Virus record (IMG/VR): IMGVR_UViG_3300046002_007228 | Span: 1 to 39,136 of that record | Length of the DNA: 39,136 bases | DNA from: a virus | Reading direction: 5' to 3' (one strand) | Shown here: positions 1-39,136 of the stretch, one piece after another | Numbering within the stretch: the stretch's first letter is position 1 | How the letters are laid out: every line of letters starts with the position of its first letter | Notes under the pieces: model-generated | What the model was told of the DNA's origin: nothing | Databases searched by the model: none | Seen by the model: the letters and a program-made list of their open reading frames with translations, nothing else | Position numbers and translations under genes: made by a program

Positions 1-354
1 TCTGGTCGGCCTGTTGTGCTGTTTGATCGTGCTTATGCCGAGTGCTCGATTACCTGCCATTACAGCGGCTCAGCAATGGTTGTGGATGGCGGCTTCGGCA
101 TCACGGTCACGCGGCCCACAACGGCTGGCGATTACCTGTTCACGTTCGACAAGCCAGTTCTTTCCGCAGATCAAATAGATTTTGCCATCTCAGCCGATTC
201 GAACTCATCCGGGCACGGCTGCATGAATTCAATCATTTCTCGTGGAACCACAAACATTCGAGTCCAGTTCTATGGGCAAAACGGCGCTACGACAACAGCG
301 ATTGACCCGCGATTTGTTTTTCTGCGAGTCACGAACAACGGAGTTTACCCATGA
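1..354 (+). CDS. Tailspike protein, C-terminal part (continues from 37520-39136 across the circular junction)
   Basis: The reading frame is open from base 1 and ends with TGA at 352-354. Bases 1-126 equal 39008-39133, and the frame matches that of the gene starting at 37520, so this is the 3' end of one tailspike gene of about 613 codons. The visible part is the C-terminal domain, rich in Gly, Thr and aromatic residues, with no ordinary start signal. The ATG at 16 is internal. Its stop overlaps the ATG of the next gene (ATGA). The tailspike should bind and probably cleave a surface polysaccharide; the C-terminal part of such trimeric spikes usually handles trimer formation or receptor contact. 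Confidence 0.85.
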   Translation, partial: SGRPVVLFDRAYAECSITCHYSGSAMVVDGGFGITVTRPTTAGDYLFTFDKPVLSADQIDFAISADSNSSGHGCMNSIISRGTTNIRVQFYGQNGATTTAIDPRFVFLRVTNNGVYP

Positions 355-587
355 GCTACACACTAGGAACAATCGTCTGGTATCGCCGCGCAGCCGGTGA
401 CGCTGCAATCAATTACGCGGGCGCAGAGCCGTGCGCCGCGACTGTCTCGACTGTCCACAGCCCGACGAGCGCGACTTTGACGATCATGAAAGACAACACC
501 ACGCCGATCACGCGGGCCACTGTGCCGCTTGCTGATCCGGCATCCCCGCCCGCCTCCGGGCATTGGGCATCAATCGTTAGGAGCTGA
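351..587 (+). CDS. Small protein downstream of tailspike, unknown function
   Basis: 78 aa. The ATG at 351 overlaps the tailspike stop (ATGA), so it is probably translationally coupled to it. It begins MSYTLGTIVWYRR, has a Thr/Val-rich middle and a Pro/Ala-rich end, and has no TM segment or recognised motif. Small proteins right after a tail fibre or spike gene are sometimes chaperones or minor tail components; nothing in this sequence proves that. It may equally be the first gene of the lysis block. Confidence 0.7.
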   Translation: MSYTLGTIVWYRRAAGDAAINYAGAEPCAATVSTVHSPTSATLTIMKDNTTPITRATVPLADPASPPASGHWASIVRS

Positions 588-591
588 GTAA

Positions 592-702
592 ATGAACGCA
601 ATTCGACAAGCTATTGCTTATGTGCTGATCAAGATTGGAAAGCTGGGCGAGTGGGTGCAACCAAATGCAGGCGGCGGGCCAGGCGAAGAGCAGAAAAAAT
701 GA
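592..702 (+). CDS. Micro-protein of 36 aa
   Basis: Starts MNAIRQAIAYVLIKIGKLGE and ends in a Gly/Glu/Lys-rich tail. The ATG at 592 follows AGGAGCTGAGTAA, a strong ribosome site (AGGAG at 580-584). The stop TGA (700-702) overlaps the ATG of the next gene at 699 (ATGA). The N-terminal half is a short amphipathic or hydrophobic stretch. Ribosome site, overlap and tight packing support a real gene, probably a small lysis-related or regulatory peptide; function unknown. Confidence 0.55.
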   Translation: MNAIRQAIAYVLIKIGKLGEWVQPNAGGGPGEEQKK

Positions 703-1088
703 AACTCGCCGTGCTGCTTTTGGTGCTGGTCGGCGGAACTCACTTCGCCCCCGACTGGATCGCAACAGCATATGAGCAGCAAGACGCGGCGGCGCGGGCT
801 TGGTTCTACATGCTGCGCGGCATTGAGGGGGTTGGCCTATTCGCTATTTTGGCGACTCTGGCACGCAGCTACGCAGTGTTTGCTGTGTGTCTCCTTGGGA
901 TGTTCGAGGAGGGGATGACAACAGCTTGCCGCGCCTCTAAACCGATTGGTGAGTTTCTTGGGTACGCACCATTTTCAGGGCTGTGCGGCCCGGAGTGGTA
1001 CAGGGTCAGCCTTGCCCTTCTTGGGGCGATGTCGTTGGGGCTAGCTTACGAATTAGGGAGGGGTAAGCGTGGAAAAGCGAGACCTTGA
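699..1088 (+). CDS. Multi-pass membrane protein of the lysis region
   Basis: 129 aa. It starts with a Lys and a hydrophobic run (MKLAVLLLVLVGG), has two more hydrophobic stretches around residues 45-70 and 100-120, and ends in a basic tail (GRGKRGKARP). I chose ATG 699 because it overlaps the preceding stop; an in-frame ATG at 651 would overlap the upstream gene by 52 bases. It lies directly before a single-TM protein and the muramidase. A role as holin, antiholin or other membrane component of lysis is inferred from position and topology only. Confidence 0.6.
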   Translation: MKLAVLLLVLVGGTHFAPDWIATAYEQQDAAARAWFYMLRGIEGVGLFAILATLARSYAVFAVCLLGMFEEGMTTACRASKPIGEFLGYAPFSGLCGPEWYRVSLALLGAMSLGLAYELGRGKRGKARP

Positions 1089-1332
1089 TGCCATCAAAGC
1101 ATCTGTTGAGGCTGGCGTCCAGTCAGCCATTGCAAACCCCAAAACCTGGGAACTCGGATTCGCCGCGATGCAGCAGCAACTAGGCGCGGCAGCACAGCGC
1201 GAGTCTGGTAAATGGATTGTTGGCTGGCTCGGCTGGGTGGTCAAAAAGGCTGCGCTCGGCGTGGCCGTTATTGCCGTCCTCTACTACACGGGCGGTTTGC
1301 CCGCCGTCCTGGCTTGGATGAAGGTGAGATGA
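1069..1332 (+). CDS. Small membrane-anchored protein before the endolysin (holin/antiholin candidate)
   Basis: 87 aa, GTG start at 1069 preceded by AGGGAGGGG. The N-terminal two thirds is amphipathic and hydrophilic (KRDLDAIKASVEAG), and the C-terminal third carries a TM segment around residues 62-80 (KKAALGVAVIAVLYYTGG). It overlaps the previous gene by 20 bases, and its TGA overlaps the ATGATG of the muramidase gene. This topology and position fit a class III-like holin or an accessory holin; the three-TM protein at 1802 is the stronger holin candidate. Confidence 0.6.
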   Translation: MEKRDLDAIKASVEAGVQSAIANPKTWELGFAAMQQQLGAAAQRESGKWIVGWLGWVVKKAALGVAVIAVLYYTGGLPAVLAWMKVR

Positions 1333-1799
1333 TGAACTTCGAACAAGCATTTGAAAAGCTCCTGTCTCATGAAGGAGGTTACGTCAACGACCGGCGCGAC
1401 CCTGGCGGCGAGACGCGGTACGGCATCAGCAAGCGCAGCTATCCGAATGAGGACATTGCCGGCATGACTCTGGAGCGGGCAAAGCTGATTTATCACCGTG
1501 ATTACTGGTTGCCGTCCGGGTGCGAAGTTGTGCCCGATGCGCTCAAGCTGCAACTGTTTGACATGTCGGTTAACAGCGGCGTCAAGGCGGCAATCAAAGC
1601 CATGCAGCAGGCCGCTTGCGTGCCCGCTGATGGGGTGATAGGGCCGCAGACGCTGACCGCTATCAGGGCGATGCAGCCGGCGCGGTTTGTGGCTCGGTTC
1701 AATGGCGTGCGCCTGGCCTTCATGGCTGGGATGGCTCAGTGGCCGGCATTCTCGCGGGGTTGGGCCTTGCGTATCGCTGATAACTTGCTGGAGGCTTGA
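1332..1799 (+). CDS. Endolysin, glycoside hydrolase family 108 muramidase
   Basis: 155 aa, the usual size of the family. The N-terminal GH108 domain starts MNFEQAFEKLLSHEGGYVND, with the catalytic Glu in the HEGGY motif, followed by DPGGETRYGIS. The C-terminal half (about residues 80-150) looks like the family's predicted peptidoglycan-binding part, with GVIGPQTLTAI typical of it. It cleaves peptidoglycan to release progeny phage. There is no signal peptide, so it needs a holin to reach the wall. I chose ATG 1332 over 1329 because AAGGTG (1321-1326) is then five bases upstream. Confidence 0.88.
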   Translation: MNFEQAFEKLLSHEGGYVNDRRDPGGETRYGISKRSYPNEDIAGMTLERAKLIYHRDYWLPSGCEVVPDALKLQLFDMSVNSGVKAAIKAMQQAACVPADGVIGPQTLTAIRAMQPARFVARFNGVRLAFMAGMAQWPAFSRGWALRIADNLLEA

Positions 1800-1801
1800 G
1801 C

Positions 1802-2329
1802 ATGGAATGGACAGCAATAGTCAAGACCGTGGCCCCTTGGATCGGTACAGCCCTAGGCGGGCCGCTGGGCGGCATGGCGGTAGAGGCTGCGGCCAATGCG
1901 CTGGGCTTGGGTGATAAGACCGTCGATGCAGTCAAGCAGGCGCTCAGCGGCGTGACGCCCGAGCAGATGCTGGCCCTCAAAACTGCGGATCAAACGTTCG
2001 CGCTCCAGATGCAGGCACTAGGCTTCAAGCAAGTGGCCGACATGGAGGCCATCGCAGCCGGCGACCGAGACAGCGCAAGGCGCATGCAGACGGCTAAGCC
2101 TAGCCCAGTTCCCGCCCTGCTGACATGCTTTGTCGTGGGCGCATTCACCGCCACGCTTGTGCTGCTGCTCAAGTTCGATGTGCCAGCCACAAATCGCGAC
2201 ATTGTGGTTTACATGATCGGCCAGTTAAGCGGCGGGTTTACCAGCGCTTTGGCGTTTTGGCTTGGCACTACCCGAGACAGCGGGCGCAAGACTGAGCTAC
2301 TGGCGCAAAGCTCGCCGGCTCAGAGCTGA
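1802..2329 (+). CDS. Holin, three-TM type (gene-transfer-agent holin family)
   Basis: 175 aa. A Gly/Ala-rich hydrophobic N-terminus is followed by an amphipathic middle with the family-like stretch MEAIAAGDRDSARRMQ, then two C-terminal membrane segments (about residues 100-120 and 138-155). This layout matches the 3-TM holin family first noted in gene-transfer agents. GGAGG at 1790-1794 precedes ATG 1802; an in-frame TTG at 1796 is possible but too close to it. It follows the muramidase by two bases. It should form the membrane lesion that lets the signal-less endolysin out. Last plus-strand gene before the convergent gene at 2351. Confidence 0.72.
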   Translation: MEWTAIVKTVAPWIGTALGGPLGGMAVEAAANALGLGDKTVDAVKQALSGVTPEQMLALKTADQTFALQMQALGFKQVADMEAIAAGDRDSARRMQTAKPSPVPALLTCFVVGAFTATLVLLLKFDVPATNRDIVVYMIGQLSGGFTSALAFWLGTTRDSGRKTELLAQSSPAQS

Positions 2330-2350
2330 CCGGCAAGCCTTGATTGACCG

Positions 2351-2767
2351 CTAGCCCCGCCATTCCTCGCGTGGTCCGAGCTTGAAAAGCCCTAGCCCGC
2401 CTTTGATGTCGCGGCGATTTAGCCATTCAAGCGCCTCCACATCAGACGGCCAATCCCATCCGTCAGCGGATGGCTTCCAGTGCCAGTACAGCACCGGATA
2501 GTTTTGGTCGCCGTACCACTCGCGCCGACCGGCATAGGAGTGCGCGCTGTCGGGGGCTGTGCTTGCGATGACGCCGACTTTCCCCGCCTTCAGTAGCAAG
2601 GCTAGGTCGTCGGCGCCCCTGTTGAACATAACCCGGTCGGACCATTCGCCAGTGAAGATGCGCCGGCCATATTCGTCGTCGATGTATGCGCGCCAGCTTT
2701 CGACGAAGCGCGGCAATTCTCTTGGAAGGGCTTGCTTGGTCGGCTTCAGCAAAGCGGTTTCGGTCAT
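2351..2767 (-). CDS. Unrecognised protein beside attP; lysogenic-conversion (moron) candidate
   Basis: 138 aa, Trp-rich and soluble, starting MTETALLKPTKQALPREL, with motifs RRIFTGEWSD, HWKPSADGWDW and ALEWLNRRDI. ATG at 2767 is chosen because AGGAG lies five bases upstream; a longer in-frame start at 2827 lacks this. It runs against the lysis genes and has its own sigma70-like promoter (2787-2814), so it can be expressed from the prophage. On integration at the adjacent attP it becomes the outermost gene of the prophage. I recognise no domain. A role in lysogen fitness or superinfection exclusion is inference from location. Confidence 0.7.
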   Translation of the reverse strand: MTETALLKPTKQALPRELPRFVESWRAYIDDEYGRRIFTGEWSDRVMFNRGADDLALLLKAGKVGVIASTAPDSAHSYAGRREWYGDQNYPVLYWHWKPSADGWDWPSDVEALEWLNRRDIKGGLGLFKLGPREEWRG

Positions 2768-2786
2768 TCTTGCTCCTGTTGGCGTG

Positions 2787-2814
2787 ATTTTACGGGCCAA
2801 AATCATTTCCGCAA
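2787..2814 (-). promoter_or_regulatory. Predicted sigma70 promoter for the gene ending at 2351
   Basis: On the minus strand the -35 box is TTGCGG (complement at 2809-2814), the spacer is 16 bases and the -10 box is TAAAAT (2787-2792). It is 20 bases before the start codon. The -35 overlaps one of the TTTCCGC(A/T)A repeats, so a protein bound there, possibly integrase, could block it. Confidence 0.45.
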
Positions 2815-2916
2815 TTGCAAACAGCATCTAGCATTCATGCGGGTTTGCGGGGCGCTGTTTCGGGACAGTTGCGGAAACGGAATGGGCCAGAGTGCCGGTG
2901 ATTGCGCGGTTTCGCT

Positions 2917-2979
2917 GCTGACTCGAAATCAGGCGGGCGGTCAAACGCCTCGGGGGTTCGAATCCCCCCCTCTCCTCCA
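2917..2979 (+). tRNA. Partial tRNA-Ser(CGA): anticodon arm to CCA, probable attP core
   Basis: Visible parts are the anticodon loop CTCGAAA (2922-2928, anticodon CGA at 2924-2926), a class II variable arm with a 5-bp stem (2935-2939/2946-2950), the T arm (GGGGG, TTCGAAT, CCCCC; 2952-2968), the 3' acceptor strand CCTCTCC (2969-2975), T73 and encoded CCA. The 5' half does not fold: no 7-base partner for the acceptor strand and no D stem in register, and the first anticodon-stem pair is G-G. Phages that integrate in tRNA genes carry just such a 3' half and so restore the host gene. A complete phage tRNA is unlikely. Confidence 0.7.
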
Positions 2980-3006
2980 AAACGCTTGTTAAATCAAGCA
3001 CTTAGA

Positions 3007-3029
3007 AGCCTCGCACTGCGGGGCTTTTT
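3007..3029 (+). terminator. Intrinsic terminator downstream of the tRNA fragment
   Basis: An 8-bp stem (3007-3014 with 3018-3025, one G-T pair, loop ACT) is followed by TTTTT (3025-3029). After integration it would terminate the restored tRNA-Ser transcript and insulate the prophage from host read-through. Confidence 0.75.
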
Positions 3030-3074
3030 CGTTTCCGGGTCGGCCATTTCCGCTATTTCCGCAAATCGTTTCCG

Positions 3075-3245
3075 CTATTCAGGCGGTTTCAGCTTGGCTC
3101 TGCGCTTCTTCAGCTTCTCGGCTAAGGTCTTGATCGCCTGCCAATCATCGGGGTGCACGTACAGTTCCAGGCGCTTTAGACCAAGCGCCTCGCGGGCGGC
3201 TCGTAGAGCGGCTACGCGCTCGTTTGTGGTCTTGGGTTCGGTCAT
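3075..3245 (-). CDS. Small basic protein, unknown
   Basis: 56 aa. It has MTEPKTTNERVAALRAAREA at the start, then LKRLELYVHPDDWQAIK, then a Lys/Arg-rich helix. Small proteins with an RLELYVHPDDW-type strand followed by a helix are common in phages of betaproteobacteria, and the layout is compatible with a small ribbon-helix-helix-like DNA binder; that is a guess. The ATG at 3245 shares one base with the upstream stop (TAATG), so it is coupled. Last gene of the minus-strand group next to attP; its stop lies inside the last arm-like repeat. Confidence 0.6.
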   Translation of the reverse strand: MTEPKTTNERVAALRAAREALGLKRLELYVHPDDWQAIKTLAEKLKKRRAKLKPPE

Positions 3246-3505
3246 TAGGCTGCGTTCCATATTCCGGCCAAATGCCCGGTTGCGTCAGTAACAATTCTGG
3301 CCTGCCAGCCACGACCGGAGTAGTTCGCATTCGGTGCCGAGCGGTGCGCCCTAGGCAAGCCGCGCCCAATACAGAAAAGCCGGTGTTCCATGTCGATGGT
3401 CACGTAACCATAAGACTCATGCTTGAGCGTGATGAGGCTCGGCGTGTCGTAATCTTCTACCGTCCATCCATGCGGCAAATCCTGCAATGCCCTAGGTTTA
3501 CTCAT
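3245..3505 (-). CDS. Hypothetical protein, 86 aa
   Basis: Contains DLPHGWTVEDYDTPSLITL and IDMEHRLFCIGRGLPRAHRS, and ends in a strand-rich segment with GRGWQARIVTDATGHLAGIW. It is a small alpha/beta protein with no recognised family. ATG 3505 overlaps the upstream stop (ATGA), and the downstream gene overlaps by one base, so the three genes 3702-3075 read as one operon. Confidence 0.6.
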   Translation of the reverse strand: MSKPRALQDLPHGWTVEDYDTPSLITLKHESYGYVTIDMEHRLFCIGRGLPRAHRSAPNANYSGRGWQARIVTDATGHLAGIWNAA

Positions 3506-3702
3506 CACTGCCGCTCCAGCTCAGCTTGCACGTTCGTTGTGAATTTGCATACCGGGCATTGCTGCAATCCGTCGTCGCTGCTCATTAGCCCGTGACCGTT
3601 CGGACACAGGCCGCTGCGAATCTTGAAGTCGCTTTCGATGTAGGCATCAAGGTCAGTTCCGACCACGCCTGCAATTCGGCTCTTGTCTATGCGTTCAATC
3701 AT
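3505..3702 (-). CDS. Small zinc-ribbon-like protein
   Basis: 65 aa. One C-terminal pair of knuckles, CPNGHGLMSS...QCPVCKF, gives three Cys plus a His that could hold a zinc. The N-terminal half (MIERIDKSRIAGVVGTDLDA) is helical. GAGGAAAAGAA precedes ATG 3702. It probably binds nucleic acid or a partner protein; function unknown. Confidence 0.6.
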   Translation of the reverse strand: MIERIDKSRIAGVVGTDLDAYIESDFKIRSGLCPNGHGLMSSDDGLQQCPVCKFTTNVQAELERQ

Positions 3703-3763
3703 TTCTTTTCCTCGTTAAAGAAGACGACCAGGCCAATTGAGCCAGCCCATGCCGGGAAAGGGC

Positions 3764-3952
3764 TTACGCCCAGCCCAGCCCACGAACATGCTCAAGAGCC
3801 TCTTCTTTGGTGTCGTAGACAAAGTAGACGTAGCCTCCGCCATTCCACTTAATATCGACCCGCGAGCAGGGATCGGAGCCGCCAAATGATGTGATGCTGA
3901 CAGCATCAGCGTAGCGGTGGTTACGGCCGATTGAGAGTTGGTTTCCGTTCAT
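3764..3952 (-). CDS. Hypothetical protein, 62 aa
   Basis: Starts MNGNQLSIGRNHRYADAVSI, contains IKWNGGGYVYFVYDTKEEAL and ends RGLGWA. It looks like a compact alpha/beta domain. GGAG lies 8 bases before ATG 3952, and a good promoter lies 34 bases upstream. First gene of the minus-strand group between the integrase and attP. The 61 bases between it and the next gene contain nothing I can identify. Confidence 0.6.
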   Translation of the reverse strand: MNGNQLSIGRNHRYADAVSITSFGGSDPCSRVDIKWNGGGYVYFVYDTKEEALEHVRGLGWA

Positions 3953-3985
3953 TTTGCTGTCTCCGGTTGCTGTGTTGATGCCTCA

Positions 3986-4014
3986 ACTATAGAGCTTCGT
4001 TTCCGGTAACGCAA
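3986..4014 (-). promoter_or_regulatory. Predicted sigma70 promoter for the 3952-3075 gene group
   Basis: Minus strand: -35 TTGCGT (complement 4009-4014), 17-base spacer, -10 TATAGT (3986-3991). Just upstream the 8-mer AAATAGTT occurs twice (on the plus strand AACTATTT at 4016-4023 and 4026-4033), with repeat starts 10 bases apart, about one helical turn, which suggests a regulator or excisionase site. The promoter would fire in the lysogen and away from the integrase gene end. Confidence 0.55.
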
Positions 4015-4039
4015 GAACTATTTGCAACTATTTTTGAAC

Positions 4040-5140
4040 TCACCGAGTCGGCTTAACCTTCTGCCCGACCCTGATGTAAACCTTCCGCGTGATCGCCTCT
4101 TTGCTGTGCCCAAGCAGCTCAGACGCGGCGGCGATGCTGTCAATTTCGCTCGCCGCCTTGGGGCGGGCATCGCGGAATTGAAATAGCTCGATGCGGGCGG
4201 CTAGATCCACATTGCAAGCAGCGCGGGCTTGCTCTGCGGCCAATGCTCGGGCTGTCTCGAATCTCACGCGCAGCGTGTGCTTATTCAGGCGCAAACCTCC
4301 CGCAGTCATCAGCAGATGCAGTCCGGACACTTTGCGGGCTTTGATGGTGTCCAGCAGTTGGCCCAATGCGTTGCGCTCGCCGTCTTCGTCAAGCTGGATG
4401 CTCAGCATCTTGGCGGTCTTGCCTTGCTTCACCATCAGCGCCGTGTCGGTCACGCTTGCGCGGGTAATCTTCAACACATCGGCCGGTCGCTGGCCGGTCA
4501 GGTAGGCCAAGTCCATTGCATCGCGCAACTCTTGCACGGCAACCGATCTAACCGCCTGCCAAACCTCATCGTCGGCGTAAAAGTCGCGGGGGTCTTCGCG
4601 GTTCTTCGACACCCCGGCGCAGGGGTTTGTTTTGGCCGTGTAGCCCCATTCGCGGGCCTTGTTGAATATGTGGCCGAGTAGCGCAAGCTCCCTATTCGCG
4701 GCGACTGTGGCCCGCCTGGCCGGCTGCACAGTGCCGTCCTTGAGCGTGCGACCCTTAGTCATCCTGCCATCGCGATATTGCGCAATGTGCTGCGGGTTGA
4801 TTGCATCAATCGGAGCCAATGCAAAGGACTTGCGCAGCCGGGCGAGCTGGTCGGCGTTGTCTATCTGCGTCCTGGCGGCTTTGGTCGGGATCACCTCGCG
4901 CTCATACTTGGCAAACACGACTTCGAGCGTGCCAGCCTCAACCGGCACCGGCTTGCAATCCAGCTCGGCCCATTTGCGCTTCGCCTCGGTCAAGTCAGTG
5001 CCAAGCGGTATCTCGCAGCGCTTGCCGTCTACCTTGCCGTTGTAGTAATACCCGGTCCACACGCTGCCATCCTTCAGCGTGCGGACTCGCGCCAGCATTC
5101 GCGGCGGCAAGTGTCGGCCTGTGGTCTTGCGTCTGTTCAC
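4040..5140 (-). CDS. int: Tyrosine-type site-specific integrase
   Basis: 366 aa. The N-terminal arm-binding part (about residues 15-60) is a strand-rich domain with WTGYYYNGKVDGKR. The core-binding SAM-like domain lies near 70-165. The catalytic domain carries Arg218 (LTGQRPADVLKI), a beta-hairpin Lys near 241, the RDAR box at 323-326 (Arg326, with the usual His replaced by Arg323, as in many phage enzymes), LLGH (His345) and the nucleophile Tyr355 (VYIR). It should recombine attP with a host tRNA-Ser gene. ATG 5140 overlaps the stop of the DUF4224-like gene (ATGA). Confidence 0.92.
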   Translation of the reverse strand: MNRRKTTGRHLPPRMLARVRTLKDGSVWTGYYYNGKVDGKRCEIPLGTDLTEAKRKWAELDCKPVPVEAGTLEVVFAKYEREVIPTKAARTQIDNADQLARLRKSFALAPIDAINPQHIAQYRDGRMTKGRTLKDGTVQPARRATVAANRELALLGHIFNKAREWGYTAKTNPCAGVSKNREDPRDFYADDEVWQAVRSVAVQELRDAMDLAYLTGQRPADVLKITRASVTDTALMVKQGKTAKMLSIQLDEDGERNALGQLLDTIKARKVSGLHLLMTAGGLRLNKHTLRVRFETARALAAEQARAACNVDLAARIELFQFRDARPKAASEIDSIAAASELLGHSKEAITRKVYIRVGQKVKPTR

Positions 5141-5388
5141 TGCATACTCGCTAGATCGAGCGTCCAGGCTTGGGACTGGACCATGTTCTTGACTTCAACG
5201 CCGCTGAGCTTCATGGTCGCGTACAGCCGGCCCACAACAGGCTCGCCGCCACGGTTCACATGATGATGCCACTTGTATAACTTGAGCCAGTCAATTTGCC
5301 CTTGTGATCGGGCGTGGCCGGTGATCGTCGACACTTCATCCCGGCTCAAAGTCAGGTCAGCGGCTTGCAGGTCAAACAGCGTGGTCAT
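5137..5388 (-). CDS. DUF4224-type protein, probable excisionase/directionality factor
   Basis: 83 aa. The stretch LTLSRDEVSTITGHARSQGQ then IDWLKLYKW...RGGEPVVGR matches the DUF4224 pattern: a short helix-turn-helix-like unit with a conserved Trp and a GEPVVxR strand. This family is typically found directly upstream of phage integrase genes, as here (ATGA overlap). Its size and position fit a recombination directionality factor, but that function is inferred. Both would be transcribed leftward from the early operon. Confidence 0.7.
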   Translation of the reverse strand: MTTLFDLQAADLTLSRDEVSTITGHARSQGQIDWLKLYKWHHHVNRGGEPVVGRLYATMKLSGVEVKNMVQSQAWTLDLASMQ

Positions 5389-5723
5389 GGCTTGTCGCCC
5401 CCTTGCTTTCCGATTTCAGCAGCAGCCCGGACGATTGCTCGGCGGGTTGCTGCGGCAAGGTCTTGCTGGTAATGCACGCTTTCATTGGCTTCGGCTATGC
5501 CGGCACGGTAGGCTGTAGCCTCATGCTCTAGGTAGGTTCCAGGCGTGACTTGAAGATTCAGCTTCACCGCCAGCCGCAGCGCATCGCCATCGTCAATCAC
5601 CGGGTTCCAAGGCTCGCCAGTTGGCTCGCACGCAAACTTCCATTCGTCATAGAAGCGAGTCCATGCGATCAGACGAATCCCCGCAGCCTTCGCGGCCAGC
5701 TCCAAAAGTTCGCGGTCTGTCAT
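5385..5723 (-). CDS. Hypothetical early protein, 112 aa
   Basis: Starts MTDRELLELAAKAAGIRLIA and carries the WNPVIDDGDALRLAVKLNLQ stretch common in small early proteins of temperate phages, then a helical C-terminus ending GGDKP. Overlaps both neighbours by ATGA. The WNPxxDDGDALRLAV signature is recurrent, but I know of no assigned function. Confidence 0.75.
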   Translation of the reverse strand: MTDRELLELAAKAAGIRLIAWTRFYDEWKFACEPTGEPWNPVIDDGDALRLAVKLNLQVTPGTYLEHEATAYRAGIAEANESVHYQQDLAAATRRAIVRAAAEIGKQGGDKP

Positions 5724-6016
5724 GGCTTCTCTCCTTTCGGCGCATCAACTTTTGGGTAGCTTGCCGTACCCTCGACAAATTCATTTTGAAATGGCAGGCA
5801 GTCGCACTCAGTCACCGGGTTGTCTCGGTACATGCCTTCGCAGTTTGTGCAGACAAAAACCTTACAGGTAATCCACCCGGCTTGCTCTTGCTGCACCAAC
5901 CGGCCCGCCAATTGATCCCGCTCGGCTGTTAGCTTTTGATGCGCGAGTTTGAGTGCGTCCAGTTCAAGCAGGGCTTCGTTTAGGTCAACTTGGTCTTGCG
6001 TTATTTCGGTATTCAT
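5720..6016 (-). CDS. Coiled-coil protein with Cys-rich C-terminal half
   Basis: 98 aa. Residues 5-45 form a heptad-rich helix (NEALLELDALKLAHQKLTAE). The C-terminal half has ITCKVFVCTNCEGM and CDCLPF, four or five Cys able to bind zinc. ATG 6016 is preceded by GGAGGTGG eight bases upstream, better spaced than the in-frame GTG at 6025. Its ATG overlaps the stop of the 36-aa gene upstream. Unknown function. Confidence 0.65.
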   Translation of the reverse strand: MNTEITQDQVDLNEALLELDALKLAHQKLTAERDQLAGRLVQQEQAGWITCKVFVCTNCEGMYRDNPVTECDCLPFQNEFVEGTASYPKVDAPKGEKP

Positions 6017-6123
6017 TGGTTCCACCTCCGGTATTGCCTAGTCCACAAGTCTCGCCTCAATCCGCTTGGCGGGAATACCCAGCAGGTAGTTCGAAGGCTC
6101 CGCTTGATCTTCCTGACCTTCAT
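6013..6123 (-). CDS. Micro-protein of 36 aa, strongly basic
   Basis: Begins MKVRKIKRSLRTTCWVFPPS and ends RRWNQ, with 10 Arg/Lys. GGAGG lies six bases before ATG 6123. Its start overlaps the upstream stop and its stop overlaps the downstream start, both as ATGA. This perfect fit in the coupled chain is the main evidence that it is a gene. Charge suggests nucleic-acid binding; nothing more can be said. Confidence 0.6.
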   Translation of the reverse strand: MKVRKIKRSLRTTCWVFPPSGLRRDLWTRQYRRWNQ

Positions 6124-6215
6124 TTACGGCCTCCGATTAATTCATAAACTCGAACGAGGCCGCAGACTGCGACACACAACAGCAGGGCAACCTCTGCCCA
6201 ATCAACTATGGTCAT
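6120..6215 (-). CDS. Single-TM micro-protein, 31 aa
   Basis: MTIVDWAEVALLLCVAVCGL spans most of a single membrane helix, then VRVYELIGGRK as a basic cytoplasmic end. AAGGAGG lies six bases before ATG 6215, one of the best ribosome sites here. Overlaps both neighbours by ATGA. A small inner-membrane peptide; regulatory or exclusion functions are known for such peptides in other phages, but this one is unassigned. Confidence 0.65.
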   Translation of the reverse strand: MTIVDWAEVALLLCVAVCGLVRVYELIGGRK

Positions 6216-6769
6216 GGCTTGGCCTCCTTGGCTGCGTCGATCACATAATTGGCAGGTAACTCGCACAGCACGCTGCCGACCGCACGCATCGCGTCGAACA
6301 GGTTTGCGTTCCATGCGGCTACATCAACATCACGCGATCCGACCTCGCCGTAGTTGCGCTGCATCTTTCCGAGTGCCGTGTGGATGTGCGCCAACTTGCT
6401 GACTAGCTCGGCGTCCAGCCTGTCAGGCTCTTGCTTCACTGCATTGAAGAACACTCCGCGCTTTGGTGGTGAAGGCTCTTGCTTCTCGGCAATAAACTTG
6501 ACAGAGCTGCAAAGGGCAGTCTTCAAGGCTGATTGCTCAACTTGGGTCAGATTCACAGGCTCTTGCTTCTCGGCCTCATACATGCCCAAGCGCGATTGCT
6601 CTGCCGTGAGGGCGGCTAGGGCGCGGTCGGATTCGTAGGCGGCTAGGGCTTTTCGCAGGGCGTCCAAGTCGCTCTGAAGAACAGGAGCAAAGTCCCGGTG
6701 CGGGTGGTATTCGCGCCCCATCTTTGGCGTGATAAGTTGCTTGGCGAGTTCGGCTAGCTTGGCGCTCAT
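6212..6769 (-). CDS. Hypothetical protein with repeated KQEP motifs
   Basis: 185 aa from ATG 6769, which overlaps the upstream stop (ATGA); longer in-frame starts would overlap that gene. Mostly helical: MSAKLAELAKQLITPK, then LQSDLDALRKALAAYESD. Three spaced EKQEP/VKQEP motifs in the middle look like linker repeats. The C-terminal third has a helical DAELVSKLAHIHTALGKM segment. KQEP repeats recur in small early phage proteins; no function is known to me. Confidence 0.7.
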   Translation of the reverse strand: MSAKLAELAKQLITPKMGREYHPHRDFAPVLQSDLDALRKALAAYESDRALAALTAEQSRLGMYEAEKQEPVNLTQVEQSALKTALCSSVKFIAEKQEPSPPKRGVFFNAVKQEPDRLDAELVSKLAHIHTALGKMQRNYGEVGSRDVDVAAWNANLFDAMRAVGSVLCELPANYVIDAAKEAKP

Positions 6770-6960
6770 GCTTCGTACCCATTCAGTTGATCGTGTTGGC
6801 CTGACCACTGGCAATCAAGGCATGAAGCCTTGGCGTTAGGGTCTTGCATCTTGATGCTGTGGCAATAGTGTTCGCCACTGTTTGCCATGTAGCTGGTTTC
6901 CTCGTACAAAACCACACGGTCGCCGCCGCATGATGGGCAAGTTAAAAGCTCGGCGCTCAT
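6766..6960 (-). CDS. Zinc-ribbon protein, 64 aa
   Basis: Two Cys knuckles: LLTCPSCGGDRVVLYEE near the start and ASCLDCQWSG near residue 48, about 40 residues apart, with His between. This is the layout of a small treble-clef or zinc ribbon. ATG 6960 overlaps the upstream stop. Probably a nucleic-acid- or protein-binding early protein. Confidence 0.7.
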   Translation of the reverse strand: MSAELLTCPSCGGDRVVLYEETSYMANSGEHYCHSIKMQDPNAKASCLDCQWSGQHDQLNGYEA

Positions 6961-7502
6961 TTGGCTGCTCCTGCGATGCCGTGCATGGCTTCGATGGCGC
7001 GTGCAAACTCGACGTTGGCCTGCCGCTCTGTTTCGTCAAGCGAATGCGGAATCCAGATTGCTGACTCAATTGCACCGATCTGCTGCTCCGTCAGTGGGGT
7101 CAGCGGCTCTTGCGCAGCAGGTGCTGGCTGCCCTGTAATAGCCGCTTGCCAAAGCTGCCAATGCGTGAACTCGTCGCCTTTGGAAATGAACTTCTCGAAC
7201 CGAATCCGCTCGGTCTGCTTGGCTTGGATGTCGTCAATACCATTGAACTGGATAAGCGGCTCTGCCTGTACTGGTAGCGGCAGGGGTGCCAAGCGATCAG
7301 CCTCAAACGCACGGCCAGCGTTGAACTGCTGGATTAGCTGAAGCTCAAAATCAGTGGGTGCCTGTGCGGCAATGGCCCCGCGAGCATATTCCCGCATTTG
7401 GTCGCCGGAATAGTAGGCCGACATTACAGCGGCTGGCAGGCTAGAGCTGAATGCGTAAATGCAGTCCTTCGGCAGAGGCGGCAGTGTGTCTTTGTTGCTC
7501 AT
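6957..7502 (-). CDS. Hypothetical early protein, 181 aa
   Basis: Starts MSNKDTLPPLPKDCIYAF and contains YYSGDQMREYARGAIAAQ, a phrase seen repeatedly in early proteins of temperate phages of proteobacteria, followed by DEFTHWQLWQAAITG and a C-terminal helical segment. The pieces look modular and shared with the KQEP-type neighbours, as though assembled by recombination. Overlaps neighbours by ATGA on both sides. Confidence 0.7.
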   Translation of the reverse strand: MSNKDTLPPLPKDCIYAFSSSLPAAVMSAYYSGDQMREYARGAIAAQAPTDFELQLIQQFNAGRAFEADRLAPLPLPVQAEPLIQFNGIDDIQAKQTERIRFEKFISKGDEFTHWQLWQAAITGQPAPAAQEPLTPLTEQQIGAIESAIWIPHSLDETERQANVEFARAIEAMHGIAGAAK

Positions 7503-7702
7503 TTGAGATATTCCTTGGCTGCGGTCATAGCCGTGCGTTGATCGTCATGTTCAAAGCGCTCATCTTCAAAAGCTGCGGCCATCTGCACAATCAGGGCGTG
7601 TTGCCGACGGATCACTGCGGCAATCTGGCCCGCACCGACTACGCTGGTATTTGCGGCCAACGTGCTGGCGTACTCAAGAGCTTCGTGCGTTTTTTGTGTC
7701 AT
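7499..7702 (-). CDS. Helical protein, 67 aa
   Basis: MTQKTHEALEYASTLAANTS begins an almost wholly helical protein containing IRRQHALIVQMAAAFEDER. Overlaps both neighbours (ATGA). Unknown function. Confidence 0.65.
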   Translation of the reverse strand: MTQKTHEALEYASTLAANTSVVGAGQIAAVIRRQHALIVQMAAAFEDERFEHDDQRTAMTAAKEYLK

Positions 7703-7851
7703 TGCTGCCGCTCCTGTTGCTGCTGCCGTTCGTGGTCATCTTGCTCAAACGCTGCGGCGAGGTAGTCGTATTCCGGATCGTCTTGCTCGAAGTCCGGGAT
7801 GGGCTGGCGCTTGGCTTTTGCCTGTGCGCTGTGTTTTGATTGGCTTGCCAT
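7699..7851 (-). CDS. Gln/Asp-rich micro-protein, 50 aa
   Basis: MASQSKHSAQAKAKRQPIPD is basic; the second half (FEQDDPEYDYLAAAFEQDDH) is acidic, followed by a Gln/Arg-rich tail of about ten residues. Likely disordered. ATG 7851 and the stop at 7699 overlap both neighbours in the usual ATGA way, which supports it as a gene despite its size. Confidence 0.6.
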   Translation of the reverse strand: MASQSKHSAQAKAKRQPIPDFEQDDPEYDYLAAAFEQDDHERQQQQERQQ

Positions 7852-8066
7852 CACTTGTCACTCCTGTGGCTATCGCGGATTGATTGAGCCAGCATGAAAA
7901 GCCCCTCAACGTCCGTAAGCGCTGCGTCAAACCGAATTCGCGCTAGGTGCTTGATCTGCCGCAGAGCATGGCGCTCTGGCATTTCGTTGGTGATGTTTTC
8001 GCCAAAGTTGGCAAGCTCGGCCAACACAAACACGGCGCGTTCTGCAAGGCTTTGTTGTTCGCTCAT
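7851..8066 (-). CDS. Helical protein, 71 aa
   Basis: MSEQQSLAERAVFVLAELAN, then MPERHALRQIKHLARIRFDA, then a third helix with GLFMLAQSIRDSH: a three-helix bundle without recognised motif. Overlaps both neighbours by ATGA. Confidence 0.65.
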   Translation of the reverse strand: MSEQQSLAERAVFVLAELANFGENITNEMPERHALRQIKHLARIRFDAALTDVEGLFMLAQSIRDSHRSDK

Positions 8067-8329
8067 GGCTTTGCCTCCGCCTTGGTAATTGCTGCGCGGG
8101 CCGAGTCGAATTCGGCTGCGTGCTGCACCTTGGTTTGCACGTTGATGACTGTGAGCAAGCCCTTCAGAGCGGCCAGCATGTCAGGGGCGGCGGCGATCAG
8201 GTGGGCGTCGGCTTCGTTCGTGTTGAGTTCATACACTACGGTCGATCCGTCCTTGCCGTAAACCTGCTCGCTTTGGGCGCAGGCTGTCCAAGGTCCAGGC
8301 GTGTGGCCGCCATCATTGCGGGCGCTCAT
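8063..8329 (-). CDS. Phage early protein with HTPGPW and EADAHLIAAAPDML signatures
   Basis: 88 aa. N-terminal GHTPGPWTACAQSEQVYG, then TNEADAHLIAAAPDMLAAL. This two-part signature is very widespread among phages and prophages of proteobacteria and actinobacteria, but the family has no established function that I know. It starts two bases after the previous stop. Confidence 0.75.
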   Translation of the reverse strand: MSARNDGGHTPGPWTACAQSEQVYGKDGSTVVYELNTNEADAHLIAAAPDMLAALKGLLTVINVQTKVQHAAEFDSARAAITKAEAKP

Positions 8330-8331
8330 GC

Positions 8332-8547
8332 TTACTCGCCTCCGAAAAGGTCGGCGGTTTGGCTGTCGGCTGACGATTTGGCTGAAGCTATGTAGTCGTC
8401 AATTTCTGTTTCCCATTCGTCAGTGGCAACAATGCCGTGTTCGAGGAATACCAAGCCTTTCAGGGCTTGATAGCGCGCTGCGTCCTGCTTCTGCTTCGCT
8501 GCCTCAAGATCGGCGCGGCTTGCAAACATGCTCATTGAAAGTTTCAT
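8332..8547 (-). CDS. Hypothetical protein, 71 aa
   Basis: MKLSMSMFASRADLEAAKQK gives a basic helical start; DEWETEIDDYIASAKSSADS is an acidic second half. AAGGAG precedes ATG 8547 with a spacing of seven bases. Unknown function; sits after the recombination module in the leftward operon. Confidence 0.65.
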   Translation of the reverse strand: MKLSMSMFASRADLEAAKQKQDAARYQALKGLVFLEHGIVATDEWETEIDDYIASAKSSADSQTADLFGGE

Positions 8548-8563
8548 GATTTCTCCTTTGGGG

Positions 8564-9760
8564 TCAGGCCGTCACCGTCTCAGCGACGGAGCAGGCCAGA
8601 ACGTGGGCGCTGACGCCCGAGCAGATGGCGGGGAATTCGCTTTCGAGGAAGTAATTGCCTTCGAAGCCAAGGCCGGCGAGGAATTCAGCGGTCATCGTGA
8701 AGCCAAGCCTGGCGTTGATTTGTTCGAGCGTCAGGGCCGGCGCTGGGGCGACTCGGCGGGCAACTGCGCGGCGGGCGGCTACCGGCGCAGGCCGGGCGGC
8801 GAGTTCGGCGGCGGCGACTGCTTCCTCGGCTTCGCGGATCAGTCGCGCCGCATCTTCAGCAACTCGGCGGGCTTCGGCTTCGACCTTATCGCGCTCGGCC
8901 CGCTCGGCTGCTTCCTTGGCATCATCAAGCGCCTTCTGCTGCGCGGCGATGGCTGCGGCTTGCTCATCCATGGCCCGCTGCATGTCGGCCATCTTGCGGG
9001 CTGCTGCGGCTTGCTCTGCTGCCAGCTTGGCGGCTTGCTCGGCAACCTGGGCGGCGTGTGCCCGCTGTTGCTCGGCAATCGCTGCGGCGGCTGCGGCTTG
9101 CTCTGCGGCGATGCGGGCGTTTTCGATGCGCTGCGCCTCGACTGCTGCGACTTCAGCTTCGCGGGCAATGGCGGCGGCGCACATGGCCTGCATGGCTTCG
9201 ATAGCTTGAACCTGGGCGTGCTTGGCCTCGTCGGCAAACTCTTCCCATGTGCCATCGTCGGCCTTGATGGCGATCAGCAATTGAATGCCGGCATCAATGC
9301 GGACGGATGGCAAGCCCTGCGCCTTGGTGACGCAATCGGTGATGCTCTTGATGCGGGCGCGGAAGCCTGCGACACGTTCGGCGGCGATGCGCTCACGCTC
9401 AAGGCGCTCATCTTCGCGGCGCTTCTCGTCGGCTTTGATCTGCGCATCAATGGGAGTTTCAAGGCTTAGAATCTCGGCGGCAATGCGCTTTGCTTCGTCG
9501 TCAATCTTGCGGCCAAACTCGACGGCAGGGCCTTTCAGTTCCTTGCGCTTGGACTCCAGGCCAGTGCGCAGCTTGACCAACTCCATGCGGGCGGCGCGGG
9601 CAGCTTTGTCGCCTGCCGTAGTGGCCAGGTCAAAAGCGGCGCCTGTGTAGCGCTTGCGCAGTTCGGACAATGCAGCCTCGGTGCGGCTGTACTCGACCAA
9701 GACTGAGCCGTTATTGATTTCGGCGCGGTCTACCAGTTCATCAGCAATTTCGTGTGTCAT
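8564..9760 (-). CDS. Long Ala-rich coiled-coil protein of the recombination module
   Basis: 398 aa. The N-terminal 100 residues have TEAALSELRKRYTGAAFDL and a helical GLESKRKELKGPAVEFGRKI; residues 100-310 are a nearly continuous Ala/Glu/Gln/Arg coiled coil; the C-terminal domain carries LTLEQINARLGFTMTAEFLA and Cys residues. Long coiled-coil proteins of this kind are common beside Erf/RecT and YqaJ genes in temperate phages and are thought to help recombination, but no catalytic motif is visible. Strong codon periodicity in this Ala-rich gene opens a 313-codon frame on the other strand that I reject. Confidence 0.78.
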   Translation of the reverse strand: MTHEIADELVDRAEINNGSVLVEYSRTEAALSELRKRYTGAAFDLATTAGDKAARAARMELVKLRTGLESKRKELKGPAVEFGRKIDDEAKRIAAEILSLETPIDAQIKADEKRREDERLERERIAAERVAGFRARIKSITDCVTKAQGLPSVRIDAGIQLLIAIKADDGTWEEFADEAKHAQVQAIEAMQAMCAAAIAREAEVAAVEAQRIENARIAAEQAAAAAAIAEQQRAHAAQVAEQAAKLAAEQAAAARKMADMQRAMDEQAAAIAAQQKALDDAKEAAERAERDKVEAEARRVAEDAARLIREAEEAVAAAELAARPAPVAARRAVARRVAPAPALTLEQINARLGFTMTAEFLAGLGFEGNYFLESEFPAICSGVSAHVLACSVAETVTA

Positions 9761-9769
9761 TTGGGGCTT

Positions 9770-10459
9770 TCAGAATTCGAGGGAAAGTTCAGGGATTTCG
9801 CGGGGTGTTACTGCTGCGGGGAGATTTGGAGCAGCTTCAATGCCGCTCAGTTTTGCGGTCAGCGAGTTGACGCGGCGCAAGAATGCGATTAGGTCGGCTT
9901 CAAGCTCTTCAATCACATCGTCATCGCGGTTGATGCGGATCACGGTCAGGTCGCGGCCAATGCCGACCAAATCGGGCGCCCAAAGTATGAGGTCGCACCA
10001 CTGCCGGCCCAAGAGCCACATAGCGCCGTTGCACTGGTCAACATAGGCGGAAATATCGCCATCAACCACGGCAGTAAAAAGCGTGTCGCTGCTGACCATG
10101 GTCTTGATTTCGACAATGCCGGCATCACCCACAAGGCCGTCCACCGAAATACCGAAATTGCCGTCATCGGTCTTGATGAATCCGGCCTCTTCGACCCATG
10201 CGCCGGTCTTGGATTCGTAGGCGGCGCGGGCAAGCGGCTCTTGCTCGGTGCCTTGGCGCATCGCGTCATTTACAAACACCTTGGGCGCTTTGCCGCCGAC
10301 GCGCTCGCGTGCCAGGTCGCGGGCGTAGCTGTCTTGCTTGCCGCTGGGCTTGCCGGTCTTGAGCTTGTCGCGGGCATCACGGAAGCGCGAGCCGGTGATA
10401 ACACCGACACGGCGGGCTAACCATTCTTCGCTGCCTTGGGGGTCGCTATAGATAATCAT
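9770..10459 (-). CDS. YqaJ / lambda-Exo family 5'-3' exonuclease
   Basis: 229 aa, close to lambda Exo (226). Motifs in order: GVITGSRFRDARD (19-31), GTEQEPLARAAYE (70-82), and the PD-(D/E)xK core SVDGLVGDAGIVEIKTM with Asp107, Glu117 and Lys119, then the QCNGAMWLLGRQWCDLI helix. It should resect dsDNA ends to give 3' overhangs for the annealing protein encoded just upstream. ATG 10459 overlaps that gene's stop (ATGA). The pair forms a phage SynExo-type recombination system. Confidence 0.88.
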   Translation of the reverse strand: MIIYSDPQGSEEWLARRVGVITGSRFRDARDKLKTGKPSGKQDSYARDLARERVGGKAPKVFVNDAMRQGTEQEPLARAAYESKTGAWVEEAGFIKTDDGNFGISVDGLVGDAGIVEIKTMVSSDTLFTAVVDGDISAYVDQCNGAMWLLGRQWCDLILWAPDLVGIGRDLTVIRINRDDDVIEELEADLIAFLRRVNSLTAKLSGIEAAPNLPAAVTPREIPELSLEF

Positions 10460-11205
10460 TGCGCTGCCTCGTCTGCTTTCGCTGCTGCTGCTTTCAGTGC
10501 CTTGGCGTGAGTCGCCCAAAACTTCGGCGGGGGCGGTTCTTTTTCATAGCGAGCCTTGAGGGCTGCTGTGCCGTCCATCGCCGCAGCGCGGAACACATCA
10601 AGCAGCGGGTCATCTGCCGGCGCCTGCGAGCCGTTGCCGTCGCTGTCTTCGCCACCCTCGGCCACGCCAGTGATTGCCTTCAGCGTGTAGCGCTCCAAGT
10701 AGCTGATCGTCGAAGCGCGGGCTTGAATCGTGCTTTTCGCGCCGCCAGCGTCAGGCGGGCCACCCATTGAAACGGTTTCAGCGTGGCCGGCTGCGTGCTT
10801 GAGCGTGCAGGTGACTTCAAGCCAATCCTTTTCATCCTTGGTCAGCTTCCAGCTTGCAGACAAGCCATTGCGGGACAGCGCAGGGGTCACGGCGTCGACC
10901 ACGCTGAAAAGCTCGGCGTAGCTCTTGCCGCTCAGCGGGCCGGCAGTCACAGCGCGATTCTTGACGATGCGGATAGCTTCAGCCTTGAACGCGGCAAACG
11001 CGGCGTTGTACAGCTTCTCGGACTCGCGCTTGTCGTGCCGCTCGACCAAATCCATCATCTTTTCGATCTGGTCAAGGCTTGCGCCTTTGCCCATCATCGC
11101 CATCATCATGCCGACCGGCGAAGAGTCGGCCAGGGCTACCGGCATTGCTGCGGGTGCTGGGGCGGGTGCAAGCTCAAGGCTTACGGCTTCAGTGATTGCG
11201 TTCAT
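10456..11205 (-). CDS. erf: Erf-family single-strand annealing protein
   Basis: 249 aa. It carries the Erf core: EKLYNAAFAAFKAEAIRIVK, SYAELFSVVDAVTPALSRNG (family motif around the YAxL...vtpaL region), then TLKHAAGHAETVSMGGPPD and STISYLERYTLKAITGVA. The C-terminus is Lys/Ala-rich. It anneals complementary single strands, working with the nuclease downstream; P22 uses the Erf protein to circularise its genome, and this phage probably does likewise. GGAG six bases before ATG 11205 fixes the start; the frame stays open upstream to 11274. Confidence 0.87.
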   Translation of the reverse strand: MNAITEAVSLELAPAPAPAAMPVALADSSPVGMMMAMMGKGASLDQIEKMMDLVERHDKRESEKLYNAAFAAFKAEAIRIVKNRAVTAGPLSGKSYAELFSVVDAVTPALSRNGLSASWKLTKDEKDWLEVTCTLKHAAGHAETVSMGGPPDAGGAKSTIQARASTISYLERYTLKAITGVAEGGEDSDGNGSQAPADDPLLDVFRAAAMDGTAALKARYEKEPPPPKFWATHAKALKAAAAKADEAAQ

Positions 11206-11206
11206 T

Positions 11207-11302
11207 TCAAACTCCGGTAAATTGGTGGGAACCCCCGGCGCAACTCGGGCTTTTGCAGGCGTCAACATCAGCACGGCGCACTAAATCCCTGCTCACCGGC
11301 AT
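11207..11302 (-). CDS. Possible micro-ORF of 31 aa upstream of erf
   Basis: ATG 11302 to TGA at 11207-11209, ending one base before the erf start. It begins MPVSRDLVRRADVDACKSPS. There is no clear ribosome site; its start sits in a small inverted repeat (CCGGC/GCCGG, 11297-11312). It could be a translated leader of erf or nothing. This 120-base stretch otherwise shows no gene. Confidence 0.25.
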   Translation of the reverse strand: MPVSRDLVRRADVDACKSPSCAGGSHQFTGV

Positions 11303-11326
11303 GCTTGCCGGGCTTCCCGTTGATCG

Positions 11327-11434
11327 TTAAAGCAGCGCGGCCAGCAGGCCCACTGCAAGGGGCAAGAGACACAGGCCGATAGCAAAGCCCATGTGCAGCG
11401 CGTCTTGTGTTTCGGGGTCAAGCTCGGGGCTCAT
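11327..11434 (-). CDS. Single-TM micro-protein, 35 aa
   Basis: MSPELDPETQDALHMGFAIG, then a hydrophobic stretch of Leu/Ala/Val to the C-terminus: a tail-anchored peptide with an acidic N-terminus. ATG 11434 overlaps the upstream stop (ATGA); no strong ribosome site, so translation probably depends on coupling. It directly follows a Cys-rich membrane protein, and the two may act together. Confidence 0.55.
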   Translation of the reverse strand: MSPELDPETQDALHMGFAIGLCLLPLAVGLLAALL

Positions 11435-11817
11435 TGCTGCGACCCCATGATCCGCATTGCAACCAACACAATGCAGACCACAACCACGCCGGCAAACATG
11501 GCTAGCGGCTCACGGAGCGTCTTCTTGAACTCAGCCCAAGACAAGCCAGGGCGGGCGGGCTTGCCGTCATCGGCTCCAATCTCCGTTCCACACTCTGCAG
11601 GGCATGGTGCGCAGTTGCACTTGTCGCCTTGGTCGCAATTCCCGGTGCAAGCATTCACCAGCCGCGTCATGTGCGGCAAGTGCCACGCTTCGGTTTCTTC
11701 CCACTGCTTGCGGGCGCGGTCTGAGCGGGTGTCAATCTCAGCCGTCCGAAGATCGGCCATGTTCTTGATGGCCCAATCTGCAACGTCGTCGGCCATGTCG
11801 TGATTGATAGTGTTCAT
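11431..11817 (-). CDS. Cys-rich, C-terminally membrane-anchored protein
   Basis: 128 aa. Residues 1-50 are helical and acidic (DMADDVADWAIKNMADLRT). A knot of seven Cys lies near 57-76 (CTGNCDQGDKCNCAPCPAEC), then a linker and a C-terminal TM helix near 107-122 (FAGVVVVCIVLVAMRI). The Cys spacing suggests a metal cluster or disulfides on the opposite face from the short tail. Unknown function. Overlaps both neighbours by ATGA. Confidence 0.65.
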   Translation of the reverse strand: MNTINHDMADDVADWAIKNMADLRTAEIDTRSDRARKQWEETEAWHLPHMTRLVNACTGNCDQGDKCNCAPCPAECGTEIGADDGKPARPGLSWAEFKKTLREPLAMFAGVVVVCIVLVAMRIMGSQQ

Positions 11818-12011
11818 GCTGTTGCTCCGGTTGCTTTGCTGGCTTCGGTGCGCTCATTCAGAACGCGGGCGGTGTCTTTGGTGAATTCGCTGTCGGGGGC
11901 GTGGCCGAACCACTCGCAGGCCGCGACAACACCGAGTTCACGAATGGCGTTTTCAAACCTGTCCACGGGGGTGCGCTCTTCAACAAGGCCGGGAGTGTGT
12001 GTGGCGCTCAT
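11814..12011 (-). CDS. Hypothetical protein, 65 aa
   Basis: [20 protein letters not shown] then NAIRELGVVAACEWFGHAPD and FTKDTARVLNERTEAS: small, helical, with one Trp-Phe-Gly motif. Overlaps both neighbours (ATGA). Unknown function. Confidence 0.65.
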   Translation of the reverse strand: MSATHTPGLVEERTPVDRFENAIRELGVVAACEWFGHAPDSEFTKDTARVLNERTEASKATGATA

Positions 12012-12346
12012 GCTGCGGCCCCGATAGCGATAGACAGAGACTCGTCAGCGCCCTGCGCGATGGCGTGGGCAAGCGCCTCCTTTTGCCATGTCTTGATCAG
12101 GTCGGCATGAACCGATTCAAGATCAAAGGCGCGGCCACCGAACCAAAAGCACTCAAGCGGCACATCCTCAAAGCTGCTGTCTTCGTCCAAGCCCTTGGCC
12201 TTGTATTCAACGCGGACAGAGTTCCCGCCAAACGTGGCAGGGAAGATCGCGCAGCCCTTGAGCGGCGCAACGCTGTCGTTTGAGTGGTTGTGAATCCACG
12301 CCTCAAGGCCGGCGATCACTACTGCGGGGTTTGCTGCTGCGTTCAT
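12008..12346 (-). CDS. Hypothetical protein, 112 aa
   Basis: [20 protein letters not shown], a strand-rich middle ([20 protein letters not shown]), [20 protein letters not shown] and a helical end. Alpha/beta, no recognised domain. Overlaps both neighbours (ATGA). Second gene of the leftward operon. Confidence 0.65.
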
Positions 12347-12984
12347 GCTGCCACCTCAACAACTTCAAACGCGCGACCATCGGCGCGAGCCATGCCGAGG
12401 ATGAACTCTTTGTGAGCCCGCCAAAACCGCAGCGCGTCTTTGCCATCCATCGCCGCAATCTCAGCATCATCAAATGCCGCCCACTCGGCCAGCGAGGCAA
12501 ACTGACAGCCGATTTGCATGTGAGCATCGGCAATCGTGACTTGCCATTTCAGGCCGCTTAGCTGGATCGGTGTACGGGTGATCGGAGCGCCGTTATTCCA
12601 CTTGGCATCGCGCAGGTAGGCATCGCTCAGGTTGGCATCGCGCAGGTAGGCACCGCTCAGGTTGGCACCGCTCAGGTTGGCATCGCTCAGGTTGGCATCG
12701 CGCAGGTAGGCACCGCTCAGGTTGGCACCGCTCAGGTTGGCATCGCTCAGGTTGGCATCGCGCAGGTAGGCACCGCTCAGGTTGGCACCGTTCAGGTTGG
12801 CACCGCGCAGGTAGGCATCGCTCAGGTAGGCACCGCTCAGGTTGGCATCGCTCAGGTTGGCATCGCTCTTAACCGCCTGCTCCAGAGCGTGGCGCATTGC
12901 CATGCCGCTATCGAGGCCATCAGGTAACTCGCACTCAAAAAGGACTGTGCTGGAATTCCAGCGGCTTACGATTTGCTGTTTCAT
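12343..12984 (-). CDS. Pentapeptide-repeat protein, first gene of the leftward operon
   Basis: 213 aa. A short N-terminal domain (about 1-38) precedes roughly 17 tandem pentapeptides A(N/Y)L(S/R/N)(D/G) at residues 39-128, which should fold as a right-handed quadrilateral beta-helix. A C-terminal domain of about 85 residues follows ([18 protein letters not shown]...). Such helices mimic B-form DNA in the Qnr/MfpA gyrase-protection proteins, so a gyrase- or nuclease-directed function at early infection is a reasonable but unproven idea. GGAG six bases before ATG 12984. The helix coding region contains exact 60-bp repeats. Confidence 0.88.
12619..12790. repeat. Exact 60-bp tandem repeat, nearly three copies, inside the pentapeptide gene
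   Basis: Bases 12661-12720 and 12721-12780 are identical, and the period continues into 12619-12660 and to 12790. Each unit encodes 20 residues, that is four pentapeptides or one full turn of the beta-helix. Outside this block the 15-base units are degenerate. Confidence 0.9.
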
Positions 12985-13001
12985 CTGCTGCTCCTTCGTT
13001 A

Positions 13002-13014
13002 GCTCTTTTTGAGC
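13002..13014 (-). promoter_or_regulatory. BoxB-like hairpin in the leftward operon leader
   Basis: On the minus strand GCTC-AAAAA-GAGC sits between the promoter and the first gene. The short stem with a five-base purine loop recalls the boxB part of lambdoid nut sites. No convincing boxA is seen and no N-like gene is recognised, so this is tentative. Confidence 0.25.
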
Positions 13015-13023
13015 CGATGACGA

Positions 13024-13052
13024 AGTATGGCAAAACTTTGTGAATCAAGCAA
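13024..13052 (-). promoter_or_regulatory. Leftward early promoter (pL-like) with overlapping operator
   Basis: Minus strand: -35 TTGCTT (complement 13047-13052), 17-base spacer, -10 CATACT (13024-13029). The spacer holds GCAAAACTTTGTGA (13030-13043), the same 14-mer found in the cro promoter, and ATCAAGCAA (13044-13052) overlaps the -35. TTTTGCG at 13059-13065 is an inverted half-site. It drives the operon beginning at 12984. The rest of 12985-13188 (about 200 bases) holds the leader and the region upstream of the plus-strand gene at 13189; I see no strong rightward promoter there. Confidence 0.6.
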
Positions 13053-13188
13053 GCATTATTTTGCGATGTTGCAGATAAATTTGATGGCCCAGCGGTCCAG
13101 GTGCCAACTATTCACACTCGGGGTTTACATCTACCGCTATCAAAATTTAGCGTGGCAACCTGTTGAGTCAAAAAACCAGGGGTCTTAG

Positions 13189-13710
13189 ATGTTGTTGAGC
13201 TTTTCATACCAAAACGCGCTTGTTAGCGTTGTGTCTGAGGCTGGAATCGCGCACGCTGTCATTACGGGCGAGATCACAAAGAAGGTGGCCGGTGACTTAA
13301 TAGCGGATAGCGGCGACTGGAGCGGTGGGCGCTTGACGCTGGCGCAGTCGGTTGACTACTCAGGGGCGCGAGTGTTGATTAATGCCGAGCACTTTATGAG
13401 CGGCATGGTTGCTGGCATTGGGGTGCGCAATCATGTGCCCACGGCTATCGCGGCAAATGGGGATCAACTCAGGTTGTTTGAGTTGTACGCGAGCATGGCG
13501 CGGGGCCTTGGAATCCCCAAGGACACCTTTTCTTCTAGCGAGTCTGCTCGGAATTGGGCAATTCGTGAAGCTGAGGCAAAGGCCGACCGGCTGGAGCGGA
13601 GATTTCACCGCGAAGTACAGCGACAGCGCGCCAATACTTCAGTTCTGCTGCGTCTTCAAGGGCCGGGGTTCCAAGGGGCAAAGAGTCAAAGCACTCGGCC
13701 AAGCGAATAG
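13189..13710 (+). CDS. Unrecognised immunity-region protein, overlaps the repressor gene tail to tail
   Basis: 173 aa. N-terminal half strand-rich (MLLSFSYQNALVSVVSEAGI, then HAVITGEITKKVAGDLIADS), with alternating strands and helices (GARVLINAEHFMSGM) loosely like small STAS/SpoIIAA-type folds; that likeness is an impression only. The C-terminal 60 residues are charged and helical and fall over the last 176 bases of the convergent repressor gene. AGGGG precedes ATG 13189. It is the only plus-strand gene left of cro and faces the repressor. The N-terminal two thirds is more credible than the overlapping end. Confidence 0.55.
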   Translation: MLLSFSYQNALVSVVSEAGIAHAVITGEITKKVAGDLIADSGDWSGGRLTLAQSVDYSGARVLINAEHFMSGMVAGIGVRNHVPTAIAANGDQLRLFELYASMARGLGIPKDTFSSSESARNWAIREAEAKADRLERRFHREVQRQRANTSVLLRLQGPGFQGAKSQSTRPSE

Positions 13711-14002
13711 CCGTAGCGCTCAACTTTGGAGCCGGCGCGGGAGCGTCGTCTCTGAGTAAATCTTGAACACTGACGCCTAGAGCTTCGGCCAGGCGCTCAA
13801 CTTCGGTCAGCTTGGCGCTTCGCTGCTTGCCTGTGGATGTGAACTCACCATCCGGCTTGAGGTAATTGCCTATCGTATTAGGGGCAATCTCGGCTTTGTT
13901 GCCGAGCCTCAAGGCGCTCCAACCTCCCGCCTCCATAAGGCGGCGCAGGTTCTCCGCAAGAACGTGGTTAATTTTTCTTTCAGCCATCGTTTCAGTGTTC
14001 AC
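13535..14002 (-). CDS. CI-like prophage repressor (HTH, no protease domain)
   Basis: 155 aa from GTG 14002, which has GGAG six bases upstream; ATG at 13987 is an alternative. Residues 10-75 form a lambda-repressor-type HTH: NHVLAENLRRLMEAGGWSAL, LGNKAEIAPNTIGNYLKPDG, then LTEVERLAEALGVSVQDLL. The C-terminal 60 residues (FDSLPLGTPALEDAAELKYW) lack the Ser-Lys peptidase of LexA/CI proteins, so induction must use another route than RecA-stimulated cleavage. It faces the Cro-like gene across a shared operator region, the arrangement of a lysis-lysogeny switch. Confidence 0.82.
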   Translation of the reverse strand: MNTETMAERKINHVLAENLRRLMEAGGWSALRLGNKAEIAPNTIGNYLKPDGEFTSTGKQRSAKLTEVERLAEALGVSVQDLLRDDAPAPAPKLSATAIRLAECFDSLPLGTPALEDAAELKYWRAVAVLRGEISAPAGRPLPQLHELPNSEQTR

Positions 14003-14011
14003 CAAACACTC

Positions 14012-14053
14012 CGCAAAATGTTGCTTGATGCATTCGCAAAACTTTGTGATAAT
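14012..14053 (+). promoter_or_regulatory. Rightward early promoter (pR-like) with repressor half-sites
   Basis: -35 TTGATG (14025-14030), 17-base spacer, -10 GATAAT (14048-14053). CGCAAAA occurs at 14012-14018 and 14035-14041, and TTGCTTGAT (14021-14029) is the reverse complement of the element in the leftward promoter. GCAAAACTTTGTGA (14036-14049) is identical to 13030-13043. These shared words are the best candidates for CI/Cro operators. A promoter for the repressor on the other strand is not clear. Confidence 0.6.
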
Positions 14054-14058
14054 GAATC

Positions 14059-14268
14059 ATGCAACCACAAATTCAAACCGTCGTTAAGGCCGAACTTGAG
14101 AAGCAGCGCGGCGATTGGCAACTGATCGCCAAGCAATCTGGCGTTAGCTACAGCTGGCTCGGGAAGTTCGCCAACGACCGAATTCCAAACCCCGGCGTCG
14201 TCACGCTTCAAAAGCTGCTCAGCACGCTTGAAGAGCGCACCCGCAAGGCCAAGGCAGAGGCGGTCTAG
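14059..14268 (+). CDS. Cro-like HTH regulator
   Basis: 69 aa, MQPQIQTVVKAELEKQRGDW, then the HTH LIAKQSGVSYSWLGKFANDR and a C-terminal basic helix. Size and position, divergent from the repressor, fit Cro. There is no ribosome site before ATG 14059, and the -10 box ends only five bases upstream, so the mRNA should begin at or next to the ATG (leaderless). First gene of the rightward operon. Confidence 0.78.
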   Translation: MQPQIQTVVKAELEKQRGDWQLIAKQSGVSYSWLGKFANDRIPNPGVVTLQKLLSTLEERTRKAKAEAV

Positions 14269-14576
14269 ATCATGGAAATCAAATACTTCATACATCCCGG
14301 AACAGCGCGCATTTTTATCTTGCCGGTGCTCAGGGAGTCGAGCAAAAGCGTCTGGGTTCAGGGCTTCCGAATCGGCGGCGAAGGGCTGGCGCGAAAAGTA
14401 GCGAAGTCCGGCCCATGCGGGGAGTATCACGACACATGGGACGCCGCCTACGCCAGCCTCATTGCTGCGGCCAATTCCAAACTCGCAATCGCTCGGCACG
14501 GCCTTCAAGTCGCGCAATCCCACCTCGGCAACGTCAAGGGCATGAAGCCCCCAGCCAAGGCAGAGGCGGTCTAGAT
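14248..14576 (+). repeat. 23-bp direct repeat at the ends of two consecutive genes
   Basis: GCCAAGGCAGAGGCGGTCTA plus GAT occurs at 14248-14270 and 14554-14576. Each copy encodes the last residues KAEAV, the stop TAG and the bases before the next gene. Identical boundaries on both sides of one gene suggest cassette insertion or duplication by homologous recombination. Confidence 0.8.
14272..14574 (+). CDS. Hypothetical protein, 100 aa
   Basis: MEIKYFIHPGTARIFILPVL, strand-rich, then YHDTWDAAYASLIAAANSKL and a helical end LQVAQSHLGNVKG. The gene is bounded by the 23-bp repeats and starts three bases after the cro stop without a clear ribosome site. Unknown function. Confidence 0.65.
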   Translation: MEIKYFIHPGTARIFILPVLRESSKSVWVQGFRIGGEGLARKVAKSGPCGEYHDTWDAAYASLIAAANSKLAIARHGLQVAQSHLGNVKGMKPPAKAEAV

Positions 14577-14973
14577 GAAGCCCGAAAAAGCCCTTGAGCT
14601 TGTTGGCCGCTATGCAAGGCTGACCCATTCCATTGCTGCGTGCAAAAAGCGGATCGCTGCCGAACTGGACAAATGCCCCGGTCAAGCTGGCCGGCGTCTT
14701 GGCACTTACACGGACTTGACGGACGTAGAGGTTTTCGGCGTCGTTGATGCGAGCGACGAAACGCATCTGGCCGCTTGGTACGCGAAGGACTACGGCGAAC
14801 CCGGTGAATTCGGATTCGAGCGTTTCACCGTTGGCGAAGGTGATGAGGCGACCGACTGCCCGCATTGCTTCGCGGCCCATCTGATCGTCCAAGAGCGCAA
14901 GGCTCTGCGTAAGCAACTGTCCACCGTCAAGGGCTCCATGACCCGCTCCGTGCCGGCTGGCGAGGGCGTCTAA
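14575..14973 (+). CDS. Hypothetical protein, 132 aa
   Basis: MKPEKALELVGRYARLTHSI begins a helical N-terminus; the middle is acidic (TYTDLTDVEVFGVVDASDET); DCPHCFAAHLIVQERKALRK gives a CxxC plus His and a basic helix near the end. It abuts the upstream stop. The C-terminal half recalls phage early proteins with CPHC motifs that may bind metal. Function unknown. A 343-codon frame on the opposite strand here is rejected. Confidence 0.7.
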   Translation: MKPEKALELVGRYARLTHSIAACKKRIAAELDKCPGQAGRRLGTYTDLTDVEVFGVVDASDETHLAAWYAKDYGEPGEFGFERFTVGEGDEATDCPHCFAAHLIVQERKALRKQLSTVKGSMTRSVPAGEGV

Positions 14974-14976
14974 ATC

Positions 14977-15177
14977 ATGGCCGCTCATTTCCTCTTCGCT
15001 CCAGCCTGCCTGATGGCGGCGGCGTCCCATTCAAGCGTGCGGGCTGCGCTCGAAAAGCAGCGGGCGAGGAATTCGGCAAGGGCTTGTTTGGCCCAGGTGT
15101 GGTGTGAGGTGTTTGGCTTGTTCATGGCCTTTATTTTTCTGCCGCGTCAACTGGTAATTCAAGAGGTAACTCAGTGA
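14977..15177 (+). CDS. Hypothetical small protein, 66 aa
   Basis: MAAHFLFAPACLMAAASHSS, a basic middle (RAALEKQRARNSARACLAQV), then a hydrophobic VFGLFMAFIFLP segment that may sit in the membrane. Its TGA overlaps the GTG start of the next gene (GTGA). Weaker than its neighbours: no ribosome site and no family. Confidence 0.45.
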   Translation: MAAHFLFAPACLMAAASHSSVRAALEKQRARNSARACLAQVWCEVFGLFMAFIFLPRQLVIQEVTQ

Positions 15178-15527
15178 ATTCTTCCTATCAACTGCCCCTT
15201 GTCGGGGGCGTAGTGCAGGCCCAGCGCCTCATCGTCCCAACTCAAGTGGTCAAGGGGCTTGATAGCTACCGGCACGCCTGCCGGATGGCCTGGAAGCTGC
15301 GAGCCATCAAAGGCATGACGCGCCGCACCTTGGCCGAATGCGCGGGCCTCTATGCCCCGCATGTGTCGGATTACTTCAGCGTCAAGGTGGGCAAGCGTTC
15401 CTTGCCTGCCGAGTACATCAGCGCCGTGGAGCGCGTGCTTGGCAACACCGTGATTTCTCAATACCAAGCCAGTCAGTCGGACCTGACTGTGTTGGAAGAA
15501 ATGCAAGTAGCTAGGAGAGCCGCGTGA
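15174..15527 (+). CDS. HTH transcription regulator in the CII position
   Basis: 117 aa, GTG start with GAGG nine bases upstream. HTH around residues 42-75: LRAIKGMTRRTLAECAGLYA, then HVSDYFSVKVGKRSLP, then a dimer-like helix EYISAVERVLGN. Position just after cro-side genes and before replication genes is where lambdoid phages carry cII, so a role in setting lysogeny is plausible; family membership is not proven. Stop overlaps the next GTG. Confidence 0.65.
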   Translation: MNSSYQLPLVGGVVQAQRLIVPTQVVKGLDSYRHACRMAWKLRAIKGMTRRTLAECAGLYAPHVSDYFSVKVGKRSLPAEYISAVERVLGNTVISQYQASQSDLTVLEEMQVARRAA

Positions 15528-16219
15528 GCTTTGAGAAAGTTGTTATTGGCAATGCCACGCTTTACCGGGGCGATTGCTTAGAAGTGCTGCCTACGCTTCA
15601 ACGGGCCGACATGGTCATCACCGACCCCCCATACGGCATTGGTGCAAGCGCTGGCACCGGTAAATATGGGCGGCTCAAGATTGAGGCCGGCACCGACTTG
15701 CGATGGGATGACGCGCCGCCGTCTGACGATCTTCTGGATCTGATCTGTTCCAAAGCCGAGCGGGCAGTCCTATTTGGCGGCAACTATTTCAACCTGCCAC
15801 CTTCGCGCAACTTTCTGATTTGGGATAAGGGCGCCGGCTTCAAGGCTCGCGACTTCGCCGAGTGCGAGTTTGCTTGGTGCTCATGGGATGGTAATGCGCG
15901 AGTGCTGGCTCATGACCCGCTTGCACGCGGCGATTACAGGAGCAAGGAACACCCTACGCAGAAGCCGGTCGCCGTGATGGCTTGGGCCATCCAGCACGCC
16001 GGGCAAGGCCATCTTGTCTTGGACCCGTTCATGGGCAGCGGAACAACAGGCGTTGCCTGCGTGCAGCTTGGCCGCCAGTTCATCGGCATCGAGCGCGAGC
16101 AGTCCTATTTCGACATTGCCTGCCGCCGCATCGAAGAGGCCCAACGCCAAACATCGCTTTTCCCACCTGAGCCGGCGACCAAGGCCGAGCAAACCAGCCT
16201 ATTGGAGATCACAGCATGA
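15524..16219 (+). CDS. Orphan DNA N4-cytosine/N6-adenine methyltransferase (beta class)
   Basis: 231 aa. The catalytic motif DPPY lies at 34-37, HPTQKP at 143-148 and the S-adenosylmethionine motif DPFMGSGTTG at 167-176. Catalytic motif first and AdoMet motif last is the beta-class order. The target-recognition region should be residues 40-140. There is no restriction partner next to it, so it probably protects phage DNA from host restriction or tunes transcription. GTG 15524 overlaps the upstream stop (GTGA). Confidence 0.9.
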   Translation: MSFEKVVIGNATLYRGDCLEVLPTLQRADMVITDPPYGIGASAGTGKYGRLKIEAGTDLRWDDAPPSDDLLDLICSKAERAVLFGGNYFNLPPSRNFLIWDKGAGFKARDFAECEFAWCSWDGNARVLAHDPLARGDYRSKEHPTQKPVAVMAWAIQHAGQGHLVLDPFMGSGTTGVACVQLGRQFIGIEREQSYFDIACRRIEEAQRQTSLFPPEPATKAEQTSLLEITA

Positions 16220-16383
16220 GACAAGTCCCAGGCGAAGCCCAAGACACGCCATTTAAACCGGGCGAGAAAGTCGCCCCCGCAGCTCCAGCGCCGGCCCCAA
16301 AGGTCACGCACGTTCGCGGCTCAATCTATGACGTAGACGGCAAGCTCGAAACGCGGAACTACACGCCGGGGTCAGGCAAGTGA
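16216..16383 (+). CDS. Micro-protein of 55 aa, Pro/Ala-rich
   Basis: MRQVPGEAQDTPFKPGEKVA, a Pro-Ala linker, then HVRGSIYDVDGKLETRNYTP. GGAG lies nine bases before ATG 16216, which overlaps the methyltransferase stop (ATGA); its own stop overlaps the next GTG. Probably a small strand-forming protein with a flexible start. Function unknown. Confidence 0.6.
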   Translation: MRQVPGEAQDTPFKPGEKVAPAAPAPAPKVTHVRGSIYDVDGKLETRNYTPGSGK

Positions 16384-16652
16384 GCGGCGTTGCACAAACG
16401 TCAATCGACGCCTATTGCAGCCTTGACCTCAACGCCTGCGCAAAGAAGCTGCTCGGCGTGATGCAGCCCGGCACGGCCTACACCGACCGCCAGCTAGCCG
16501 CCCTGTGCGACGAGGAATGCGGCTGGATTCCGCAGCGCCGCAGGGATTTGATTGCGGCCGGTCTTGTCGAGTATTCGGGCGAAGTCAGTTCGATAACTGG
16601 CCGCAGGGTCATGTCGCATCGGCTGACTGCTCGGCAATTGGAGCTTGTCTAG
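16380..16652 (+). CDS. Winged-helix-like protein, 90 aa
   Basis: GTG start at 16380. AYTDRQLAALCDEECGWIPQ and RRRDLIAAGLVEYSGEVSSI resemble a winged helix: a recognition helix followed by a two-strand wing. Such proteins are frequent in the replication regions of temperate phages. Likely DNA-binding, role unknown. Coupled to its upstream neighbour; the HNH gene follows directly. Confidence 0.65.
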   Translation: MSGVAQTSIDAYCSLDLNACAKKLLGVMQPGTAYTDRQLAALCDEECGWIPQRRRDLIAAGLVEYSGEVSSITGRRVMSHRLTARQLELV

Positions 16653-17201
16653 ATGGCCCGTAAGGCAATTTCAAAGAAGACGCGCTTTGACGTTTTTAAG
16701 CGCGACCGGTTCACATGCCAATACTGCGGCGCAACCCCGCCCGGCGTGCTGCTGCACCTTGACCACATCCACCCGGTAGCAGAGGGCGGCGGCAACACGC
16801 TAGACAACCTGCTGACCGCTTGCGAGCCGTGCAATTTGGGCAAGGGCGCTCGCCTGCTGTCTGAAGTGCCCGCAGCGCTAAAAGACAAAGCCGCTGAGTT
16901 GATGGAGCGCGAGGCTCAGATTCGTGGCTACAACGAGGTTTTGCAATATCAGGCCGACCGGATCGCGGACGAAATGTGGTTCGTTGCCGGCGCTCTGCAA
17001 GGCTCGGAAGACCAGGCTAAGAACTTCGACCGGAAAAACCTTCAGTCGATCAAGATGTTTTTGGGGAAGCTCGCCTTTCAGCAAGTGCTTGATTCTGCGG
17101 AATCTGCTTACGCCAAGTTTTCGACCAGCCCCGTGCGGATGTTCTCTTACTTCTGCGGCATTTGCTGGGCCAAGATCAAGGAGGCAAAGCATGGCGACTG
17201 A
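16653..17201 (+). CDS. HNH endonuclease, free-standing
   Basis: 182 aa. N-terminal HNH with two zinc knuckles: FTCQYCGATP (Cys22, Cys25), LLHLDHIHPVAEGG (Asp37-His38 the core), NTLDNLLTACEPCNLGKG (Asn52, Cys57, Cys60). The C-terminal 110 residues are helical with no recognised domain and may bind DNA or a partner. Free-standing HNH genes in phage replication regions can be homing nucleases or nicking factors. ATG follows the previous stop directly; overlaps the next gene by 11 bases. Confidence 0.82.
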   Translation: MARKAISKKTRFDVFKRDRFTCQYCGATPPGVLLHLDHIHPVAEGGGNTLDNLLTACEPCNLGKGARLLSEVPAALKDKAAELMEREAQIRGYNEVLQYQADRIADEMWFVAGALQGSEDQAKNFDRKNLQSIKMFLGKLAFQQVLDSAESAYAKFSTSPVRMFSYFCGICWAKIKEAKHGD

Positions 17202-18120
17202 TGCCCGCATTTCGACAAGCCTCCCGGTTCATCCGAAGACCAAGAAGCTGATTCGGCGGCTTGGCCCTGGCGCTGCGTGGAGCTTGGTTTGTCTGTTCCT
17301 GTGGGTCGCATCTGACCGCAGCGACGGCGACCTAAGCGGGCTTTCCACGGAGGATATTGAGCTGGCCGCAAATTGGACCGGGGAAGAGGGCGCATTCGTG
17401 CGTGAGCTTCTGTCAATCCGGTTCATTGACGGCGAAGAAGGTAGCTACTTGGTTCACGACTGGTCGGAGCATAACCCTTGGGCTGCTGGTGCAGATTCGC
17501 GCAGTGCTAAAGCTCGGTGGAATGCTGCTAAGCGCCATCATGGTGCTGCTGAAGCTGACCGCCTAGTACCTGAATACGCTGCTGTCAGAAATGCTAGTAG
17601 CAATGCTAGTAGCACGGATGCAGCACAAGAGCAGCAAGCAACTAGCAATGCTCCGTCTCCGTCTCCGTCTCCGTCTCCGTCTCCGTCTCCGTCTCCGTCT
17701 CCGTCTCCGTCTGTAGAGCAGGCCGAACCTAGCGGTTCTGTCGCGGCGCACAAGGAAAAAGCGGAGAGGACTTCCAGGAAGTGCCCCGCCTCTTTCGTCA
17801 TCACCCCGGAGCTATTCGATTGGGCCGGCACGGAAGCGCCCGGCGTGAACGTTCGACGCGAGACCGAGAAGTTCCGCGATCACACCTTCAAGACCGCTCA
17901 CAGCGATTGGGCCGGCGCGTGGCGGAACTGGGTGCGTCGGGCTGCGGACAGCGCACCGAAGTCAAGCGGCGGGTCTGCCGAGTCATTCCGGGAGCGGGAT
18001 CAACGCCTAGCAGCCGAGCAGATGCGGGCATGGGCACCGGGCATTGCAGCCGGCACCGACCGCGATCAACACATCATCGAAATGGAGTCAGCGAATGTCT
18101 TTGCCTTGCAAAGTAATTGA
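17191..18120 (+). CDS. Replication initiation protein (lambda O-like position and layout)
   Basis: 309 aa, AAGGAGG seven bases before ATG 17191. The N-terminal domain is a winged-helix type (residues 1-95: LGPGAAWSLVCLFLWVASDR, LSGLSTEDIELAANWTGEEG, YLVHDWSEHNPWAAG). The middle is low-complexity and ends in (Pro-Ser)10. The C-terminal domain (about 200-309) contains FVITPELFDWAGTEAPG and RETEKFRDHTFKTAHSDWAG, common in phage replication proteins. Lambda O has this DNA-binding head, linker, P-contact tail layout, and a P-like gene follows here. The repeats in its linker could also mark the origin. Confidence 0.75.
   Translation: MATDARISTSLPVHPKTKKLIRRLGPGAAWSLVCLFLWVASDRSDGDLSGLSTEDIELAANWTGEEGAFVRELLSIRFIDGEEGSYLVHDWSEHNPWAAGADSRSAKARWNAAKRHHGAAEADRLVPEYAAVRNASSNASSTDAAQEQQATSNAPSPSPSPSPSPSPSPSPSPSVEQAEPSGSVAAHKEKAERTSRKCPASFVITPELFDWAGTEAPGVNVRRETEKFRDHTFKTAHSDWAGAWRNWVRRAADSAPKSSGGSAESFRERDQRLAAEQMRAWAPGIAAGTDRDQHIIEMESANVFALQSN
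17590..17712 (+). repeat. Direct repeats inside the replication gene: two 12-mers and (CCGTCT)10; possible origin
   Basis: AATGCTAGTAGC is repeated back to back (17590-17601, 17602-17613), with a related inverted piece (ACTAGCAATGCT) at 17641-17652, followed by ten perfect CCGTCT units (17653-17712). The units encode the Pro-Ser linker. In lambda the origin iterons lie in the linker region of gene O, so an origin here is plausible. Confidence 0.75.
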
Positions 18121-18556
18121 CCGCTTGTTTGACCGGCTCACCGTGACCTACGGCGTGCAGTTCAAGCGGGCTTATGAGGGCCAAGACCCGTCAGCAGTCA
18201 AGACGAGTTGGGCGCATGAGCTTGGGATGTTCACGGGGCGGCTTGAGCCTATCGCTTGGGCGCTGGAGAACTTGCCAGAGCGCTGCCCGAACGTGATCGA
18301 GTTCCGCAAGATTTGCCGAGCCATGCCGTCGCCCGAAGTTTTGCAGTTGCCCGCAGCAAAGGCCGACCCGGCGCGAGTCGCGGCAGAGCTGGCGAAGTTG
18401 GGCGGGGTCAAGAACTCAGTCATCGGCGCGAAGGACGGCAGCGGCAAGCAGTGGGCGCATGACCTGGCGAAGCGAGTCGAGCGCAAGGAAGTCATGCCGA
18501 CGCAGTTTCAGCGCGCTTGCATTCGCGCCGTGCTTCAGCCGGAGTCGGATTCATGA
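18095..18556 (+). CDS. Replication protein P-like (helicase loader candidate)
   Basis: 153 aa from ATG 18095 (GGAG nine bases upstream), overlapping the O-like gene by 26 bases. It starts MSLPCKVIDRLFDRLTVTYG and has KTSWAHELGMFTGRLEPIAW, then NLPERCPNVIEFRKICRAMP. The W...L...t...i..gl..lp..cPn..eFr..C pattern is that of the C-terminal part of lambda-P-type proteins, which bring the host DnaB helicase to the origin. Shorter than lambda P (233 aa). Call based on pattern and position. Confidence 0.65.
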   Translation: MSLPCKVIDRLFDRLTVTYGVQFKRAYEGQDPSAVKTSWAHELGMFTGRLEPIAWALENLPERCPNVIEFRKICRAMPSPEVLQLPAAKADPARVAAELAKLGGVKNSVIGAKDGSGKQWAHDLAKRVERKEVMPTQFQRACIRAVLQPESDS

Positions 18557-18738
18557 CCGCGTGCATGGGCGGGTTCTGCCATAGACGCGACAAATGCGCC
18601 TCATACGTCCTACCCCCGCACCGCGATAGGAAAAACCCAGCCGAGAGGCTATGCAGCCCCGGCAAAGGGGATCGGTTCCACCCCATCCAGATTGATTACT
18701 CGCCAATTTTGGCAAAACAGAAGGAAACAACATGCTGA
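18553..18738 (+). CDS. Cys-rich small protein, 61 aa
   Basis: MTACMGGFCHRRDKCASYVL has three Cys in a Cx4Cx5C spacing, then a basic stretch and ERLCSPGKGDRFHPI. Possibly a small zinc protein; similar CMGGFC-type peptides occur in other phages near replication genes. ATG overlaps the upstream stop (ATGA), and its end overlaps the SSB start by seven bases. Confidence 0.65.
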   Translation: MTACMGGFCHRRDKCASYVLPPHRDRKNPAERLCSPGKGDRFHPIQIDYSPILAKQKETTC

Positions 18739-19187
18739 ACGCAATTGCACATGGCCGCATTGGCCGAGACGTTGAACTCCGATTCATCCCCAGCGGTGAG
18801 GCCGTGGCGGATATTTCCATCGCCTGCAACTACGGGCGCAAAGACTCCGAAGGCGACTATCCGACGCAATGGGTCAAGGCCACGCTTTGGGGCAAGCAAG
18901 CCGAAGCGCTCGCGCCCTACTTGACCAAGGGAAAAGGCATCGTCGCCGTCTTGCAGGATGTGAACGTTCAGGAATACGAAGGCCAGAACGGCAAGGGCCA
19001 CTCGCTTGTCGGGCGTGTCGTGAGCATCGAATTCGCAATCAGCAGCCCCCGCGACGAATCGGCCCCAGCTCCCGCACCACGCGCCCAGGCCCCGGCACCG
19101 CGCCAGCAAGCACCACGCGGGAATGGATCCGCAGCTCGCGCCATCCACGGCGATGACGAGTTTGGCGACCAAGACATCCCCTTCTAA
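18732..19187 (+). CDS. ssb: Single-stranded DNA-binding protein
   Basis: 151 aa. OB-fold of bacterial SSB: MLNAIAHGRIGRDVELRFIP, ISIACNYGRK, TQWVKATLWGKQAEALAPYL, KGIVAVLQDVNVQEYEGQNG. A Pro/Ala/Gln-rich linker follows (about 108-135), and the C-terminal tip is FGDQDIPF, the acidic DIPF tail that binds host replication and repair proteins. AAGGAAACAAC precedes ATG 18732. It protects ssDNA during replication and works with the Erf system. Confidence 0.95.
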   Translation: MLNAIAHGRIGRDVELRFIPSGEAVADISIACNYGRKDSEGDYPTQWVKATLWGKQAEALAPYLTKGKGIVAVLQDVNVQEYEGQNGKGHSLVGRVVSIEFAISSPRDESAPAPAPRAQAPAPRQQAPRGNGSAARAIHGDDEFGDQDIPF

Positions 19188-19199
19188 AGCGAGGCCCAC

Positions 19200-20042
19200 A
19201 TGAAACCAATCAGCAAAATCACTCTCGCCGTCAACGAACTCGGTGCCCGCCCGCAAGGGTGCTCGACCCGCGAGCTTATGGACCACTGCGGAGGCCAGCG
19301 CAAGGCCGTGCAAGCCTGCGTGCAGCGATACCGAGAGTACGGGCGGGCATGGGTACGCAACGGGGTGGACCAGGGCGGCATTCGGTGCAGCCGGTATTTC
19401 TTGACCGAGGCCGCAGCGGAGGCGTATGTCTTCGAACCCGGCTATTACGACCAGCGCGACCACTGGAAAAACTCTTCGGTCGCAAAATACGCGCACATGG
19501 TTGCCGCAAATCCTGCGATCAACTACGCGGATTTAACCGTCTTGATGGGCCTCACAGTGTCGGGAGCGGCTAGGACGCTGGGCAGGATGGTCAAGGCCGG
19601 CAAGCTGTTTGCAGCCCGCAAGATGGACCATTCCACGCGCCGCCCGGTGTCGGTGTTGTTCACGACTCAGCAAGCCCGCGACGAGTGGCAAGCAGCTAAC
19701 CCGCTGGAGACGCTCGGACACCGGGAGGCAGGCTGGCGCGGCGAGCCAAAACCGAAGACCCCGAAAGAGCCGAAGGTCAAGGCAACGCGCAGCCCGAAGA
19801 AGAACGTCAAGCGCTCGGCCCTGTCTGTGGTCAAGCGCAAGGACTCCAAGATTGCCGAAGTTCGCGCAGGGATGAGCCAAAAGGCATTTGATGCGCCAGC
19901 AAAACCCAAGGGTAGCAATGTCGCAATCAAACATGAAGATTCGCCAAAGGTGACGATCTTCGAAAATTACCCACCGTACAAGCACTGGCAAGACCCTGCC
20001 GCTGTGCCAATGTTCCGCTACGGCTCCGGGGTGGCAGCATGA
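19200..20042 (+). CDS. DNA-binding protein with two winged-helix units and a Lys-rich tail
   Basis: 280 aa. First unit near 1-75 (GCSTRELMDHCGGQRKAVQA and a wing ending CSRYFLT); second near 95-155 (INYADLTVLMGLTVSGAART, GRMVKAGKLFAARKM). Residues 175-245 are Lys/Pro-rich and probably disordered. The last 35 residues are aromatic (VTIFENYPPYKHWQDP). Likely a transcription regulator of the middle operon; no family assigned. The next gene resembles a single winged unit. Confidence 0.7.
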   Translation: MKPISKITLAVNELGARPQGCSTRELMDHCGGQRKAVQACVQRYREYGRAWVRNGVDQGGIRCSRYFLTEAAAEAYVFEPGYYDQRDHWKNSSVAKYAHMVAANPAINYADLTVLMGLTVSGAARTLGRMVKAGKLFAARKMDHSTRRPVSVLFTTQQARDEWQAANPLETLGHREAGWRGEPKPKTPKEPKVKATRSPKKNVKRSALSVVKRKDSKIAEVRAGMSQKAFDAPAKPKGSNVAIKHEDSPKVTIFENYPPYKHWQDPAAVPMFRYGSGVAA

Positions 20043-20263
20043 TCTGCGTAACCAGGCCCAAGACCACACGCGAAAGCGTTGCCGAGTATTTCACGCGCAT
20101 GCCTGATGAAGCGCTGATGGTCTGCGATGTCATCGCTAAATTCGGCGTCACGCAAAAGACAGCTAACCGGGTTCTTCTTTCAATGCAGGAGGCCGGCGAA
20201 CTCAAGCGCGAGACAGTTCGGGCTAACGGCCAGCTCGCTTACGAATACTCGGCGGCAGCATGA
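20039..20263 (+). CDS. Small winged-helix protein, 74 aa
   Basis: MICVTRPKTTRESVAEYFTR, then VCDVIAKFGVTQKTANRVLL and MQEAGELKRETVRANGQLAY: one MarR/phage-type winged helix. ATG overlaps the upstream stop, and its stop overlaps the 38-aa gene. Likely a regulator or a cofactor of its larger neighbour. Confidence 0.7.
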   Translation: MICVTRPKTTRESVAEYFTRMPDEALMVCDVIAKFGVTQKTANRVLLSMQEAGELKRETVRANGQLAYEYSAAA

Positions 20264-20376
20264 GGCCCGCACTCGTAATGCTCGGCTACCTCGCACATGA
20301 GGTTTGGGCGCACCGCTGGCCTGTAGCCGCCGTGCTGATTTGGGGCTTTATCGGGTGGCGGGAGTTTTTTGCATGA
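20260..20376 (+). CDS. Single-TM micro-protein, 38 aa
   Basis: MRPALVMLGYLAHEVWAHRW, then a hydrophobic PVAAVLIWGFIGWREFFA. One, perhaps two, membrane segments rich in Trp. Overlaps upstream (ATGA) and downstream (ATGA) neighbours. Part of the middle operon; function unknown. Confidence 0.6.
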   Translation: MRPALVMLGYLAHEVWAHRWPVAAVLIWGFIGWREFFA

Positions 20377-20717
20377 GTGACAAGCCAATCAACCCAATTG
20401 AGCAGCTTGAAATCATCCAAGCTACAGGCAAGCTCTATGCCAAAGCCAAAGCCGAGCGCACATGGCTGGAATCTTTCGCCAAGAGCCGCAAAGCAATCTT
20501 GATGAAGCTGGCCGAGGCCGAGGGAAAGAAGTCAGCCGCCGCACAAGAGGCTTGGGCTTTGGCTCACGAAAGCTACTTAGAGCTTTTGGACGGCACCCGC
20601 GCAGCAGTTGAAGTCGAAGAGGCTCACCGGTGGGAGTTGACTGCCGCCACGACCGCTATTGACGTTTGGCGCTCGATGGAGTCATCCGGGCGGGCAATGG
20701 ATCGGGCGACACGATGA
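20373..20717 (+). CDS. Helical hypothetical protein, 114 aa
   Basis: MSDKPINPIEQLEIIQATGK, then an all-helical, Ala/Glu/Lys-rich body (WLESFAKSRKAILMKLAEAE, GTRAAVEVEEAHRWELTAAT). Small helical proteins of this kind sit just before ninG in several temperate phages. Coupled on both sides by ATGA. Confidence 0.65.
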   Translation: MSDKPINPIEQLEIIQATGKLYAKAKAERTWLESFAKSRKAILMKLAEAEGKKSAAAQEAWALAHESYLELLDGTRAAVEVEEAHRWELTAATTAIDVWRSMESSGRAMDRATR

Positions 20718-21343
20718 GGCGCGGCGAACTCAAGCGCAGCACCCCGCTAAGAGCCACCGGCCCGGCTACGGCAAGGGTCAAGCTCAGAAAGTGCCCGGTA
20801 AAGAAGGGCGGCTGCGGAAAGCACTTCGCCCCCGAGCGTCAGAAGCAAGTCGCTTGCGGGCTTGAGTGTGCCGGCCCGGTCGGGGCGTGGCTCAAGGCTG
20901 AGAAGCACGAAAAGACGGTAAGAGCAGAAGCTAGGGCGCACCGGGAGAAGCTCGCTGATGTCAAGCAGCTAAGCCACTGGCTGGCCCTGACCGAGCGCGT
21001 AGTAAATCACTTTATCCAGACCCGCGACAAGGGCAAGCCCTGCATTAGCTGCGGAACTCATCGAACAGTAAGGTGGGAGGCAGGCCACTTCTTGAGCGTA
21101 GGCGCCCGGCCTGAACTCCGTTTCGTGGCAAAGAACATCAATCTGCAATGCCACCGCTGCAATGTGCAGCTGAGCGGCAACCAAGCAGCGTACCGCATTG
21201 GTCTGGTTGACAAGATCGGAGAGCCCGAAGTGCAAGAGCTTGAGGGACCGCACGCAACAGCAAAGTACACCCGCGAGGCGCTTGAAGAACTACGCAAGCA
21301 ATTCGCGGCTGAAACGAGAGCATTGAAGAAGGAGCAGCAATGA
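20714..21343 (+). CDS. ninG: NinG/Rap-like recombination protein
   Basis: 209 aa, close to lambda NinG (204). A basic N-terminus (KRSTPLRATGPATA) precedes a Cys cluster (CPVKKGGCGKHF, ACGLECAG), a helical region, then PCISCGTHRTVRWEAGHFLS and LQCHRCNVQLSGNQAAYRIG, the NinG zinc/nuclease signature. Lambda Rap cuts branched DNA and helps recombination by the phage system. ATG 20714 overlaps the upstream stop (ATGA). Confidence 0.87.
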   Translation: MRRGELKRSTPLRATGPATARVKLRKCPVKKGGCGKHFAPERQKQVACGLECAGPVGAWLKAEKHEKTVRAEARAHREKLADVKQLSHWLALTERVVNHFIQTRDKGKPCISCGTHRTVRWEAGHFLSVGARPELRFVAKNINLQCHRCNVQLSGNQAAYRIGLVDKIGEPEVQELEGPHATAKYTREALEELRKQFAAETRALKKEQQ

Positions 21344-21750
21344 CAACAGTAACCCGCCATCAAATCAACCCGCGCCCAAGCCTAGAGCGGCGCATTCTGG
21401 ACTACTGGAAAGAAAATCCAGAATGCATCGAACTAAGCCCGAAGCTCATCAGCGAGAAATTCGACTGCGCACAAGGCACGGCGCTAAACACGCTGACCGA
21501 AATGCGCAAACGTGGGTTGATAACCTCGCATCATGTTGTGCGGCCAGTTCGCACCGAGCACGAACAATCAAGCTGCGACGGCAAAGTAAGCTTCTCGAGT
21601 CTCGGCCATGCTCGGCAGATGGCCGGGAGATTACGGGTCAAATACGAGGCGCGTGTCGAGCCTTATAAATGCACGCACTGCGGGCAAATCCACATCGGCA
21701 ATTATCGCAAGGACGAGCGCAAGCGGCGCAATATGGAGTCGGAGGCATGA
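21340..21750 (+). CDS. Winged-helix plus zinc-knuckle protein in the late-regulator position
   Basis: 136 aa. N-terminal winged helix (ELSPKLISEKFDCAQGTALN, TLTEMRKRGLITS), then a short domain with GHARQMAGRLRV and EPYKCTHCGQIHIGNYR, a single CxxC with His. It sits directly before the terminase genes, where lambdoid phages place the Q antiterminator, so it may activate late transcription. This is a positional inference; it does not look like lambda or P22 Q. Confidence 0.6.
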   Translation: MTTVTRHQINPRPSLERRILDYWKENPECIELSPKLISEKFDCAQGTALNTLTEMRKRGLITSHHVVRPVRTEHEQSSCDGKVSFSSLGHARQMAGRLRVKYEARVEPYKCTHCGQIHIGNYRKDERKRRNMESEA

Positions 21751-22241
21751 CGCAGCAGACCAAATTCAACCGATCCGACGCTGAAACGATTTACGCATGC
21801 TTGTCTGAGGGTAAATCGCTCCTTTCAATCTGCGAGGTGATGGGGATTGCGTACAGCACGGCGAGGGGTTGGGAGCGCGACAACCCGGAACATGCCGCGA
21901 ATTCCACGCGCGCGCGCGAGCTTGGGTGTCACTTCTTGGCTGAGCAGTGCCTACAAATTGCAGACACGCCACTAGAAGGCGTGGAAACCACATCGAAGCC
22001 GGGGGGCATTGTTGAAGAGCGGCGCGGCGACATGCTCGGGCATCGGAAGCTACAGATTGACACGCGAATGCGGCTCATTGGGAAATGGGCACCGAAGGTT
22101 TACGGCGACAAGCTGGCAATTGGCGGGGCGGATGACTTGCCGCCCGTAGCTGTCGTGCCGCTTGACTTGTCGGGCGTGCCGCTTGGTGAATTGATGACGG
22201 CGATAAAGGCGAGAGATGCAGCAGCTAAATCTGACGTCTGA
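21747..22241 (+). CDS. Terminase small subunit
   Basis: 164 aa, close to P22 gp3 (162). The N-terminal HTH (SLLSICEVMGIAYSTARGWE) binds the packaging site; a middle helical part (RARELGCHFLAEQCLQIADT) supports oligomerisation; RKLQIDTRMRLIGKWAPKVY is typical of this terminase family. The C-terminus overlaps terL by 26 bases. ATG 21747 overlaps the preceding stop (ATGA). The pac site usually lies within or near this gene; I could not identify it. Confidence 0.85.
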   Translation: MTQQTKFNRSDAETIYACLSEGKSLLSICEVMGIAYSTARGWERDNPEHAANSTRARELGCHFLAEQCLQIADTPLEGVETTSKPGGIVEERRGDMLGHRKLQIDTRMRLIGKWAPKVYGDKLAIGGADDLPPVAVVPLDLSGVPLGELMTAIKARDAAAKSDV

Positions 22242-23676
22242 AGACTGGCTGGCAATTGAGCGCGAGCTATGCAAACGCTCGCTTGCTGAGTTCTCTAAAC
22301 GTGCTTGGGCTGTGCTTGAGCCTGCCGCAGAGCTTAAATGGGGGTGGGCGCTTGATGCCATCTGCCTGCACCTTGAAGCAGTCACCAAGGGCGAGATAAC
22401 GCGGCTTCTGATGAATGTTCCGCCTGGCTCGATGAAGTCGCTCCTGACCGGCGTTATCTGGCCGGCTTGGGAATGGGGGCCGCGTGGCTTGCCTGAAATG
22501 CGGTTTGTGGGTACTGCGCACGAAGAGACGCTAGCGATTCGAGACAGCCGGCGATGCCGCGACCTCATCAAGTCGGAGTGGTATCAAAAGCTATGGCCTG
22601 TCACGCTCGCATCAGACTTGGACGGTAAGCGGGAGTTTGGCAACACCAAGAAGGGCTTTAGGCAGGCTCGCTCATTCACCAGCATGACCGGCGTGCGTGG
22701 CGACCGGATCATTCTGGACGATCCAATCAGCGCAGATAACGCTAACTCAACGGCCAAGCTTGAGGCTGCAAAGATCGCATTCACTGAAACTCTGCCGACG
22801 CGGGTGAATAGCGAGAAGTCGGCCATTGTGGTGATCATGCAGCGCCTTCATGAAGAAGACGTATCAGGCGTGATCCTAAGCATGAAGCTGCCGTATGTGC
22901 ATCTATTCATCCCCATGCGGTTTGACCCTAAGCGCAAATGCGTTACTAGCATCGGATGGGAAGACCCGCGCACGACCGAGGGCGAATTGATGTTTCCTGA
23001 GCGATTCGGAGAGCAGCAAGTGAAAGAGCTTGAGGCCACGCTAGGCAGTTACGGCGCAGCGGGCCAGCTCCAGCAACACCCAGCGCCACGCGGCGGCGGC
23101 ATCATCAAGACAGCATGGTTTGGCTATTGGGTCAAAGAGCCGGCGCTTGACTGGACGGAAATGTTTGCTGACACAGCGCAGAAGACCGGCGAGACAAACG
23201 ACTATTCAGTCTTGCAGCTATGGGGGCGGTCTGTTGTGGGTCAGGCCGTGCTACTGGATCAACTGCGCGGCAAGTGGGAAGCGCCAGAGCTTCTAGCCCA
23301 GGCTCGGGCCTTCTGGCACAAACACAAAGCCGGCAAATTCAACCCGCGCCGCTTCCGTGTTGAGGACAAGGTGAGCGGCACCGGGTTGATTCAAACGCTG
23401 CGGCGCGAAGGAATCCCGATAACGCCTACACAGCGCGACCGAGACAAGATCAGCCGAGGGCATGGGGCTGCACCGTTCATCGAATCCGGCAATGTGCTGC
23501 TTCCCGAGGACGCGCCGTGGCTGTCTGACTTCTTGGCCGAGGCGGCATCATTCCCGAATGGCTCGCACGATGACCAGCTAGACCCGATGTTTGACGCAAT
23601 CGAGAGCGTGCAGGCTGCGCCTATCGTTGCTGCCTACGACTTCAGTAAGTCCGCCGCCCAAGGTGCGCGAGTGTGA
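22216..23676 (+). CDS. Terminase large subunit
   Basis: 486 aa (P22 gp2 is 499). The ATPase has a Walker A-like VPPGSMKS (68-75), Walker B IILDDP (165-170), and VIMQRLHEED in the coupling region. The C-terminal RNase H-like nuclease has ETNDYSVLQLWG and the late GSHDDQLDP with paired Asp. It docks on the portal, pumps DNA and makes the headful cut. Walker A lacks the usual first Gly before the Lys-Ser, a common variation in this family. Confidence 0.93.
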   Translation: MQQLNLTSEDWLAIERELCKRSLAEFSKRAWAVLEPAAELKWGWALDAICLHLEAVTKGEITRLLMNVPPGSMKSLLTGVIWPAWEWGPRGLPEMRFVGTAHEETLAIRDSRRCRDLIKSEWYQKLWPVTLASDLDGKREFGNTKKGFRQARSFTSMTGVRGDRIILDDPISADNANSTAKLEAAKIAFTETLPTRVNSEKSAIVVIMQRLHEEDVSGVILSMKLPYVHLFIPMRFDPKRKCVTSIGWEDPRTTEGELMFPERFGEQQVKELEATLGSYGAAGQLQQHPAPRGGGIIKTAWFGYWVKEPALDWTEMFADTAQKTGETNDYSVLQLWGRSVVGQAVLLDQLRGKWEAPELLAQARAFWHKHKAGKFNPRRFRVEDKVSGTGLIQTLRREGIPITPTQRDRDKISRGHGAAPFIESGNVLLPEDAPWLSDFLAEAASFPNGSHDDQLDPMFDAIESVQAAPIVAAYDFSKSAAQGARV

Positions 23677-23730
23677 GCTAATTCCCGATCTGTTGCAGCA
23701 GGGCGTTAGCGTCGGCACCATGCCGCCCAC

Positions 23731-25908
23731 ATGGATGCAATCAAAGACGCTCAAGCCCTCTACACCGACGCGCTCGAGTGCCTGTCTGACCAACGGCGGC
23801 AGATTGAGGAAGACTTAGCGTTTTCCGATCCATCAGACCCGCAGCAGTGGGATGAGGTTATCAAGCATCAGCGCGAGCGCGACCCAGGCGGCGTTCGGCC
23901 TTGCTTGGTGTTTGACCAGACCGGGCAATATGTGGCGAACGTGGCCGGCAACGTCCAGCAGCAGCCGCCAGCATTGCACGCGCTGCCTGTAGGCGATGGC
24001 GCAGACAAGAAAGTGGCCGAGAAGCTTGACGGCTTCTTTAGGCACATCGAGCACACCAGTCGCGCACAGCAGCACTTCACGCGGGCGCTAACGTCAGCAG
24101 CACGCGCAGGCGTCGGCTATTTGATCGTGCGCCCCGAGTTCACAAACCGCGCCTTGAACTACCAAGAGCCGCGAATTGGGTCTGAAGGCGACCCGTTGCG
24201 GGTTGTGTTTGACCCTTGGAGTGTTGAGCTTGACGGCTCAGATGCGACATTTGGCTATCACATCACACCGTTTTCGCACCGAGCTTTTGAACGCACGTTC
24301 GGCGCAAAGGCTGAGAAGTGCAGCTTTGCAGACTCAGGCGGTCGCTCATCCAATGAGCTAGAGTCAATTCTGGTTGCCGAAGAGTGGCGCAAGGAATCGA
24401 AGACCGAGAACATGGTGTTCTGCGTTGACCTGCAAGAGCAGAGCGGCGAGGTTTTCGCTCTGAAGGAATCGCAATATTGGGAGCGATACCAACGCGGCGA
24501 GGTGATGGCTCAGCCCGACGAGGCGGGCCGCGATGCGTACAAAGACAAGCGCGAGTGTGTCAAGTGGCGGCGCATGTCAGGCTCAGAGATTCTGACGCCA
24601 GAAGTCGATTACCCGGCGAGTGGAATCGGCATCGTGCCGGTTTATGGTTATGTCGGCTGGTCAGAAGGTCGGATGCACTATTGCGGCATTGCTCGGCGGG
24701 CGATGAACTCGCAGCGGGCCTACAACTATCACATGAGCGAGCTGCACGTGTTCATGGGGCAGGCTCCTAAGTCGCCTTGGCTGGCTTCTGCTCGGGCAAT
24801 CCGAGGGTTCGAGACGCTATGGGACCGGGCTTCGGTCGATTCGCGGGCATTCTTGCCTTATAACGACATTGACGAAGTGGGCCAGCCGATCCAGGCACCG
24901 ACGCGCATCCAGCCAAGCACGAACCTGCAAAACCACATTGCAGGCGCACAGCAGGCGTTGACAGACATACAAGCCAGCATCGGCATGTATCAGGCCAATC
25001 TAGGCGCCCCGTCGAATGAGTCCAGCGGCGTAGCAATCGACGCACGTAAGCAGCAAGGCGAGGCGTCTACTGCGCATTTCCCCGGCAACCTGGCCAGCTC
25101 GCTCGGCCAAGTCGGCAAGCTCTGCATGGAGATGATCCCGCGCCTGATCGATACAAAGCGCCAACTGCGCATCTTGAGCATCGACAACAGCCCCGGCACA
25201 GTCACGATTGACCCAGGTCAGAAGCAAGCGGTCCAAGAGACAGAACGCGGGCTGAGCATCAATCCGAATGTGGGCATCTATGACGTGCGGATCGTCGTCG
25301 GCGCAAGCTACGCAACGCAGCGCACGCAAGCGCAAGCAGCCTTGTCCGATGTGATGCGCAACAACCCGGAAATGACGCAGATCATTGCGCCAATCTGGGC
25401 TGGCAATCTGGACATTCCGCACGCTGAGAAGCTCGCTCAAGTCTTGATCGCAGCGGCACCGCCAGAGGTCCGCGCCATTCTTGATCCAGACTCAAGCAAG
25501 CAGCCCAAGACCGCCGATTTGATGGCGCAGAACGCGCAACTAAAGCAAGGCTTACAAGCTGCGATTCAAGAGGCTGAGACGGCACAGCAAGAAATTGACG
25601 AACTGCAAGCGCAGATTGAGAGCCGTGAGGACGAAAACGCCATCAAGGCTTATGACGCTCAGACAAAGCGACTGGCTGTTACCGGCGCAAACGTTGAGCA
25701 GATTGAGGCTATTGCCGGCGACCTCATCAACCGCATGTTGACCAGCCCGAACCCACTAGGCGACGAGCAAGAGCCAGCCGAGAACGCTTGGCAATCGCAG
25801 CAATTCCCGGCCGAGATGGCCGAAGAGCCGATGCAAGAGCAGGCCGATGCCCCGCAGCTTGAACAACAGCAAGAAATGCCCGAGATGGGCGAGGAACTAC
25901 CGCAATGA
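23731..25908 (+). CDS. Portal protein, P22 gp1-like
   Basis: 725 aa, the same length as P22 gp1. Starts MDAIKDAQALYTDALECLSD; motifs include RPCLVFDQTGQYVANVAGNV, RAGVGYLIVRPEF, a clamp-like ALTDIQASIGMYQANLGAPS and ESSGVAIDARKQQGE, and a long C-terminal helical barrel region (about 590-720), Glu/Gln-rich and ending EMGEELPQ. Forms the dodecamer at the head vertex. The 54 bases before ATG 23731 have no strong ribosome site. Its stop overlaps the NodB-like gene (ATGA). Confidence 0.92.
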   Translation: MDAIKDAQALYTDALECLSDQRRQIEEDLAFSDPSDPQQWDEVIKHQRERDPGGVRPCLVFDQTGQYVANVAGNVQQQPPALHALPVGDGADKKVAEKLDGFFRHIEHTSRAQQHFTRALTSAARAGVGYLIVRPEFTNRALNYQEPRIGSEGDPLRVVFDPWSVELDGSDATFGYHITPFSHRAFERTFGAKAEKCSFADSGGRSSNELESILVAEEWRKESKTENMVFCVDLQEQSGEVFALKESQYWERYQRGEVMAQPDEAGRDAYKDKRECVKWRRMSGSEILTPEVDYPASGIGIVPVYGYVGWSEGRMHYCGIARRAMNSQRAYNYHMSELHVFMGQAPKSPWLASARAIRGFETLWDRASVDSRAFLPYNDIDEVGQPIQAPTRIQPSTNLQNHIAGAQQALTDIQASIGMYQANLGAPSNESSGVAIDARKQQGEASTAHFPGNLASSLGQVGKLCMEMIPRLIDTKRQLRILSIDNSPGTVTIDPGQKQAVQETERGLSINPNVGIYDVRIVVGASYATQRTQAQAALSDVMRNNPEMTQIIAPIWAGNLDIPHAEKLAQVLIAAAPPEVRAILDPDSSKQPKTADLMAQNAQLKQGLQAAIQEAETAQQEIDELQAQIESREDENAIKAYDAQTKRLAVTGANVEQIEAIAGDLINRMLTSPNPLGDEQEPAENAWQSQQFPAEMAEEPMQEQADAPQLEQQQEMPEMGEELPQ

Positions 25909-27911
25909 CCACACTCGCAGCATTCTCAAATGTCACCCTAACGCTGGGCGACGGCGGCTATGTCGTCGTGTCAACAAATGGCGGCATGGCGAGCATTACA
26001 GCGGCCCCTATCTCGGGCGCGGCGCAGACATCAACGCTTGGCCCACTGCCGGCGCGGCGCACTTTTGGCCCGTACTCGGAGGGCGCAACCGTCACGATCA
26101 ACAATCAGGCCGGGGCGCTGGATTACGACAGCTTTGCAGGCAATACCGGGGTGGACGTTGCTGCACTTCAAGCCCTGGTGTCAGGGGCTGGGATTCCCGA
26201 GCTATCCCTGACCAACAACTTAGCAGCGCCCGCAACAAAGGGCACCTTGATTGTTGACTGGTCGAGCGGGTACAGCGGCGGCACAAACACGCTGGACTCG
26301 TCGCCCATCCTCGGCGGGGCGCTTGCGCAGATCAACAGCGGGGCCACTACAGCAGCCGCAGCAGCAAATGCAGGCTCGCAATCGTCGGCAATGAAGCTCT
26401 GCGGCTATTCGGCAATGTCCAACGTGCGGGCTAGCGGGCAAGCGGCGGCGGCGGTTTATGTCGAGTTCGGCACTGATGGTACGTTCGCCAACAACTGCTT
26501 CTTCGCGGCATCGATTCCGTGCGATGGCCGCTGGCACTTCCTGACCAGCCCTGCACAAGTAGCTTGGGGTACTGGAGGCACGTTCACGATCGGAACAACG
26601 CCATTCACTCATGTGCGTATGCGCGAGTCGGCCAGCCTATCCACCAACTACGGCCGCGCAGTCGTTGGCGCATCTGACCGCATCGTGATGGGGCCGATGT
26701 ACCGCGATCCGTCTGCCCGAGCTTTTGGGTATGTCCGAGTCGATGACTGCGTAGCCGATCAGTACACGCCGCGCCAAACGCTGGCTGCTGATTTCGTCGG
26801 TAAATCTGGCGTCACATTGCTGGCAGGCGTACCTCACTCTGCGTTGTCGGTGCTGCAGGCGTTCGACCTCAAGGGCACCGCCTACATCCTCACGCGCCAC
26901 GTTGGTGACACAGCGGCCAGCTTCATGACTGCTTCCCAACTGAAAGACTTGCAGGATACCTACGGTTGGTGCATCGGCTTCCAAACCCACGCTAATCCGT
27001 TGAGCGCAAACAACCTTGGCCTGCGCCTGCTGGGCAACTTGGGATACACGCTGATGGCTGTCGGCGGCATTTCGTCGGTGACGACTGCCACGGGTGTCAT
27101 CACGGCTGGAGCGGCCCACAACATCACAACAACATCAACCGTCGCGGGCCGGCAGGGGTTCCCTGTCACGCTGATCGGTAGTGGTTTTCCTGTCCCGACT
27201 GATGGCGCTCTGTCGGCGGGCGATACCCTCTGGCTTCGCAACGTCACGACTACGACATTCACCGCGCACCGCACCGAGGCGGATTCCTGCGACAACATCA
27301 ACCCGATCATCTTCAGCAGCGCCGGCACCCCGGCAAATTGGGGTTATCGCTGGCGCGGCAGTGCTGTGGACAGTAGCGCCATTGCAGCAGACTTCGCCAC
27401 AGGTCAAGCACTCATGCAAGGATGGGGGCTGAATGGCTGGCGGCACTACGCACCGAATCAGGGGGCATTTGGCCTAGAAACTGAATCGGTGCTGCTGGCA
27501 ATGCGGGCTGCTGGCACGCTGCGCACCGGCAGCGGCACCTATGCAAGCTCCGGTATTGCAAAAGTGGACTACACCCCCCGCATTGCACAGGCGTTAATTG
27601 GCTGCGGCCCCGGCGCAAACCTGACAGGCCAATTTGGTACATCACTGAATGCGTGGATGACAGTCCCGAGCAACATCGACACGCACAACGGCGGGACCGA
27701 CTTTGAGGCAACGATCCGCGCTTACGTCGATGACTGCGTGAGTCGCGGGGCGATCTGCGGCAACTATCACCACCACTTCAGCACTCAAGCCAGCTTGCGC
27801 AACTTCGTCGTTTATTGCGACCAGCTTCGGATGCGTGCAGATCAGGGGTTGATGGAGCTTGGCACGATGGATGACCTCTACGGTGCGCTTGTCGCAGCCG
27901 GCACAGCCTAA
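25905..27911 (+). CDS. Polysaccharide-deacetylase-like (NodB fold) virion-associated protein
   Basis: 668 aa. Residues 1-110 are a Gly/Thr-rich beta region (LPARRTFGPYSEGATVTI), followed by a jelly-roll-like part. From about 275 a NodB-type domain: RVDDC with Asp280-Asp281 (motif 1), LKGTAYILTRHV, IGFQTHANP with His362 (motif 2, lacking the second His of HxxxH), an insert of about 120 residues rich in Thr/Gly, then RHYAPNQGAFGLET (motif 3) and NYHHHF with His622-624. The domain would remove acetyl groups or bind host glycan. Its position between portal and scaffold is not part of the P22 plan. ATGA overlap with portal. Confidence 0.72.
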   Translation: MTTLAAFSNVTLTLGDGGYVVVSTNGGMASITAAPISGAAQTSTLGPLPARRTFGPYSEGATVTINNQAGALDYDSFAGNTGVDVAALQALVSGAGIPELSLTNNLAAPATKGTLIVDWSSGYSGGTNTLDSSPILGGALAQINSGATTAAAAANAGSQSSAMKLCGYSAMSNVRASGQAAAAVYVEFGTDGTFANNCFFAASIPCDGRWHFLTSPAQVAWGTGGTFTIGTTPFTHVRMRESASLSTNYGRAVVGASDRIVMGPMYRDPSARAFGYVRVDDCVADQYTPRQTLAADFVGKSGVTLLAGVPHSALSVLQAFDLKGTAYILTRHVGDTAASFMTASQLKDLQDTYGWCIGFQTHANPLSANNLGLRLLGNLGYTLMAVGGISSVTTATGVITAGAAHNITTTSTVAGRQGFPVTLIGSGFPVPTDGALSAGDTLWLRNVTTTTFTAHRTEADSCDNINPIIFSSAGTPANWGYRWRGSAVDSSAIAADFATGQALMQGWGLNGWRHYAPNQGAFGLETESVLLAMRAAGTLRTGSGTYASSGIAKVDYTPRIAQALIGCGPGANLTGQFGTSLNAWMTVPSNIDTHNGGTDFEATIRAYVDDCVSRGAICGNYHHHFSTQASLRNFVVYCDQLRMRADQGLMELGTMDDLYGALVAAGTA

Positions 27912-27923
27912 ATTCAAGCCCCT

Positions 27924-27951
27924 GCCGGTGCACATTGGATTGCGCACCGGC
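27924..27951 (+). other. Stem-loop before the scaffold gene
   Basis: Perfect 8-bp stem GCCGGTGC/GCACCGGC (27924-27931, 27944-27951) with a 12-base loop and no T-run. It lies in the 97-base gap before the TTG start of the scaffold gene and may affect mRNA stability or scaffold translation. The same gap carries AGGAG at 27959-27963 and an ATG at 27972 opening a 35-codon frame that overlaps the scaffold start. Confidence 0.5.
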
Positions 27952-28008
27952 CCACATCAGGAGAAACGCCCATGACTGACGCCCATCCAGGGCTGACATG
28001 GAGCAAGA

Positions 28009-28827
28009 TTGGAAAACCAAGAAACCGCATTGCCAGTTGCCGACGCATCGGCAGAGGTGAGCGGCCAGCCTGTTGCTGAGCTGCTCGAAACACAAACAGA
28101 GCAGACGGACGGCCAGCAAGAGGCCGAACCCAAGCCCGAGAAGTCCGAAGCAGAGCGCGAGCGTGCTCGAATGCAGCGCGGCATTGATCGCAAGACGCGA
28201 CAAGCCGCAGAGGCGCGAGCAGAGGCCACACAGCTTCGCCGGGAATTAGATCACTTGCGGCAATCCGCAGGTAGCTCAAATAATGAGCCACAAGACGACG
28301 AACCCGTAACGCTCTCACGCGCAGAGCTTGCCCAGCGAGTCAAAAGCGAAGCTGAAAAGCTCGCACCGACGCTAACGCAGCAGCGCAAAGATGAGGAGCA
28401 CAGGCGCGGGATTGTCGCCACCTTGGAAAAAGACTTAGGCGTAGAGCGTTTTGACGATCTTGCCTTTGATCTTGACAAGGCGCTAGGAGGTCTTGCAGAC
28501 CGTAGCGGTCGGCCAAAGCCGGCTACAGACGCGATCTTCGAGGCAGATGACCCGAGAGCGGTTATCGAGTTCCTGGCAGACGAAGAAAACGAGGCAGACG
28601 CCGAAGCCCTCGCACGCATGACGCCCTCCCAAGCTGGCCGATTCATTGCCCGCCTTGAGGACCGTCTAGCAGCGACAAAGGCCAAGGACAAGCCCAAAGC
28701 AAGCAAAGCAGCCGCACCGATTGAGCCAGTACGAGGCCAAGGCGGCACAACCAATTCCATGCCCGATCCGGCCAACACAAAGGCTTGGATCGACTGGCGA
28801 AACAAACAAGAAAGATCAGGTATCTAA
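28009..28827 (+). CDS. Scaffolding protein, P22 gp8-like
   Basis: 272 aa (P22 gp8 303), TTG start with GGAG five bases upstream. Acidic and highly helical: an N-terminal disordered part (residues 1-45), coiled coil KSEAERERARMQRGIDRKTR, VTLSRAELAQRVKSEAEKLA, and a Lys/Ala-rich C-terminus ending in NTKAWIDWRNKQERSGI, resembling the coat-binding helix-turn-helix of scaffolds. It directs procapsid assembly and exits before DNA packaging. It immediately precedes the coat gene. Confidence 0.85.
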   Translation: MENQETALPVADASAEVSGQPVAELLETQTEQTDGQQEAEPKPEKSEAERERARMQRGIDRKTRQAAEARAEATQLRRELDHLRQSAGSSNNEPQDDEPVTLSRAELAQRVKSEAEKLAPTLTQQRKDEEHRRGIVATLEKDLGVERFDDLAFDLDKALGGLADRSGRPKPATDAIFEADDPRAVIEFLADEENEADAEALARMTPSQAGRFIARLEDRLAATKAKDKPKASKAAAPIEPVRGQGGTTNSMPDPANTKAWIDWRNKQERSGI

Positions 28828-30102
28828 ATGGCTAATAACCACATCACCGCAACGATCATCACGAATGACGTTCTCCGCATCGCTCACAACGCTAGCGCCT
28901 TCTTGGGCAACGTCAACACCGACTATAAAGAGTCGTGGGCTGGCGAGTACAAACCCGGCCAGACGATCAAGGCGCGAGGCCCGGTTCAGTTCACGCACCG
29001 CGACGGCGAAACCGTCAACTTGCAGGATGTGAACGAGCGCTCGACTGACATCACCTTGCAACCATTGCTCGGCCTTGACTTCCCTGTCAACCTGACCGAC
29101 TTGGCGACCAGCGTCGGCAGCAACGGCAAGGTTTCCCAAGAGTTCAGCGACCGCTACATGAAGCCAGCCGGCCTCAAATTGGCGGCGATTTTGGACAGCC
29201 GTATCGCAACCATGATGAAAGATGGCTTTCACCAGATGGTCGGCACCCCTGGCACCCCGCCTGCAACCTTCGCTGACTTGCTGAATGCCCAGGTGCCAAT
29301 GGACCGTATGAGCGTGCCCCGCGACGGTATGCGCATGGCTGCAATTGAGCCTGGCGCGAATGCCTCCATTGTTGCGGGTCTGTCGGGCCTGTTCAACAAC
29401 CAGAGCGTTTTGTCGGAGCAGTACAAAACCGGCATCATCAAGACCGGCGCGGGCCTCGATCTGGCGATGTCGCAGAACGTACCAAGCCACACGGTAGGCC
29501 CATTGGGCGGCACTCCGCTGGTAAACGGTGCGAACCAAGGTGTGACCAATGCCGGCGCGACTGACAACCCGTTTGCTGCAACCACTTCGCTTGTTACCGA
29601 TGGTTGGACCGCTGCGGCTGCCGCTCGTTTGAACAAGGGCGATACCTTCACCATTGCCAACGTGTTCAGCGTCAATCCTGAAACCAAGCAAAGCACGGGC
29701 GTCCTGCAATCGTTCGTCGTGACTGCCGCCGTTTCGTCTGACGCAGGCGGCAATCTGACGGCGGTCATCAGCCCAGGCATCGTGGCGGGTGGCGCTTACC
29801 AAAACGTGACGGCTCGGCCCGCTGATAACGCGGCCATGACGATCACCAGCGGTGCGGCCAATGCGACCTACACGAACAACATCATCTGGCACAAGGATGC
29901 GTTCACGTTCGTTTCGCCGAAACAAGAATTGCCGGGTGGTATGGACATGGCTTCGCAAGCCTCGTTAGCTGATTCGGGCGGCGTCTCGCTGCGGTTCGTG
30001 CGCGGCTATGACATCACGGTCAATCGCTTCATCAGCCGCTTCGACATCCTGTGGGGTGGCGCTGTGACCTTGCCAAACTTTGGCGTTCGTCGCACCAACT
30101 AA
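28828..30102 (+). CDS. Major capsid (coat) protein, P22 gp5 family
   Basis: 424 aa (P22 gp5 430). N-terminus MANNHITATIITNDVLRIAH, then GQTIKARGPVQFTHRDGETV and PLLGLDFPVNLTDLATSV, typical of P22-type coats: the HK97 fold with an inserted I-domain around residues 220-345 (here ATTSLVTDGWTAAAAARLNK and the Thr/Gly-rich strands after it). The C-terminus ends in a strand-rich RGYDITVNRFISRFDILWGG. Builds the T=7 shell. Starts directly after the scaffold stop; followed by a strong terminator. Confidence 0.93.
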   Translation: MANNHITATIITNDVLRIAHNASAFLGNVNTDYKESWAGEYKPGQTIKARGPVQFTHRDGETVNLQDVNERSTDITLQPLLGLDFPVNLTDLATSVGSNGKVSQEFSDRYMKPAGLKLAAILDSRIATMMKDGFHQMVGTPGTPPATFADLLNAQVPMDRMSVPRDGMRMAAIEPGANASIVAGLSGLFNNQSVLSEQYKTGIIKTGAGLDLAMSQNVPSHTVGPLGGTPLVNGANQGVTNAGATDNPFAATTSLVTDGWTAAAAARLNKGDTFTIANVFSVNPETKQSTGVLQSFVVTAAVSSDAGGNLTAVISPGIVAGGAYQNVTARPADNAAMTITSGAANATYTNNIIWHKDAFTFVSPKQELPGGMDMASQASLADSGGVSLRFVRGYDITVNRFISRFDILWGGAVTLPNFGVRRTN

Positions 30103-30108
30103 AACCAA

Positions 30109-30137
30109 GGGGGAGGGCTTCGGCTCTCCCCTGTTTT
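30109..30137 (+). terminator. Intrinsic terminator after the coat gene
   Basis: Ten-pair stem (30109-30118/30123-30132, G-T at two positions) closed by a C(TTCG)G tetraloop, followed by GTTTT. The very stable loop and U-run suggest strong or partial termination, which would keep coat transcripts above downstream neck and ejection transcripts. Confidence 0.8.
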
Positions 30138-30146
30138 GGAGCTTTG

Positions 30147-30365
30147 ATGTATCCACTGAATCTATCCCTCGCCGCTCCTGCTGTCGGCTTTGCCGTGGCG
30201 AATGACGAGGCCGAACATGCAGAGTTGACGGCCCACGGCTATCAGCCTGCTTTGAATGCTGCGCCGCAGGAAACGGAAGACACACACTTGTCTGACGACA
30301 CCACTTCCACACCTGCCGGCGCAGCACCAAAACGCAAGTACACCCGCAAGGAAGCGCAAGAGTGA
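30147..30365 (+). CDS. Small protein after coat, 72 aa
   Basis: MYPLNLSLAAPAVGFAVAND, then an acidic Thr/Glu-rich middle and a basic end PKRKYTRKEAQE. GGAG precedes ATG 30147 by five bases. Its position between coat and the gp4-like gene is where other P22-like phages have no conserved gene. Perhaps a head-associated or head-completion peptide; unknown. Confidence 0.65.
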   Translation: MYPLNLSLAAPAVGFAVANDEAEHAELTAHGYQPALNAAPQETEDTHLSDDTTSTPAGAAPKRKYTRKEAQE

Positions 30366-31027
30366 CAACAGCAAGGCAGATCATTACCGGGGCGCTGACG
30401 TTCCATCTCAACAGGCTCAGCCCTGGCGAGACGCTGAACGACGACGACGCTTCAGTCTGCCTGACTGCTCTAAATCACATCGCGGACGAGTGGAACGGCG
30501 TTAAGTCGTTTTTGTTCCGCGAGATTTTGACGACTAGCGCGGCGATCACCGGCACTACCGGCACGCTCGGCGCGACTTGGGCGGGCCTGGCCCCTGGCGA
30601 TGAGATTCTTGGCGCTACGGTGCGCGATGGTGGCGGCGCAGATCAGCCAATAAACCCCGGCACGCTGGATCAATACGCGGCAATCCCGCTCAAGACAAGC
30701 GCAGGAAGCCCGCTTCAGTATTTCCATGATGGGCTTGAAACGGTCTATTTTTACCCTGCCTGCACGGGTCAGACGGTGACTCTTCGCACCCGTCAAGTGC
30801 TGGCTGATTTTGCGGACCTCGATACAGATTATTCGATGCCAAAGGGCTACAAGTCGGCCCTGTCTGCCTGCCTTGCTGCTGCTGTTGGCGGCGTGATGGT
30901 GGCGCAGGTGTCGCCGGCAGTCTACGCGGCGGCTCGGGCTGCTCGCTTGCGGATTCAAACCCAGGCGGTGAACCCCGGCATCATCGGCGGCGTGAGTCGT
31001 CGCGGCACCATCTTGGACGGCTGGTAA
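30362..31027 (+). CDS. Head-to-tail adaptor, P22 gp4-like
   Basis: 221 aa (P22 gp4 166), GTG start overlapping the previous stop. The N-terminal helical part TTARQIITGALTFHLNRLSP ... ALNHIADEWNGVKSFLF is typical of the gp4/gp6 connector fold; LETVYFYPAC and YSMPKGYKSALSACLAAAVG lie in the later part. It carries a longer central insert than P22 gp4. It completes the portal vertex after DNA packaging. Its stop overlaps the next ATG (TAATG). Confidence 0.8.
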   Translation: MTTARQIITGALTFHLNRLSPGETLNDDDASVCLTALNHIADEWNGVKSFLFREILTTSAAITGTTGTLGATWAGLAPGDEILGATVRDGGGADQPINPGTLDQYAAIPLKTSAGSPLQYFHDGLETVYFYPACTGQTVTLRTRQVLADFADLDTDYSMPKGYKSALSACLAAAVGGVMVAQVSPAVYAAARAARLRIQTQAVNPGIIGGVSRRGTILDGW

Positions 31028-32403
31028 TGACTCAGCGCAGCACAGTCAAAGCCATTGGGCCAAGCTATCAGCTTGCAGACCGCAAGGCGGCTTCGCAGCG
31101 GTCCATCAATCTATTCATGCAGCAGGTAGAGGGCTTGGGCGAGGACCGGCCTTATATCCTGGCAAGCTCTCCAGGCCTGTCTCCTTTGGTCACGCTTGGC
31201 GCAACCATTCGCGGCAGCTACTGCGCGGGAGACCGTTGGTTTGTGGTGGCCGGCAATACGCTCTTCGAGGTGACGACTGCCGGCGCGACGACTGTACGCG
31301 GCACGCTGGCGACTGCTAGCGGCTTTGTGTCGATGAAGCATGGCCGGGATCAGCTTGTAATCGTTGACGGCGCTAACGGCTATGTGCTGCGGCTCAATAC
31401 AAACGCTTTCGCTCCAATCACTTCACCAGGCTGGCGAGGCTCAAATTTCGTGGACGAGCTTGACGGTTACTTCGTCTTCGTTGACCCAGGCACCGATCAA
31501 TTCTATTTGTCGGCCATTGATGACGGCTCGACGCTTGATGGACTCGACTTCAGCAGCGCGGACACGCAGCCAGACAACGTGGTCACGCATCGGGTCCGCA
31601 AGCGAGAGCTTCACCTATTTGGCTCCGGGTCCATCGAGATTTGGGTGAACTCTGGCGATGCTGATTTTCCTTTCGTGCGCTACAACTCGACCCCGATTGA
31701 TGTTGGCCTAGTCGGCCCTCGCGCCGTGGCTGTTGCTGCTGACGGGATAGTGTGGGTTGGTCAGACAGACCGGGGGCGCGGCTATGTGTACGAGCTGCAA
31801 GGCCATCAGCCAGTCAGGATCAGCACGCAGGCGGTCGAAGAGGCGCTAGCCGGTGCAACGCTTGCCGAATGCTCGATGTGGACGTACCACGCGGCGGGCA
31901 ATGAGTTCGTAGGCATCAATGCTCCAGGTATGGCGACGACTTGGGTTTATGACTTCTCGACCCGGCAATGGCATGAGCGCGGCGAGCTGGTTGCCGGCGC
32001 TTGGGCGCCACTGCGGGCCGAGTTCGTGACATTTGTTGGCGCGGCGCACTACGCGGCAGCCGGCGCAAGAATCTACAAGCAAGAGGGCGAGTCAATCGAC
32101 GGCGCTGCATTGGTCCGTGAGCGTACTTGGCCGCACCTGATGGCCCCAAGCTTCGAGCCGGTGAGCTATCGCGGGCTTGAGGTGGCTTGCACCACTGGTA
32201 ACGGCGGCACGATGACGCTAGAGATTAGCAACGACGGCGGGCACGTTTGGGGTGCGCCTTTGCTGCGCTCGCTGGGCGCTATTGGGCAGTATATGCAGCG
32301 GGTGCGGTGGCTCAATCTCGGCTCGGCGCGGGACCGGGTATTCCGGCTGCGCTGCACTGACGCCGTGCCGCTTGCCATCTACGCGGCGACGGTGGACGCA
32401 TGA
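31027..32403 (+). CDS. DNA-stabilisation/tail-hub protein, P22 gp10-like
   Basis: 458 aa (P22 gp10 472). N-terminal AIGPSYQLADRKAASQRSIN and LFMQQVEGLGEDRPYILASS, then repeated beta-strand units like a WD/propeller (WFVVAGNTLFEV, LVIVDGANGYVLRL, GTDQFYLSAIDDGS, IEIWVNSGDADFPFVRYNST). The pattern matches the gp10 family, which closes the packaged head and receives the tailspikes. ATG overlaps the upstream TAA; the stop overlaps the next ATG. Confidence 0.85.
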   Translation: MTQRSTVKAIGPSYQLADRKAASQRSINLFMQQVEGLGEDRPYILASSPGLSPLVTLGATIRGSYCAGDRWFVVAGNTLFEVTTAGATTVRGTLATASGFVSMKHGRDQLVIVDGANGYVLRLNTNAFAPITSPGWRGSNFVDELDGYFVFVDPGTDQFYLSAIDDGSTLDGLDFSSADTQPDNVVTHRVRKRELHLFGSGSIEIWVNSGDADFPFVRYNSTPIDVGLVGPRAVAVAADGIVWVGQTDRGRGYVYELQGHQPVRISTQAVEEALAGATLAECSMWTYHAAGNEFVGINAPGMATTWVYDFSTRQWHERGELVAGAWAPLRAEFVTFVGAAHYAAAGARIYKQEGESIDGAALVRERTWPHLMAPSFEPVSYRGLEVACTTGNGGTMTLEISNDGGHVWGAPLLRSLGAIGQYMQRVRWLNLGSARDRVFRLRCTDAVPLAIYAATVDA

Positions 32404-32771
32404 GCAGCGTAACGCAACCACGCGGCGGCATCCCGATAGCCTCAGTCACGGTGTCGGGTCAGCGCTATGACTGCCTGACAAATGCCGAGTTTGTACGCTT
32501 CTTCGAGACGCTTTTGAGGCGCATCGGCGGCACGGTCGGCATGGACTTTGCCGAGCTTTTGCAATTGGCGCTTGAGCCTGTCAGCCGCGATCCAAGCGCA
32601 CAAGAGGCGCTGCGGGCAGTCGATGAGCTGCGCAACGAATTGGAGTCTGTCCGCGCAACAAGTGCCGGCCTGATGGCTCGCCTTGATGAGCTTCTGAGCC
32701 AAATCGAGGCGCCGCCAAACATTCAGCCGCTCGCAAACCGAATTACACAAATTGAGGACCGTTTGCAATGA
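32400..32771 (+). CDS. Small coiled-coil protein (gene-26 position)
   Basis: 123 aa. N-terminal RGGIPIASVTVSGQRYDCLT, then a helical domain and a C-terminal coiled coil (RAVDELRNELESVRATSAGL, NRITQIEDRLQ). It is in the place of P22 gene 26 (tail needle, a trimeric coiled coil), but is half the length of gp26 (233 aa) and lacks a recognisable tip. Possibly a chaperone or a small plug protein. ATGA overlaps on both sides. Confidence 0.6.
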   Translation: MSSVTQPRGGIPIASVTVSGQRYDCLTNAEFVRFFETLLRRIGGTVGMDFAELLQLALEPVSRDPSAQEALRAVDELRNELESVRATSAGLMARLDELLSQIEAPPNIQPLANRITQIEDRLQ

Positions 32772-33109
32772 CGATTTCTTACAGTTCATTCTTCGCGCCC
32801 ACGGTGCTTGGCCTGGCTGCTGCCACGCTGGCGACCGTGCCGGCGACACCAGCGGCGACCCTGCTACGCGGCGGGCGAGTTCGCCTCACCAATACAACAG
32901 GATCAGCAGCTACAGCCACGCTCTACGCAGTGCCAAGCGGCGGCACGGCTGCGGCTGGCAATGCCTTCTTGAGCGGCAAGAGCATCGCGGCGAATGATTT
33001 TCTGGATGTCGATGTGCCGATCATGCCGGCTGGCGCATTCATTCAAGGGCTGGCGGGCACGGCTACCGCAATCACTGCTCACATGCTGAGCGGGAGTTAC
33101 TTTTCGTGA
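32768..33109 (+). CDS. Small beta-rich virion protein
   Basis: 113 aa. MTISYSSFFAPTVLGLAAAT, then RGGRVRLTNTTGSAATATLY and ANDFLDVDVPIMPAGAFIQG: short strands in a Thr/Ala-rich sequence like small decoration or tail-hub proteins. No catalytic motif. ATG overlaps the previous stop (ATGA); the stop overlaps the next GTG. Confidence 0.6.
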   Translation: MTISYSSFFAPTVLGLAAATLATVPATPAATLLRGGRVRLTNTTGSAATATLYAVPSGGTAAAGNAFLSGKSIAANDFLDVDVPIMPAGAFIQGLAGTATAITAHMLSGSYFS

Positions 33110-33768
33110 GCCTCTGGAGCATTATCGGGACGGTCGGCGGCGCGTTGCTGGGTGGTCCTGCCGGCGCGGCGCTTGGTGCATCACTTGGCGGCGCAATAGA
33201 TACTAGCAAGGCGTCAAAAGATGCGGGCAAACAGCAGCAGGCCGCGACTGATGCGGCTATCGCAGAGCAGCGCCGCCAATACGACACAACGCGGGATGAT
33301 TACGCGCCGTATCGTGCTGCGGGGACTAACGCGCTGACTCAACTGCAAGGGGACATTGACAAGCCGACGACTGCCGCTGATGTGATGAGCGATCCCGGCT
33401 ATCAGTTCGGGCTTGACCAAGGGCAGCAGGCGATTGACCGAAAAGTCGCGGCGATGGGCGGGCGCGTGTCGGGTGCTGCAATCAAGTCGGCGGCCCGCTT
33501 CGGTGTTGGCACTGCAACGGCGGGCTACGGTGCAGCGTATCAGCGCAAACAAGACCGGCTTAACAGGCTAGCGTCTATTGCAGGACTTGGGCAGACCGCA
33601 ACAGCGGGCGGCGCTCTGATGGGGCAGAACACGGCAAACAACGTGAGCGGCGCAATCAGCTCGCAGGGTGACGCAAGCGCAGCCGGCACGATTGCACGCG
33701 GCAACATTTGGGCCAACACCGGCAACCAGTTAGCGGCCATGTATGGGCGCAGTAAGACGGGAGGCTAA
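33106..33768 (+). CDS. Ejection protein, P22 gp7-like
   Basis: 220 aa (P22 gp7 229), GTG start. The N-terminus is a Gly/Ala-rich hydrophobic stretch of about 30 residues (IIGTVGGALLGGPAGAALGA), then helices with a DQGQQAIDRKVAAMGGRVSG motif and TANNVSGAISSQGDASAAGT, characteristic of the gp7/DNA-transfer family. It leaves the virion with DNA and helps form a passage through the envelope. Followed by the gp20- and gp16-like genes, as in P22. Confidence 0.82.
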   Translation: MSLWSIIGTVGGALLGGPAGAALGASLGGAIDTSKASKDAGKQQQAATDAAIAEQRRQYDTTRDDYAPYRAAGTNALTQLQGDIDKPTTAADVMSDPGYQFGLDQGQQAIDRKVAAMGGRVSGAAIKSAARFGVGTATAGYGAAYQRKQDRLNRLASIAGLGQTATAGGALMGQNTANNVSGAISSQGDASAAGTIARGNIWANTGNQLAAMYGRSKTGG

Positions 33769-33770
33769 GC

Positions 33771-35012
33771 ATGGCTAATCCAAACATTTACCAACAGTTT
33801 CTAAGGCCCGTTCGCTCGGTGGCTGACTACAGCGAAGAGCTTGACCGTGGCGAGGCTAACGCGCTGAGCTTGGCTGCGGGCCGGCGCGAAGGTGCCATGC
33901 AAGAGCAGGACATGGCTCAAAAGGTGAGCGACCGCAACGCATTGCAGCGCATCGCCCAGCAGTACGCGGGCAATCAAGACGGCTTGATTGGCGGTCTTGA
34001 AGGCTCGGGAAGTCCCGCATTGATGGCTCAAGCCCAGGCTATGCGCAAGGCTCGGCTTGAAGGTCAAAACACGCAGTCGCAGATTGACGAGCGCGGCGTG
34101 AAGACTGCCGGCGAGAAGCAGAAGAACAGCGAAGCGGCACGCAAGGACGCGGTGCAGCTTGCGGCTTCTTTTGCTACGCCTGATGACGCGATTGCGTCGA
34201 TGAGTGAGGCGGTGCGCGGCGGCAAGATGCCGATGCAGATGGCGACCGCAATGGAGCGCATGATTCGCTCCGATCCGCAATGGCAACTGAAGCTAGTCAT
34301 GGGCGCGAACTCGCCCGAGAAGATGACGGACTTTCTAATGCCGCACTTGCAGACCGTCAACGCGGGCGGTTACTCGGTCAATCAGGCAGTGGACAAGAGG
34401 ACCGGCAAGCCTACCGAGACAGGCCGCACGGAGATCACTCAGAGCGCGGACAACCGGGCGACTGTCGGCGCAAGCATGGCGAACGCGGCGGCAACAAGAG
34501 ACGCGGCCAAAACTACAGCGGACGCCACGCGAGCCGCAGCAAATACCCAGCGCGACCAAGCTACTGAAATGAAGATGGCCGACGACTACCGGGCGCAATC
34601 AAAGGAGTTCGGGCAGTCTGCATCGGCTCACAAGCAGTTGTCAGCGACCCTTGATTCAGCAACAACTTCGCCGGCTGCAACGCTAGCAGCAGCCACCAAG
34701 TTCATGAAGATTCTTGATCCTGGATCAGTTGTGCGCGAATCTGAACTCGGTATGGCCTTGGCTGCGTCCGGCGTGATTGATCGAGCGATGAACTACGTCA
34801 GCACATTGCAGAGCGGGAAGAAGCTGACCAAGCAGCAGGCGGCAGACTTCAAGGACATCAGCAACAAGATGTTCGTCGCGGCCCAACAGGTTCAGCAAAC
34901 CATAGACGCCGACTACAAAGGCAAGGCGAAAGCCTACGGTGTGCGCCCCGAGATGGTCACCCAAGAACTTGGGCAGAACGCCAAGGCCGTTAGCTGGGGA
35001 GACCTCAAATAA
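33771..35012 (+). CDS. Ejection protein, P22 gp20-like
   Basis: 413 aa (P22 gp20 471). Almost wholly helical, Ala/Gln/Lys-rich: YSEELDRGEANALSLAAGRR, SEAARKDAVQLAASFATPDD, an Ala/Thr heptad segment near 230-270, and KQQAADFKDISNKMFVAAQQ near the end. Position between gp7- and gp16-like genes supports the call more than sequence does. Ejected with DNA. The stop shares a base with the next ATG (TAATG). Confidence 0.72.
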   Translation: MANPNIYQQFLRPVRSVADYSEELDRGEANALSLAAGRREGAMQEQDMAQKVSDRNALQRIAQQYAGNQDGLIGGLEGSGSPALMAQAQAMRKARLEGQNTQSQIDERGVKTAGEKQKNSEAARKDAVQLAASFATPDDAIASMSEAVRGGKMPMQMATAMERMIRSDPQWQLKLVMGANSPEKMTDFLMPHLQTVNAGGYSVNQAVDKRTGKPTETGRTEITQSADNRATVGASMANAAATRDAAKTTADATRAAANTQRDQATEMKMADDYRAQSKEFGQSASAHKQLSATLDSATTSPAATLAAATKFMKILDPGSVVRESELGMALAASGVIDRAMNYVSTLQSGKKLTKQQAADFKDISNKMFVAAQQVQQTIDADYKGKAKAYGVRPEMVTQELGQNAKAVSWGDLK

Positions 35013-36805
35013 TGGATGTGCAACTGCCTGACGGCACAATCCTGCGCGATGTTCCTGACGGGACAACAAAGGCGCAGATCGTTCAAAAGCTCAAGGCTAA
35101 CGGTCGGGCGGTTCCTGCCGACTGGCTCTCGCCTGCTACGGATGCGCAAAAGGCCGAGCCTTCGATGCTATCGCAAGCCGGCCAACACATCGGCAACGCT
35201 GCGGCGGGGCTGGTGCGTGGTGCTGGCTCTATCGGCGCAACCATCGTTGCACCTTACGACATCGCCAAGGATGCGCTGGCTGGCAAGGGGCTATCACTTG
35301 AGTCGAATCGCCAGCGCCGAGCTGACATGGACGGCGGGCTTCAAGAGATGGGCGCACAGCCTGGCTCCAAGGTATTCAAGGGGTTCAAACTTGGCGGAGA
35401 GGTGGCCGGCACTCTTGGTGCGGGCGGCGCAATTGCTAATGTGGTCGGGCGGGCTGCTCCGGTTTTCGCTGCGGCAAATCCAAACCTGCTAACCGCTATC
35501 AGTTCGGCAGGTATGGAGGCGGGCGGCGCAACAGGGCTAGCCAATCCGCTCATTCGGGCCGCAGGCGGCGCGATCAATGGCGGCGTGTCTGCTGGCATGG
35601 TGAACCCGGAAGATGCGGTTATGGGTGCGGCAGTTGGCGGCGCTTTGCCGGGAGCGGTGCAGATCGTAGGCAAGGCCAGCAATGCGCTTGGCCGCGTGGT
35701 GCGAGGACCCGCTCAAACTGCCGATGCATCCGCAGCCATCCAGGCGGCACGGGATAGCGGCTATGTGATTCCACCAACGCAGGCAAACCCGACGCTTCTC
35801 AATCGAGTTCTTGAGGGCTTTTCTGGAAAGATCACTACAGCCCAGAATGCAAGCGCCAAGAATCAAGCCGTCACCAACACCAAAGCAGCAACCGCCATCG
35901 GGCTACCTGCTGAAACCAAGATAACACCCGAGGTGCTGGATGGCGTCCGGGCGGAAGCCGGCAAGGCATACAAGGCCGTTTCGGAGTTGGGCACATTTGA
36001 CGCAACTGGAGTGGCGCTACCTGCATCCGTCAATGTAGCGAAGACACCAGCCAATACCCTCATGGGCAAACCTGAATCAGCCTCAGTCGATGCGGGCGAG
36101 GTGGTGAGGGCGTGGCGGCAAGCAAACGCAGACGCAACGGCCTATTTTCGACAGTACGCCCGCGATGCCAACCCTGAAACACTGACCAAGGCAAAGGGAG
36201 CGGCAAGCGAGGCCAAGAATCTTGACGGCTTCATGATGAAGAGCGTAGAGGGTGCACAGAAGGGCGCGCCGGCAAAACTAATCGCAGACCTTGCGTCTGG
36301 CGCAATTGACCAACAATCTTTTCTTCAAAAAGCTCTGGCCTTAACCAAACAGGGCAACCTAGCCGAAGAATTGAAAGCCGCTCGGACGCTGATTGCAAAA
36401 ACGCATAGCGTCGAAGATGCTTTAAACACGGCGACCGGCTCAATCGACGCCAAGAAGCTAGCCAAGCAGCTACAGAAAGGCAAGCCGCTGTCGGGCGATC
36501 TGAAGGAGGCCGCTGAGTTCGCTGGCCGGTTCCCCAAGGCATCGCAGACAGTGGAGCAAATGGGAAGCCTTCCGCAAACAAGCCCGCTTGACTGGAGCCT
36601 AGCTGGCGGGGCATCCATGGCGACGGGGAACCCGCTATTGCTTGCTGCTGCGCTGGCTAGGCCCGCATCGCGTGCCGTCACCCTGTCTCCGCTGGTTCAA
36701 AACAGGCTCGTACAGCGCCCTAACGCATTAAGCGCTCTGGCTATCCCTGATTCCGTCCGTCGCGCTGGTTATCAATCCGCTCTCCTCGCAGGTTCCGACC
36801 GGTGA
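35012..36805 (+). CDS. Ejection protein, P22 gp16-like
   Basis: 597 aa (P22 gp16 609). N-terminus VQLPDGTILRDVPDGTTKAQ, a module seen at the start of many large phage ejection proteins. A long Gly/Ala-rich hydrophobic region (about 55-230) could be membrane-interacting, and the C-terminal half is helical and basic (AKLIADLASGAIDQQSFLQK, LSGDLKEAAEFAGRFPKASQ). The last of the three ejected proteins; in P22 gp16 is needed to get DNA across the inner membrane. Its last 65 bases overlap a possible minus-strand micro-gene. Confidence 0.75.
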   Translation: MDVQLPDGTILRDVPDGTTKAQIVQKLKANGRAVPADWLSPATDAQKAEPSMLSQAGQHIGNAAAGLVRGAGSIGATIVAPYDIAKDALAGKGLSLESNRQRRADMDGGLQEMGAQPGSKVFKGFKLGGEVAGTLGAGGAIANVVGRAAPVFAAANPNLLTAISSAGMEAGGATGLANPLIRAAGGAINGGVSAGMVNPEDAVMGAAVGGALPGAVQIVGKASNALGRVVRGPAQTADASAAIQAARDSGYVIPPTQANPTLLNRVLEGFSGKITTAQNASAKNQAVTNTKAATAIGLPAETKITPEVLDGVRAEAGKAYKAVSELGTFDATGVALPASVNVAKTPANTLMGKPESASVDAGEVVRAWRQANADATAYFRQYARDANPETLTKAKGAASEAKNLDGFMMKSVEGAQKGAPAKLIADLASGAIDQQSFLQKALALTKQGNLAEELKAARTLIAKTHSVEDALNTATGSIDAKKLAKQLQKGKPLSGDLKEAAEFAGRFPKASQTVEQMGSLPQTSPLDWSLAGGASMATGNPLLLAAALARPASRAVTLSPLVQNRLVQRPNALSALAIPDSVRRAGYQSALLAGSDR

Positions 36806-36884
36806 CGCCGGTAAAGAAGCCCCATACGGCGACCAGCAGCAAGAGCGCACCCGCCTTCCATAAAACGAATTCGATGTGACTCAT
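36741..36884 (-). CDS. Possible antisense single-TM micro-protein, 47 aa
   Basis: MSHIEFVLWKAGALLLLVAV, then WGFFTGVTGRNLRGER and a hydrophilic tail. A clear TM helix near residues 8-26. No good ribosome site; it lies downstream of the HNH gene on the same strand and overlaps the end of the gp16-like gene. It might be a small membrane gene picked up with the endonuclease, or chance. The remaining bases of the 36806-36902 gap hold only the orphan tailspike start signal. Confidence 0.35.
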   Translation of the reverse strand: MSHIEFVLWKAGALLLLVAVWGFFTGVTGRNLRGERIDNQRDGRNQG

Positions 36885-36902
36885 CGGTAGGACACCAAAA
36901 CC

Positions 36903-36935
36903 ATGACAGCTTCCCTCTCAGGCGTTTTTAATCAA
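36903..36935 (+). pseudogene. Orphan 5' end of a tailspike gene, cut off by the HNH gene
   Basis: ATG 36903 opens MTASLSGVFNQ, nearly the same as the tailspike start MSASLSGVFNT at 37520. The bases differ at most third positions, so it is not a recent copy but a diverged allele. AGGA ten bases upstream is a fair ribosome site. The frame runs on through the complement of the HNH gene and stops at 37523, overlapping the true tailspike ATG. It is best read as the remnant of the tailspike leader, perhaps still used for translational coupling. Confidence 0.65.
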
Positions 36936-37436
36936 CTAGATAGTACACCCGACATGCAACCGGCGCTTCGCCTCGATATAGGCGGCGTGGGCATCTTCGG
37001 CGGTAGTGAATCTGCCAAGATAGACGAACTTCCCATAGACCTTAATTCGACTCAAGTAGCACCCCTTCTCTTTACTGAAGGTGGCACCAAAAAGCTTGGT
37101 TTCCGCGCCCCTTGGTTGGCTGCGCAGATTTTGCATGTTGACCGTTGCGCTCACGTCTCGCAGGTTTGCTATGCGGTTGTCAAGTGGGTCGCCGTTAATG
37201 TGGTCGATATGAGCATCCGGCCAACATCCGTAGGTGATGACCCATGCAATGCGATGCGCGTATTGACGCTTGCCGCCAAAACTAATCGCCCTGTATCCAT
37301 TACGCATCACGCATCCAGCAACCTCTCCCTTGAACCCCCTAGGGGGGCGATTGACGCGCCAAGTAAGTGCGCCGCTGTCTTGGTCGTAATGAAGAAGCTC
37401 GCGCAGCGTCTGCGCGGTAAGATCGGTCTTAGCCAT
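36936..37436 (-). CDS. HNH homing endonuclease with AP2-type DNA-binding domain
   Basis: 166 aa. The N-terminal region LTAQTLRELLHYDQDSGALT and the HNH core HIDHINGDPLDNRIANLRDV (His-Asn-Asn arrangement), then NMQNLRSQP, and a C-terminal AP2-like fold (GATFSKEKGCYLSRIKVYGK, YLGRFTTAEDAHAAYIEAKR). This two-domain layout is that of phage HNH homing endonucleases. GGAG six bases before ATG 37436. It is the only gene on the minus strand among the late structural genes and lies at the tailspike start, with an orphan tailspike start on the far side. Confidence 0.88.
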   Translation of the reverse strand: MAKTDLTAQTLRELLHYDQDSGALTWRVNRPPRGFKGEVAGCVMRNGYRAISFGGKRQYAHRIAWVITYGCWPDAHIDHINGDPLDNRIANLRDVSATVNMQNLRSQPRGAETKLFGATFSKEKGCYLSRIKVYGKFVYLGRFTTAEDAHAAYIEAKRRLHVGCTI

Positions 37437-37438
37437 GA

Positions 37439-37517
37439 TGCACTCCAGTTGCTGATTGGTCAGAGGCCCGCCCGTGTTAGCGCACGCGGTGGGCTTCGCT
37501 ATTTTAATTGGAGTGCA
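37439..37517. repeat. Inverted repeat carrying both ribosome sites, with an internal hairpin
   Basis: TGCACTCCAGTT (37439-37450) and AATTGGAGTGCA (37506-37517) are inverted with one mismatch. Each contains the GGAG ribosome site of one divergent gene: HNH leftward and tailspike rightward. Between them a hairpin of 14 pairs with one bulge (37463-37476/37483-37497, loop TTAGCG) is followed by TATTTT on the plus strand. It could attenuate transcripts entering the tailspike or slow ribosomes. Confidence 0.7.
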
Positions 37518-37519
37518 GT

Positions 37520-39136
37520 ATGAGCGCCAGCCTTTCGGGGGTGTTCAACACCCAATGTTTTACTGATTCCGGCGAGCCTGCTGCGGGCTATCGTCTTTAC
37601 ACGTTCGCACCCGCAACCACAACCCAAAAAACCGCCTACACAGACGCGGCGGCGACGGTCCCGCACAGCTACACAAGCGACGGCATCGGAGGTCAGTTCA
37701 TCGCATTGAACGCTCGCGGCGAGTTGCCGGCCCCGCTGTTCCTTACTTCGGGCGGCTATGACATCGCGCTGAAGACAGCAGGCGGCGCGACGGTGTGGAC
37801 GAGGCGAGCCGTGGGCGCATCAGATGCGGGGGCTTCGGCAGTTTTAGCGCTGACATCCGACTTCGCCAACTCCGCCGACGCAGCCAAAGGCGCAGGCCTA
37901 AGCGGCTTTGACTGGACGATCCTCTATGCGGCCCTGACGGCTGGCTGGGGAATTCGCACCGCGCAAAACCTGCCTAGCTTGCTGCAATACATCCCAGTTG
38001 CTGAGTGGGCCGCGATCCTGGCGGGCACATCGACCACGGATGTAACGAGCTACATTCAGACCGCGCTCAACACCGGCAAAACGCATTTTGCGCCGCGTGG
38101 CAAATACTGCGTATCGGCCACCACTGGCCTGACATTCGCGGCGGGTGGCGGCGGCATCGTCGGAGCCGGCAAGAATCACACGCTGTTCTTCGGCATCCTT
38201 GGCACTGGCGGCAGCTCGGCTCAGATTGCGGCTTACACAGCCGGTTCAATCTTCCGGCGTGCTTTTAATCCAGCGGGCACGAATGCCTATCTCGGCGGTG
38301 TGCGGCTGACTGACCTTGGCGTGATCCTGGCGCACCCGACTGCCTCAATCACAACAAGCGCGATACAAGTCGGTATTGATCTGCGCAACATCGGACGATT
38401 CGACATTGAGCGCGTGCATGTCGGAAACGATGTGCCGATTAGCTCATTCGTCGCTCGGGCTGCTGTTTCTGCCAGCTACAACGCGCAAGGCTACGGCATC
38501 ATTACCGGCTCGGTCGGCTCAAGCGATCCAGCCTACGCAGGCGGCGAGGTCGGCCATATCACGGGCTGCTCGGTGTGGGGTGCTTACAAAGGCATCGTGA
38601 TGGATGACGCTGTGTTTTCTCCGTCTTCTGCATCGCACGCCGTCAACGTCACCGGCTGCGACATCCAAGGCTGCCATTCTTTGCTCGCCCAAGAAAGCCA
38701 GTACACAGCCGGTTTTGTCTGGAGCCGCAACACCCTGCAAAACGTGCAGCGCCAACAAGGTAACGCCAGCCCCACATATTGCATGAGGATCGCCGGTTAT
38801 GGAAACGAGGTTTCGGACGGCGGCTACATCGAGGCAGGCACTTGCGATTACTTGCTGCGTCTCGACAGCACATCCAAAAACAACCGCATCAAGCTGAGCC
38901 ATTACGGCGCAACGACTATTGGCATTGCTGCAATTTCTGACGCTGGGTTGCGTAATCGGGTTGAGTGCTTCCAAGATGCCGGATCTTACCCTGGCGGCGT
39001 TGACTCATCTGGTCGGCCTGTTGTGCTGTTTGATCGTGCTTATGCCGAGTGCTCGATTACCTGCCATTACAGCGGCTCAGCAATGGTTGTGGATGGCGGC
39101 TTCGGCATCACGGTCACGCGGCCCACAACGGCTCCT
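37520..39136 (+). CDS. Tailspike protein, N-terminal part (continues at 1-354)
   Basis: ATG 37520 with GGAG six bases upstream; open to the end of the window and in frame with 1-354, giving about 613 aa. N-terminal 75 residues (LSGVFNTQCFTDSGEPAAGY, YTSDGIGGQFIALNARGELP) look like a particle-binding adaptor. From about residue 150 a right-handed beta-helix: TSYIQTALNTGKTHFAPRGK (the entry motif of pectate-lyase-like phage spikes), then Gly-rich coils. It should recognise and probably degrade host capsule or O-antigen. Catalytic acids cannot be assigned from sequence alone. Confidence 0.85.
   Translation, partial: MSASLSGVFNTQCFTDSGEPAAGYRLYTFAPATTTQKTAYTDAAATVPHSYTSDGIGGQFIALNARGELPAPLFLTSGGYDIALKTAGGATVWTRRAVGASDAGASAVLALTSDFANSADAAKGAGLSGFDWTILYAALTAGWGIRTAQNLPSLLQYIPVAEWAAILAGTSTTDVTSYIQTALNTGKTHFAPRGKYCVSATTGLTFAAGGGGIVGAGKNHTLFFGILGTGGSSAQIAAYTAGSIFRRAFNPAGTNAYLGGVRLTDLGVILAHPTASITTSAIQVGIDLRNIGRFDIERVHVGNDVPISSFVARAAVSASYNAQGYGIITGSVGSSDPAYAGGEVGHITGCSVWGAYKGIVMDDAVFSPSSASHAVNVTGCDIQGCHSLLAQESQYTAGFVWSRNTLQNVQRQQGNASPTYCMRIAGYGNEVSDGGYIEAGTCDYLLRLDSTSKNNRIKLSHYGATTIGIAAISDAGLRNRVECFQDAGSYPGGVDSSGRPVVLFDRAYAECSITCHYSGSAMVVDGGFGITVTRPTTAP
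39008..39133. repeat. Terminal 126-bp overlap with bases 1-126
   Basis: Bases 39008-39133 are identical to 1-126; the last three bases of the window do not match base 127 onward. This length is typical of an assembly k-mer overlap on a circular or circularly permuted molecule. A P22-type headful phage has circularly permuted ends, which agrees. It is not evidence of a real 126-bp terminal repeat. Confidence 0.85.

Follow-up and report, generated by a model that had tools for sequence, protein, structure and literature searches.

Fungal mitochondria harbour so-called mORF gene hybrids, known from atp6 of Allomyces and from atp6, atp9, cox2, and nad3 of Glomus (PMC3630166). In these, an essential gene has an endonuclease ORF of the LAGLIDADG or GIY-YIG type at its end; the functional version of that end is a diverged copy, and the native one persists as a relic. 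In Glomus atp6, for instance, identity between the two 3′ copies is 63.5% at the DNA level and 91% at the protein level (PMC3630166). In phages, the free-standing homing endonucleases MobE and MobA lie within nrdA of Aeromonas phage Aeh1 and gene 60 of T4, respectively, and split these genes (PMC2988022). Homing brings co-conversion of the flanks, and hairpins hide the ribosome sites of I-TevI, segB, and Aeh1 mobE on long transcripts (PMC2988022). Finally, exchange boundaries of phages can carry 'HEG-islands', with an HNH-3 type gene next to an essential gene of the tail module (PMC10448857).

How does the present locus compare? We think it rather probable that, in this podovirus, a free-standing HNH homing-type gene interrupts the 5′ end of the tailspike gene, where a relic leader stays in place and a respelled start does the work. 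The mORF hybrids would then be the closest known case and the phage locus their mirror image, with an endonuclease ORF next to a duplicated and diverged gene end in both. In the fungal hybrids, the replacement concerns the 3′ end of the gene, which stays ahead of the ORF; in the phage, it concerns the 5′ end, the HNH gene runs antisense, and the tailspike gains a new ribosome site and start. As with MobE and MobA, a free-standing homing endonuclease would reside within an essential phage gene; the host genes of these two are in pieces, whereas the tailspike is whole because its N-terminus is present again. The likeness to HEG-islands extends to the gene type, the tail-module neighbor, and the exchange boundary, but the locus holds a single nuclease gene, and its boundary can be placed exactly by the stranded gene start. 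The parts are ordinary; their arrangement is unusual.

The record analyzed here (the window, that is, the whole stretch) is a single metagenomic contig of one virus, 39,136 bases long. Its ends overlap, positions 39008-39133 being a copy of positions 1-126 (126 bases), followed by three mismatched bases; these last three bases of the record are probably wrong. Owing to the overlap, the record is circular or terminally redundant and represents an effectively closed genome of ~39 kb. Genes upstream of the tailspike are typical for a podovirus (portal, head closure, DNA ejection, and then a 597-aa virion protein, here called UP). The following features make up the locus:

35012..36805, plus strand: upstream virion-protein gene UP, 597 aa; left flank, with the gene order before the tail gene conserved
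36741..36884, minus strand: small membrane-type ORF, 47 aa (MSHIEFVLWKAGALLLLVAVWGFF..), just left of the native tailspike start
36903..36932, plus strand: orphan tailspike leader, ATG and nine codons (MTASLSGVFN), with AGGA at 36889-36892
36903..37523, plus strand: 206-codon frame beginning with the orphan ATG, on the strand opposite the HNH gene, and ending in ATGA on the tailspike start; putative translational feeder
36933..36935: junction CAA; leader homology stops at 36932, and the HNH stop codon is at 36936-36938
36936..37436, minus strand: HNH endonuclease gene, 166 aa, with an HNH_3 domain and an AP2-like C-terminal part (phrog_99, E 5e-58)
37439..37517: palindrome between the divergent starts; its outer arms (37434-37450 and 37506-37522) contain both Shine-Dalgarno sites
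37520..39136, plus strand: tailspike gene with working start MSASLSGVFNTQ; wraps the contig ends, resuming near base 127 and ending at 354

The first-pass annotation of this DNA had placed a complete antisense HNH gene between two tailspike starts, and our analysis agrees: the gene at 36936-37436 has an intact domain and conserved HNH residues. Its HNH_3 domain (PF13392) scores 54 bits against a cutoff of 24.8, and residues H61, D78, H79, N87, and N91 are invariant across the family alignment; the C-terminal AP2 match is weak (PF00847, E 0.0015, 19.2 bits, under the 33.3 cutoff). Since its '..CTI' C-terminus is common to other family members, the gene is not truncated. It is free-standing, outside any known intron or intein; an Rfam search yielded no intron match, and the HNH frame runs antisense to the host gene. 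None of its relatives (20 loci; 3086 phage records) exceeded 47% identity, and the contexts inspected were mostly unrelated loci. Elsewhere in the window, a second HNH-domain gene of another family (PF01844, 182 aa) is present at 16653-17201 on the plus strand.

The two starts had been given as MTASLSGVFNQ at 36903 and MSASLSGVFNT at 37520. These coordinates hold, but the match covers ten residues rather than eleven, the final Q and T not being homologous. Between MTASLSGVFN (36903-36932) and MSASLSGVFN (37520-37549), nine of ten residues are the same, as are 19 of 30 bases; all nine codons after the ATG are respelled and eight of these nine differences are silent, bearing out the earlier remark that the DNA of the two starts differs at most silent sites. 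The two leaders (10/10 and 9/10) are the only sites in the window matching the orphan 10-mer at seven or more of ten residues, the best match in 20 dinucleotide-shuffled windows being 5-6/10. The orphan peptide is identical to the intact tailspike start of L098/L026. At the DNA level, where comparisons rest on only 30 bp and on distant relatives, the orphan leader agrees with L098 and with L105 at 25/30 positions, and the working start with L099 at 24/30 and with L098, L100, L101, and L109 at 23/30. The leaders are distinct alleles, for each finds a closer match among independent phages than in its counterpart. Likewise, the ribosome site before the orphan (TAGGAC) is of a type found in L003, L035, L037, and L038, and that before the working start (TGGAGTG) of a type found in L002, L029, and L030. 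The intact tailspike frame suggests that the working copy is functional.

Which of the leaders is at home? UP has homologues of up to 60% protein identity, mostly with the tail gene next. The 47-aa antisense ORF that follows (36741-36884) is probably a real, unannotated small gene, and similar small antisense ORFs occupy the same gap in more than ten HNH-free relatives (e.g. L028, L033, L044-L047, L051, L059, and L103). Where such an ORF is present, the relatives' tail gene starts about 105-140 bp past the UP stop; without it, the tail gene follows directly. The orphan ATG lies 97 bp past the UP stop and 18 bp beyond the start of the small ORF, the latter spacing falling within the relatives' range. 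Because its spacing to both landmarks fits the HNH-free relatives, the orphan occupies the native tailspike start position, and gene order thus supports its identity as the stranded 5′ end of the resident tailspike. Occupying the native place, it would therefore be what was left behind. Of the two options in the first-pass annotation, namely that the intruder 'brought, or left' the first codons, it is the second that applies to the orphan; the working start is the one on the HNH side.

Some 30 distinct contigs of viruses were retrieved with the tailspike N-terminus, along with a prophage-like locus in Janthinobacterium and a betaproteobacterial bin. The leader is present once per relative, continuing through FNxQ(Q/E)F into the same N-terminal domain. 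This is in keeping with the first-pass proposal: HNH-free relatives show one continuous leader and none has both starts (about 30 contigs of the same tailspike family), and tblastn found no HNH gene in the tailspike-relative loci tested. Neither of the two observations that the first-pass annotation had named as refuting it turned up. Two diverged leaders would likewise result if the ancestor had carried two tailspike genes in tandem, both beginning with this leader, and if the HNH gene had filled the place of the first after its deletion, but since none of the retrieved relatives has two leaders, we consider such an ancestry very unlikely. A DNA search of the phage collection gave no match, the tailspike N-terminus matched phage records at only about 30-40%, and a scan for further orphans with the leader pattern returned only two non-tailspike sequences and one known relative. 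The 25-mer across the junction was absent from all other viral contigs, which, together with the record being a single contig, is what an assembly chimera of two phages from one metagenome would produce. That the two leaders have no long word in common for misjoining, that the flanks are syntenic on both sides, and that the contig closes on itself through its 126-bp end overlap make an artifact of this kind extremely improbable.

Because related UP genes precede many unrelated tail gene starts, the gap after UP is, judging from gene order, an exchange boundary, in agreement with the finding that phage exchange boundaries carry nuclease genes (PMC10448857). The site is empty in about 30 HNH-free loci and occupied in one, L053, by a distant HNH: a 36%-identical gene (5256-5744, minus strand), likewise antisense, lies in this gap, and the tail gene behind it is of a different type and undamaged. 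No stranded start is present in L053, and its relative L052 has only 11 bp in the gap. A separate observation concerns L070, where a GIY-YIG-like ORF (5534-6094), that is, a member of another nuclease family, sits between two short tail genes just after UP.

Could the tailspike and a passenger HNH gene simply have been swapped in by illegitimate recombination, without nuclease action, leaving the leader as a scar? The junction coincides with a frequent exchange boundary, as this plain module exchange would predict. Moreover, DNA identity to the same relatives is about 70% for the tailspike body and 77-80% for the working start, and given these similar distances, both may form one unit that could have moved together. 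However, leader homology ends at codon 10, so that the join falls inside the homologous leader and three bases from the HNH stop, where a random join need not fall. We therefore regard module exchange without the nuclease as possible, albeit fairly unlikely.

The interruption by a homing-type gene that we favor would instead most likely have proceeded as follows. In a donor phage, the HNH gene would have stood antisense in the gap preceding the tailspike, much like the HNH gene in L053. In a mixed infection with this donor, the resident leader would have been cut near codon 10 and then repaired on the donor template. Homologous recombination would have resolved the tailspike side of the repair, and the other end, beside the HNH stop codon, would have been joined without the help of homology. 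Of the resident tailspike, severed behind codon 10, the ribosome site and the first ten codons (36889-36932) would thereby have stayed in place as a relic. Beyond the HNH gene, the working start would contribute its own ribosome site and a respelled copy of the N-terminal peptide, so that the essential tailspike protein stays whole. The cleavage, the donor, the direction of transfer, and regulation by the hairpin described below are steps that we infer. Two points weigh against this account: clean homing does not typically produce a left join without homology, and the HNH relatives mostly occupy unrelated loci. A short TTTTAAT repeat found at either edge might be taken for an insertion footprint, a reading that we discarded because it leaves the duplicated start unexplained.

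Two features of the locus are absent from the first-pass annotation, namely a palindrome predicted to hide both ribosome sites and a 206-codon frame linking the two starts. As to the former, the 83-bp gap between the HNH ATG and the tailspike ATG has a predicted fold of -48 kcal/mol (z -7.3; 0 of 200 shuffles as stable), and only one other region in the window folds more strongly. The HNH and tailspike initiation regions (37434-37522) are inverted copies of each other at 14 of 17 bases; TGGAGTGCA in the outer arms, unique in the window, provides the ribosome site for both genes alike. For transcripts of either strand that run across the palindrome, both ribosome sites have a predicted unpaired probability of 0, and the same holds for the HNH site given at least 83 nt upstream. 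Ribosome sites of HNH-free relatives are mostly predicted to be 0.2-0.97 unpaired, with L002 at 0.02-0.19 depending on the fold window. A scan of 36700-37700, covering sigma-70-like sites only, revealed no such promoter.

By analogy with the hairpins over I-TevI, segB, and mobE, with which it would share a stable RNA structure (here predicted) over an endonuclease ribosome site, the palindrome probably keeps both the HNH gene and the tailspike untranslated on read-through transcripts. It differs from them in that one palindrome would mask two divergent genes, and in that a sigma-70-like internal promoter was not found. According to the fold model, the hairpin would silence the tailspike as well, save where transcripts begin within it or ribosomes unfold it. 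Such a palindrome is not a general trait of divergent HNH gaps: among the five compared, it is strong in the window, moderate in L007 and L053, and absent in L131 and L132. The gap of L053 also folds strongly (z about -3.5 to -4). In L007, where an antisense HNH gene precedes a tail-fibre-like gene, a palindromic gap (3037-3095; z -5.1) overlaps the HNH ribosome site, representing a weaker parallel to the palindrome in the window. An Rfam match to SymR over the hairpin was sub-threshold (23.8 bits versus a cutoff of 61) and taken as chance.

The second feature, the 206-codon frame, runs from the orphan start in register with the HNH codons of the opposite strand up to an ATGA whose ATG is at 37520. 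There is no TTA, CTA, or TCA among the 12 leucine and six serine codons of the HNH gene. Under a model of phage codon usage, a 167-codon antisense frame is open in register with a chance of 6%, and 9% of the 167-codon segments in other genes are open (379 of 4173). The openness of the frame was noticed after the fact and is suggestive only. Initially put down to chance, the frame was kept as the basis of a rival because chance accounts for openness in only 6-9%. This rival, which adds to the relic model rather than excluding it, holds that the orphan start is still used: ribosomes would translate the 206 codons, open the hairpin, and restart at the ATGA, the tailspike being expressed through translational coupling. 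An undecayed orphan peptide, an open frame ending exactly on the tailspike start, a tailspike ribosome site predicted to be fully paired in palindrome-crossing transcripts, and the negative promoter scan would all be in line with such use. On the other hand, the same 6-9% means that an open antisense frame can arise by chance, the AGGA is 10 nt from the orphan ATG, longer than the usual spacing, and phage promoters of other than the sigma-70 type fall outside the scan. We consider continued use of the orphan start unlikely. The combined scenario ('home-and-rescue'), wherein a nuclease invades an essential gene, a respelled start rescues it, and the old start serves as a ribosome entry via the 206-codon frame, strikes us as distinctly doubtful.

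What does this locus mean for phage biology? The stranded leader preserves, at single-base resolution, the point at which a segment with a nuclease gene was joined to a receptor-binding gene. The arrangement suggests a route by which homing genes may enter an essential gene without destroying it and, if the respelled start escapes the nuclease, it would constitute a natural counterpart of engineered recoded rescue drives. The reading of the 206-codon frame as a translational feeder would be striking if true. With this locus, it becomes a testable question whether homing genes help tailspikes to pass from phage to phage.
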